Origin: Prevotella sp. | GTDB taxonomy: Bacteria; Bacteroidota; Bacteroidia; Bacteroidales; Bacteroidaceae | DNA: 46,691 nucleotides | Assembly: GCA_017389705.1 (NCBI GenBank) | Contig: JAFPEE010000009.1 | Location: 1-46,691 of the forward strand | Direction of reading: 5' to 3' | In this document: positions 1-46,691 of the stretch, in pieces | Layout: the number at the start of each line of letters is the position of its first letter | How positions within the stretch are numbered: position 1 is the stretch's first letter | The notes under the pieces: generated by a model | What the model was told of the DNA's origin: nothing | Database searches by the model: none | Seen by the model: the letters and a program-made list of their open reading frames with translations, nothing else | Program-made: the position numbers and the translations under genes

Positions 1-1
1 G

Positions 2-124
2 AGTGAAGGTAAGAAAAATTCTATCTGGGAGGTGATTCTACGCATCTTCATTGCCGCTGCTACGGCAGCGTTGACCGCACTGGGAACGACCTCGTGCATG
101 GGTTGTGGACCAATCCACTTCTGA
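2..124 (+). CDS. Smalltalk-type small protein, C-terminal part (cut by window edge)
   Basis: The reading frame enters from the left edge and ends in TGA at 122-124, giving about 40 visible residues. It has a short basic stretch, an aromatic residue (IWEVILR), a hydrophobic alanine/threonine-rich helix, and the ending LGTTSCMGCGPIHF. This pattern (Lys-rich start, Trp, one hydrophobic helix, a Thr-Ser-Cys near the end) matches what I know of the Bacteroidales 'smalltalk' family, short proteins of unknown function often found beside HU-like DNA-binding genes. The upstream neighbour is outside the window. The extra Cys-Gly-Cys tail is longer than I expect for the family. The N-terminus is missing, so the start cannot be chosen. 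Confidence 0.6.
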   Translation, partial: SEGKKNSIWEVILRIFIAAATAALTALGTTSCMGCGPIHF

Positions 125-171
125 ATTCAAGTCACACAGATTTCACAGGTGACACGGATATAAAAGTAAGG

Positions 172-205
172 GCTCCCCGTCATGAACTGACGAGGAGCTT
201 TTTTT
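172..205. terminator. Bidirectional intrinsic terminator
   Basis: A 10-bp stem (172-181 with 189-198) around a 7-nt loop is followed on the plus strand by seven T's (199-205). Read on the minus strand the single mismatch becomes a G-U wobble, so the helix is continuous, and a U-rich stretch follows. It lies between the convergent smalltalk gene and the DUF5686 gene and can serve both. Confidence 0.75.
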
Positions 206-206
206 G

Positions 207-2765
207 TTAGAACGAGAATGCTATGACGTAGCGCATGCCCCATTTGGGGCTGGTGGGCAGGTCGTTGTAGCTGAGACGGCGAACATACTCGACGTGGAAG
301 AACTTAAAGATGTTGTGTACTCCCAGCAACAGCTCGGCATAGGGACGGTTGGGATCCATGATATGAGAACCCTCGGGGAAGTACATGAGTCGATGGCTGC
401 CACGGTTCTGCTCCAGATAGGGGTTGTTCTTGTCGCTGAGCTCGCCCCACAGGATGCGGAAGCCGATGAATTCGCGCCAATGCAGCTTCTTGATAAGTGG
501 CAGGCGATTGAAAATCTTGCCATTCAGGTCCCACGACACCATGAGGGAGGCGAAACGGTCGTTCAGGAACTCCATCGTATTGATGAGGTTGAAGGTCTCG
601 GGCAGGATGATGTACGACTGGTTGCCAGCAGGCTGGATGAGCAGGGGGTATGGTACCTGATCCCACTGGATGCCACCCTTGAGGCTGATGTCGAGCTTAC
701 CCCAGCTGCTCAGCCAGAAGCGCTTGCGGATGCCTATCTCGGTATACTGGTAGTTATAGTCGCCACCGAGGAAGCTGTTGAAGCCCATGGTGTGAGCAAC
801 GCTGAACACGGGAGCATCGAGGTTGATGACGCGGCGACGCAGCTTGTTGTTGATGTAGGTCTCGCCAGGGGCGTAGCGCAGACGTGCTGTCACCTCGGTG
901 GTACGCAGGTACTCACGGTTGCCGTGACGATCGAAGGTGGTGCGCTGAGGCATATCGAGCGTGCGGAACGACATCTTGCCACAAGCCTCGTTCTCCTCTA
1001 CCTTACCATTCAGCGTAGCCTTAAGACCCCAGTCGGTCTCGTAGTCGAAGGTGACCTGCTGGCGATTGTAGTACATCATCTTATTCGTCTCTGCCCACTT
1101 GAATGCTACCATGAAGTTATCCTTATCGGTATCCATGAAACGGTCGCCAGGCGAGCAGACGTCGCGATTGGACTGGAAGGTCAGCGTGCGACGCGGGAAC
1201 TCATGGGGCAGGTACTTCTTGGCGTTCAGCGAGTAGGTGATTTCAGCATTATAGTAGTTCTGATGACTACCCCAGCCTCGTCCCACATATCCTGAGAGGA
1301 AGAAGTGCTTCGAGAGGTTGGCAGTGGTCTTGGCAGACAAGCGCGAACGCCAGCCGTCGACATAGTTACGCGTCAGGATGGTATTGACAGGACAGATGTC
1401 GACGTAGTTGGGTGTGCTGGTCTCTATGGAGTTCTCGAACAGGGCCTTCAGTCCGAAGATGATATACTTCATGCCCTTGACATTCTCTATGCGGTGAATG
1501 AACCGGTCCATGGAGCTTTCACTCTTGGTGAGCTCTACCTGTCGGTACTGCCGCCAGAAGTCGTCATCGCGCATCTGTGCATCGGCCTCGGTCACCTCCT
1601 TGGCCATGCCCCGGAACAGCTTTTTAGGTATGGGGGTGAAGGCATAGTCGCTCATGCGGGTGGTACGGGAGACGATGGCCTGACGCAGGAAGCTCATAAT
1701 CTCGAGCTCGGTAGTCATGTCGTCCTTGGTGAGCACCCACTGACCATTAGGCAGCTGTTCGTAGTCCTGCAGGATACGGACGTTCTGCACAAAGTTGACG
1801 TTCGACTGCTTGGGGATGGTCATCTCGCAACGTCGCACATGCAGGGTGGAGTCCTTGAGGATATAGAGGTCGCCACGGAAGCCCATATCGTTCTGGTTGT
1901 TGGGCAGGAAGTGCAGATGGATGCACGAGTCGCGCTCGACGGTCAGGGTATCCTCGATGTAGTAACGATAGAAGCCGATGCCCTCGTTGCTGATGGGCGA
2001 GATGAAGGGATACTGCAACAGACGGATATGGTCCTGATAGAGGTCGATGTTGGTGAAGACATCCTTCAGGACGTTGTTGACGATGTCGCCCGTCTGGAAC
2101 AGGTCGTTGACTCCCTTTGAGGTCTGTCCTGTGATGATGGTCTTCTCTGCATGAGGCTCACGACGATAAACCTTTTGCGAAACGGTCTCGTCGACACTGA
2201 CAGGCAGTATCATCTTTCCCGTGACGGGGCTGACCTCGACCTGGTCTAACAGCCAGGGATGCTTCTTGAAAAGACCTGTCTCCAACTGTTCAGGCTTCAG
2301 GTCGTTGAGCGAGAGGGTAATCTTCTCGTACTTATTATATTGGTAATAGTCGTTCAGACTGAGGTCGGTCTTCTTCTTCGCGGCTACCACCCGTTTCATG
2401 AGTTCCACAGCAGGATTGTTCTTACGACTATAGCGACCGCGCTTGGCCTTCACCGTCACCTCAGCCAGCTGCTGGTGGTCGGGTTTGAGCTTGATGTTCA
2501 GACGCGCCTTTGTCTTAGGCCCTATCTGAACGATGCGCGACTTATAGCCCACAGCGCTGAAGGTGATGTTCCAACCCTCATGGCGCGCTATGGTATAACG
2601 GCCATTCATATCGGAAACCACCGCAACGTTATGCCCTTTGTAGACTACGCTGGCAAAGGGGATGCTGTCGCCTGTCTCAGAATCGGTAATGATGCCTTTA
2701 ATCTGCTGGGCAGAGCAGACAAGACACGCTAGCGTGCAGAACAGGAATATGACTATTCGCTTCAT
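207..2765 (-). CDS. DUF5686 outer-membrane protein with carboxypeptidase-regulatory-like domain
   Basis: 852 residues. A signal peptide (MKRIVIFLFCTLACLVCSAQ) is followed by a CarboxypepD_reg-like beta-sandwich (about residues 21-105: 'GIITDSETGDSIPFASVVY', 'GYKSRIV'), then a long DUF5686 region. The C-terminal half has alternating aromatic/polar strands and the protein ends in Phe (VIAFSF), as expected of a transmembrane beta-barrel. Family function is unknown; an outer-membrane location is inferred. The ATG overlaps the LolA-like stop codon (ATGA at 2762-2765), so it is probably translationally coupled as the last gene of the lipid operon. In this context it may be the outer-membrane partner receiving or exposing the product, which is inference from position. 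Confidence 0.85.
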   Translation of the reverse strand: MKRIVIFLFCTLACLVCSAQQIKGIITDSETGDSIPFASVVYKGHNVAVVSDMNGRYTIARHEGWNITFSAVGYKSRIVQIGPKTKARLNIKLKPDHQQLAEVTVKAKRGRYSRKNNPAVELMKRVVAAKKKTDLSLNDYYQYNKYEKITLSLNDLKPEQLETGLFKKHPWLLDQVEVSPVTGKMILPVSVDETVSQKVYRREPHAEKTIITGQTSKGVNDLFQTGDIVNNVLKDVFTNIDLYQDHIRLLQYPFISPISNEGIGFYRYYIEDTLTVERDSCIHLHFLPNNQNDMGFRGDLYILKDSTLHVRRCEMTIPKQSNVNFVQNVRILQDYEQLPNGQWVLTKDDMTTELEIMSFLRQAIVSRTTRMSDYAFTPIPKKLFRGMAKEVTEADAQMRDDDFWRQYRQVELTKSESSMDRFIHRIENVKGMKYIIFGLKALFENSIETSTPNYVDICPVNTILTRNYVDGWRSRLSAKTTANLSKHFFLSGYVGRGWGSHQNYYNAEITYSLNAKKYLPHEFPRRTLTFQSNRDVCSPGDRFMDTDKDNFMVAFKWAETNKMMYYNRQQVTFDYETDWGLKATLNGKVEENEACGKMSFRTLDMPQRTTFDRHGNREYLRTTEVTARLRYAPGETYINNKLRRRVINLDAPVFSVAHTMGFNSFLGGDYNYQYTEIGIRKRFWLSSWGKLDISLKGGIQWDQVPYPLLIQPAGNQSYIILPETFNLINTMEFLNDRFASLMVSWDLNGKIFNRLPLIKKLHWREFIGFRILWGELSDKNNPYLEQNRGSHRLMYFPEGSHIMDPNRPYAELLLGVHNIFKFFHVEYVRRLSYNDLPTSPKWGMRYVIAFSF

Positions 2766-3250
2766 TTAAAGGTATATTCGGTATAATCTTCTTTGCGTCC
2801 GTTCATACGAAGGACCTTGAAAGCCGAGGTCTTGGCATCGACGGTCAGTACGAACGAGGTGAACAGCTTTCGCTTCTTGCCTGTAGGAGTAATGGTAATG
2901 GTCTTCTGACCATTCTTGGTCGTGACGGTCAGGTCTTCGCCCTCAGGAATGGGCTTCCCGTTGATGACGGCGTGAAGCACAGCCTGGAAAGTAGCAAACT
3001 GGGCATTCTTCTTGCTATCGGTGACGTGTTGCTTGCCACCCATGGTCATCGTAAACTTCGTGCCATCCATGATGAGCTGGTCCTTGCCGCCATCTGTCGA
3101 GATGCAGATATAGTCGGGCTTACGGACGGTCATCGTACCCGTTGTCACCACATCCGTCTTGACAGCTTTCTTATGGCTGGTTTTCGTAACGCTCTGGGCA
3201 CTCATGGTGAGTGTCAGCATACAAAACAGGAATATCAGTACTTTTTTCAT
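2762..3250 (-). CDS. LolA-like outer-membrane lipoprotein carrier family protein
   Basis: 162 residues with a signal peptide (MKKVLIFLFCMLTLTMSAQ) and a periplasmic domain with the LolA-like succession of beta strands ('PDYICISTDGGKDQLIMDG', 'FATFQAVLHAVINGKPI', 'TSFVLTVDAKTSAFKVLRM'). Classical LolA carries lipoproteins through the periplasm; LolA-like proteins also occur in aryl-polyene and flexirubin clusters next to MMPL exporters, where they are thought to carry the lipid product. The gene overlaps its neighbours on both sides by 4 bp (ATGA with fabG at 3247-3250 and with DUF5686). A role in lipid transfer to the outer membrane fits the cluster; no binding residue can be read directly. 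Confidence 0.75.
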   Translation of the reverse strand: MKKVLIFLFCMLTLTMSAQSVTKTSHKKAVKTDVVTTGTMTVRKPDYICISTDGGKDQLIMDGTKFTMTMGGKQHVTDSKKNAQFATFQAVLHAVINGKPIPEGEDLTVTTKNGQKTITITPTGKKRKLFTSFVLTVDAKTSAFKVLRMNGRKEDYTEYTFK

Positions 3251-3966
3251 GTATAAAGTCCTCCATTGATTGATACAACATTACCTGTGATATAGCCCGC
3301 ATTGGAAGATACGAGGAAAGCCACCAGATCGGCCACTTCCTCAGAAGTACCGAAACGGTTGGCGGGAATGGTCTTCTTCAGGGCAGCCTCGTCGAGTCCT
3401 TCTGTCATGTCGGTCTTGATGAAGCCAGGGGCAACGGCATTGACGGTGATATTACGGCGGGCAACCTCCTGAGCCAGCGCCTTGGTAGCGGCAATGATGC
3501 CACCCTTGGCTGCAGAGTAGTTGGTCTGACCGGGAAGTCCTTTCAGTCCACTGACGCTGGCCATGTTGATGACGCGTCCGAACTTATGCAGCTGCATGGC
3601 CGGCAGCAAGGGCTGCGTCACATTATAAAAGCCTGACAGGGTGATGTCCAGTACACGGTGCCAGTCGTCCTCAGGCATCAAAGCCATGACATTGTCGCGA
3701 CGGATGCCTGCATTATTGACCACCACCTCGATGTACTCGCCGTCGTGGCTCTGCTGCCACTGCTCCAGGGCTGTACGAGTCTGCTGGGCGTTAGCGACAT
3801 CGAAAGGCATCAGCTCGCCCTGACCTCCCATCATCTCGAGTGTCTTCTGGGCCTCAGCCTCGTTGCTGGCATAATTCACAATCACCTGATAACCCTCTTG
3901 GGCCAAGCGAACACAGATGGCGCGACCTATGCCACGACTGCCTCCTGTTACCAATGCGTATTTCAT
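3247..3966 (-). CDS. fabG: 3-oxoacyl-ACP reductase, FabG-type SDR
   Basis: 239 residues, normal FabG length. The NADPH-binding motif GGSRGIG is at residues 8-14, NNAG at 84-87, and the catalytic Ser137-Tyr150-Lys154 lies in 'MASVSGLKGLPGQTNYSAAK'. The C-terminus 'GYITGNVVSINGGLYT' is typical. It would reduce a 3-oxoacyl chain held on the acyl carrier protein. Its place between the oxidoreductase (17-bp gap) and the LolA-like gene (4-bp overlap) makes it the ketoreductase of the lipid/polyene locus rather than the housekeeping FabG, although it could serve both. Confidence 0.88.
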   Translation of the reverse strand: MKYALVTGGSRGIGRAICVRLAQEGYQVIVNYASNEAEAQKTLEMMGGQGELMPFDVANAQQTRTALEQWQQSHDGEYIEVVVNNAGIRRDNVMALMPEDDWHRVLDITLSGFYNVTQPLLPAMQLHKFGRVINMASVSGLKGLPGQTNYSAAKGGIIAATKALAQEVARRNITVNAVAPGFIKTDMTEGLDEAALKKTIPANRFGTSEEVADLVAFLVSSNAGYITGNVVSINGGLYT

Positions 3967-3983
3967 ATCTCTTTTACCTTATA

Positions 3984-5285
3984 TTATTCGTTTAACAATA
4001 TTTCTGTAGTTTGCACTGCTGTCATGGCCACGCCCTCCAAGCCATGGAGCATGACGTTCTGACCTGTCAACAGCAGGTTGGGTACGGACGTCCGTGGCGA
4101 CAACATCGTCAGCAGGGGCTGACGACAGTCCTTGCGGATGCCATAGGCAGAGCCATTGGGAGTATGGGTGAAACGCTCCCACGTCTGCGGTGTGCTGTCA
4201 TATTGCTCGCTGACCATGTCGCGCAGTCCGGGAATGACCGTCTCGGCCAGCGGCATGGGGTCAGCAGCGCTGGGTGTCAGCAAGTCGAGAAGGGTGACGT
4301 CGTCAGCGTCATCCACAGGCACGCGACAGCTCAGCATGACACGCTCCGTAGACTCGTCCCATACGCTGCCACCCCGATAGACAAAGTGGTTGCAGTTGAA
4401 GTAAGGCAAGGCGCCAGGCTTCAGAACCAGCGAATGGGTATACATGCCCACGGTGTTCTCCAGCATGGACAGCCGACGACGATAGATGCCTTTCTGGATG
4501 CGCTCGTTCTGCACCAAGGACAAGACCTGAGCAGGATGGATGTCACTGATGAAACGGTCTGCCTCATAGGTCTCGCCATTGCTACAGCAGGCTGCCGTGA
4601 TCCGGCCGTCTTTCTCCAACAGCTGGACGACCTCAGCACGACAAACAACCTCGCCACCCATCTGGCGAATATCGTCTACCAGCGCGCGAACCAACAGGCT
4701 ACTGTCGCCCTTCAGGCGCCAGCTGCTCTGGATATAGCTCTTCTGACTATGAGCAAAGGCCAGCAGCGGCATCGACTCACGACGCAGCTCTGTCTTGAGG
4801 CATGAGCCCGAGAGGACGTCGATGAGCAAAGCGTCACTGAACACCTCGTTGAGCCACCCCCACGCACTGACCGACGGGTCAGGGTCAGGACCCTGCAACA
4901 TCTCTACATAACGCTGCAAGGCCTTGCGTTCATGGGGGAAATCTGCTGCCAGCACGTCGACAAAACGGTCAAAGCCCTCAGCAAAGCGATAGGTATGGCC
5001 ACCTATGGTAATCTGGTCAAAGCCCTCAGCATCCAGACGATGCCAAGGCAGACGCAGTAATCCCAGACGCTGGAACACGTCGTGCAGCTGTTGTCCCTCG
5101 TCCAGTCCACCGACATAGTGCAGTCCGGTATCAAAGGTATGGCCTTTTCGCTGGTAGCTCTGCAAGCATCCACCGGGTTGCCAATGAGCCTCCAGCACCA
5201 GCACGCTGCGACCTGCCTTTGCCAGCATATGGGCACAGGCCAGGCCTCCGAAGCCACTTCCTATGATGATGACGTCATGCTTCAT
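3984..5285 (-). CDS. FAD-dependent oxidoreductase, phytoene desaturase/RetSat-like
   Basis: 433 residues. The dinucleotide-binding motif GSGFGG (residues 9-14) is followed by 'VLEAHWQPGGCLQSYQRKG', the sequence typical of the CrtI/RetSat/amine-oxidase superfamily, and a C-terminal FAD-binding stretch ('LLTGQNVMLHGLEGVAMTA'). Family members desaturate, saturate or isomerise long polyene or isoprenoid chains; the substrate here is not readable. The ATG overlaps the MMPL exporter's stop codon. No carotenoid gene (phytoene synthase, cyclase) is in the window, so the most economical guess is that it acts on the chain made by the adjacent ketosynthase, ketoreductase and dehydratase. Confidence 0.82.
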   Translation of the reverse strand: MKHDVIIIGSGFGGLACAHMLAKAGRSVLVLEAHWQPGGCLQSYQRKGHTFDTGLHYVGGLDEGQQLHDVFQRLGLLRLPWHRLDAEGFDQITIGGHTYRFAEGFDRFVDVLAADFPHERKALQRYVEMLQGPDPDPSVSAWGWLNEVFSDALLIDVLSGSCLKTELRRESMPLLAFAHSQKSYIQSSWRLKGDSSLLVRALVDDIRQMGGEVVCRAEVVQLLEKDGRITAACCSNGETYEADRFISDIHPAQVLSLVQNERIQKGIYRRRLSMLENTVGMYTHSLVLKPGALPYFNCNHFVYRGGSVWDESTERVMLSCRVPVDDADDVTLLDLLTPSAADPMPLAETVIPGLRDMVSEQYDSTPQTWERFTHTPNGSAYGIRKDCRQPLLTMLSPRTSVPNLLLTGQNVMLHGLEGVAMTAVQTTEILLNE

Positions 5286-7744
5286 GCCTTCTTGCGATTA
5301 AGCCATCGGTAGATGGCGGGTTGCAGAACATAAGACAGGATGACCGCAGAGAGCAGTCCTACGAGTGTAGAGAATCCCACTGACTTGATGGCAGGATGCT
5401 GCGCCATGAGCATGCTGCTGACCGTGACGATGAGTGTAACGGCAGAGAAGAAGATTGCCGTCTTATGATAGTTGAGCTTCTGACTGTCGCCGGCTGTCAA
5501 CCCATTCATCACGAAGATGCTGTAGTCAACACCAATACCGAAGATGAACGTCGAGATGATGATGCTGATGAGGTTGAAGCGTACATCTGCCAGCACCATG
5601 GCTCCCAGCACGATGAGCCAGCTGAGCAGGATAGGCATGAAGCCCAGCAACGTATGCTTGATGTTGTAGCGGAACGAGACGAGCAGGACGATAAAGACAA
5701 ACAGCATGGACAACCACTGCAGCATGTCGAAGTCCTCACTCATCCGCAGCAGCGTGTCTGTCGTATAATAATAGGTGTCAAGCACCAATAAGTTGGGGTC
5801 TTGCGCCACAGCATCGCAGATGCGGATGTAGTCGCTCGCAGAACTGCGCACAGAGTCGTTCTCGCAACGTACGGAGGTGAAACACAGGTAGTTGCCGTCG
5901 TACGACTGCTCCATCATGGTCGACTGGTAGCCAGCAGGAACGATACCTGCCTCGTACAAGGGAGCGGGCGTATAGTCCTTGTCGACAGCCTCGAAGAAGG
6001 TGTCGAAGGCCTCAGCATTCAGCCCTGCCGGTGACGCCGTCTCAGCGACAAGCCGTTTCACAGTGGCCAAACGCTTTGGCGTCCAATAGTTCTTCCAGGC
6101 CTCTATGCGACGCTGTTGCTCACGCTGAGGCACGAAGATCTTGTTCGTATGGGTATAGCTCTTAACCAGTCCCAGCTGCCCGAGGGAGTCGAGCTTATGG
6201 TCGAGGATGGCGAAATGCTCTAAGGCCTCTTCCATGGTCTTGCCTTTGGAGGCAAAATACTTCTGCTTGTCACCTGTATAGGTCTTCTCTCGCAACAACT
6301 GCTCGGAGTGCTCTGTCATCTCCTCCAGATAGCCCAGGTTGTGCATGTCGGCATCAAAGCGTGTTCCTTCCTTCAGATAGGCACCCACGCAGACTACGGT
6401 CACCAGCACGATGGCGATGATGAGCAGTCTGCTACGGTCGAAGGAACAGGCATTGATACGGTCGATGAAAGCAGGGAAGCGTCCCTCTTTCCTGGTCAGC
6501 AACTGGGGCAGCCAGGTCAGGGAGAACAGCGTTGTGCCCAAGATGGCAAAAGCTGCAAAGAGTCCGAAGTCGCGCAACAGGTCAGTCTGTATGAACAGCA
6601 ATCCTGCAAACGAGCCTATCGTGGTCAGACATCCCAGCCATACGGGTTTCACCTGGTCACGCAACAATTGTTCGCCATCGCTGACATAGACATGATGCGT
6701 CAGCACATGGAGCACATAGCTCATGGCTACGCCTAACACTACGCCACCGATGCCCAGCGCCAGCAGCGAGAACTCGCCCTTCAGCCAGTACATCAGGGTT
6801 AGGCCAAACAGCGTTCCAAAGGCTACAGGCAACAGCAACAGGGGAATGGTGTCCCAGCGACGGAAACACAGCAAGAGGAATACGAGTACCAGCACCAAGG
6901 CACCGGCAATCGTAGTGGTCAGGTCGTTTTTAATCTGTGAAGAGTTGTAGTAGCCGCTGGCTGGTGTGCCATGATAGCTAATCTCCACGCCAGGATGCGA
7001 GGCAGCAAACTGACTGATAAGGGTGTTCAGACGCTCAAAGAGTGCCGAGCCCTGTCCTGTGTTGGTGGATGAGAAGTGGGGAGTGAGGAAAGCCAGACAG
7101 ACCGTAGAGTCAGGTACGAAGAAATGTCCGTCGAGCGTCTGATAGCTGCCTGCGCTCAACAGGGGCTTCATCTGTTCTGCCAGCACACCACGCATGCCCA
7201 TGGGGTCCATCTGGATGAGCTCAGGATACATCTCACCGAACTCACCTGTCAGGTCGTCGCGGTTCTGTGCCATCTGCTGGGCGAAGTGCTCCTTCGTCAG
7301 CAGCGTGTCGAAGCGGGCATAGGCGGCAGTGTCGATATAGGCTGGCACATGCTCCATCAGGTAGTCAATACCATCGGGGATGAGCTCCTCGTCCAAACGG
7401 TAGAACACATCTTCTATCAGGGCGGAGTCCTTTTGCAAGGAGTCGACGAAAGCATCGCAAGTAGCGATCAATTCGGAATAGTCGGAATTTTCAGAGTTCT
7501 CGGAGTTCTGGGAGTTCTCTGCGAACAAGAGAAACACCTTATCCTTGATCTTCAGGTCGGCAAAAGCCAGTTTGGTGGTGCCATCCTCGTTCTTCGACGA
7601 TGGCATCAGCTTGTCGATGTCCTCTTCCAGATGAATCAGTGAAGCCTGCCATCCGAAGAATACAAACAACAGCACCATCGACAGCCAGCAGACGGTCCGA
7701 TGGTTGTGAAAATACCGATATACCCTGATGAAGAGACTGGTCAT
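5282..7744 (-). CDS. MMPL/RND-family lipid exporter
   Basis: 820 residues with the duplicated RND layout: one N-terminal membrane helix (about 18-35), a large periplasmic loop, a block of about five helices ('TTTIAGALVLVLVFLLLCF'; 'FGLFAAFAILGTTLF'), another helix with a second loop, and a final helix block ('WLSMLFVFIVLLVSF'; 'IISTFIFGIGVDYSIFVMN'). The GIGVDY-type motif in the last block is characteristic. MMPL proteins export lipids and polyketides and are constant members of aryl-polyene-type clusters. Start ATG overlaps the dehydratase stop by one base (TAATG). The first loop contains a short NSE repeat, reported as a finding. Confidence 0.88.
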   Translation of the reverse strand: MTSLFIRVYRYFHNHRTVCWLSMVLLFVFFGWQASLIHLEEDIDKLMPSSKNEDGTTKLAFADLKIKDKVFLLFAENSQNSENSENSDYSELIATCDAFVDSLQKDSALIEDVFYRLDEELIPDGIDYLMEHVPAYIDTAAYARFDTLLTKEHFAQQMAQNRDDLTGEFGEMYPELIQMDPMGMRGVLAEQMKPLLSAGSYQTLDGHFFVPDSTVCLAFLTPHFSSTNTGQGSALFERLNTLISQFAASHPGVEISYHGTPASGYYNSSQIKNDLTTTIAGALVLVLVFLLLCFRRWDTIPLLLLPVAFGTLFGLTLMYWLKGEFSLLALGIGGVVLGVAMSYVLHVLTHHVYVSDGEQLLRDQVKPVWLGCLTTIGSFAGLLFIQTDLLRDFGLFAAFAILGTTLFSLTWLPQLLTRKEGRFPAFIDRINACSFDRSRLLIIAIVLVTVVCVGAYLKEGTRFDADMHNLGYLEEMTEHSEQLLREKTYTGDKQKYFASKGKTMEEALEHFAILDHKLDSLGQLGLVKSYTHTNKIFVPQREQQRRIEAWKNYWTPKRLATVKRLVAETASPAGLNAEAFDTFFEAVDKDYTPAPLYEAGIVPAGYQSTMMEQSYDGNYLCFTSVRCENDSVRSSASDYIRICDAVAQDPNLLVLDTYYYTTDTLLRMSEDFDMLQWLSMLFVFIVLLVSFRYNIKHTLLGFMPILLSWLIVLGAMVLADVRFNLISIIISTFIFGIGVDYSIFVMNGLTAGDSQKLNYHKTAIFFSAVTLIVTVSSMLMAQHPAIKSVGFSTLVGLLSAVILSYVLQPAIYRWLNRKKA

Positions 7745-8154
7745 TACTGTACAAAAATCTTTAGGTCTACCTCTGCTATCTTCTCAGCGCCTATGGTGGT
7801 GACTCCATGAGCCAGTGTCATCTGACCAAACGAGAAACCAAAGACAACGGTTGTTTCCAAATGCTCGCCCACCTGAGGACGGCGCTGGCACAGGAAGTTC
7901 TTCACCTCGACTATCATGCCGATAGGGGCCTCGCTATCGCTTTTGGCTCCTGCCAACGCTGAGCAAGACTGGGCTATATGCTCTATCAGTCCCGTTTCAG
8001 CCATGCATCCGTCGTAGGTGATGAAGTAGTTGTCCTGACGAATGGTGAGCCCCGTGACGGCACTGCTGTCGTCACGTTGCTCAAACTCGTCGACCATCAT
8101 GAATGGATAGCGCTGCGGAATGAGTCGCTTGATGTCCTCACCACTGATACGCAT
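7744..8154 (-). CDS. Hotdog-fold 3-hydroxyacyl-ACP dehydratase-like protein (ApeP-like)
   Basis: 136 residues with a FabZ/ApeP-type opening ('LIPQRYPFMMVDEF') and the central helix segment 'AETGLIEHIAQSCSALAG', the counterpart of the family's E-x-x-AQ helix. The FabZ motif GHFPxxPxxPGVL with its catalytic His is absent; the corresponding stretch is 'NYFITYDGCMAETGLIEH'. This resembles the ApeP-like hotdog proteins of aryl-polyene clusters more than housekeeping FabZ. It would remove water from a carrier-bound 3-hydroxyacyl chain, provided another residue replaces the His. It overlaps both neighbours by one base (TAATG), indicating coupled translation with the acyl carrier protein and exporter. 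Confidence 0.78.
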   Translation of the reverse strand: MRISGEDIKRLIPQRYPFMMVDEFEQRDDSSAVTGLTIRQDNYFITYDGCMAETGLIEHIAQSCSALAGAKSDSEAPIGMIVEVKNFLCQRRPQVGEHLETTVVFGFSFGQMTLAHGVTTIGAEKIAEVDLKIFVQ

Positions 8155-8396
8155 TAGGCCTGATGCTGCTCAATGTAATCGTACAGATCGTTGAAGGTCT
8201 GAATCTGCTTCAGCTCGTTCACGGGGATGGTAATCTTATAGGTTACCTGTACCAGTGCAATGAGGTCTACCAGATTGATGCTGTCCAGCTGCAGGGTCTC
8301 CTTCAGCGAGGCCTCAGGGGTGAATTCACTCTGTTCTACTTCGAACTCTTCTGAGAGCAGCGAATTAACCTGCTCAATAATCTCTTGTCTTGTCAT
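8154..8396 (-). CDS. Acyl carrier protein of the lipid locus
   Basis: 80 residues. The phosphopantetheine attachment site is Ser39 in 'QLDSINLVDL', a DSI variant of the usual DSL. Helix pattern and length fit a carrier protein. It differs clearly from the housekeeping AcpP at 30437 (DSL at Ser37), which supports a dedicated carrier for this pathway. It lies 60 bp after the ketosynthase and overlaps the dehydratase by one base. The 60-bp spacer upstream holds an 8-bp tandem repeat. Confidence 0.9.
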   Translation of the reverse strand: MTRQEIIEQVNSLLSEEFEVEQSEFTPEASLKETLQLDSINLVDLIALVQVTYKITIPVNELKQIQTFNDLYDYIEQHQA

Positions 8397-8414
8397 AATG
8401 CTTAAAAATGTTTA

Positions 8415-8454
8415 TTGTTTCGTTGTTTCGATATTTCGATATTTCGGTATTCCG
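8415..8454. repeat. 8-bp tandem repeat between ketosynthase and carrier protein
   Basis: Five consecutive 8-mers, TTGTTTCG twice, ATATTTCG twice and GTATTCCG once, fill two thirds of the spacer between the ketosynthase stop and the carrier-protein start. All units end in T(T/C)CG. It is noncoding, 18 bp before the carrier-protein ATG on the minus strand. Confidence 0.85.
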
Positions 8455-8456
8455 AG

Positions 8457-9680
8457 TTATAAATTCTTCACTATCAACGTCGAGTTGGTACCTCCAAAGC
8501 CGAACGAGTTGCTGAGGAAGGTGTCGAAGTGAGCCTCGATGGTCTCGGGCACCACATTGACACAGGCTGTCTCGTCGTCAGGATTCTCGAAGTTCACGTT
8601 ACCAGCAATGAAATTGTTCTTCATCATCAGCATGGTATAGATAATCTCTGATGCACCAGCCATCCACATCTCATGACCTGTCTGACTCTTGGTAGAGGTG
8701 ACGGGAACACGATAGTCGCCAAAAATCTGAGCGATGGCCTGTGCCTCACGACTGTCGCCAATCTTGGTCGAGGTGGCATGAGCGTTCACATAGCCAATTT
8801 CCTTGACCTGAATGCCACTCTTCTCCAGACAAAGCTCCAGCGAGCGTGCAGGACCTGCTACGTTAGGTGTGGAGATGTGGTCGCCATTGCCTGAGAATCC
8901 CCAGCTGACAATCTCTGCCAGAATGGGAGCGCCACGCTTCACAGCACTCTCGTAATCTTCTACCACCAGGGTAGCAGCGCCACCACCAGGTACCAGACCA
9001 TTACGGTCGCGGTCGAAGGGACGACTGGCTTTGGTGGGGTCGTTGTCGTCACGAAGAGCAAACGACTGGATGCCATCGAACGATGCCACACCAAACATAT
9101 TGGCCTCCTGAGCACCGCCACAGACAACACAGTCCTGCAGACCGTTCTTGATGAGCAACCATGCCAGACCTATCGACTGCGAACCAGAAGCACAGGCAGC
9201 AGAGGCTGTCAGGTTGATGCCCTTCAGGTGGAACAGGCAGGCCAGATTCATGGTTACCGTCGAGTTCATAGACTGAAAAATAGCACCACTGCCACAAGCT
9301 GCCGTGGAGCCAAACTGACGGAACTTGTCCAACGCCTTCATCGTAGCCTCAGCCACTGAGTCATTGCCATAGATAATGCCTACCTCGTGACTGTCAATAT
9401 AATCCTGCTCCAAACGGGCAGCAGCCAACGCATCGCGAGTGGCCATATAAGCATACTGTGCCTCTTCAGGCATGAACTGACGGAAGTTACGGTTCACAAA
9501 GGGTTTCAAGTCAGCTTTGGGCACATTGGCACAGAAGGGCGAGCGGAAACCAGCGTCCACACGCTCCTGACTGAATATGATTCCACTCTTGCCTTCGTAC
9601 AACGACTGGCGCACCTCATCCAACGTCGTTCCCAAGCACGACCAGATGCCCATTCCTGTAATTACTACTCTTCTTTCCAT
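8457..9680 (-). CDS. Beta-ketoacyl-ACP synthase, FabB/FabF-like
   Basis: 407 residues of the thiolase-fold KAS I/II family. The catalytic Cys163 is in 'TASAACASGSQ', His301 in 'NAHATST', Lys331 and His336 in 'TSTKSQTGHEMWMAGAS'. The usual GHLLGAAGA stretch after the second His is replaced by GHEMWMAGAS, so this is not the housekeeping FabF (present at 29033). It would condense malonyl units onto the chain held by the adjacent carrier protein. No second ketosynthase or chain-length factor follows, unlike full aryl-polyene loci. Gap to the GNAT gene is 17 bp. Confidence 0.87.
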   Translation of the reverse strand: MERRVVITGMGIWSCLGTTLDEVRQSLYEGKSGIIFSQERVDAGFRSPFCANVPKADLKPFVNRNFRQFMPEEAQYAYMATRDALAAARLEQDYIDSHEVGIIYGNDSVAEATMKALDKFRQFGSTAACGSGAIFQSMNSTVTMNLACLFHLKGINLTASAACASGSQSIGLAWLLIKNGLQDCVVCGGAQEANMFGVASFDGIQSFALRDDNDPTKASRPFDRDRNGLVPGGGAATLVVEDYESAVKRGAPILAEIVSWGFSGNGDHISTPNVAGPARSLELCLEKSGIQVKEIGYVNAHATSTKIGDSREAQAIAQIFGDYRVPVTSTKSQTGHEMWMAGASEIIYTMLMMKNNFIAGNVNFENPDDETACVNVVPETIEAHFDTFLSNSFGFGGTNSTLIVKNL

Positions 9681-9697
9681 TTTTTGATATCAAAATT

Positions 9698-10837
9698 TTA
9701 ATCCTTAATCTTCATCGTATAACACCTTCTACGCTTTACGTATTCAGGCTTCAGGGGTTTCCACTGCGACAGCTCGCGAACATTATTCTCCAACTGCGGA
9801 CCTGTTTCAGCCCAACGGAATCCGTACTTATTATATATAGGTATCAGGTCGTCGAAGAACATGGCGTTGACACCTAACCCCTGATAGTCTGGACGAACGG
9901 CAATGAGCAGCATCTCGGCATTGTCCTCGCGATGCCAGCGCAAAGCTTTTAGCAGATAGTACCAACCCATGGGCCACAGACGTCCGTGGGCCTTCTGCAT
10001 AGGACGCGACAAGCTGCCCATCGAGATAGCGACACCAACCACTTCGTTCTGTTCGTTCAGAACAACGGGAATGAGCTGCTTGTCAACCAACCTCAGATAT
10101 TTGTGTATGAACTCGTCTATCTGTCGCGACGACAGGGCTGAGAATCCAAAGATGGACTTATACGACTCGTTCAGCAGCTCGAAGACCTTACGGCCATAGT
10201 TTTCCTCATATATCTGCTTGTTGGTCAGCTTAATGACTCGCAGGCCTATCTGTTCGCGGGCATACTGTGCCACACGGGCATATCTGGCTGGAATCTCCTG
10301 AGGAATCTCGATATGTATCTGCAACCAGTCCACCTCCTTCTGGAATCCCATCTGCTCCATATGTTGGGGATAGTAGGCTGGATTGTATATGGTGTTGATA
10401 GAACCCATCAGATGGAAATCCTCGACCAGCATACCTTCCTTGTCGAAGTCGGTAATACCCATCGGGCCCTGAATCGTGTCCATACCTCGCTCGCGACCCC
10501 ACGTCTCGACAGCCTCTATCAGAGCTTTTGACACTTCTTTGTCGTCTTCAAACTCTATCATGGAGAAACGCACATTACGTGTCTGCCAACATTCGTTGGC
10601 CTTGCGATTGACAATGCCTACTACACGTCCTGAAGGCACTCCGTCACGATAGGCTACAAAAGGCTGTATGTCTGAAAACTCCAAGGCACTGTTGTGATGG
10701 GGATCAAAAAGCTTGGGCACGTCACCCTCAAGGTCTGGCACATACTGACCATTATCACGATAGATAGCGTGAGGCACACAGATGAAATCGTTCATCTGCT
10801 GGTGATTCTTGACTGCTATGACCTTTACCTCACTCAT
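9698..10837 (-). CDS. GNAT-fold N-acyltransferase-like protein
   Basis: 379 residues counted from the ATG at 10835-10837, which overlaps the AraC stop (TGATG); a GTG one codon upstream is possible. The C-terminal part ('MLLIAVRPDYQGLGVNAMFF', residues about 305-325) matches the acetyl-CoA-binding signature of GNAT proteins, and the N-terminal half ('GPMGITDFDKEGMLVEDF') matches a Bacteroidota family usually labelled GNAT or hypothetical. The substrate is unknown. As the second gene of the operon it could transfer or release the finished acyl chain from the carrier protein, which is inference only. Confidence 0.72.
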   Translation of the reverse strand: MSEVKVIAVKNHQQMNDFICVPHAIYRDNGQYVPDLEGDVPKLFDPHHNSALEFSDIQPFVAYRDGVPSGRVVGIVNRKANECWQTRNVRFSMIEFEDDKEVSKALIEAVETWGRERGMDTIQGPMGITDFDKEGMLVEDFHLMGSINTIYNPAYYPQHMEQMGFQKEVDWLQIHIEIPQEIPARYARVAQYAREQIGLRVIKLTNKQIYEENYGRKVFELLNESYKSIFGFSALSSRQIDEFIHKYLRLVDKQLIPVVLNEQNEVVGVAISMGSLSRPMQKAHGRLWPMGWYYLLKALRWHREDNAEMLLIAVRPDYQGLGVNAMFFDDLIPIYNKYGFRWAETGPQLENNVRELSQWKPLKPEYVKRRRCYTMKIKD

Positions 10838-11691
10838 CACACTATGCGTTTATGATCATTCCTATACTCTACTGGTGTGACACCTGCCTCCTCGCGGAAA
10901 TACTGACCGAAGAACGACGAGTTGGGGAATCCCAGACGATTGGAGATTTCCTTCACCGTCAGGTCGCTATCTCTCAGCAGCGAATAGCAGTCTTGCATGA
11001 CGCTTTCCGTTATCCAGCGCATGGGGCTCTTGCCACTCACCTTCTTACTGATGGCAGACAGGTATTTGGAAGTGATATTCAGCTGCTCAGCATAATAGGT
11101 CACGCGCTGACGCTTCTGCTCCTGTTCTGACAAGAGCTGCAGGAAACGGTTGAACAGCTCTTTGTCGTGCGTGGTCGACACATCGTCTGCTGACGACATG
11201 TCCTCATGGCGTAACAGCTCCTCACAAACGAGCAATACCATGGTGCGCAGGAAGGAGACAACCATCTCGCGGAACAGCACAGGCGTTGTGCTGCCTTTGA
11301 AAATAGTCTGCGCATAGCTTTGCAATCCTGAAAGCCAGCCAGCCTCCTCGATAACGTATATCTCTTTCATATACATGGCCTTGTTCCAGATGTTCACCTG
11401 ATTACCCAAGACTGACTTCAGCAGACGCTCGGAAACCATCAAGGCACCTGCTTTCACATCCGTGCTGATCAGCATGGGTTGTACCAGCTTGCCGGCTGGA
11501 ATCAGCAACAGCTGACCGGCACCTACTTTCACTTGGTTGTTGCCCCCAACCTCTACTAAGATACGTCCTCCTCGACAGTAAGTAATGGTATTGTATTCCA
11601 TCCTTAGAGTAGATAGGTTCTCGACCTCTCGCAGGTTATCAACAAACAGCACCTCATCTCCCAAGGCATGTACAATGTTGAGCTTGTTCAT
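10837..11691 (-). CDS. AraC-family transcriptional regulator
   Basis: 284 residues from the ATG at 11689-11691; a longer frame from a TTG at 11718 is less likely. An N-terminal cupin-like sensor domain ('NTITYCRGGRILVEVGGNN', 'GQLLLIPAGKLVQPM') is followed by two helix-turn-helix motifs: 'YAEQLNITSKYLSAISKK' and 'VKEISNRLGFPNSSFFGQYF'. The ending 'AGVTPVEYRNDH' is the standard AraC close. It is the first gene of the lipid operon and overlaps the next by one base, so it probably controls the operon, possibly by autoregulation. A TAATTTTG -10-like element lies at 11716-11723 on the minus strand, but no -33 TTTG is at proper spacing. Confidence 0.9.
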   Translation of the reverse strand: MNKLNIVHALGDEVLFVDNLREVENLSTLRMEYNTITYCRGGRILVEVGGNNQVKVGAGQLLLIPAGKLVQPMLISTDVKAGALMVSERLLKSVLGNQVNIWNKAMYMKEIYVIEEAGWLSGLQSYAQTIFKGSTTPVLFREMVVSFLRTMVLLVCEELLRHEDMSSADDVSTTHDKELFNRFLQLLSEQEQKRQRVTYYAEQLNITSKYLSAISKKVSGKSPMRWITESVMQDCYSLLRDSDLTVKEISNRLGFPNSSFFGQYFREEAGVTPVEYRNDHKRIV

Positions 11692-11828
11692 AAACGACTT
11701 CTTATAAATTGGGTGCAAAATTAAACATTTTATTCCAAATACCGACGTTCGTTCTTTCGTGCATTATGTTCTTTTTTGTCTTTTTGTTACAAAATGGACA
11801 TATTACAAGTGAATTTGACAGCCTAAGG

Positions 11829-11860
11829 TTTGGATTTTCTGCATTTAATGCCTATCTTTG
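11829..11860 (+). promoter_or_regulatory. Bacteroidota promoter for the ComEC-like gene
   Basis: TTTG at 11829-11832, a 20-bp spacer, then TATCTTTG at 11853-11860, a full match to the Bacteroidota consensus. The chosen ATG starts at 11866, only 5 bp beyond, so the transcript would have almost no leader. Confidence 0.7.
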
Positions 11861-11865
11861 ACCCC

Positions 11866-13032
11866 ATGAAACTGTATGCACCCCTGCTTCCGTTGGCCGT
11901 TTGTCTGATCATAGGCATTGTGCTCAGCAGCTTCCTTGGCGACTGGACCGTCATGCTGGTCTGGCTGGCTGTTGCTGTCGTGTTGGTCAGCCTATTGTCG
12001 CGATGGCCACGATGGCAGACCATCGGCATCTGGTTTTGTATGGTACTACTGGGTATGACGATGGGTGCCCGGCAGCAGCCTCATCCCTCCAGGCAGACGC
12101 CTAACGAGACGGCAATGCAGATGCGCCAACAAATGATGGAACGCTACCGGCAATGGGGTGTTTCTGACGAGGTTTTTGGCGTGGTGACAGCAATGAGCCT
12201 GGGCGAGAAGTCGCAACTGGAATGGGAACTGAAGGATACGTACTCGAAGGTAGGAGCAGCTCATATCCTGGCTTTAAGCGGACTGCACCTCATGATCATC
12301 TATGCTTTCATCTCGCTGTTTATCGCCTGGCGACGTTTCAGGATGTTGTCGCAGATTATCATCATTGTGGCTATCTGGGCCTTTGCCTTTCTGGTAGGTA
12401 TGTCGCCCAGCGTCGTGCGCTCAGCATTCATGATAAGCATCTATGCCCTACTCTCTCTGGGTCATCGAGAACGACTGTCTGTCAATACGTTAGCCCTGAC
12501 AGCCATCGTCATGCTTTTGTTCAGCCCACAGTCGCTCTATGACATCAGCTTCCAGTTGTCGTTCATGGCTGTGCTTGCCATCATGTTGTTCCATCCGTTG
12601 TTCTGTCAGGTGTTACCGCCCCATATCCTGCAACGCCACCGCTGGCTGAACGCCCTCTGGGGAATGGTTACCGTATCGGTGTCTGCGCAGCTGGGAACAG
12701 CGCCCCTGATAGCTTACTACTTCGGACGCTTCTCCACCTATTTTCTCTTGAGCAATTTCGTCGTTGTGCCTCTGGCTACCGCTGTTCTCTACCTTACCCT
12801 GGCATCCGTGCTGACAGGCTGGTGGACGGGGCTGCAACAACTGCTGGTAACGATACTCTCTGCTGTCGTCATCCTGATGAACCGTCTGCTGCAGGCCATC
12901 AGCCACCTGCCCTATTGCACCATAGAAGGCCTCCACCCAACAGGATGGCAGGTAGTCTTCTTGTATCTCATGATAGGTAGCGCCTATGTTTTGCTTAGCC
13001 TAAGATTTGCAACAACTCGTCAAAGTGTGTGA
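11866..13032 (+). CDS. ComEC/Rec2-family membrane protein (short form)
   Basis: 388 residues from the ATG at 11866; ATG 11848 and TTG 11830 are in frame but lie before or inside the promoter. Many membrane helices; the ComEC core is recognisable in 'AHILALSGLHLMIIY', 'GMSPSVVRSAFMI' and 'SLYDISFQLSFMAVLAI'. ComEC forms the inner-membrane channel for DNA uptake. Full-length relatives are around 700 residues, with an N-terminal DUF4131/OB region and sometimes a metallo-beta-lactamase domain; here only about 90 residues precede the core and nothing follows it. The 3' end overlaps the convergent HAD gene by 38 bp. No other competence gene is nearby. Confidence 0.82.
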   Translation: MKLYAPLLPLAVCLIIGIVLSSFLGDWTVMLVWLAVAVVLVSLLSRWPRWQTIGIWFCMVLLGMTMGARQQPHPSRQTPNETAMQMRQQMMERYRQWGVSDEVFGVVTAMSLGEKSQLEWELKDTYSKVGAAHILALSGLHLMIIYAFISLFIAWRRFRMLSQIIIIVAIWAFAFLVGMSPSVVRSAFMISIYALLSLGHRERLSVNTLALTAIVMLLFSPQSLYDISFQLSFMAVLAIMLFHPLFCQVLPPHILQRHRWLNALWGMVTVSVSAQLGTAPLIAYYFGRFSTYFLLSNFVVVPLATAVLYLTLASVLTGWWTGLQQLLVTILSAVVILMNRLLQAISHLPYCTIEGLHPTGWQVVFLYLMIGSAYVLLSLRFATTRQSV

Positions 13033-13702
13033 TTTTCTGTAAACGCTCGTGAGGATATTCCTCCGACTTCTCCAACTCCCATACTACGTGGAAGGGGATA
13101 TGTACCGTATAGGCTCCTGCTGCCAAGGCTGGCGCTATGTCTGAACGGAAAGAGTTGCCCACCATCAGCGTCTGCTCCGGGGCTACACCAAGGTTCTCGC
13201 AAAGCTGACGATACTCCTTCTCAGTCTTGTTCGACACCGTTTCCATGTGCGAGAAGTAACGCTCCAGACCTGATCGCTGCAGCTTGTTCTCCTGGTCTAG
13301 CAGCTCACCCTTCGTAAACACCACCAGCTGGTATCTTCTTGACAGCGACAGCTGCTCCAGCGTCTCTTTCACCTCAGGCAGAGGCGTCGTAGGGAAGGTC
13401 AGCAACTCTCTACCCAAATCCAGCAGCTTCATCACAACGTCGCCCGTCAGCTGCTCATGGCTTATACGCACAGCATTCTCTATCAGCGACAACGTGAAAG
13501 CCTTTGTGCCATAACCCGTCAAAGGCAGGTTTGAACGCTCCGTGGCAAACAAGCCCTCACTCACTTCGCGGGCCGTCGCCCACGGACTGAGCAAGTCGCA
13601 ACACTTACGTTCCACCTCGTCAAACCACGACTGGCAGTCCCACAACGTGTCATCAGCATCGAAAGCCACCACACGAACGTCATTCCACTTCCTTATATTC
13701 AT
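12995..13702 (-). CDS. HAD-superfamily hydrolase (probable phosphatase)
   Basis: 235 residues. Motif I is 'FDADDTLWD' with nucleophile Asp15 and acid/base Asp17; motif II is the Thr of 'VVFTKG'; motif III is a Lys in 'SNKTEKEY'; motif IV is 'MVGNSFRSDIAPALAAG'. The helical cap lies between about residues 20 and 100. This is a standard phosphatase/phosphoglycolate-phosphatase-like layout; the substrate is unknown. It is transcribed against the ComEC-like gene and shares its last 38 bp. Confidence 0.88.
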   Translation of the reverse strand: MNIRKWNDVRVVAFDADDTLWDCQSWFDEVERKCCDLLSPWATAREVSEGLFATERSNLPLTGYGTKAFTLSLIENAVRISHEQLTGDVVMKLLDLGRELLTFPTTPLPEVKETLEQLSLSRRYQLVVFTKGELLDQENKLQRSGLERYFSHMETVSNKTEKEYRQLCENLGVAPEQTLMVGNSFRSDIAPALAAGAYTVHIPFHVVWELEKSEEYPHERLQKITHFDELLQILG

Positions 13703-13834
13703 TCTATCTTTTGTTTCCTATGAGGTACAGCTCGTTTCTGGAGCGACTTTTTTAAAAATCGATTGCAAAGATACACTTTTTTCCTTAAATGACCTAACGA
13801 AGGGGGAGTAAACGTTTTGCGACCTAACCACCTG

Positions 13835-13932
13835 TTACAATTGAAGGGCCTTCGTCTTACGACTGAAGGGTGCTCACATTACGATTGAAGGGCCTTCGCA
13901 TTACGAGTGAGCAGTGTTCACATTACGATTGA
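13835..13932. repeat. 22-bp tandem repeat, 4.5 units
   Basis: Exact 22-bp register: units start at 13835, 13857, 13879 and 13901, with a partial fifth at 13923-13932. Each begins TTAC(A/G)A; units 1 and 3 share TTGAAGGGCCTTCG and units 2 and 4 end in TCACA, so the array looks like a duplicated 44-bp dimer. It occupies the gene-free stretch between the HAD gene and the DUF2147 promoter. A related copy lies at 40782-40805. Confidence 0.88.
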
Positions 13933-13936
13933 TATT

Positions 13937-13968
13937 TTTGGAGGTTGGGAGTAATTTTTGTAACTTTG
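13937..13968 (+). promoter_or_regulatory. Bacteroidota promoter for the DUF2147 gene
   Basis: TTTG at 13937-13940, a 20-bp spacer, TAACTTTG at 13961-13968; the ATG is 32 bp further on. The -33 element abuts the end of the 22-bp repeat array. Confidence 0.75.
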
Positions 13969-14000
13969 CACGCAAATCATCATTTCAAAAGCAAAAGGAT

Positions 14001-14396
14001 ATGAAAAAGTTCGTTTTAAGCATGATGCTGGCTTGCTTTGCGCTGGCAGGTTATTCACAGGACATTTTGGGCAAGTGGGTCACTGAGTCAGGCGACGCCC
14101 ACGTGGAAATCTATGAGCAGGGCGGCAAGCTGAATGGAAAGATCGTATGGCTTCAGAAAGGACCTGAAACCAAGGACACCCACAACCCTGACGAGAAGCT
14201 GCGCAGCCGCAAGCTGATGGGTGTGAACATTCTTTCCGGTCTGCAGAAGAAGAAGGATAAGTGGGAAGGTGGCCGCATCTACAACCCGAAGAACGGCAAG
14301 GACTACAAGTGCGCTATCTGGCCTGACGGTGACAAGCTGAAGGTACGTGGCTATATAGGGTTCCTGTACGAAACCCAGACGTGGACGAGAAAGTAA
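14001..14396 (+). CDS. DUF2147 secreted protein
   Basis: 131 residues from the ATG at 14001; an upstream in-frame start lies inside the repeat array and is rejected. A signal peptide (MKKFVLSMMLACFALAGYSQ) precedes a small beta-rich domain typical of DUF2147: 'ILGKWVTESGDAHVEIYE', 'GKIYN'-like 'GGRIYNPKNGKDYKCAIW', and the end 'VRGYIGFLYETQTWTRK'. Family members are periplasmic or extracytoplasmic proteins of unknown function. It is single-gene, with its own promoter. The stop codon lies inside a 10-bp palindrome that could form a hairpin. Confidence 0.88.
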   Translation: MKKFVLSMMLACFALAGYSQDILGKWVTESGDAHVEIYEQGGKLNGKIVWLQKGPETKDTHNPDEKLRSRKLMGVNILSGLQKKKDKWEGGRIYNPKNGKDYKCAIWPDGDKLKVRGYIGFLYETQTWTRK

Positions 14397-14410
14397 GGCT
14401 CCTTACTTTC
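14389..14410. terminator. Palindromic hairpin at the DUF2147 stop codon
   Basis: GAAAGTAAGG (14389-14398) and CCTTACTTTC (14401-14410) form a perfect inverted repeat including the TAA stop. There is no T-tract on either side, so it may block transcription from either strand or protect the 3' end rather than act as a classical terminator. Confidence 0.4.
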
Positions 14411-14438
14411 ACGCAAAAGACCAACAAAGCATATCAGC

Positions 14439-16391
14439 TCATTGGGCACGTGCTGTCACAGCCATCTCGAAGGGTGTGGCAGGCAGGTTGTTTTGTCCGT
14501 AGAGGTTGGCATTGAGGGGGTTATCCTTCCAGGCATAGCGTACCTTGACGGGCAATGGAATGGGCGATTGAATGATTACCTGCGTACCATTGGCCTCGGC
14601 CTCGGCATTGACGAAACGTCCGTCCTGGCCAGCCACCTCGAAACCTACAACGGCACCTGTACGCAGGGGCTGGTCGAAGGTAAGGGTGAACAGGCTGTTG
14701 TCAGCTGACCATTGACCTTTCAGAGGCTCTGCCGAGAGTGTGACTTGCTTCTGGAAGACCAGACGATCGAAGCAGAGGCCTATGCGTTCAGCTGCCTCCT
14801 TCTTTCGCAGGGGATGGATATCCACCGTCTCGCCTAGGTCGATGAGACATGCCAATGCTGCATGGGGGTCGCTGGCAGCAACGGTACGCTGAGCCTCACG
14901 CAGAGTTGCCCACCCTGAGTTCTGAGGCTTCTCGCTAGGCTCCATGAAGTTCGCCAGCTGGACTATCGAGAAGGGCATCGTAGGATCATTCCATAATGTA
15001 CGCCATTTTCCCATCATTTTTCGCAACAAATCAGCATAGGTTGAGGGGTTTCCGGTATTGGACTCTCCCTGATACCAAACTACCCCACTAAGGGCATAGG
15101 GTGCCAACGGATAGAGAACAGCATTATACAGAGTGGTGGCCATATTCTGCAATGATGCATCGCCACTTGGGCAGGCTGGCATTTCTGCTCCTGCATGATG
15201 ACGCCACTGAGGACTTAGCGCTACATAGTCCTTAGGCAGAGGATTCTGACTGAAACGGTCGGGTCCGAAAGCCAGCAGATAGGGCTTCTCCTTGATGAAA
15301 TGAACAGTACCATACTTATTGACAAAACGAATGGTAATGACATTGTCGCCCTCGCGCAGCAATCCCTCAGGGATGTCATAGCGACGAGGCGGATACTGAT
15401 AGTAAGTGCGACCAACCTCCTTACCATTGACATAGGTGAAGTCAGCGTCAAACAGCGTACCCAGCAACAGACGTGCCGGCTGGCCTGCATGCGCCTTGTC
15501 AATATGAACATGCTGACGAAGCCAGATGCTGCCTACGATGCCACGTCCATTGGTCTTTGCCCAGTCGTTGACGTACTGGTTGACCAAGGGCCAGGTACTA
15601 TCGTCGTAGTCGAGGGCCGAGAAATGTCCAGCCACACCAGGGTCCTTAGCATCGAGCAACTGACGCCAACGCTGGTCTGCCTGCTGGTTGAACTGCTGCT
15701 GGGACTTCACCAGCTGGTCGTCCTGATAGAGCTTCGTCTTCTCCACCTGCAGCGGATAGTCGCGCTCCAGCGAGTCGGCACTAATCCATGCCTCGATAGG
15801 CGTACCGCCCCAGCTGTTGACAATGATGCCCTGGGCTACACCCGTCTGCTGTTGCATACGCTTTCCCAGGAAGGAGCCGATGGCAGAGAAGAACCAGGCA
15901 TTCTGCTTGTTCAGTGGCTTCCAGTTGATAGCGGTAGGACGGATATCATCCTGAACGCCCTTGGTGTTTGTTTCGTTTTGAACACGGAACAGGCGTACCT
16001 TATTATTGTCAAAATGGTCGATTTCATCGGGATATTGAGGATAGACACGCTCAATGGTTACGTCGATGTTCGACTGTCCTGAACAGAGCCATACATCGCC
16101 CACCAGCACATCAGTCAATGCCACGTCGTTCACCATCATGGTATAGGGACCACCCGCCTTCATCTTAGGCAAATCGATACGCCAGCGACCATTGGCATCG
16201 GCCACAGTAGCATATTGTTTCTTATTCCAACGGATAATGACCTTCTCCTGTGGGTCGGCCTTACCCCAAACAGGGATAGGCTTACCACGCTGTAACACCA
16301 TACCAGACTGAAACAACTGAGGGAGTTGTACTTTGGCCTCGACAGAAAGCGCAAGAACCATGAAGACGAAGAAAAGAAATTGTTTTTTCAT
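14439..16391 (-). CDS. SGNH carbohydrate O-acetylesterase (sialate O-acetylesterase family)
   Basis: 650 residues from the ATG at 16389-16391; a longer frame upstream has no signal peptide and is rejected. A signal peptide (MKKQFLFFVFMVLALSVEA) is followed by a beta domain, then the SGNH block 'WLCSGQSNIDVTIE' (nucleophile Ser107), a second block 'VVWYQGESNTGNPSTYA', and Asp/His in 'ETVDIHPLRKKEAAERIG'. Between them sits an inserted galactose-binding-like jelly roll ('GSIWLRQHVHIDKAHAG'). It would remove acetyl groups from sugars. Beside a GH10 xylanase and GH43 enzyme, acetylated xylo-oligosaccharide is a more likely substrate than sialic acid; a similar esterase (XynE) is reported in Prevotella xylan clusters. 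Confidence 0.85.
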   Translation of the reverse strand: MKKQFLFFVFMVLALSVEAKVQLPQLFQSGMVLQRGKPIPVWGKADPQEKVIIRWNKKQYATVADANGRWRIDLPKMKAGGPYTMMVNDVALTDVLVGDVWLCSGQSNIDVTIERVYPQYPDEIDHFDNNKVRLFRVQNETNTKGVQDDIRPTAINWKPLNKQNAWFFSAIGSFLGKRMQQQTGVAQGIIVNSWGGTPIEAWISADSLERDYPLQVEKTKLYQDDQLVKSQQQFNQQADQRWRQLLDAKDPGVAGHFSALDYDDSTWPLVNQYVNDWAKTNGRGIVGSIWLRQHVHIDKAHAGQPARLLLGTLFDADFTYVNGKEVGRTYYQYPPRRYDIPEGLLREGDNVITIRFVNKYGTVHFIKEKPYLLAFGPDRFSQNPLPKDYVALSPQWRHHAGAEMPACPSGDASLQNMATTLYNAVLYPLAPYALSGVVWYQGESNTGNPSTYADLLRKMMGKWRTLWNDPTMPFSIVQLANFMEPSEKPQNSGWATLREAQRTVAASDPHAALACLIDLGETVDIHPLRKKEAAERIGLCFDRLVFQKQVTLSAEPLKGQWSADNSLFTLTFDQPLRTGAVVGFEVAGQDGRFVNAEAEANGTQVIIQSPIPLPVKVRYAWKDNPLNANLYGQNNLPATPFEMAVTARAQ

Positions 16392-16407
16392 TGCTTTAAG
16401 TTTTTTG

Positions 16408-16442
16408 CAAATGTAGGCATTTTCTGCGATAAAACCATCAAA
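16408..16442 (-). promoter_or_regulatory. Promoter of the O-acetylesterase gene
   Basis: On the minus strand, TACATTTG (16408-16415) is preceded by TTTG (16439-16442) with a 23-bp spacer, slightly longer than usual. The ATG is 16 bp downstream of the -7 box. It faces away from the transporter promoter, making a compact divergent control region. Confidence 0.55.
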
Positions 16443-16502
16443 ATCAACCACTTTCTTCGAACATGAAACAAATCGAGATAGTTTTTGTAACATGCGAAAA
16501 CG

Positions 16503-16530
16503 TTGATTTCAGCGGAAACCCGTAACTTTG
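16503..16530 (+). promoter_or_regulatory. Promoter of the transporter-GH10-GH43-sigma operon
   Basis: TAACTTTG at 16523-16530 is a full -7 match. The -33 box is weak: only TTG at 16503-16505, 17 bp away. A weak -33 suggests the need for an activator, which is not encoded in the window. The ATG is 31 bp downstream. Confidence 0.55.
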
Positions 16531-16561
16531 CACTCAGAAGAATTAAAAAACCTAAGCAAAC

Positions 16562-17959
16562 ATGGCAACGAACGAAACAAAAGAGACGAAAGGCTTCTAC
16601 AAGCTCTCCTGGCTTCAGCGCATCGGCTTCGGCTCAGGCGACTTGGCTCAGAATCTGATTTTCCAGGTCATTTGCACCTACCTACTGTTCTTTTACACTG
16701 ACATTTACGGACTGACGCCTTCTGCCGTGGCTATCATGTTCCTGGTGGGCAACGTGGCAAACGTGATATGGGATCCTATAGTCGGCACCTTAATCGATAA
16801 GAGCAATCCGCGTTACGGTAAATACCGTTCCTATCTGCTCTATGTAGGCATCCCGCTTTCAGGGTTCGCCATACTCTGCTTCTGGAATGGCTTTGCTCCG
16901 TCGCTCATCTACGCGTACATTACTTATATATCTATGCAGCTGCTCTATACGTTTATCAATGTGCCGTATGGAGCCTTGAACTCATCGCTGACGCGAGACA
17001 CAGACGAAATCACTATCCTTACCTCCGTACGTATGTTTATGGCTAACCTGGGAGGACTGGCCGTCAACTCCGGCCTGCCATTGTTCATCGCACTAATCGC
17101 AGGCGCACCCTCAGACAGCCTGCCCAAAGATCCGTCAGCATGGTTCACAACCATGACCATCTACGCCATTGCAGGCTTCTGTCTGCTCGTGTTCTGCTTC
17201 ACGCAGTGCAAGGAGCGTGTGGTAATGGATGCGAAGGCCACTGAAGACGTGAAGGTAAGCGATCTGTGGATGGAGTTCCTTCGCAACAGACCCTTGCGCA
17301 TACTTGCTTTCTTCTTCATCACAGCTTTTGCCATGATGTCTGTAGGCAATGCCGCAGGAGCCTATTTCATGAACAGCAATCTTCACGGTTCGGCTCAGGA
17401 GTTGTCGGTATTCATGGCTTTGGGCTCTCTGCCCGCCTTCATCTTCATGCCGTTGGTTCCCTGGTTCAAGCGCATGGTAGGAAAGAAGAACATGTTCTAT
17501 CTGTTCCTTGGTGCTGCCATCATCGGTATGGCCATGCTCTATGCTGTGTCAAAGATGGAAACTCCAAGCATGATGATGATCTATGTGGCCCAGTTCATCA
17601 AGTCGACAGGTGTCATCGTGGCTACGGGTTATATGTGGGCTCTGGTGCCTGAGGTCATCTCCTATGGCGAGTACACCACAGGGCGTCGTATCTCTGGTAT
17701 TGTGAATGCGCTGACAGGACTGTTCTTCAAGGCCGGCATGACATTTGGAAGCATCGTAGGTCCTGCCGTTCTGGCTTATGTAGGCTATAACAGTAATTCT
17801 ATTGAGCAGACTCCTTTTGCCGAGGAGGGCATTCTGTGGCTGGTATGCGTCATTCCTGCCCTGCTGCTGGCTCTGGCTATGTTCATCATCTCGCGCTATG
17901 AGCTGACTGACGAGGTCATTGACAAGATCAACATGGAAATAGAAAAGCGTAATAAGTAA
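16562..17959 (+). CDS. GPH-family sugar (xyloside/pentoside):cation symporter
   Basis: 465 residues with about 12 membrane helices. The opening 'GFGSGDLAQNLIFQVICTY' and the loop 'DPIVGTLIDKSNPRYGKYR' are the two diagnostic motifs of glycoside-pentoside-hexuronide symporters (MelB/XynB type). It would import xylo-oligosaccharides or xylosides with Na+ or H+. GH10 starts 5 bp after its stop, so they are co-transcribed; the same transporter-xylanase-GH43 grouping is known from Prevotella xylan clusters. It replaces, in this locus, any SusC/SusD pair, none of which is in the window. Confidence 0.88.
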   Translation: MATNETKETKGFYKLSWLQRIGFGSGDLAQNLIFQVICTYLLFFYTDIYGLTPSAVAIMFLVGNVANVIWDPIVGTLIDKSNPRYGKYRSYLLYVGIPLSGFAILCFWNGFAPSLIYAYITYISMQLLYTFINVPYGALNSSLTRDTDEITILTSVRMFMANLGGLAVNSGLPLFIALIAGAPSDSLPKDPSAWFTTMTIYAIAGFCLLVFCFTQCKERVVMDAKATEDVKVSDLWMEFLRNRPLRILAFFFITAFAMMSVGNAAGAYFMNSNLHGSAQELSVFMALGSLPAFIFMPLVPWFKRMVGKKNMFYLFLGAAIIGMAMLYAVSKMETPSMMMIYVAQFIKSTGVIVATGYMWALVPEVISYGEYTTGRRISGIVNALTGLFFKAGMTFGSIVGPAVLAYVGYNSNSIEQTPFAEEGILWLVCVIPALLLALAMFIISRYELTDEVIDKINMEIEKRNK

Positions 17960-17964
17960 AAGGT

Positions 17965-19128
17965 ATGAAGTTTTTTAAGTTAGTAGTTTTTATATTCGCT
18001 GTGTCTGCGTCGGGTTCGGTTTTCTCACAGACGCTGAAGGATGCTTATCGCGACTACTGGTATACAGGCGTTAGCGTCAACCAGTGGCAGGTGGAGGCCG
18101 ACCAGACAGGCACAAATGTTCACGACGTGACGGGTCATATCTCGAACGACCAGACCAAGGACTGGCCCGTCATTGTCGAGAACTTCAACTGGGTAGTAGC
18201 TGAGAACTGCATGAAATGCGAGGTGGTGCACCCGCAGGAAGGTATTTACGACTTCACGCTGGCTGACCAGTTTGTCGACAAGGCACGTGCTGCAGGCCTG
18301 AAGGTGCTGGGCCATGCCCTCATCTGGCATTCACAGTGTGCCAAGTGGTTCCACTACGACAAGGACGGCAAGATCGTTTCCAAGGAAGTACTGAAGAAAC
18401 GCATGCGCGAACATATCTACACCATCATGAACCACTTCCGCGGACGAGTCGATGCCTGGGATGTGGTGAATGAGGGTTTCGAGGACGACGGCACGCCACG
18501 CAAGAGCCTCTTCTACGAGATTCTAGGCACAGACTATATCCCTCTGGCCTTCCAGTACGCCCACGAGGCTGACCCCAACGTAGAACTCTACTACAATGAC
18601 TTCTCTATGAATAAAGCCACGAAGGTAGAGGGCGTCGCACACTTTTTCCGTCCACTCATAGAACAGGGACTGCCTATTACTGCCATTGGCATGCAGGGGC
18701 ACATGATATTGGAGGACAACGTCAACAACAGCATCATTAAGCAATATGAGCACGCTATCGAGACCATCACAGCCCTGGGCGTTCCCACGTTCTTCTCAGA
18801 GCTTGACATCTCCGTACTGCCTAACCCCTATGGTTTTGCCGGCGCCAACATCAGCGACCGCTTTGCCTATCGTCCTGAGATGGACCCCTTCACTAAGGGC
18901 ATCAGCAAGGAGAAAGAGGCTGAGTTAGAACAGTTCTGGGTAGACTTCTACCAGATGCTGCTTCGCCACCACAAAGACATCCAGCGTGTAAGCTACTGGT
19001 GTCTGAACGATGCCAACTCATGGCGCAATGACTTCCCCATCAAGGGACGCACTGACTATGCCACCTTGTTCGACCGTCAGAACCAACCCAAACCCTTTGT
19101 CAAGAAACTCATCAATTTAGTAAAATAA
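17965..19128 (+). CDS. GH10 endo-1,4-beta-xylanase
   Basis: 387 residues. A signal peptide (MKFFKLVVFIFAVSASGSVF) is followed directly by a GH10 barrel with no carbohydrate-binding insert. The catalytic acid/base is Glu170 in 'DAWDVVNEGFED' and the nucleophile Glu279 in 'TFFSELDIS'. Other GH10 marks are 'VLGHALIWHSQ', 'ELYYNDFSMN' and 'GMQGHM'. It hydrolyses internal xylan or large xylo-oligosaccharide bonds outside the cytoplasm; the signal peptide lacks a lipobox Cys, so it is probably periplasmic. Gap to GH43 is 11 bp. Confidence 0.94.
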   Translation: MKFFKLVVFIFAVSASGSVFSQTLKDAYRDYWYTGVSVNQWQVEADQTGTNVHDVTGHISNDQTKDWPVIVENFNWVVAENCMKCEVVHPQEGIYDFTLADQFVDKARAAGLKVLGHALIWHSQCAKWFHYDKDGKIVSKEVLKKRMREHIYTIMNHFRGRVDAWDVVNEGFEDDGTPRKSLFYEILGTDYIPLAFQYAHEADPNVELYYNDFSMNKATKVEGVAHFFRPLIEQGLPITAIGMQGHMILEDNVNNSIIKQYEHAIETITALGVPTFFSELDISVLPNPYGFAGANISDRFAYRPEMDPFTKGISKEKEAELEQFWVDFYQMLLRHHKDIQRVSYWCLNDANSWRNDFPIKGRTDYATLFDRQNQPKPFVKKLINLVK

Positions 19129-19139
19129 ACAAGAAGCAT

Positions 19140-20141
19140 ATGAAACCACGTTATCTTTTCCCCAGCGACTATATGGCTGACCCCTCAGCCAACGTGTTCA
19201 ACGGCAAGTTGTATATCTATCCCAGCCACGACCGCGAGGCAGGTCATGCCTTCGACGATGACGGCGGCCACTTCCAGATGAAGGACTACCACGTGCTGTC
19301 GTTCGAAGACCTCGAGAATGGCGACGTCACTGACCATGGCGTCATCCTCGACGTCGACCAGGTGGCATGGGCCGAGAAACAGATGTGGGACAATGACTGC
19401 GTAGAGAAAGACGGTAAGTATTACCTCATCTTCTCTGCCAAGGACTATAATGGCGTGTTCCATCTGGGCGTTGCTGTCGCCAGCCGGCCTGAAGGTCCTT
19501 TCATTCCACAGGAGCGCCCCATCAGAGGCTCGTTTTCCATCGACCCCTGCGTCTTCAAGGACGACGACGGACAGATCTACACCTACTTCGGAGGTCTGTG
19601 GGGTGGACAGCTGCAATGGTACCACGCTCCTGAGAAGCTGGTGGAGAAAGGCATTGACCTGGGCCCTGCCCCCGACAGAAAGACCCAACTCTATGCTCCT
19701 GCCGACGTACCTGCACTGCCCAGCTGTGTGGTACGTATGAGCGATGACGTGATGCAGTTTGCAGAGTCTCCACGCCCTGTTGTCATCCTTGACAAGGACG
19801 GACAACCCCTGAAGGCTGGCGACCCTCATCGTTTCTTCGAAGCCTCATGGATGCACAAGTACAATGGCAAATACTACTTCTCCTACTCTACTGGCGACAG
19901 CCACTTCCTTTGTTACGGCATTGGCGACAACCCCTATGGTCCTTTCACGTACCAAGGTGTTATCCTCGACCCCGTGGTGGGATGGACCACACACCACAGC
20001 ATCGTAGAGTTCAAGGGTCAGTGGTATCTGCTCTATCATGACTGTGTTCCCTCGAATGATGTCACCCATCTGCGCTCTCTGAAGGCTCAGCGCCTGTTCT
20101 ACAACGAGGATGGAACCATCCAAAAGGTTGTGAATGAATAA
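19140..20141 (+). CDS. GH43 beta-xylosidase/alpha-L-arabinofuranosidase
   Basis: 333 residues, no signal peptide, so cytoplasmic. The three GH43 carboxylates are visible: Asp14 ('YMADPSANVF'), Asp135 ('SFSIDPCVF') and Glu234 ('HRFFEASWMHKY'). It would finish imported xylo-oligosaccharides to xylose and/or arabinose. Whether it is xylosidase or arabinofuranosidase cannot be read from sequence. It has no C-terminal beta-sandwich, as in short GH43 enzymes. Its last eight bases (ATGAATAA) are also the start of the sigma-factor gene, in another frame. Confidence 0.92.
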   Translation: MKPRYLFPSDYMADPSANVFNGKLYIYPSHDREAGHAFDDDGGHFQMKDYHVLSFEDLENGDVTDHGVILDVDQVAWAEKQMWDNDCVEKDGKYYLIFSAKDYNGVFHLGVAVASRPEGPFIPQERPIRGSFSIDPCVFKDDDGQIYTYFGGLWGGQLQWYHAPEKLVEKGIDLGPAPDRKTQLYAPADVPALPSCVVRMSDDVMQFAESPRPVVILDKDGQPLKAGDPHRFFEASWMHKYNGKYYFSYSTGDSHFLCYGIGDNPYGPFTYQGVILDPVVGWTTHHSIVEFKGQWYLLYHDCVPSNDVTHLRSLKAQRLFYNEDGTIQKVVNE

Positions 20142-20628
20142 CCATACACTTATATCCAACTATTATGCTCTGCATCGCGATGAAATTGTGCATTTCATCG
20201 CGGTGCGCATTACTGATGCCGACGAAGCAGAAGACAGGGTACAGGACATTTTCCTCCGTCTGCTTTGTGGGCATCAGCTCATTACTCCCCAAACCCTGGC
20301 CAGTCTTGTCTACACCATGGCACGCCATAGCGTCGCAGACTATTTCCGTCGTCGTCGCGTCTTCGAAGAATACGAGCACTATATCAAAAAAGGCGATTCT
20401 GTCGAGGACATGGAGTCTGTCATCTCTGCTTCCCAAATCGTGGAACGCATGGAGCGCTCACTGGCCCGACTGCCAGAGGCCTGTGGACAAATCTATCGAC
20501 TGCACATCTACGACGGACTTAAGGTCAGCGATATAGCCCGCGAGCTCTCTCTACCTTACAAACAGGTTGAGAACCGTCTGGGGCAGGCTCGTCGCCACGT
20601 CCGTCAACAGCTTAGGATGTGCATCTAA
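20134..20628 (+). CDS. ECF-like sigma-70 family RNA polymerase sigma factor
   Basis: 164 residues. Region 2 is 'DEAEDRVQDIFLRLL' (about 31-45) and region 4 is 'LPEACGQIYRLHIYDGLKV' followed by the helix-turn-helix 'SDIARELSLPYKQVENRL'. The RRRR stretch at 76-79 fits the end of region 2. The ATG lies inside GH43's last codons (8-bp overlap), so its synthesis is tied to the xylan operon. No FecR-type anti-sigma gene follows; the next gene is convergent. It may be a feedback or output regulator of carbohydrate genes, or simply a late fusion to the operon; the overlap is direct, the role is inferred. Confidence 0.85.
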   Translation: MNNHTLISNYYALHRDEIVHFIAVRITDADEAEDRVQDIFLRLLCGHQLITPQTLASLVYTMARHSVADYFRRRRVFEEYEHYIKKGDSVEDMESVISASQIVERMERSLARLPEACGQIYRLHIYDGLKVSDIARELSLPYKQVENRLGQARRHVRQQLRMCI

Positions 20629-20661
20629 TATATATAATAAGGTGTAGCCTCTCCCCTGATT

Positions 20662-21681
20662 CTATTTACCTCCCAGATACTCACGGATAGCAGCTATGAG
20701 GGCATCGTTCTCCTCAGGTTGCTGCGCTGATACGCGGAAGAAATGCTTGGAAAGACCATAGAAGTTAGAGCAGTCGCGAATAAGGATGCCATGCTCGTGT
20801 ATGAGATAGTTCTTGAGGTCGGCAGCTGTAGCGTTGTCTAACTCACAAAGCATATAGTTTGTCTTGGTTTCAAAAACCCGGACTCCCTCAATCTGGCGCA
20901 GCTGACCACGAAGGCGTTCAGCTTCAGCAAGATAGCTTTCAAGATCGACAATGCCCCCCTGTTCCTGCTTGAGCAGAAACTTACCAGCCTCGATAGCCAT
21001 GCTGCTGACAGACCACGGATGGCGCAGGTTACGAAGCAGCTGGATGGTGGAAGGATAACCTGTGACATATCCTAAGCGCAGGCCAGGAACACTATAAGTC
21101 TTGCTGAACGAATGAAGCAACAGCAGGTTCGGTAGCCCATTCATCTCACGTGCCTTCAGCAAGGGTTCCTTTGTGTAGGCCTCGTACGACTGGTCGACGA
21201 CAAAGGTATAACGTGGCGAGCGCCGTACAAGATAGTCCATAAAGCCCTTCATCAGCACATTACCCGAAGGATTGTTGGGGTTGCATATCCAGTAGACACG
21301 GTCGCGAGGCAGCTGAATGAGATCGTCCGTGTTCTCATAGGAGATGATGTGTCGATGAATACGGCAGGCATCGGCATACTCGCAGAAAGTAGGCTGTGGG
21401 ATGATAGAGGCACTACCATGGAACTGTTGGGCAATGAGGTAGATGGCCTCTGTGGCGCCATTGGTCACCATCACACATTCTGGCGAGATGCCTTCTTTGA
21501 GTGCTATAAGCTTCTCCAGACTGCGAGGCTGGGGTTCAGGATAGTTGCCTATCACGTCAAAACGCTCCATCAGAAACTCCTTCAGCGCTGAGTGGTCAGC
21601 ATGCTGAAAGACGTTCGAACTGAAATTCATCTTCACCAAATCGTCATAGCGATATATGTCGTCTCCGTGTCCTTCTATCAT
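20662..21681 (-). CDS. cobD: PLP aminotransferase, CobD-like threonine-phosphate decarboxylase
   Basis: 339 residues of aminotransferase fold type I. The PLP lysine is Lys194 in 'LHSFSKTYSVPGLRLGY'; 'NPNNPSG' (134-140) and the carboxylate-binding Arg near 'FFRVSAQ' are present. The start 'MIEGHGDDIYRYDD' with the HG(G/D)D motif is typical of CobD rather than HisC. CobD makes (R)-1-amino-2-propanol phosphate for the cobalamin lower loop. It overlaps the ABC ATPase gene by 4 bp (ATGA). HisC remains an alternative since the families are close; no cbi/cob gene is in the window. Confidence 0.75.
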   Translation of the reverse strand: MIEGHGDDIYRYDDLVKMNFSSNVFQHADHSALKEFLMERFDVIGNYPEPQPRSLEKLIALKEGISPECVMVTNGATEAIYLIAQQFHGSASIIPQPTFCEYADACRIHRHIISYENTDDLIQLPRDRVYWICNPNNPSGNVLMKGFMDYLVRRSPRYTFVVDQSYEAYTKEPLLKAREMNGLPNLLLLHSFSKTYSVPGLRLGYVTGYPSTIQLLRNLRHPWSVSSMAIEAGKFLLKQEQGGIVDLESYLAEAERLRGQLRQIEGVRVFETKTNYMLCELDNATAADLKNYLIHEHGILIRDCSNFYGLSKHFFRVSAQQPEENDALIAAIREYLGGK

Positions 21682-22472
21682 CGTGTCACATGTATTGTCA
21701 AGCTGTTTGCGTCGAAAGTAATACCATCCCGCTCTATGAAGCGACTAAGCACGCCCTCTGAGGCCAATTCCTGTGGTGTACCGACATACAACTGCTGGGG
21801 CTCCATGAGCCATAGACGGTCAGCAATCTGCAGGGCCAGCTCAACATCGTGGGTGGAGAGAAAGATGGTTTTCTGCTCCTGAGTGGCCAGACGATGCAAC
21901 AGCTGCATCATCTCTACCTTGCTAGGGAAATCGAGGAAAGCAGTAGGCTCGTCCAGATAGATGACTGGCGTCTGCTGAGCTAGAGCCTTGGCTATCATGA
22001 CTTTCTGGCGCTCACCATCGCTCAGCGTATGCACCATACGGCTCTGTAGGGACTCTATGCCCACCAGGCGGATGGACTCGGTGACAATCCGATGGTCGTC
22101 ATCGTCCAACGTTCCCCAGAAGCCTGTATAAGGCGAGCGTCCCATGCCCACCAACTCAGTAACGGTCATGTTTTGCACATCGGGCTTCTCCGTCAGTACC
22201 ACGCCTATCATACGACTGAGCTGCTTGTCAGAGAAAGAGGTCAGCGGGGAGTGCTCAGACGTGAGGTCACACATGCTAATCTCACCACCCAACGCAGGTT
22301 GGAACGCTGACAGCGTGCGCAAGAGCGTCGACTTGCCAATGCCATTCTGTCCCAAAAGGCAGGTCAGCTCCCCCCTGTTGATAGCTGCATTGAGCTGCGT
22401 GGCTACCACTTTCTCATTGCCCTTGGTGGCGTAACCTATGCTGAGGTCGTGTAAGATGACGGTTTCAAACAT
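21678..22472 (-). CDS. ABC transporter ATP-binding protein, FecE/BtuD type
   Basis: 264 residues. Walker A 'GQNGIGKST' (41-49), signature 'LSDGERQKV' (150-158), Walker B 'VIYLDEPTAFLD' (170-181), H-loop 'FLSTHDVELAL'. The spacing matches the FecE/BtuD/FhuC group that energises uptake of vitamin B12 and iron-siderophores. With a CobD-like neighbour, cobalamin uptake is the favoured substrate. The permease and binding protein (BtuC, BtuF) are not adjacent, so it must pair with components elsewhere. 22 bp separate it from the nuclease gene upstream. Confidence 0.85.
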   Translation of the reverse strand: MFETVILHDLSIGYATKGNEKVVATQLNAAINRGELTCLLGQNGIGKSTLLRTLSAFQPALGGEISMCDLTSEHSPLTSFSDKQLSRMIGVVLTEKPDVQNMTVTELVGMGRSPYTGFWGTLDDDDHRIVTESIRLVGIESLQSRMVHTLSDGERQKVMIAKALAQQTPVIYLDEPTAFLDFPSKVEMMQLLHRLATQEQKTIFLSTHDVELALQIADRLWLMEPQQLYVGTPQELASEGVLSRFIERDGITFDANSLTIHVTR

Positions 22473-22494
22473 TAAACATAACTCTTTTTAAGGA

Positions 22495-23331
22495 TTAAAC
22501 ATCTAATAGTCTGAAACCTAACTCCTCTCCCTTGCAGATGGTTACTATCTGGTGCATCAGTCCATCCATGATGGGAACGGTGACCAAGCGATAGTCGTCG
22601 TAGTCAGGACAGAGCACTACCAGATTCATGGCCTTCACCTGAATGCCATAATGCTGCTGGAGCATGTAGCGATAGAGGTTCTGCTGGATGCAGTAGTGAT
22701 AGTATGAGGTGTCGGGAACATTGATGCCATTGATGGATGTTCGCCCACCAAAGGCCTGTGTGATGGGATTCCCTGAGGCATCAACCACCTTACGACTGCG
22801 CTTCCAGTCGTAGATGACAAACTGGCCATCGTCCTCACGACATATCAAGTCGATGGTACCCGCAATGTTCAAGTCCACATCGAAGACAGGCCACTCCTGA
22901 CGATAGGGCTTGATAACGTAGTCGTGGACGAAATGCAGAAAATGCTCACGTTCACGCGCTACACTGACAGACTCCACCTTACCATCATAGCAGAAAGGAC
23001 AAACGGTTTCAAACTTTCCTTGCTGAAACCAGTTCTCCGTCTGCTCATGGACGAAGGTTCCCACCTCGCTTGCCATGACGCCAATACGCTTCCATTTGGC
23101 CAACGACTCAGCGACAGGAATACCATAGCGGGCCTGTTGCTGTTCTGCAGCACGCTGGGCATCGAAGGGTTCGAAGAAATGAGCTATAAGGTTGCTGACG
23201 GGTAAGAGACGACGCTCCTCACGATAGAGGTAGACATGACCTTCAGGCAGAAAGTCAATGTCATCGTCCTGTGGATACAGGCCTGCATCGGTGAAACGAC
23301 GCATCTTCAGTGACATGGCCTCTGTTCTCAT
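22495..23331 (-). CDS. PD-(D/E)XK nuclease-superfamily protein (RecB-like)
   Basis: 278 residues. Nuclease elements appear in RecB/Cas4 order: 'GTFVHEQTE' (His95), 'AGTIDLICRED' (Asp161), 'FVIYDWKRS' (Asp175, Lys177), and a QxxxY motif in 'CIQQNLYRYML'. A lone CPFC (111-114) is present but not the four-Cys iron-sulfur set of Cas4/AddB. It is probably a metal-dependent DNA exonuclease domain acting alone. The start codon overlaps the DUF3108 stop (ATGA at 23328-23331). No helicase or CRISPR gene is near; the operon partners are envelope and cofactor genes, so its role is unclear. Confidence 0.78.
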   Translation of the reverse strand: MRTEAMSLKMRRFTDAGLYPQDDDIDFLPEGHVYLYREERRLLPVSNLIAHFFEPFDAQRAAEQQQARYGIPVAESLAKWKRIGVMASEVGTFVHEQTENWFQQGKFETVCPFCYDGKVESVSVAREREHFLHFVHDYVIKPYRQEWPVFDVDLNIAGTIDLICREDDGQFVIYDWKRSRKVVDASGNPITQAFGGRTSINGINVPDTSYYHYCIQQNLYRYMLQQHYGIQVKAMNLVVLCPDYDDYRLVTVPIMDGLMHQIVTICKGEELGFRLLDV

Positions 23332-24182
23332 TTCACTTTCGACTCCATGGGGTTGCGTAATCCTTTATAACCTGAAAGATAGGCCTTGGCTGAGCCAAAG
23401 GAGAGGAACATGTCCAGACGAACAGGCATGTGGTTCTTATCGTCAGTAATATAGAAGCGAATCAGCTCATGGTTCTTGCCATTCTCGCGCTCGATGAACG
23501 AGAAGACCAGACAACGGTACTTGTCGTTGCCATTCTTCATCTTCAGCGTTGTCTTACCTGTATACTTCAGCCAGGAGTTGTTCAGACGACGGGCATCGCT
23601 GATAGGCATGGGGATGTTCTCGCCCTCCTTCAGCTTTGTCACATCGAGGTTGCGGGACCGAAGGAATACACTCATCATGTCGTAGATGCAGTCTTTATAC
23701 TCCGCATCCTTCCAATGCACCTCGCCGTCAGCATCAATGCGATGCATCTTCAGATGGCAGTTACTGTTGGGGTAGCTGTACCACAGCTCGTCCACATAGT
23801 AGCGCTCGCCCTCGCGAGCTCCCTTGCGGAAGTAAAGGGGCGAGATGTCCATGTCTGTATAGCATAGCAGGGTGTCGCGCATGACGAAGACATTGTCCAG
23901 CTGACTGTTACCCCTGGTGATAAGACTGCTACGGAAGGCCTTCTGTCCCTTGTAGTTAGACTGTACTGTCGACATAGAGGCTGTGCCTACCTTCACCCAG
24001 ACGAATTTCCAGTTGAAGTAGAGGTCGTAGCTGAGGAACTCGCCCGACTGGAATGCCGTATTCTCAATGCCACACTGGGCTGAAGCTGATAAGGGCAGGA
24101 AGGTAAAGAGGCAGAAGGGCAACATACCCATCAGCAACCTGCGTACCCATGTATTGTTCATTCTTCTCATATTCTTTATCAT
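23328..24182 (-). CDS. DUF3108 periplasmic protein
   Basis: 284 residues. An N-terminal basic stretch and hydrophobic signal ('LLMGMLPFCLFTFLPLSASA') are followed by a DUF3108-like beta-rich domain: 'GEFLSYDLYFNWKFVWVKVG', 'LDVTKLKEGENIPMPIS', 'FYITDDKNHMPVRLDM'. The ATGs at 24170 and 24161 are equally possible starts. Family function is unknown; members are thought to be envelope proteins. It sits 2 bp after the Ig-like lipoprotein gene and overlaps the nuclease gene, in a tight operon. Confidence 0.8.
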   Translation of the reverse strand: MIKNMRRMNNTWVRRLLMGMLPFCLFTFLPLSASAQCGIENTAFQSGEFLSYDLYFNWKFVWVKVGTASMSTVQSNYKGQKAFRSSLITRGNSQLDNVFVMRDTLLCYTDMDISPLYFRKGAREGERYYVDELWYSYPNSNCHLKMHRIDADGEVHWKDAEYKDCIYDMMSVFLRSRNLDVTKLKEGENIPMPISDARRLNNSWLKYTGKTTLKMKNGNDKYRCLVFSFIERENGKNHELIRFYITDDKNHMPVRLDMFLSFGSAKAYLSGYKGLRNPMESKVK

Positions 24183-24184
24183 TG

Positions 24185-26134
24185 TTATTTCACCATTTGT
24201 TTCTTTACATATTCTATACCCAACTCCTTGGCTCGTTGTGCATTACGGTTCTGGAGCTTCTTCTTTGCCTTTTCGGTCTTTTGCTTCACCAGTTCGCCAG
24301 GTTTTTGCTGGTAGCGTTTCTTGGCGGTGAGGTTCCAAGGCAGGGTCACATCAAACTTCTCCTTACACTCTATCTCGCGAGAGTAGTAATACACGTCCTC
24401 AGCCTGCAAGTCTGCATCGTAGAGCCCTGTGTCCCACACGTTGTTTCCATTCCTGTCTACAAAGGCTCGGGCATAGTAGGAGCCTGGTAGGACATAATAG
24501 AAGGTGGCAGAGCGGTCTTTGGCTGTCCTGACCTGATAGACCACTTGGTCGCTCTTGTTGATGAGCTGTACCACAATGCCCGTATCAGCTACGCCACTCA
24601 GCTGCAGCTCCAGGGTGGAGAACTCGTCGAGCGACTTTACCATAATGCCTTGCTTATAGGGAACTGACGAGAGTCCGTAGATGTCAGTAAAGGCCAGCGT
24701 ATCTACCTCCAGGCTATACTCTGTACCAGGATGCCAGTCGGCTACTACCTTGTATTGTCGCAGCATCGAGTCGCATTGCTGGAACACGAAGGGTGCCCTG
24801 TACCATAGCGAGTCTATCTTCGAGTAAAGATGAATACCCGCAGTGTCTAGTCTGGCCAAAGGCGCAGGCATCTCTATCTGGACAACGCTGGTAGGCGTCA
24901 TGGTGCTGGGGATGTTGAATTTGGGCTCGAGGGCCTTGACAGGATAGATGCTGTCATAGCGCTCCCCTTTCTTCTTTTTCTTGTCCTGTTCCTTCTGCCA
25001 GTCCTCAAACTCCTTCTGTTGGGCCTTCAAGCGCTTTTCATAGGAAGTCTTGGCTAGCATCTCCAAGGTATCAATCTGGGTGACCAGCTCTCCCAGGGTG
25101 TCTGTGATGAGATACTCCAGCGAGAGCTCCAAGGTATCCTTGTTCACCAATGCCGTATCGCGCAACCAGTAGGTCAGCGTGTCTTTCTTCTGGCTGGCCT
25201 CCAGGATGAAGGCTGAGTCAGCGTCGAAGTTCAATCCCCGAATGACGGGCAACTGGTCAATGCCATAACTGAAATAAAACAACAGCCTGTCAGGATCCTG
25301 ACGCTCTGTCTTCAGCAGGTAACGGTCTGTCTGTGTCTCCTGGAATGCCAACAGCACGATGTCGTCAGGATAGAAGTGGGTATAGGGTACCCGAACAATG
25401 TTGTCGATGTGCAGGGTATCGCGCCAGATGGTGTCTTGTCGGATGTCTGGACCTGCTGTAGGCGTGTACTTCTCATGAGAGAAAGCTATCATCTCACTCT
25501 TCTGACTGAACATGAAGTTTCCGTCAGCATCCTGCAAGGCATAGACACGATACTCGCCCGGTGCCACACCCTTGATGACGAAATGTCCTCTGCTATCGGT
25601 ACGGGAGATACGCATCAGGGCTTCCTTGCGGAAGACGGTATCGGAAAGGTTGTTATAGAGACCTACCGAGATGCCTTTGACAGGCTCCAGATTGGAGGCG
25701 TCGAGCACATAGCCGCCCACCTCGAAGGTGTCAATCTGCTCACCCGTCGAGAAGGTAAAGGTGTAGTTACCCATCGGGTTGTCCTCGTTGTTGTCCGTAA
25801 TGGCATCGCTGAAGTCGATGGTATAGGTTGTGTTGGGTTTCAGACTGTCCTGAAGCTCTACGACAATCTTCTTTCCTGAGCCCTTAATCTCAGGCATCTC
25901 CAGCTGGGGAGGCGACACAATGACGTTCTGCGTGGGGTCTGCCAGCTTGATATATTCGTCGAAGTAGATGGTAATCTTCTTCTGGTCTACGTTGACAGCC
26001 TGGTCTGCTGGCGAGGCACCAATAACACGAGGAGGGTCGTCGTCATACCATCCACCATCGGGTGAACCCATACGGGCACAGCCAATAGCCAACAGCAAAC
26101 TGCTAAGAGCCAAAAAATATACTAGCTTCTTCAT
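24185..26134 (-). CDS. Ig-like (Big_5/SbsA) domain lipoprotein
   Basis: 649 residues. A lipoprotein signal is clear: 'LALSSLLLAIGCARMG', with Cys19 the likely lipidation site. An SbsA/Big_5 Ig-like domain follows ('PPRVIGASPADQAVNVDQKK', 'ITIYFDEYIKLADP'; about 33-130), then a carboxypeptidase-regulatory-like repeat ('GYVLDASNLEPVKGISVGLY') and a long beta-rich part. A Lys-rich coiled stretch lies about 378-395, and the C-terminus is very basic ('RYQQKPGELVKQKTEKAKKK'). The function is unknown; likely surface or periplasmic structural protein. It overlaps the GH3-like gene by 4 bp. Confidence 0.85.
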   Translation of the reverse strand: MKKLVYFLALSSLLLAIGCARMGSPDGGWYDDDPPRVIGASPADQAVNVDQKKITIYFDEYIKLADPTQNVIVSPPQLEMPEIKGSGKKIVVELQDSLKPNTTYTIDFSDAITDNNEDNPMGNYTFTFSTGEQIDTFEVGGYVLDASNLEPVKGISVGLYNNLSDTVFRKEALMRISRTDSRGHFVIKGVAPGEYRVYALQDADGNFMFSQKSEMIAFSHEKYTPTAGPDIRQDTIWRDTLHIDNIVRVPYTHFYPDDIVLLAFQETQTDRYLLKTERQDPDRLLFYFSYGIDQLPVIRGLNFDADSAFILEASQKKDTLTYWLRDTALVNKDTLELSLEYLITDTLGELVTQIDTLEMLAKTSYEKRLKAQQKEFEDWQKEQDKKKKKGERYDSIYPVKALEPKFNIPSTMTPTSVVQIEMPAPLARLDTAGIHLYSKIDSLWYRAPFVFQQCDSMLRQYKVVADWHPGTEYSLEVDTLAFTDIYGLSSVPYKQGIMVKSLDEFSTLELQLSGVADTGIVVQLINKSDQVVYQVRTAKDRSATFYYVLPGSYYARAFVDRNGNNVWDTGLYDADLQAEDVYYYSREIECKEKFDVTLPWNLTAKKRYQQKPGELVKQKTEKAKKKLQNRNAQRAKELGIEYVKKQMVK

Positions 26135-27624
26135 TTGTTCAGCGTCAATAGTTGGTCTATGTGTTCACGTTCGTTGCTCAGTCTGGGCACCTTGTTCTGG
26201 CCTCCCAGCTTGCCACGCAGCTTCAGCCAGTCGTTGAAGAGTCCCTGACGAGCCTTGATCATCTCCAGAGGTTGCAACGTGATGTTCTTATATCGCTTGG
26301 CCTCGTAGTCGCTGTTCAGCTGTTGCAGTCGCTCGTCGAGCAGCTGGGCAAAACGGGCTAAGTCCTGAGGCTCCTTCGAAAACTCGACGAGCCACTGGTG
26401 GCGACACTTGGCATTAGCGTCCATGAAGACAGGTGCTGCAGTATATTCCAGCACCTCTGCTCCTGTCTGTTCACAGGCATAGGCCAGACCTTGCTCGGCA
26501 TTGTCGACGATGAGCTCCTCGCCAAAGGCGTTGATGAAGCTCTTCGTACGTCCTGAGATGACGAATTTATAGGGATTGGTCGAGGTGAAGCGAATGGTGT
26601 CGCCTATCATATAGCGCCACAAACCACACGAGGTGGAAATCAGCATGGCGTAGTTCTTGTCCTTCTGCACGCCCCATAGTGGAACGATGTCGCCTCCGTC
26701 CATAGGCTGGAACTCGTAGAACACGCCATAGTCCAGCATCAGCAACATGGCCTTGTCGGCAGGGTCGTCCTGCAGTCCGAAGAAGCCCTCGCTGGCATTG
26801 TAGGTCTCCATATAGTGCATGTTGGGCGAGGTAATCAGTTGCTCGTACTGCTTCCTGTAGGGCGTAAAGGCCACTCCTCCATGGAAGAACACCTCAATGT
26901 TAGGCCATACCTCTTCCAGATGGGTCTTGCCCGTCATCTCCATCATGCAGTTCAGCACGGAGAGCATCCATGAAGGCACGCCACTGATGTTGGTCACATT
27001 CTTTGTCATGGCCTCACGGGCTATGCGCTCACGCTTAATCTCAAAGTCAGGCAACAGCGCTGTCTCCTTCTTGGGCACACGCACAAGGTTAGCCAGAGGA
27101 TTGATGTTCTCTATCAGGATAGCAGACAGATCGCCCACCAACGAGCCAGGCAGGTTGTAGTTGGGGGCATGACTACCTCCCAGTATCAGCGCACGCCCGT
27201 CGAAGAGGCGACTCTTGGGATTATTTCTCAAGTAGAGCGCTACGGAGTCATAGCCACCAGCATAGTGAATCTTCTGCAGACCTTCGCTGCTGACAGGTAT
27301 GAACTTCGACTTGTCGTTTGTCGTACCGCTCGACTTGGCATACCACTTGACGCGTCCAGGCCACAGCACATCGCGCTCACCATGGCGCATGCGGTCTATC
27401 TGACCCTTCAGCTCCTCGTAGGTATTCACAGGGTTGAACTTCACAAAGTCCTCATAGCTCTTCGTAGTCAAAAAACCATGCTCCCTGCCATATTCCGTGT
27501 CCTTTGCGACACGCAAAAGATGATGAAGCACCCTACGCTGGAGCTGCTCCCCCTGCGTCTGATGCTTTTCCAGTTCTCGCATTCGCGAGGTGAATATATG
27601 TCTTACTAAACTTGTTAAGTTCAT
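26131..27624 (-). CDS. GH3-family acyl-adenylate/amido synthetase-like protein
   Basis: 497 residues from the ATG at 27622-27624; a TTG five codons upstream is less likely. The family is named after plant GH3 auxin-responsive genes. Visible motifs: the phosphate-binding loop 'WYAKSSGTTNDKSKFIPVS' (ANL-type), 'METYNASEGFFGLQDD', 'GDTIRFTSTNPYKFVISGR'. It probably adenylates a carboxylic acid and joins it to an amine. Its substrate in Bacteroidota is unknown. As first gene of the six-gene operon it has a TATCTTTG -7 box at 27648-27655 (minus strand), without a recognisable -33 element. Confidence 0.85.
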   Translation of the reverse strand: MNLTSLVRHIFTSRMRELEKHQTQGEQLQRRVLHHLLRVAKDTEYGREHGFLTTKSYEDFVKFNPVNTYEELKGQIDRMRHGERDVLWPGRVKWYAKSSGTTNDKSKFIPVSSEGLQKIHYAGGYDSVALYLRNNPKSRLFDGRALILGGSHAPNYNLPGSLVGDLSAILIENINPLANLVRVPKKETALLPDFEIKRERIAREAMTKNVTNISGVPSWMLSVLNCMMEMTGKTHLEEVWPNIEVFFHGGVAFTPYRKQYEQLITSPNMHYMETYNASEGFFGLQDDPADKAMLLMLDYGVFYEFQPMDGGDIVPLWGVQKDKNYAMLISTSCGLWRYMIGDTIRFTSTNPYKFVISGRTKSFINAFGEELIVDNAEQGLAYACEQTGAEVLEYTAAPVFMDANAKCRHQWLVEFSKEPQDLARFAQLLDERLQQLNSDYEAKRYKNITLQPLEMIKARQGLFNDWLKLRGKLGGQNKVPRLSNEREHIDQLLTLNK

Positions 27625-27639
27625 CGCTTTGCCTATCAA

Positions 27640-27997
27640 TCAAGGTGCAAAGATAAACATAAACTTTCGTAACCTCTGCAGTTTTTACGTTTTTTTTATT
27701 TAATAAGGTAAAATAAACGGCTACACGCTCTGAAATTGCCAAATGACCACATGCGCCTACATCCTCTTCGTAGGTAAGTTCACAGGAAAATAAACAGGAA
27801 GCCCCCCGGAGCAGAGGCTTTCATCGAGCCGGGCAATGACTGTCATCGAGCCGGGCAATGACAGTCATTGAGCCGGGCAAAGTTTGGCAGCGCCCGGCTC
27901 AAAACCCCCTTCAGGACGGAGAACAAACCCCCCATGACCCGATGAGCGGGGATGCTTAATCTGATGCCTATCCCTCTGCGATAGCAGCGCCACACTC
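27640..27997. other. Gene-free stretch between rnc and the GH3-like operon
   Basis: 358 bp. The right-hand start of the GH3-like operon has its -7 box at 27648-27655. Nothing is seen from 27656 to about 27810 except AT-rich sequence. From 27821 a 22-bp tandem repeat begins, closing with an inverted repeat, then C-rich sequence up to the rnc stop. No RNA gene or small reading frame with support was found. Confidence 0.7.
27821..27902. repeat. 22-bp GAGCCGGGCA tandem repeat with closing inverted repeat
   Basis: Units of exactly 22 bp start at 27821, 27843 and 27865, each with TCAT(C/T)GAGCCGGGCAA. The third unit's TTGAGCCGGGC (27868-27878) pairs with GCCCGGCTCAA ending at 27902, an 11-bp stem around a 13-nt loop. 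The same TTGAGCCGGGCAAAG string occurs at 41058-41072. Confidence 0.85.
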
Positions 27998-29029
27998 TCA
28001 AAGAGAGAAGGCTGCTGCCTCTGCCTCAGCGATGATCTCCTCGCGGGTCTTCTCACGAGGGGTGGCAGTAATGTCGTCGAGAGTCATATCGGCATCAAAG
28101 TCAGAGGTTTCCTTCGGCTGTTTGTTAGCAATGGGCTTGCTTTGAGGTTCCTGATTAGCAGACTCTGCCGTAGATTGTTGTTCGATGATGAAGTCCTCTT
28201 GTTCCTTCTCTGGGTCGGGAACACACATGACGGGTTCCTCCTCCATCTTCGTACGATTACCCTTGGCAGCAAAGACGGCATCGATGAACTGTGGCTCACG
28301 ACGCAGGCGTTGCAGGGTGTCCTTGGAGGCATTCTGATGGCTTTCCTTCTTGGAATAGCCCTTTCCTGTGCATCCCTCGATGCCCTCGATGAACACCTGG
28401 GTGGTAAAGACAGGGCTTCCCGTCTCCTTCTCTTTGTCCTGTGTCAGCTCACGGAACTCAAGCTTGACACGATTCTTCTGGCTCCACTCCAGGAGCTTGG
28501 ACTTGAAGTTGACTTCCTTGTAAGCTACCTTGTCAATGTTGATAAGCTGTGACAGGATACGCTTCTCCATAAACCGCATACAGGCATCGTAGCCTCTGTC
28601 CAGATAGATGGCTCCTACCAAGGCCTCGAAGGCATTGCCGTTCTTATAGCTGTTGTGCGAGGTGCTATGGTCTGATGACTTGACCAGCTGGTCGATGCCC
28701 ATCTCCTGTGCCAGCTTGCCTAACGTGTTACGACTCACCAGCTTGGAGCGGGTGTTGGTCAGGAAGCCCTCGCGCTTGCCCTCGAAGTGACGGAACACGA
28801 TGTCGCCTACCACAGCGTCAAGGATAGCGTCGCCCAGGAATTCCAGGCGCTCGTTGTTGATGGGGCGTCCCTTTTCGTTGCGACGTCCTACACTCTTGTG
28901 CAACAGGGCCTGCTTGTAGATGTCGATGTTGCGCGGATAGAAACCTAAGATATCGTAAAAAGTTGAAAAAAGCTCCTTCTCCTTGCGGAAAGGGAGCTTT
29001 ATTCTATCAATAATGTCGTTGATCCACAT
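27998..29029 (-). CDS. rnc: Ribonuclease III
   Basis: 343 residues, about 100 longer than usual. The RNase III signature 'NERLEFLGDAILD' (59-71; acidic residues Glu63, Asp67) and the downstream 'NAFEALVGAIYLDRG' with Glu135 form the active site; a double-stranded RNA-binding domain covers about 173-242 ('NFKSKLLEWSQKN' to 'KKESHQNASKDTL'). After it comes a 100-residue acidic, Gln/Glu/Lys-rich tail with no recognisable fold. The enzyme cuts double-stranded RNA in rRNA maturation and turnover. It starts 3 bp after the fabF stop, the conserved acpP-fabF-rnc order. Confidence 0.95.
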   Translation of the reverse strand: MWINDIIDRIKLPFRKEKELFSTFYDILGFYPRNIDIYKQALLHKSVGRRNEKGRPINNERLEFLGDAILDAVVGDIVFRHFEGKREGFLTNTRSKLVSRNTLGKLAQEMGIDQLVKSSDHSTSHNSYKNGNAFEALVGAIYLDRGYDACMRFMEKRILSQLINIDKVAYKEVNFKSKLLEWSQKNRVKLEFRELTQDKEKETGSPVFTTQVFIEGIEGCTGKGYSKKESHQNASKDTLQRLRREPQFIDAVFAAKGNRTKMEEEPVMCVPDPEKEQEDFIIEQQSTAESANQEPQSKPIANKQPKETSDFDADMTLDDITATPREKTREEIIAEAEAAAFSL

Positions 29030-29032
29030 ACC

Positions 29033-30298
29033 TTACTTGTCCGTATATTTACGGAATACCACGCAGGCATTATGTCCGCCAAATCCAAAAGTATTGCTGA
29101 GTCCTGCACGAACCTCGCGCTTCTGGGCCTTGTTGAAGGTGAAGTTGAGGTTGTAGTCAATCTCCTCATCCTTGTCGTCTTCCTCGTGGTTGATGGTGGG
29201 AGGAACGATATCGTTCTGCACAGCCAGCACGGTAGCCATAGCCTCTACTGCACCAGCGGCACCCAGCAGGTGACCTGTCATTGACTTGGTCGACGAGATG
29301 TTCAGCTTGTAGGCTGAATCGCCAAAGACATCCTTGATGGCCTTTACCTCAGAGATGTCGCCAACGTGTGTAGAAGTGCCATGAACATTGATATAGTCAA
29401 TGTCCTCGGGCTTCATGCCAGCATCTTCCAGGGCGTTCTGCATCACCAGCTTGGCACCCAGACCCTCAGGATGTGAGGCTGTGATGTGGTGAGCGTCAGC
29501 ACTCATACCTGCGCCAACCATCTCAGCATAGATCTTGGCACCACGAGCCTTAGCATGCTCAAGTTCCTCGAGAATCAGACAACCTGCACCCTCGCCCATG
29601 ATGAAACCATCACGACTGGCGCTGAATGGGCGACTGGCCTTCTCAGGCTCGTCGTTCCGGGTTGACAGGGCTTTCATGGCATTGAAGCCACCCACTCCCG
29701 TCTCGCAGACAGCAGCCTCAGCACCACCAGCAACGATGATGTTGGCCTTGCCCAGGCGAATCAGGTTGAAGGCATCAGCCAATGCATTCGAAGAAGAGGC
29801 ACAGGCAGAAGCTGTAATATAGTTGGGGCCATGGAAGCCATACATAATCGAAATCTGACCAGCAGCGATGTCTGCAATCATCTTGGGAATGAAGAAGGGA
29901 TTGAACTTAGGACCATCTTCACGATGTGCACCATAGTAGCCTACCTCTTCCTCGAAGGTCTTGATACCACCAATACCTACGCCATAGACGACACCAATGC
30001 GGTTCTTGTCTTCCTGCTCCAGGTCCATAGCGCTATCCTGGACAGCCTGCTTGGCAGCAACGATGGCCAGCTGGGTATAGCGGTCCATCTTGCGAGCCTC
30101 TTTGCGATCGATGTATTCGTTTAAATCAAGGTTCTTCACCTCGCAAGCAAACTGTGTCTTGAACTTTGAAGCATCGAACAGGGTAATAGGAGCAGCACCG
30201 CTCTTACCTGCCAACATGGCCTCCCAAGTCTCCTTAGAAGTGTTGCCCAGTGGCGTAACGGCACCCATGCCTGTTACTACTACTCTTTTTAATTCCAT
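29033..30298 (-). CDS. fabF: 3-oxoacyl-ACP synthase II (FabF)
   Basis: 421 residues from the ATG at 30296-30298; a TTG three codons earlier is rejected. Active site: Cys166 ('TASACASSSNAL'), His306 ('NVHGTSTHVGD'), Lys338 and His343 ('STKSMTGHLLGAAGAVE'). It elongates acyl-ACP in fatty-acid synthesis and is the housekeeping counterpart of the divergent ketosynthase at 8457. It is separated from acpP by an unusual 138-bp spacer with a long inverted repeat; the usual spacer is short. Confidence 0.96.
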   Translation of the reverse strand: MELKRVVVTGMGAVTPLGNTSKETWEAMLAGKSGAAPITLFDASKFKTQFACEVKNLDLNEYIDRKEARKMDRYTQLAIVAAKQAVQDSAMDLEQEDKNRIGVVYGVGIGGIKTFEEEVGYYGAHREDGPKFNPFFIPKMIADIAAGQISIMYGFHGPNYITASACASSSNALADAFNLIRLGKANIIVAGGAEAAVCETGVGGFNAMKALSTRNDEPEKASRPFSASRDGFIMGEGAGCLILEELEHAKARGAKIYAEMVGAGMSADAHHITASHPEGLGAKLVMQNALEDAGMKPEDIDYINVHGTSTHVGDISEVKAIKDVFGDSAYKLNISSTKSMTGHLLGAAGAVEAMATVLAVQNDIVPPTINHEEDDKDEEIDYNLNFTFNKAQKREVRAGLSNTFGFGGHNACVVFRKYTDK

Positions 30299-30310
30299 AA
30301 TACTCAAATA

Positions 30311-30427
30311 AAGAATGAAGAATGAAGAATGAAGAATCTTTGCGCTTGTTGCAAAGAAAAAGAATGAAGAACTTCCTACCGGTGAGCGGTAGCAAATTCT
30401 TCATTCTTCATTCTTCAATCTTCATTC
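30311..30427. repeat. Cruciform-like inverted repeat between acpP and fabF
   Basis: Arms of 27 bp (30311-30337 and 30396-30422) pair at 26 of 27 positions; each arm is itself a 7-bp tandem repeat (GAAGAAT). Two further hairpins sit between: CTTTGC/GCAAAG (30338-30343 with 30351-30356) and CTACCG/CGGTAG (30376-30381 with 30387-30392). An extra copy of AAGAATGAAGAA at 30359-30371 can compete with the left arm for the right arm. Confidence 0.88.
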
Positions 30428-30436
30428 AGAAATGAT

Positions 30437-30673
30437 TTATTTTGCGTTCTCCTCGATGTAAGCGATAGCGTCGCCAACAGTACCAATCTTCTCAGCCTTG
30501 TCGTCGGGGATAGAGATACCGAACTCCTTCTCAAACTCCATAATGAGCTCTACGGTATCCAAAGAGTCAGCACCCAAGTCGTTGGTAAAACTTGCTTCGG
30601 GCTTAACTTCTGCTTCGTCTACGCCGAGTTTGTCTACGATAATTGCCTTTACTTTGCTTTCAATTTCTGACAT
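30437..30673 (-). CDS. acpP: Acyl carrier protein AcpP
   Basis: 78 residues with the phosphopantetheine serine Ser37 in '[15 protein letters not shown]'. Highly acidic, with the canonical '[19 protein letters not shown]' helix. It is the central acyl carrier of fatty-acid synthesis and starts the acpP-fabF-rnc group. The promoter lies at 30751-30782; the leader is about 70 nt. Confidence 0.97.
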
Positions 30674-30750
30674 AATCTTTTTCTTTAAAATGTTAATAAT
30701 TGATTTCTCTTTTTAACTGATGCCAACCCAAAAATGCGGCTTAGCGGGTG

Positions 30751-30782
30751 CAAAGTAACACATTTTTATGGAATTACGCAAA
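30751..30782 (-). promoter_or_regulatory. acpP promoter
   Basis: Read on the minus strand: TTTG (30779-30782), a 20-bp spacer, TTACTTTG (30751-30758). One base differs from the TAnnTTTG consensus. The position, about 75 bp before the acpP start, is appropriate. Confidence 0.6.
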
Positions 30783-30867
30783 TAAAATGAAGAAAAAAGC
30801 GCATTTTTTTGCACAACACCCCCTATATTGTGCACTTTTCTTACATCAAAAAAGTACTTTTCCAACA

Positions 30868-31872
30868 TTATTTGACATAAAACTCGCGTCTTAAGGGATA
30901 ATGATTACGTAATTTTTCGAAGTCTTGCGGGGCTTGTTTCAGGTGCTCAGTATCCACCAAAGGGTCATACAATTGGAGGGGATCACCCGTATAGATGAAG
31001 CCGTCAGGCAACGAGGGTGCCTCGATGTATCCTGGATGAGGAAGACGGAAGTGACGACACAGGGCTTCTATCACCATGTTGTCAGCATTCACCTTACCAT
31101 CAGCAGAGTAGCCTGCTATATGAGGAGTGCCTATGAAAACGCGCTGTAGCAGACGTTCGTCCAACTGGGGCTCATGTTCCCAGACGTCAATGACAGCATC
31201 CACCACCCTACCCTCTTCAAGAGCAGACAGCAGGGCATCGTTATCCACCACCTCGCCACGACTGGTATTTACTATATAAGGTACGCGAGAGAGCCGATGG
31301 AAGAAAGCCTCATCAGCCATGTGGTAGGTAGCGTAGGGTCCTTCATGGGTTAAGGGAACGTGAAAAGTAATGACATCTGCCTCACGTTCTATCACCTCTA
31401 AAGATACGAATTCTTCGTTTCCCTGCAGAGGGTCGCACACCAAGACGTGCATACCTAAGCGTTCTGCCACAGCTTTGACCTTGGAACCCACATGACCACA
31501 ACCCACAATACCTATTGTGGTATTGCGAAGGTTAAGTCCCTTTTTCTGCTCTAGTAATAAAAGCGAACATTCTACATACTGGGCCACAGAGCCTGAGTTA
31601 CACCCAGGACAGTTGGTCCACTTAATGCCTGCCTGCAACAGATAGTCAGCATCTATATGGTCAAAGCCGATAGTTGCCGTTGCTACAAACTGCACCCGGC
31701 TACCGTTCAAGAGCCGTTCATCGCAACGGGTACGGGTTCTGACGATGAGTGCATCAGCATTACGAACGTCATCAGCACCAATCTCAGCACCTTTCAGCGC
31801 CACCACCTCATCAGCCAGCAGAGCCAGCTTTTCACGGATATACGGTATCTTATCGTCGACTACTATCTTCAT
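30868..31872 (-). CDS. pdxB: 4-phosphoerythronate dehydrogenase (PdxB)
   Basis: 334 residues from the ATG at 31870-31872, chosen because the sequence upstream is promoter. It is a D-2-hydroxyacid dehydrogenase with NAD motif 'GIVGCGHVGSKV', and PdxB hallmarks: 'MKIVVDDKIPYIREKL', 'LIVRTRTRCDERLL', 'TNCPGCNSGSVAQYV', 'TPHIAGYSADGK' with the catalytic His. It oxidises 4-phosphoerythronate in pyridoxal-phosphate synthesis. The gene stands alone, with a complete promoter inside a palindromic repeat immediately upstream. Confidence 0.93.
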   Translation of the reverse strand: MKIVVDDKIPYIREKLALLADEVVALKGAEIGADDVRNADALIVRTRTRCDERLLNGSRVQFVATATIGFDHIDADYLLQAGIKWTNCPGCNSGSVAQYVECSLLLLEQKKGLNLRNTTIGIVGCGHVGSKVKAVAERLGMHVLVCDPLQGNEEFVSLEVIEREADVITFHVPLTHEGPYATYHMADEAFFHRLSRVPYIVNTSRGEVVDNDALLSALEEGRVVDAVIDVWEHEPQLDERLLQRVFIGTPHIAGYSADGKVNADNMVIEALCRHFRLPHPGYIEAPSLPDGFIYTGDPLQLYDPLVDTEHLKQAPQDFEKLRNHYPLRREFYVK

Positions 31873-31881
31873 AACTGGTGG

Positions 31882-31913
31882 CAAAGATACGAATAAGAGA
31901 GCACAATGCCAAA
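31882..31913 (-). promoter_or_regulatory. pdxB promoter (inside palindromic repeat)
   Basis: On the minus strand TTTG (31910-31913), a 20-bp spacer, TATCTTTG (31882-31889): a perfect consensus. The ATG follows 9 bp after the -7 box, so the leader would be only a few nucleotides. Confidence 0.78.
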
Positions 31914-32040
31914 GAAAAGCCCGATTTTCTTTTGCATTGTCGAACGCGAGTATCTTCTCCAAGAGGGGAGAAAGATACGAATAAGAGAGCAAAAAGCCAA
32001 ATTTATTGGAGCTTTTTCGAACGCGAGTATTTTCACTAGC
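31882..32040. repeat. Tandem palindromic promoter-bearing repeat, pdxB copy
   Basis: Two units about 88 bp apart. Unit 1 folds into a hairpin: CAATGCCAAAGAAAA pairs with TTTTCTTTTGCATTG (14 of 15) inside outer AAGATAC/GTATCTT. Unit 2 has AAAAAGC/GCTTTTT inside the same outer ends. Both carry CGAACGCGAGTAT. The stretch 31873-32125 between pdxB and the DUF4254 gene contains nothing else except the promoter of the latter. Confidence 0.85.
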
Positions 32041-32093
32041 GTAAAAGATACAAAATAAATGTGAATTGTAGGGGGATATTGAGAATTATTTCG

Positions 32094-32101
32094 TATCTTT
32101 G
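32094..32101 (+). promoter_or_regulatory. -7 box of the DUF4254-GT9 operon
   Basis: TATCTTTG, 24 bp before the ATG. No good TTTG lies 19-21 bp upstream; only an imperfect ATTG. Confidence 0.5.
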
Positions 32102-32125
32102 CAGCAAATAAAAACAATTTCGTGT

Positions 32126-32728
32126 ATGGCTTTTACAAAACAGGCAAACCAAATCTTCGTGCAGGCTATCCGTGACTATCATCTGACGGACCATGTGGAT
32201 GCTGACATCAACAACCCCTTCCAGCACGACACCATTGAGTACAAACTCTATCTGAAATGCTGGATAGATACCGTACAATGGCACTTGGAAGACATCATCC
32301 GCGACCCCCACATCGACCCCATTGAGGCTTTAGGCCTGAAGCGTCGCATAGACCGTTCTAACCAGGATCGTACCGACCTGGTGGAAGAGATAGACAGCTA
32401 CTTCCGTCAGCAGTATAGTGAGGTAAAGCCCCTACCCGATGCCCGTCTGAATACAGAGAGCCCCGCCTGGGCTGTCGACAGACTGAGCATTCTGGCCTTG
32501 AAGATATGGCACATGCAGGAGCAGACGGTGCGTAAGGATGCTGACCAGACACATCTGGACCGTTGTCAGGCCAAGCTCGACGTGCTTCGCGAGCAACAGG
32601 TAGACCTCTCGACAGCTATCGACCAGCTGCTGGAGGACATTGAGGCTGGTCGTAAGTACATGAAGGTTTATCGACAGATGAAGATGTACAACGACCCCAG
32701 CACCAATCCTATCCTTTATAAGAAGTAA
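32126..32728 (+). CDS. DUF4254 protein
   Basis: 200 residues from the ATG at 32126; a TTG nine codons upstream lies in the promoter. Soluble, helical, no signal peptide. DUF4254 is a Bacteroidota-wide family of unknown function almost always beside a family 9 glycosyltransferase, and here the next gene is one. Motifs visible: 'YKLYLKCWIDTVQWHLED', 'ALGLKRRIDRSNQDRTDLVE', 'LALKIWHMQEQ'. The Cys/His content is low, so it is not a metal protein by inspection. A role in lipopolysaccharide-core assembly is inferred from the linkage. Confidence 0.85.
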   Translation: MAFTKQANQIFVQAIRDYHLTDHVDADINNPFQHDTIEYKLYLKCWIDTVQWHLEDIIRDPHIDPIEALGLKRRIDRSNQDRTDLVEEIDSYFRQQYSEVKPLPDARLNTESPAWAVDRLSILALKIWHMQEQTVRKDADQTHLDRCQAKLDVLREQQVDLSTAIDQLLEDIEAGRKYMKVYRQMKMYNDPSTNPILYKK

Positions 32729-32732
32729 AGAA

Positions 32733-33782
32733 GTGAAGAAAGAGCATATTCTCGTCATACGTTTCTCAGCCCTTGGCGATGTGGCTATGACCATTCCTGT
32801 GATATGGTCGCTGGCCCATCAATATCCTGATTTGCGCATTACCGTGCTCAGTCGTAACTCGTCGCGACCCTTGTTTGAAGACCTTGCACCCAACGTAGGA
32901 TTCATGGGAGCCGACCTCAAACGGGAATACAAAGGCATCAAAGGCCTTAACGCTCTTTATCGACGACTCGCTGCCAAGCAATTTACGGCTATTGCCGACC
33001 TGCATAACGTGCTGCGTTCTGAGTTTCTTCGTATGCGCTTCAACCTGGGAAGCTATCGGGTGGCCCATATTAACAAGCATCGCAAAGGTCGCAGACGACT
33101 GACCTCGCAGAACAACAAGCAGCTCATCCAGCAGCCTACCTCCTTTGAGAACTATGTCGAGGTGTTCCGTCGTCTGGGCTATCCTTTCACCATCGACTTC
33201 CACAGCATCTTCCCACCAGAGGGAGGCAACCTCAACCTGTTGCCTGGTCCCATCAATGTGAAGAACTCGTTCGAACGGTGGATAGGCATCGCTCCCTTTG
33301 CTGCCCACAAGGGTAAGGTGTATCCTCCCGAGCTGATGCAGCAGGTGATAGAGCAGCTCTGCCAGCAACACCCCAAGGCCCGCATCCTGCTCTTTGGACG
33401 TGGCGCAGAGGAGGATAAATGGTTCGACATCTGGTGCCGGCAGCATAGCCAATGCCTCAACGTAGGACAGTATGCTGACTCCATGCACCAGGAGCTCATC
33501 CTCATGAGCCATCTGGATGTCATGCTCTCCATGGACTCTGCCAACATGCACCTGGCTTCGCTGACAGGCATTCCTGTAGTCAGCGTCTGGGGAGCCACAC
33601 ACTCCTACGCAGGATTCATGGGATGGAACCAGTCAGAGCAGAATGCCATCCAGCTGGACCTCGACTGTCGTCCATGCAGCATCTTCGGACAGAAGAAATG
33701 CCGACGTGGCGACTATGCCTGCCTATATCAAATCAAACCAACGACTATCGTTGAGAAAATCAATACATTTATTACGAACTAA
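32733..33782 (+). CDS. Glycosyltransferase family 9 (heptosyltransferase-like)
   Basis: 349 residues beginning at a GTG four bases after the DUF4254 stop; no ATG lies near. The start '[19 protein letters not shown]' is the GT9 N-terminal Rossmann motif; '[26 protein letters not shown]' (with Asp and His) is the donor-binding signature, given here in part. A Cys-rich end ('[19 protein letters not shown]') is common in this branch. It would add a heptose or related sugar to lipid A core in the cytoplasm before export. Co-transcribed with DUF4254. Confidence 0.9.
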
Positions 33783-33796
33783 ACACGTTTAAGATT

Positions 33797-33958
33797 ATGA
33801 AAAAGTACATCTGCGACACTTGCGGTTATGTGTATGACCCAGAAGTAGGCGATCCTGACAGCGGCATTGCTCCCGGCACAGCCTTCGAAGACATTCCCGA
33901 GGATTGGGTATGCCCCATCTGCGGAGTAGGCAAGGACGATTTCTCTGTAGAAGAGTAA
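33797..33958 (+). CDS. Rubredoxin
   Basis: 53 residues. Two CxxCG knuckles, '[11 protein letters not shown]' and '[13 protein letters not shown]', hold a single iron. '[20 protein letters not shown]' between them is standard rubredoxin. It carries one electron, typically in oxygen or peroxide detoxification in anaerobes. ATG at 33797, 14 bp after the glycosyltransferase stop; a strong terminator follows the stop codon. Confidence 0.95.
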
Positions 33959-33960
33959 GC

Positions 33961-33998
33961 GAAAAAGTGAGCTAACCGTTTGGTCAGCTCACTTTTTC
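33961..33998 (+). terminator. Intrinsic terminator after rubredoxin, overlapping the ychF promoter
   Basis: A 13-bp perfect stem (33961-33973 with 33986-33998) topped by three more pairs and a GTTT loop, with A5 on one side and T5 on the other. The stem's closing T's serve as U-tract, and the loop carries the ychF -33 TTTG. It could act in both directions. Confidence 0.85.
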
Positions 33999-34010
33999 TT
34001 CGTAACTTTG
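33979..34010 (+). promoter_or_regulatory. ychF promoter
   Basis: TTTG (33979-33982), a 20-bp spacer, TAACTTTG (34003-34010). The ATG is 27 bp downstream. The -33 element sits in the loop of the rubredoxin terminator. Confidence 0.75.
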
Positions 34011-34037
34011 CAACCCGAAGTTAATACGTATTAAGAC

Positions 34038-35138
34038 ATGTCATTAAAATGTGGTATTGTGGGACTGCCCAACGTGGGTAAGTCTACTTTGTTCAACTGT
34101 CTGTCGAGTGCCAAGGCACAGGCAGCAAATTTTCCTTTTTGTACTATTGAGCCCAACGTGGGTGTGATTACCGTTCCTGACGAGCGACTGACCAAGCTGG
34201 CAGAGCTGGTGCATCCAGGTCGCATCGTTCCTGCAACCTGCGAGATAGTGGACATTGCAGGACTCGTCAAAGGTGCCTCGAAGGGCGAAGGTCTGGGAAA
34301 TAAGTTTTTAGGTAACATTCGTGAGACGGATGCCATCATCCATGTGCTGCGCTGCTTTGAGGACGAGAATATCACCCATGTGGATGGTACCATCGACCCT
34401 ATCCGCGACAAGGAGATTATCGATACTGAGCTTCAGCTGAAAGACCTGGAGACCATTGAGAGTCGTCTGGCCAAGACCGAGAAAGCTGCAGCAGCAGGCA
34501 ACAAGGACGCCAAGATAGAGGTCACCGTGCTGAAGGCTTACAAGGAGGTATTGGAGCAGGGCAAGAACGCCCGTATCGTGGAGTTCGAGAGCAAAGACGA
34601 GCAAGACTGCGCCAAGAACCTTTTCCTGCTGACAGCCAAGCCTGTGCTGTACGTCTGCAACGTCAGCGAGGCTGATGCCAAGAGTGGCAACGACTTCACC
34701 AAGAAGGTAGAGGCCCTGGCCAAGGAGGAAGGCGCTGAAGCCATGATTATCGCTGCCAAGACGGAAGAGGACATCGCCGAGTTGGAGTCATACGAGGACA
34801 AGCAGCTGTTCCTTGAGGAACTGGGCTTAGAGGAGAGTGGTGTCAACCGTCTCATCAAGAAAGCCTATGCCCTGCTGAACCTCGAGACCTTCATCACAGC
34901 TGGCGAGATGGAGGTGAAGGCCTGGACCTACAAGAAGGGCTGGAAGGCTCCTCAATGTGCTGGTGTCATCCATACCGACTTCGAGAAAGGCTTCATCCGC
35001 GCTGAGGTCATCAAGTACGACGACTACATCCAGTATGGTTCTGAGGCCGCTGTTCGCGAAGCAGGTAAGATGGGTATCGAAGGTAAGGACTATGTGGTGC
35101 AGGATGGCGACATCATGCACTTCAGATTCAACGTATAA
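34038..35138 (+). CDS. ychF: Redox-regulated ATPase YchF (OBG family)
   Basis: 366 residues. G1 motif '[19 protein letters not shown]', G3 '[17 protein letters not shown]' and the altered G4 'YVCNVSEAD' in place of NKxD, which explains ATP rather than GTP specificity. A helical insert and a C-terminal TGS domain ('[18 protein letters not shown]' to '[14 protein letters not shown]') complete it. YchF binds ribosomes and responds to oxidative stress. The stop overlaps the lgt ATG by one base (TAATG). Confidence 0.96.
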
Positions 35139-35953
35139 TGGATATACTGAACTACATCATCTGGAACCCTAGCGAGGGATTAGGTCCCTTTCGCTGGTAT
35201 GGGTTGTGCTGGCTGATAGGCTTGGCGCTGGCCTACTTTGTGGTGAAAAGGCTCTATAAGGAGCAAAACATCAAAGACGAGTTGTTCGACCCCTTGTTCA
35301 TCTATTGCTTCATCGGCATCCTGCTGGGTGCCCGCCTGGGTCATTGCATCTTCTATGAGCCAGACCATTTCCTGACATCTGGAAAGGGTTTGATCGAGAT
35401 GTTCGTGCCCATCCGCTTCCTGGCTGAAGGAGGCTGGAAGTTTATAGGCTATCAGGGACTGGCCTCACATGGTGGCACGCTGGGACTGATTATCGCCCTA
35501 TGGCTCTATGTGAAGAAGACCAAGCTGAGCATCTGGCGCGTACTCGACAATATCGCCATCGCCACAGGAACGACAGCTTGCTTTATCCGACTGGGCAACC
35601 TGATGAACTCAGAGATTATCGGCAAGGCCACGGATGTGCCCTGGGCCTTTATCTTCGAGAAGGTTGACATGATGCCTCGTCATCCAGGACAGCTCTACGA
35701 GGCCATAGCCTATGGCATCCTGTTCTTTATCATGTGGGCACTTCACAAACGGATGCCGGAGAAGATAGGCACAGGCTGGTACTTTGGTTTCTGTCTGACC
35801 TATATCTTCACCTTCCGTTTCTTCATTGAATACACCAAGGAGATCCAGGAGGCTTTCGAGGCTTCCATGCCCCTCGACATGGGACAGATTCTGTCCATTC
35901 CCTTCGTCATCATCGGACTCATCTGCATGTTCAGAAAAACGAAACATCTATAA
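35138..35953 (+). CDS. lgt: Prolipoprotein diacylglyceryl transferase
   Basis: 271 residues, about seven membrane helices. The Lgt signature is '[20 protein letters not shown]' with the conserved Arg, Asn and Glu; '[12 protein letters not shown]' is the HGG loop and 'RHPGQLYEA' the third block. It attaches diacylglycerol to the lipobox Cys of prolipoproteins such as the Ig-like protein here. Translationally coupled to ychF. Confidence 0.96.
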
Positions 35954-35977
35954 GTCTATCGCCTGCCCTATTGCCCT

Positions 35978-37759
35978 ATGAGACTTAAAACCTTTTTCCT
36001 GCTATTAACCCTGTCGTTGGCCTGCTGTCTGACAGTCAAAGCCCAGCAGCAGGAGGATACGGCATTCCGTAAGCTATACGACCAATACTATCAGTTGTAT
36101 AACGAACCCGACAAGGAAAAGCAGTTTTGGGAAGCCTCCGAGAAGCTGATGGCTTACTATAAGAAGGTGGGCAAAAGGCGTTCGTACTATAAGATTCGTC
36201 ATAACGAGGTGCTCTACCTGCTGGAGCAAGGTAGGGCTTATCAAGCCCTCCAGCATGCCAACGCCATACTGGAGGAGATGAAGGAAGACGGTGCCAGGCA
36301 CTACGATATTGTCTACAACTCGCTGGCCTCCATCTATGAGTCTCGCGGCAACTACCGCATGGCTAAGGAGTACTATATGAAGTCGTTGCAGGCTGCCGAC
36401 CCCAAGGACAGCGGAGCACTCATCAGCATCTACTCTCGCACCGCCTCCCTCATGTCGACCCGTGAACCACACGAGGCCTGGAAGTGGAACGAGAAGTTCG
36501 GTGCGCTGGCTGAGGAATATCCTGACTACTACAAGTCGTACCTCTCGCTGAAGGGTCAGATCTGTTTCTTTATGCAAGACAAGCAGAAGTTCCAGGAGGC
36601 CAACAAAGAGTTCAACGACTACCTGAAGGGTCATAAGTTCGTCGACGACTGGGGAATAGGTCTTATGGACGTCCTCAACAAGGCCTTTAACGGACAGTAC
36701 CAGGAAGCCCTGACGATGTTGGATAAGGGTATATTAGGTCTGGACCTCATTACCATCCATGATGTGAAGGGTAAAATCTATGAGATGATGGGGCGCTGCG
36801 ACCTGACGCTTAAAGAGTCTGCCATCCGTCGTGACCTGCGTGACTCACTAAACAGCGACCTCTTCTACGACAATATCAATGCTGTAAATGCAGAGACTGG
36901 TCTGACGCAGCTGACCGAGAAGACAGCCAAGGAACGCGAGTTGTGGCTCCTGGTTTGCATTGGTCTGTTGCTGGCAGGTTTGGGTGTGCTGGTATGGCGC
37001 CATCTGGATCGTCGCCACTACCAGAAACAGCTCGTCAAGAAGAATTACGAGTTGGAGATAGCGTTGGATAGAGCCCAGGAGTCTGATCGCATGAAGACCT
37101 CGTTCATAGAACACGTGAGCCACGAGATTCGCACTCCGTTGAACGTCATCACAGGCTTTGCCCAGATTATTACGAATCCTGCCTACAAGCTGAAAGACGA
37201 GGAGCGCAACATCATGCTCAACGACATCAGCAAGAATACTGCCGACATTACCAATATCGTCAACGAGCTGTTGGAGGTTGCTGAGGACGAGAGTCGTGAG
37301 CACTACGAGCTTAATGACGATGTCAACATCCACCAGTTGTGCCAGGAGGTTGTCAACAAAGCATCTGTCGTGAATAATGGTCGCCTGGAACTGAGCTATA
37401 AGAACATGCTCGACCAGAACTATACCTTCCGTACCAATATGCAGGCGCTGAGAAAGATTCTGAACCAGCTGATGAAGAACGCCCTGAAGTTCACCCAGGA
37501 GGGAGAGATAGAACTGAAGGTAAGGGAGCGTAGTGCTAACGGCGGCCTGGAGTTCACCATTACCGATACGGGCATAGGCATTGACGAACAGTACCACGAG
37601 AAGATTTTTGAGCGTTTCTTCAAGGTAGACTCCTTCAAACAAGGCTTTGGCCTGGGTCTCACCATGAGTCGTAAGATGGCAGAGCTGATGGGTGGCGAGC
37701 TGAATATCGATCCCTCTTATAAGAATGGTGCCCGCTTCGTACTGATACTACCTACCTGA
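35978..37759 (+). CDS. TPR sensor histidine kinase
   Basis: 593 residues. A signal sequence (about 1-22) leads to a periplasmic helical repeat region of TPR type (about 45-310, e.g. '[21 protein letters not shown]'), then one membrane helix (323-340), a coiled segment and a HisKA domain with phospho-acceptor His382 ('[12 protein letters not shown]'), and HATPase motifs 'NALKFTQEG', 'DTGIGIDE' and 'GFGLGLTMS'. There is no receiver domain, no attached output domain and no response regulator gene nearby, so its partner must be elsewhere. The end overlaps mutS by 12 bp, convergently. The 24-bp gap after lgt suggests readthrough. Confidence 0.92.
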
Positions 37760-40369
37760 CACGATGCGCTTGATGTCGTTCAGCTTGTTGAGTGCCTCCA
37801 AAGGTGTCAGGTTGTTGACATCCAGTCCTAATATCTCATCACGAATCTGACTAAGCACAGGGTCATCCAGCTGGAAGAACGACAGCTGCATGCCTTCACG
37901 AGAAGCGGCAATTTCGGCTGTAGGCTTGCCTACGGTGCCTACTTGGGCGTTTTCGGCCTCCAGCTGCTTCAGAATCACGTTGGCGCGCTTCACTATTGAG
38001 CGGGGCATGCCGGCTATCTCTGCCACATGGATACCAAACGAGTGTTCACTACCACCCTTTTCCAGCTTTCGAAGGAAGATGACCTTGCCTTCTACCTCCT
38101 TCACAGAGACGTTATAGTTCTTGATGCGCGAAAAATTCTTCTCCATCTCGTTCAGTTCATGGTAGTGGGTAGCAAAAAGCGTACGGGCATGGGCCTTAGG
38201 TTGTTCGTGCAGATACTCCACAATAGCCCAGGCTATCGAGATGCCATCATAGGTGGAGGTGCCTCGGCCCAGCTCATCGAAGAGTACCAGCGAACGAGGC
38301 GTCACATTATTTAATATATTAGAGGCCTCCGTCATCTCTACCATGAAGGTCGACTCGCCCAGCGAGATGTTGTCTGAGGCACCTACTCGGGTGAAGATCT
38401 TGTCAACCAGTCCTATGCGGGCACTCTCTGCCGGCACGAAGCTACCTATCTGGGCCAGCAAGGTGATGAGTGCCGTCTGGCGCAACAGGGCCGACTTACC
38501 AGCCATGTTAGGACCTGTGATGATGATGATTTGCTGGCGCTCGTTGTCCAGGTAGATGTCGTTAGGCACGTAGCGCTCTCCTATAGGCAGCTGCGTCTCT
38601 ATGACAGGATGGCGCCCCTGCTTGATGTCGATAATCTCCGACGAGTCGATGACAGGACGCACATAACGGTTCTCTTCTGCTGTCTTTGCTGCGCTGAGCA
38701 GACAGTCCAGATGGGCAATGACGTTGGCATCCTGCTGCACCTGCGAGATGAAGGCCTGCGCTGCAACCACCAGATTCATGAAGAGCTGTTGCTCCAAGGA
38801 CAGTATCTTGTCCTCGGCACCCAGAATCTTCTCCTCATACTCCTTTAGCTCTTGGGTGATGTAGCGCTCTGCCTGTGCCAGCGTCTGCTTGCGGACCCAC
38901 TCCTGGGGTACCTTGTCCTTATAGGTATTGCGCACCTCCAGGTAATAGCCAAAGACATTGTTGTAGCCTATCTTCAACGAGCTGATGCCCGTCTGCTGGG
39001 CCTCGCGCTCCTGAATCTGCAACAGGTAGTCCTTGCCCGAATAGGCAATCTGTCGGAGCTCGTCAAGCTCGCTGTTCACGCCGTCACGGATGACGCCTCC
39101 CTTCTGTACCTGCTGGGGAGGGTCGTTGGTAACCTCGCGCTCTATACGGTCACGAAGCTCCTCGCAGAGACTCAGGCGCTCCCCTACCCTCTGCAGCGAC
39201 TCGTTGGTGGCCTCCATGCAGACAGCCTTGATGGGCGCAATAGCCTTGAGGGCTGTCTTCAGCTGTACCATCTCACGAGGGGACACACGTCCTGTTGCCA
39301 CCTTCGAAACGATGCGCTCTAAGTCGCCAATACGCTGCAGGTGGTCGTCGATAGTCATGCGGAACTGGGGCTCACGGAAGAAGTAGTCCACGATGTCCAA
39401 ACGCTGGTTGATGGGCTTCTCGTCCTTCAGGGGAAACACGAGCCAGCGGCGCAGCAGTCGACCACCCATCGGCGACACCGTGCGGTCAATGACATCGAGC
39501 AGACTTCTACCGTCTTCCTGCATGGGACTAATGAGTTCCAGCGAGCGAACAGTAAACTTGTCCAGACGGACATAGCGCTCCTCCTCTATACGGGAAAGCG
39601 TGGTGATATGGGCTATCTGCGTGTGCAGCGTCTGCTCCAGGTATTGCAAGATGGCTCCGGCGGCAATGACACCACTCTTCAGGTGGTCCACGCCAAAGCC
39701 CTTGAGCGACTTGACGTTAAAATGCTTGTAGAGCTTCTGATGGGCTGTCTGTTCCGTAAACACCCATTCGTCGAGCTCGAAGGTCACCAGACGCGTGCCG
39801 AAATAGCGTTCAAAGTCGTGCCTGCGCTCCCTGTCGTAGAGCACCTCCTTGGGTTGGAAGTTGCCAATGAGCTTCTCTACGTAGTCGTACGTACCCTCGC
39901 CCGTCAGGAACTCACCCGTCGAGATGTCGAGGAACGCCACGCCACAAGCAGCCTTGCCAAAGTGGACAGCACAGAGGAAGTTGTTCTCCTTGTAGTTCAA
40001 GACGGTATCCTGCATGGCAACACCAGGCGTCACCAGCTCCGTAATACCTCGCTTCACCAGCTTCTTGGTCAGCTTGGGGTCCTCCAGCTGGTCGCAGATG
40101 GCCACACGTCTGCCAGCACGGATGAGCTTGGGCAGATAGGTGTCCAGAGCATGATGAGGAAAGCCCGCCATCTCGTCGCCCTTATTGTAGCCATTGTTAC
40201 GATGCGTCAGCGTGATGCCCAGTATCTGAGCCGCTACGACAGCATCGTCGCAATAGGTCTCGTAGAAGTCGCCACAACGAAACAGCAGCAAGGCCTCAGG
40301 GTATTTCGCCTTGAAGTCGAAAAACTGTTTCATCATCGGAGTAAGCTCCTTGCCGTCCTTCTTTGCCAT
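37748..40369 (-). CDS. mutS: DNA mismatch repair protein MutS
   Basis: 873 residues from the ATG at 40367-40369; a longer frame runs into the promoter repeats and is rejected. The mismatch-wedge motif is 'GDFYETY' (Phe35, Glu37). The ATPase Walker A is 'GPNMAGKS' (619-626), followed by '[12 protein letters not shown]' and 'FATHYHEL'. It starts repair at mispaired bases. The upstream region has a full promoter (40396-40427) and tandem repeats of the same type as near pdxB. Confidence 0.97.
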
Positions 40370-40395
40370 CTTCGTCACTTTAGCCTTTTGACCTG

Positions 40396-40427
40396 CAAAG
40401 ATAATGAAAACTGAGCGAAATGCCAAA
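40396..40427 (-). promoter_or_regulatory. mutS promoter (inside palindromic repeat)
   Basis: On the minus strand TTTG (40424-40427), 20 bp, TATCTTTG (40396-40403). Perfect consensus; the ATG follows 26 bp after the -7 box. Confidence 0.78.
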
Positions 40428-40610
40428 GAAAAGCTTGTTTTTCTTTGTGTATTTCCGAGGTGCATCTTATCTTCTCCAAGGGAGAATGTAGCGCAAACCG
40501 AACGAAAAACCAAATTTATTTGAGTTTTTCTGAGGTGCAGCCTATCTTCTCCAAGGGAGAAAGATAATGAAAACCGAGCGAAATGCCAAAGAAAAGCTTG
40601 TTTTTCATTC
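40396..40610. repeat. Tandem palindromic promoter-bearing repeat, mutS copy
   Basis: Three units with their CAAA (-33) elements at 40424, 40511 and 40587, 87 and 76 bp apart. Units 1 and 3 share a near-identical 46-bp core (40397-40442 and 40560-40605, about one difference). AATGCCAAAGAAAAGC and TATCTTCTCCAAG are shared with the pdxB locus. Unit 1 has a complete promoter; unit 3 has TATCTTTC; unit 2 is more decayed. Confidence 0.85.
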
Positions 40611-40632
40611 TATCAAACACAATTTATATTCT

Positions 40633-41004
40633 GAAAATCTCAAAATCTACCTTCACCCTTCACTCATAAAACGGTAACTTATTGTACCACAAAGTGTTAA
40701 ATGACTTTAAAACCATCATCAAACCTTCACTTATCCGTCACTTTTCCGTCACTTATCCTTCACTTTTTACTTTAGTGGCACCTGAAGGGTGCTTACATTA
40801 CGACTAACTACCCTTTACTCGGCATGTAACTGGTGCTTTGTCGGCACCAAAATCATGCTTTCTCGGCATGAAAGTGAAGGGTGAGTGAAGGAAAAGTGAA
40901 GGAAAAGTGAAGGTTTAGTGAATGTTGAGAGATGGCTTAAACCATTGTAGTACAATCATTTAACTACAAAAAAGTGAAGGGTGAAGGTTGATTTTGAGAT
41001 TTTC
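40633..41004. mobile_element. 372-bp element with 32-bp terminal inverted repeats (MITE-like)
   Basis: The ends 40633-40664 and 40973-41004 are inverted copies matching at 31 of 32 positions (GAAAATCTCAAAATC...). Inside, left 11-bp repeats (CACTTATCCGT and variants, 40728-40771) mirror right ones (GTGAAGGAAAA, 40874-40916). The centre has small hairpins GGTGC/GCACC and CATGC/GCATG, each followed by a TCGGCA-type stretch. No transposase frame is inside. No target duplication is obvious. A MITE or a large palindromic repeat are both possible. Confidence 0.65.
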
Positions 41005-41057
41005 AATAAAAATTATTGCTGAGCAGTTTGACAAAATCAACGTCCTTCAAGGCGTTT

Positions 41058-41116
41058 TTGAGCCGGGCAAAGCCCTACTTTGGGCGGCTCAAAGACAGTC
41101 TCTGAGCCGGGCTCTG
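41058..41116. repeat. GAGCCGGGC repeat copies at the island edge
   Basis: TTGAGCCGGGCAAAG at 41058-41072 is identical to part of the array at 27821; it pairs with GGCTCAAA at 41086-41093. A second CTGAGCCGGGCTCTG follows at 41102-41116, 44 bp after the first, that is twice 22. Confidence 0.7.
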
Positions 41117-41168
41117 CCAGTCTCTGCCCCGCCCTATAAACGCTTGGTGAGGTGTATGGTGAGGTGTG

Positions 41169-41196
41169 TGGCGGAGTGTTTCTGAACACTCCGCCA
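41169..41196. other. Perfect 12-bp hairpin
   Basis: TGGCGGAGTGTT and AACACTCCGCCA around a TCTG loop. No T-tract follows on either strand, so it is not a typical terminator. It stands about 100 bp upstream of the mod promoter. Confidence 0.75.
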
Positions 41197-41294
41197 TAGT
41201 CAATCCCTCTCCACAAGGCCGTTTGAGCCCTGTTTGGTGAAGTGTTGAGGTGTTTGTGTGAAAAATGCCAAATAGAAATTTTTCGTGGAAACAT

Positions 41295-41325
41295 TTTGCT
41301 GTTTCAGAAATAATCTTTATCTTTG
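41295..41325 (+). promoter_or_regulatory. Promoter of the type III R-M operon
   Basis: TTTG (41295-41298), a 19-bp spacer, TATCTTTG (41318-41325): full consensus. The predicted start of transcription, around 41330, is immediately before the first hairpin of the leader and about 300 nt before the mod ATG. Confidence 0.75.
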
Positions 41326-41626
41326 CATGTAAGCTTTGCTATCGTGGCTTGAGCGCAAGCTGAGCGTAGTTATTTTCGAGGGTTAAACATTAGCGTTGGC
41401 TATTATTCAAAGTGTTCCGAAACTTGCAGGTAGAAAGAACAACTAAAGATAATAATGGTGACGCCTACTGGTATAGTGGGCGTTTTCCTGTTTCTTTGGT
41501 TAGGTTTCCTGCAAGTACCTGGAGCACTGAACGGGGATTCGTCCACGTTTTGTGTCCAATAGGTGCTTGCAGGATATTTTGTTTGGTGGCTCGACGCAAT
41601 AATAAACAGATATTATTGCTAATCGT
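41326..41626 (+). ncRNA. Structured 5' leader of the type III modification gene (candidate regulatory RNA)
   Basis: Helices in order: P1 41339-41369 (GCTTG/CAAGC with outer CTA.CG/CG.TAG); P2 41462-41482 (8 bp with one G-U, loop GGTAT); P3 41508-41573, CCTGCAAGTACCT with AGGTGCTTGCAGG (13 pairs, one G-U) continued inward by GGA-CAC/GTG-TCC and a TTCG-capped hairpin; P4 41596-41619, a 9-bp A/T-rich hairpin ending 7 nt before the ATG. ACTTGCAGG at 41422-41430 can pair with 41508-41516 instead, excluding P3. This competition is typical of attenuators and riboswitches. The ligand or signal is unknown. I cannot assign it to a named RNA family. Confidence 0.65.
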
Positions 41627-43585
41627 ATGGCTAAATCATTGATTGAGGAACTGCCTCGCATCGTGAGCGAAGGCAGGCGTGAGGCTGCTCAGATATTGGA
41701 GCGGCTGAGTAGTGGTACGCAGATTGGTCTGCAGACCAATGAACTGGTGCTGCCCAGTAAGGATGTCAGCGGACTATTTAAAGGCAGTTCGCCTCAGATA
41801 CCTAATGCCTTTAATATGGCAGGGGGAAGTGGGGAGTGGATGAACCGCCTTATCTATGGTGACAACCTCTTGGCTATGCAAGCGCTTCTTGCAGGAGATG
41901 CTCAAACAGGGCTTCCTTCGCTTCGAGGGAAGGTTGACCTTATATATATTGACCCGCCGTTTGACTCGAAAGCAGATTATCGTACCAAGATTTCTTTGCC
42001 AGGAACAGATATTCAGCAGAAGCCGACAGTTCTTGAGCAATTTGCCTATGCTGATACATGGGAACAGGGAACTGTTTCATATCTCAGAATGATATATCCA
42101 CGTCTGTGTCTTATGAAAGAACTCCTTTCAGAAAGTGGAAGCATCTATGTTCATATAGATTGGCATATTTGTGCATATGTTAAGGTGTTAATGGATGATG
42201 TTTTTGGAAAGGATAATTTCATTAATGAATTAATCTGGTGTTATCAAGAACGCGAGATGTCAACAAGAAATTATAATAGGAAACATGATAACATCCTCTT
42301 TTATTGCAAAAATAAACAGGTAGATAATTACACTTTTAATCCCTATACAATAACCGAACCATATTCTGAAATAACGCTTAAAAAGTTCAAATATATAGAT
42401 GAAAATGGGAAAAGGTATAGGCTTAGAGGCAAAAATGGAACAAATGATCCTAAAGAAGAAAATGAAAATACTTATCGTCAATACTTAGATGAAAACACAG
42501 GAACTCTACCTAGAGATTGGTTTAATCTTCCTATTTTAAACCAAGCAGCAAATGAGCGTTTAGATTATCCCACTCAAAAACCAGAGAAACTTCTCGAACG
42601 CATCATCAAAGCCTCATCCAACGAAGGCGACCTCGTTTGCGACTTCTTCGGAGGCAGTGGTACAACAGCAGCTGTTGCTGAGCGTTTGGGCAGACGATGG
42701 ATAACAACAGACATTGGCAAACCAGCCTCATTGGTGATGCGCAAGCGTTTTATAGACCAAGAGGTAAAGCCATTCCTATATCAGAGCATCGGCGACTACC
42801 AAAAGGAAGCGTTCCGCAACAATAAACGCTATAAGCATGTGGGCGATTTGAGCCAAGTGGTGTTGGGGCTGTATGGTGCTTTGCCCTTTACGCCAGAGCA
42901 GACGAACGATAGGAACTTCGGATATATAAAAGGTACGCGAACGCTTGTGATGGTGGATTCGCCAAACCGCCTGACTACAGCTGCAACGATTCGTCGTGCA
43001 GTAGAAGCTAAAGCGAGCCTGCTGGGTGGCGATTGGGATAAAGTAGTGGTGCTTGGCTGGAACTTCGCCTTCGACATTTCGCAAGCCATTCAGAAGTATC
43101 AGAACTCTAATGTCGAGGTATTGGTGATTCCTCCCGACTTGCTGGACAAGTTGGCGAAGAAGGGCTATAAGAAGCTGATAGATGACAGAAGTGTGCGTTT
43201 CTCGTCGCTGCAATACTTGGTTGCAAAGCCATTAGTAGTAAAACAGAATGGTGAACAGGATGAGATAGATGTGGAGCTGGAAAACTACGTGCTGCTATCG
43301 CCCGACAATATTCCTCTGGACGACAAGGACAAGGAGAAACTGCAACAGGTTTTGGAGCGTGACCCATTGTCGCTGATAGAATACTGGAGTATTGATCCAG
43401 ACTACGACGGTGTTACTTTCCGCTCTACTTGGCAGGACTATCGTGAGAATGTGGAGAACGATAACGACCCGCTGCATTGCGTCTATAAGACTCGTCTGAG
43501 AGTGGAACATAACCCACATCGAAAGGTATGCATCAAGGCTGTGGATGTGTTTGGATTTGAAAGTCAGGTAATAGAGGAGGTATAA
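41627..43585 (+). CDS. mod: Type III R-M modification subunit (adenine-specific DNA methyltransferase)
   Basis: 652 residues. A beta-class layout: catalytic DPPF (109-112) in '[14 protein letters not shown]' precedes the target-recognition part (about 200-310), then '[13 protein letters not shown]' and the SAM motif '[13 protein letters not shown]' (339-351). The C-terminal 280 residues are a helical/strand extension common in Mod proteins of this branch. It methylates adenine in one strand of an asymmetric site and gives the complex its specificity. The bases coding for about 42130-42590 are much richer in A/T than the flanks, pointing to an exchanged recognition domain. Res starts 3 bp after its stop. 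Confidence 0.92.
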
Positions 43586-43588
43586 GGT

Positions 43589-46480
43589 ATGGCTACAAAT
43601 AGTGCTAATGTTTCGCTGGAACTGGCCAAAAGGCTAAGCGAAGAGGTGAATGCCGCATGGGAGAGTGGCGAACTGATGGAACGGGTGACACCCACTACGC
43701 AAGAGTTGCTGAAGTTTTGGTTCTCAGAGGAATATTGCTCGCTGAGGAATCGCAACTTCCATGCTGGTCAGCGTCAAGCCATTATGAACATCATCTATCT
43801 GCATGAGGTGATGGGTGTGAAGAATGTAATGGACTACTATCAGCAGTTGACACCAGACTTGATGCTTGTGGTAGACTTAGGCACGCTATTTCAACAGAAA
43901 TACCAGATGCCCAAATATGCCGTAAAGATGGCAACGGGAACGGGTAAGACATGGGTGATGCATGCCTTGCTGATTTGGCAGATGCTGAATGCCCGTCATG
44001 AAGAAATCAAGACAGGGCGTTTCACGAAGAACTTTCTAATTGTTGCACCTGGCCTGATAGTATACGATCGTTTGCTGGATGCTTTCTGTGGACGGATGCA
44101 GCGTGACAGGGAAGAACGCGATATTGAGACCAACGACTTCTATCTGAATCAGGAGGTGTTTATTCCTGTGCACTACAGGCAGGAAGTATTTTCCTTCATT
44201 CAAAATAATGTAGTAACAAAGGATGAAGGTATTGGTAGAAAGACTACTGGCGATGGACTAATAGCATTGACCAACTGGCATCTGTTTGAAAATCAGATAG
44301 AGGAAGAAGTGGTTGAGGGCGGTACTATTGAGGTTCCTGACATCATCAACGAGCTATTGCCCATTCGTCCTGGTAAGGCTGCTGGTAACGACTTGGGAAT
44401 GCTGGATCGCCGTTACCTACGAGGCTCTGAACTGGAATACTTAGCAGGGCTCGAAGACATCATGGTGATTAATGATGAGGCTCACCATATCCATGAGTTG
44501 AAACGCAATGGTGAAATAGAGGAAGTGGAATGGCAAAAGGGCCTGAACGCAATAGCAGAAAAGAAAGGCGAGCGTTTCTTTCAAGTAGACTTCTCGGCGA
44601 CTCCCTACGATCAACGAGGCTCTGGCAAGAAAGCGCAGAAGTGTTACTTTCCGCATATCGTGGTAGATTTTGATTTGGCTACAGCTATGCGGAAAGGATT
44701 GGTAAAGACGCTCTTACTAGATAGACGACAGGAATTGACTGAGTTGAAAGACTTGGATTATAAGGCTGTTCGTGATGAAAGGGGTAAAGTGTGTGACCTC
44801 AGCGATGGACAAAGACTGATGCTTCGGGCAGGTCTTGCCAAACTCAGAAAACTGGAGAAGGAGTTTACAGAGGTTGATGAGAAGAAGAATCCAAAGATGC
44901 TTGTTATCTGTGAAGATACTTCAGTAGCTCCATTTGTTAATCAGTTAATGCTGGAAGAGCACTTGGCACAGGAAGATGTGGTAACCATCGATAGTAATGC
45001 AAAGGGCGAGGTATCAGAAGAGGAATGGAAGGAAACCAAGAAAAAACTCTTCGATATCGATAAATATCAAAAGCCCAAGGTAATCATTTCCGTGTTGATG
45101 CTACGTGAAGGCTTTGATGTAAACAATATCTGTGTCATAGTCCCTTTACGTTCATCGGAGGCACCTATTCTTCTGGAACAGATTATAGGTCGTGGCCTTC
45201 GTCTGATGTGGCGAGAACCAGAGTATCAGAGTATTAAGGAATACGATCGTAAACGTGTATTACAACTGCATAGCCAGCCAAGTACCTATATTGATATGCT
45301 GAGTATCATAGAGCATCCTGCTTTTATTCAGTTCTATGAAGAACTTTTCGCACAAGGATTGGCAGTCGAAGATACTGGCGAGGCTGGTTCTGGAGGCTCA
45401 ACGGGAGATTTAATAAAAGTGGGATTGCGCGAGGACTATGAGCAGTTTGACTTTGAATGGCCGATGATAGTCAGAGAGGCTGAAGAAGAATTGGAAGATG
45501 TGGATATTGACATTCGCACATTACAGCCTTTTACTGCATTCCCTTTGGAGAAACTACGTCAGTTCTTGGCACAGGATGGCGAGACATTCATCTCGCAAGA
45601 AGCTATCTCGAAGACTCAGTTTGGCAGATATAAGGTAACGGCTAATTTGTTTACTGCTACCAGTTACAACGAATATCTTCAAAAGCTACTAAGAACCATT
45701 ACACTTAGATTTGACAAAGGAGGTCCCAAAAATGGTTATCCCAATTTGCAAATCAACGAGGCACTTACTATTGCTGTGGTTGACAGGTATATCCGCACAC
45801 GTTTATTTGGTCAGCCATTCAATCCTTTTAATGGTAGCGACTGGAAAATATTGCTGTCAAAAGATGCGATTGTAACTAAGCATATCATGGAAGAAATGGC
45901 TCGTGCTATTTTCAATATACAGAACAATATCATGACAACTGATGCACAAGTAGTGCATACTAAATTCTCGTCGGTAACGGAAATCAAGATGCGTGAGTCA
46001 TATTCAATGGAGGTGAATAAGGCAATATATAAAAGACTTGGCTATCCCACTCATGGAGGAGGGTTTGAGAAATCATTTATGGACTTCCTCAACAAGGATG
46101 GAGAGGTGGAACGATTCTTAAAGATTAGTGAGAATCAGCACTCCTTTGCTGTAATCTATTACATGCGTAGGGATGGTTTAATGGCTACCTATCATCCAGA
46201 CTTCATCGTTGCAACTGATAAGAAAGTATATTTAATTGAAACAAAAGGTAACGATAAACTCTTTGACAAGAATGTTCGTCAAAAACAGACCGCTGCTGTA
46301 GAGTGGACTCGTAAGATAAATGAACTGAAGCCAGAGGAACGAATGAATCGCAAATGGGAATATGTGCTTATCAGCGAAGACAATTTCTATGGGCTTTCAT
46401 CTAATGGCGCAACTATTACTGACATCTGTGACAGATGTAAAGTCTCATTGTCTGCTGCCATGGGAGAATTGTTTGTATAA
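43589..46480 (+). CDS. res: Type III R-M restriction subunit (helicase-nuclease)
   Basis: 963 residues. Superfamily 2 helicase motifs: Walker A 'MATGTGKT' (114-121), DEAH (296-299), 'FSATPYD' (335-341), motif VI 'QIIGRGLR' (531-538). A C-terminal PD-(D/E)XK nuclease is visible as 'YHPDFIVATDKKVYLIETKG' (Asp871, Glu884, Lys886). All parts needed for ATP-driven cleavage of unmodified DNA are intact. It is co-transcribed with mod. The composition is A/T-richer than the chromosomal genes on the left, consistent with transfer. Confidence 0.93.
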   Translation: MATNSANVSLELAKRLSEEVNAAWESGELMERVTPTTQELLKFWFSEEYCSLRNRNFHAGQRQAIMNIIYLHEVMGVKNVMDYYQQLTPDLMLVVDLGTLFQQKYQMPKYAVKMATGTGKTWVMHALLIWQMLNARHEEIKTGRFTKNFLIVAPGLIVYDRLLDAFCGRMQRDREERDIETNDFYLNQEVFIPVHYRQEVFSFIQNNVVTKDEGIGRKTTGDGLIALTNWHLFENQIEEEVVEGGTIEVPDIINELLPIRPGKAAGNDLGMLDRRYLRGSELEYLAGLEDIMVINDEAHHIHELKRNGEIEEVEWQKGLNAIAEKKGERFFQVDFSATPYDQRGSGKKAQKCYFPHIVVDFDLATAMRKGLVKTLLLDRRQELTELKDLDYKAVRDERGKVCDLSDGQRLMLRAGLAKLRKLEKEFTEVDEKKNPKMLVICEDTSVAPFVNQLMLEEHLAQEDVVTIDSNAKGEVSEEEWKETKKKLFDIDKYQKPKVIISVLMLREGFDVNNICVIVPLRSSEAPILLEQIIGRGLRLMWREPEYQSIKEYDRKRVLQLHSQPSTYIDMLSIIEHPAFIQFYEELFAQGLAVEDTGEAGSGGSTGDLIKVGLREDYEQFDFEWPMIVREAEEELEDVDIDIRTLQPFTAFPLEKLRQFLAQDGETFISQEAISKTQFGRYKVTANLFTATSYNEYLQKLLRTITLRFDKGGPKNGYPNLQINEALTIAVVDRYIRTRLFGQPFNPFNGSDWKILLSKDAIVTKHIMEEMARAIFNIQNNIMTTDAQVVHTKFSSVTEIKMRESYSMEVNKAIYKRLGYPTHGGGFEKSFMDFLNKDGEVERFLKISENQHSFAVIYYMRRDGLMATYHPDFIVATDKKVYLIETKGNDKLFDKNVRQKQTAAVEWTRKINELKPEERMNRKWEYVLISEDNFYGLSSNGATITDICDRCKVSLSAAMGELFV

Positions 46481-46499
46481 CCTCTTTCTCTGAATCATG

Positions 46500-46524
46500 G
46501 GGACGGGTCTCCTGATCCATTTTT
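46500..46524. other. Imperfect hairpin before the RhuM-like gene
   Basis: GGGGAC and GTCTCC separated by GG can form a small hairpin (one G-U pair), about 10 bp after the res stop and 40 bp before the next ATG, followed by TTTTTA. It may be a weak terminator or part of a leader. Confidence 0.35.
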
Positions 46525-46558
46525 ACCCGATAAAAACGATGATTAAAACGTTAGAAAT

Positions 46559-46691
46559 ATGGCAAAGAAAGATAAGAACGAATTGACGAATCCGAATCAG
46601 GCGTTTCTGATTTATCAGGACGATAACGGAATCGCTCGAGTGAACGTTAGGTTCGAAGGCGAGGATGTATGGCTGACACAGGAACAATTGA
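46559..46691 (+). CDS. RhuM-family protein, N-terminal part (cut by window edge)
   Basis: 44 visible residues from the ATG at 46559: 'MAKKDKNELTNPNQAFLIYQ' then 'VNVRFEGEDVWLTQEQL'. This opening, particularly E(D)VWLTQxQ(L/M)A, is what I know of RhuM (virulence RhuM/Fic-associated) proteins, which often occur in restriction and toxin islands. The function is not established. It follows res by 78 bp on the same strand and may be part of the same operon. The rest is beyond the window. Confidence 0.75.
   Translation, partial: MAKKDKNELTNPNQAFLIYQDDNGIARVNVRFEGEDVWLTQEQL

Follow-up and report, generated by a model that had tools for sequence, protein, structure and literature searches.

The window analysed here, a stretch of 46,691 nucleotides from a Prevotella sp. 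contig, carries between a promoter and a pair of restriction-modification genes a structured leader that we read, with a probability of roughly 55%, as a cis-acting transcription attenuator in the 5′ untranslated region, belonging to an undescribed RNA family found across the Bacteroidales. On its predicted folding the leader probably decides whether transcription continues into the gene behind it. Comparison of related sequences supports a helical domain designated P1b-P1-P2-P3, a helix (P0) between the 5′ strand and the P2-P3 junction, a late strand followed by a U-tract, and a strand (strand 3) that forms the helix P5 mainly in front of defence genes.

An earlier note on this DNA had described a promoter just upstream of position 41326, three strands of which the middle one is complementary to both of the others, and a 9-bp hairpin ending 7 nt before the mod start codon. 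All of these were found again at the positions listed below. The element is larger than that note had drawn it, as P0, P1b, P2 and the late strand had been missed. In the list, cells are paired positions in the alignments described further on.

41294-41325, plus strand: promoter, read in the sequence, with TTTTG (41294-41298) and the -7 box TATCTTTG (41318-41325)
41392-41408, plus strand: 5′ strand of P0, AGCGTTGGCTATTATTC, the most conserved stretch, pairing with the junction J
41411-41418, plus strand: 5′ strand of P1b, partner 41521-41528; 8 pairs in the window fold, 96.1% of cells paired
41422-41430, plus strand: 5′ strand of P1 (strand 1), ACTTGCAGG; 95.9% of cells paired, double-sided changes in 9 of 9 pairs
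41441-41448, plus strand: 5′ strand of P2, partner 41494-41501; 94.1% of cells paired, double-sided changes in 6 of 6 pairs
41449-41464, plus strand: junction J, the 3′ strand of P0, overlapping the first P3 bases; its own pairing with the 5′ strand exceeds swapped pairing
41460-41484, plus strand: P3 hairpin, 41460-41469 with 41475-41484; 94.7% of cells paired, terminator-like in a scan
41494-41501, plus strand: 3′ strand of P2, from window fold and covariation
41508-41520, plus strand: strand 2, the 3′ strand of P1 (CCTGCAAGT, 41508-41516) followed by ACCT; partner of strand 1 (P1) or strand 3 (P5)
41521-41528, plus strand: 3′ strand of P1b, from window fold and covariation
41540-41551, plus strand: late strand CGTCCACG and U-tract, with only four consecutive U in the window
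41561-41573, plus strand: strand 3, AGGTGCTTGCAGG, the 3′ strand of P5, from the prefix fold and from own versus swapped pairing at defence loci
41576-41583, plus strand: U-rich stretch TTTTGTTT, 3′ of strand 3, a possible second termination point
41596-41619, plus strand: 9-bp hairpin before the start codon (41596-41604 with 41611-41619), read in the sequence, part of the leader fold
41627-43585, plus strand: mod, DNA methylase of 652 aa starting with ATG at 41627; N6_N4_Mtase (PF01555), E 4.6e-44
43589-46480, plus strand: res, ResIII/helicase protein of 963 aa; ResIII (PF04851), E 7.7e-14, and Helicase_C (PF00271), E 6.3e-6

The sequence TATCTTTG is what we take to be a Bacteroidetes-type -7 box, and a TTTGC box at this position is conserved in 7/7 aligned leaders; a generic sigma-70 scan of the window gave 1 promoter against 0.9 in shuffles, that is, no excess. 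Judged by domain content, N6_N4_Mtase followed by ResIII and Helicase_C is what is expected of a type III mod-res pair. Upstream of the promoter, 41169-41196 forms a perfect 12-bp hairpin (TGGCGGAGTGTT/AACACTCCGCCA) with a loop of 4 nt, and several GTGAAGG-like repeats lie in the intergenic stretch between mutS and mod (40876-40990). The RNA from 41326 to 41640 folds at -111 kcal/mol, compared with a shuffled mean of -81.4 (sd 4.9, z -6.1; 0 of 100 shuffles equal). When successive prefixes of this RNA are folded, P1 and P1b are present at 41569 and have been replaced by the 13-bp downstream pairing by 41577, in agreement with the exclusive alternative pairing that had been proposed from the letters.

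Relatives of the leader were sought at increasing distance. BLAST in 199 genomes returned six leaders besides the window's own, all within the genus, nearly all weaker matches among relatives being at the promoter; against plasmids and phages there was no match. With 398 sampled genomes of the genus, the total came to 31 distinct leaders. The same Mod family as in the window stands behind the leader in 22 of 30 oriented genus loci, and in L073 the leader sequence continues into the same mod start. A second, different type III-like Mod follows in L053, L060 and L076, a C5 cytosine methylase in L072, a TupA-like protein in L074 and, in L022, a short ORF (83 aa) that matches no Pfam family; L051 and L068 have no usable gene behind the leader. 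Even within the genus, then, no single gene goes with the leader. Some of these loci are altered in other ways. In L022/L081 (genome G097; leader L022:1533-1712, minus strand) the leader is near mutS as in the window, with the 83-aa ORF replacing mod-res. About 40-90 nt are inserted between the U-tract and strand 3 in L051, L054, L059, L068 and L070, and in L068 strand 3 itself appears altered. L075 (G418:C44) has a shortened strand 3 followed directly by mod coding sequence, the usual start region being absent, as after a deletion, and at L076:615-2230 a Mod-like gene is split across two overlapping frames.

A covariance model (R1) was built from 25 genus leaders; the alignment A1 comprises 25 of the 31, with four that carry long linker insertions and two that have no recognised strand 3 omitted. 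At E 0.001, and with the window genome counted each time, R1 matched 120/349 genomes and 18/30 genera of the family sample, 42/344 genomes and 33/194 genera of the order sample, and 4/296 genomes and 4/140 genera of the phylum sample. A suggestion in the earlier note, that similar leaders may precede accessory genes in other Bacteroidales, is borne out by the matches in the family and order samples, and the lack of homologues outside this locus, which would have spoken against the element, was not what the search returned. Copy number is six and seven in two genomes of a single genus (G197, G1000) and one in the window genome. A separate pattern scan of named genomes with the first ~35 nt of the leader found at least 118 stretches, and among the matches listed 75 of 80 pattern loci overlapped a full R1 match. 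Those listed without such an overlap are L238 (labelled Nitrospirales), L271, L278, L281 and L285; in L281 and L285 an R1 match is present but at the edge of the available sequence. Carriers among the matches listed include Alistipes, Tannerella, Porphyromonas cangingivalis, Odoribacter, Draconibacterium and Candidatus Symbiothrix and, outside the Bacteroidales, Chryseobacterium. Several leaders each, on different contigs, occur in Candidatus Symbiothrix and Dysgonamonadaceae bins (L208, L242, L264, L277, L284, L285; L209, L223, L247). Among viral contigs (IMG/VR), 3 of 4 pattern hits carry full R1 matches (L325, L326, L327), and the leader may therefore travel on phages or prophages.

The helices of the domain are maintained by compensatory change. 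One alignment (A3) comprises 100 of 149 leader loci (7 of the 31 from the genus, plus 49 of 58 and 44 of 60), omitting near-duplicates and the majority of Mod leaders from the genus; a second (A5), of 88 matches with 87 distinct, was assembled from 75 pattern loci, 4 additional matches within such loci, 6 from the five phylum loci and 3 on viral contigs. Mutual information in A3 singles out P1b, P1 and P2, the listed pairs being 77-100% paired against 39-84% expected. In these two alignments, both fitted to R1 and hence leaning towards the model, 93.6% of 3892 paired cells pair in A3 (63.7% in 500 shuffles) and 92.3% in A5 (61.0%), double-sided changes number 1240 against 390 and 1099 against 350, and structures slid along the alignment reach at most 40.5% and 43.6% paired. 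The double-sided changes far exceed what this fitting bias would suggest, and compensatory change at paired positions had been named beforehand as a test of the structure. The sequence itself is also conserved in places: columns 1-6 and 8-10 of the P0 5′ strand are 94-100% conserved in the 100 leaders, and the AA/ACC internal loop that separates P1b from P1 hardly varies (A29 100%, A30 99%, A129 91%, C130 100%, C131 98%). As far as comparison goes, the leader has a conserved aptamer-like domain sharing a strand with a putative expression platform, as a riboswitch does. It likewise has one mark of an attenuator, namely predicted exclusive helices kept by covariation (P1/P2, P0 and, at defence loci, P5), the exclusion of P0 by P1/P2 resting on geometry and nested folding. 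An invertible or recombination site in the DNA was considered and ranked low, as the arms vary freely between loci while their pairing persists. At gathering score Rfam 15 has 0 families in the window, and a relaxed search gave the window leader only matches of E 2 or worse; a relaxed search of 20 loci returned two tRNAs outside the leaders and a sub-threshold SurA match in the leader of L109 (26.5 against 100 bits, E 0.004).

Across the P2-P3 junction and into the first bases of P3, the RNA is the reverse complement of the P0 5′ strand. In A3, pairing of this strand with its own junction averages -15.8 kcal/mol, compared with -12.3 for junctions of other leaders (0 of 2000 permutations). Own pairing is also better than the average for the 12 closest relatives (<85% identity) in 76/100 leaders (p 2e-10), although own-versus-relatives tests carry some relatedness, since of four negative controls three had no effect and the fourth, J against the 3′ arm of P3, had a small one (-5.5 versus -5.0, p 5e-4). 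In A5, where the 5′ strands are mostly fixed by the search pattern, the values are -12.0 and -10.6 (0/2000; 1667/2000 for the control pairing of 5′ strand with linker). Minimum-energy folds of prefixes contain P0 (at least 4 pairs) in 96/100 leaders once P3 is complete, in 3/100 after the 3′ strand of P2 and in 0/100 after that of P1b, at which point P1 and P1b are present in 100/100. The state with P1/P2 is lower than that with P0 by a mean of 17.6 kcal/mol, and is the lower one in 100/100 leaders. Because the strands of P0 flank a stack of ~25 bp, we infer that P0 and P1/P2 are mutually exclusive; P0 could instead, through a sharp bend, be a pseudoknot alongside P1/P2 and not a competitor.

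The late strand usually reads YCCACG, and in 184/188 leaders it can form an uninterrupted run of 5 or more pairs with the P3 3′ arm; in several leaders whose arm is altered, the late strand matches the change (L124, L126, L148, L166, L197). U frequency after the late strand is 0.74-0.85 at positions +2 to +6, compared with 0.32 in the leader. The complementarity of the late strand to P3 is inseparable from that of P3 itself, and own pairing exceeds that of relatives weakly (59/100, p 6e-3). The P3-late helix is found in 0/100 minimum-energy prefix folds at all four stages, and a terminator scan of the window flagged P3 alone, missing the late strand and P5. For these reasons, that is the prefix folds, the weak relatives test and the scan, we infer termination at the late strand as the best reading and do not count it as a result. 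A clearly weaker first U-tract in leaders with P5 was considered but not confirmed (longest T-run on average 4.8 and 4.2 versus 5.2 and 5.4).

The sequence comparisons suggest two subtypes of the leader, one with P5, mainly before defence genes, and one largely lacking it, before secreted proteins. Defence labels were assigned by profile matches, similarity and reading frames (L089, L096) and then spread by phmmer, the 24 leaders without an ORF being kept out of the gene tests; among the labels rechecked, those of L104, L096, L102, L179, L182, L105, L142, L122, L087 and also L098 were supported. In A3, P5 reaches z <= -3 at 19/36 defence loci and 6/59 other ORF loci (p 8e-6). The comparison becomes 18/35 versus 6/59 (p 1.5e-5) without L089, which has no called ORF, and 13/30 versus 5/57 (p 3e-4) without the genus seeds. 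In A5 it is 5/15 versus 1/54 (p 0.0014), and other thresholds give p 1e-6 to 9e-4 in A3 and 0.005 to 0.045 in A5. When strands were swapped between loci, with kinship ignored throughout, own pairing was the stronger at 51 defence loci not selected by P5 (-17.9 versus -11.2), at 39 other loci (-10.7 versus -8.8) and at 74 secreted or membrane loci (-9.5 versus -8.4), each with 0/2000, so that the gap is large at defence loci and small in both other groups. Some genes outside defence have P5 in front of them as well, for example DUF6056 (L084) and an acyltransferase (L090). In 24 defence loci that have P5, the 18 nt 3′ of strand 3 show a U fraction of 0.45, a modest signal, which weakens the case for P5 as a strong second terminator.

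The genes behind the leaders are diverse. Across 188 leaders, in a tally that has no background rate, 51 were labelled as defence, 74 precede a protein with a hydrophobic N-terminus and 39 others, and 24 have no callable ORF. The earlier note had placed the leader in front of a type III restriction-modification operon; a structured leader with exclusive pairings does precede mod-res, but with 51/188 leaders labelled defence it is not specific to that type. A set of 96 downstream proteins (A4) was formed from 91 of 102 non-redundant ORFs, 11 short or doubtful ones being omitted, and five genus loci. Its top Pfam families are N6_N4_Mtase (10), LRR_5 (5) and Acyl_transf_3 (4), followed at three each by EcoRI_methylase, N6_Mtase, MmeI_N, ResIII and HSDR_N_2, and the PADLOC and NCBIfam tallies agree with this picture. 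Along with many secreted proteins, the restriction genes span type I (L131, L176), type II (L111, L112, L113, L124), type IIG (L108, L144, L191), type III methylases (L091, L094, L141) and a type IV-like helicase (L154). HKD/Snf2 proteins (L092, L198) and a WYL protein (L097) are also found. Weaker matches are those to a type III restriction enzyme (L103), to part of the BPTD_3080 restriction enzyme, below the curated cut-off (L104), and to part of a ZorA-like protein, likewise below its cut-off (L163). Leaders also stand before DUF6056, acyltransferase and TupA-like genes (L084, L090, L095, L151, L074), which, as a guess, are possibly cell-surface glycan genes related to phage receptors.

Read as an attenuator, the leader would work as a race between the early P0 and the domain of P2, P1 and P1b, with the 3′ arm of P3 and strand 2 as the shared pieces. 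P0 would form first on the nascent RNA, invade P3 and free its 3′ arm for the late strand, and the resulting P3-late helix together with the U-tract would stop transcription. If P2, P1 and P1b displaced P0 in time, P3 would stay whole, the late strand would be left without a partner and the polymerase would read through. In the defence subtype P5 might act as a second stop or trap, because it needs strand 2 to be free of P1 in order to form. A ligand, a protein or the speed of the polymerase are possible triggers that would tip the balance. Controlled expression, delayed Res/Mod synthesis and the sensing of phage or DNA state, as put forward in the earlier note, are conjectural.

Were the trigger a metabolite, the leader would be an orphan riboswitch, which amounts to the attenuator plus a ligand: P1b-P1-P2-P3, perhaps with P0 as a pseudoknot, would bind it, and the late strand and P5 would form the expression platform, comparable to ON switches that share the 3′ strand of P1 with a terminator. 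The free variation of the helices around a nearly invariant AA/ACC loop fits such a domain, as do the strands shared between it and the alternative pairings, yet the downstream genes have no metabolic pathway in common, and we consider this possible but rather doubtful. That the 5′ strand and the internal loop are so strongly conserved in sequence would also suit a bound protein, a NusG paralogue or other RNA-binding protein controlling elongation or translation, for which the structure would be a landing site. Leader control by a NusG paralogue is known in Bacteroides (UpxY), but no protein gene is constantly linked to the leader in the loci read, and this account seems unlikely.

Two further readings, a free small RNA and a leader peptide, rank low. 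A promoter, a structured body and a U-tract would also be expected of a free small RNA merely positioned before genes. Such an RNA is very improbable here, given that a same-strand ORF starts a median of 48 nt past the model end at 115/118 loci (a figure without a control for chance ORFs) and that defence loci conserve P5, which lies past the U-tract. A leader peptide on which ribosomes stall is scarcely credible: an ATG ORF of 5-60 codons is present in 143/188 leaders, but the starts are scattered, the fullest 5-nt bin holding 30, and no short ORF occupies a common place. The attenuator is the reading that we retain. A broader proposal, put forward tentatively and at less than even odds, is that across the Bacteroidales one undescribed switch family links the expression of several types of restriction-modification system to one shared cellular signal, along with that of further anti-phage genes, genes for glycan modification and those for surface or secreted proteins. 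It would come in two subtypes, one with P5 in front of defence genes and one mostly lacking P5 in front of secreted proteins. If the leader controls these genes, restraint of restriction in the Bacteroidales becomes directly testable, as does a possible signal shared by phage defence and the cell surface. The covariance model and the alignment of ~190 leaders can serve at once in tests of ligands, proteins and termination.

Among known systems, terminator/antiterminator attenuators and ON-type transcriptional riboswitches such as pbuE have exclusive helices that share a strand. The leader resembles them in this, in its U-tract and in its place between promoter and start codon, and differs in having no Rfam match, in the early helix between 5′ strand and P2-P3 junction and in the functionally unrelated genes downstream. 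Bacteroides capsule-locus leaders under UpxY antitermination belong to the same order and likewise control accessory operons from a leader; we know of no structure common to them and the leader described here. The FopS/GibS small RNAs of Bacteroides, as presented in the available part of their description, are also a multicopy RNA family of Bacteroidota with promoters of their own (PMC11697453). FopS is given there as ~65-70 nt, made up of a 5′ part that is single-stranded and a terminator, and works in trans, whereas the present leader, of ~180-300 nt, is placed in cis ahead of genes. Weinberg et al. 2010 (PMC2864571) likewise used comparative genomics to find structured RNAs in the Bacteroidetes. 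Those of their motifs with Rfam entries do not match the leader, and Bacteroides-2, which in what is accessible of that source has no Rfam number, is reported there from one sequenced organism only. The suggestion that the system is undescribed agrees with the Rfam 15 result and with the open-access literature searched, where the accessible portions, including those of PMC11697453, PMC2864571 and PMC7366714, hold no description of the element or of one leader-RNA family before so many restriction types and unrelated surface genes. A leader-RNA switch is known as a kind, and the present one appears to be new as a family, in the logic of P0 and in the range of genes that it precedes.
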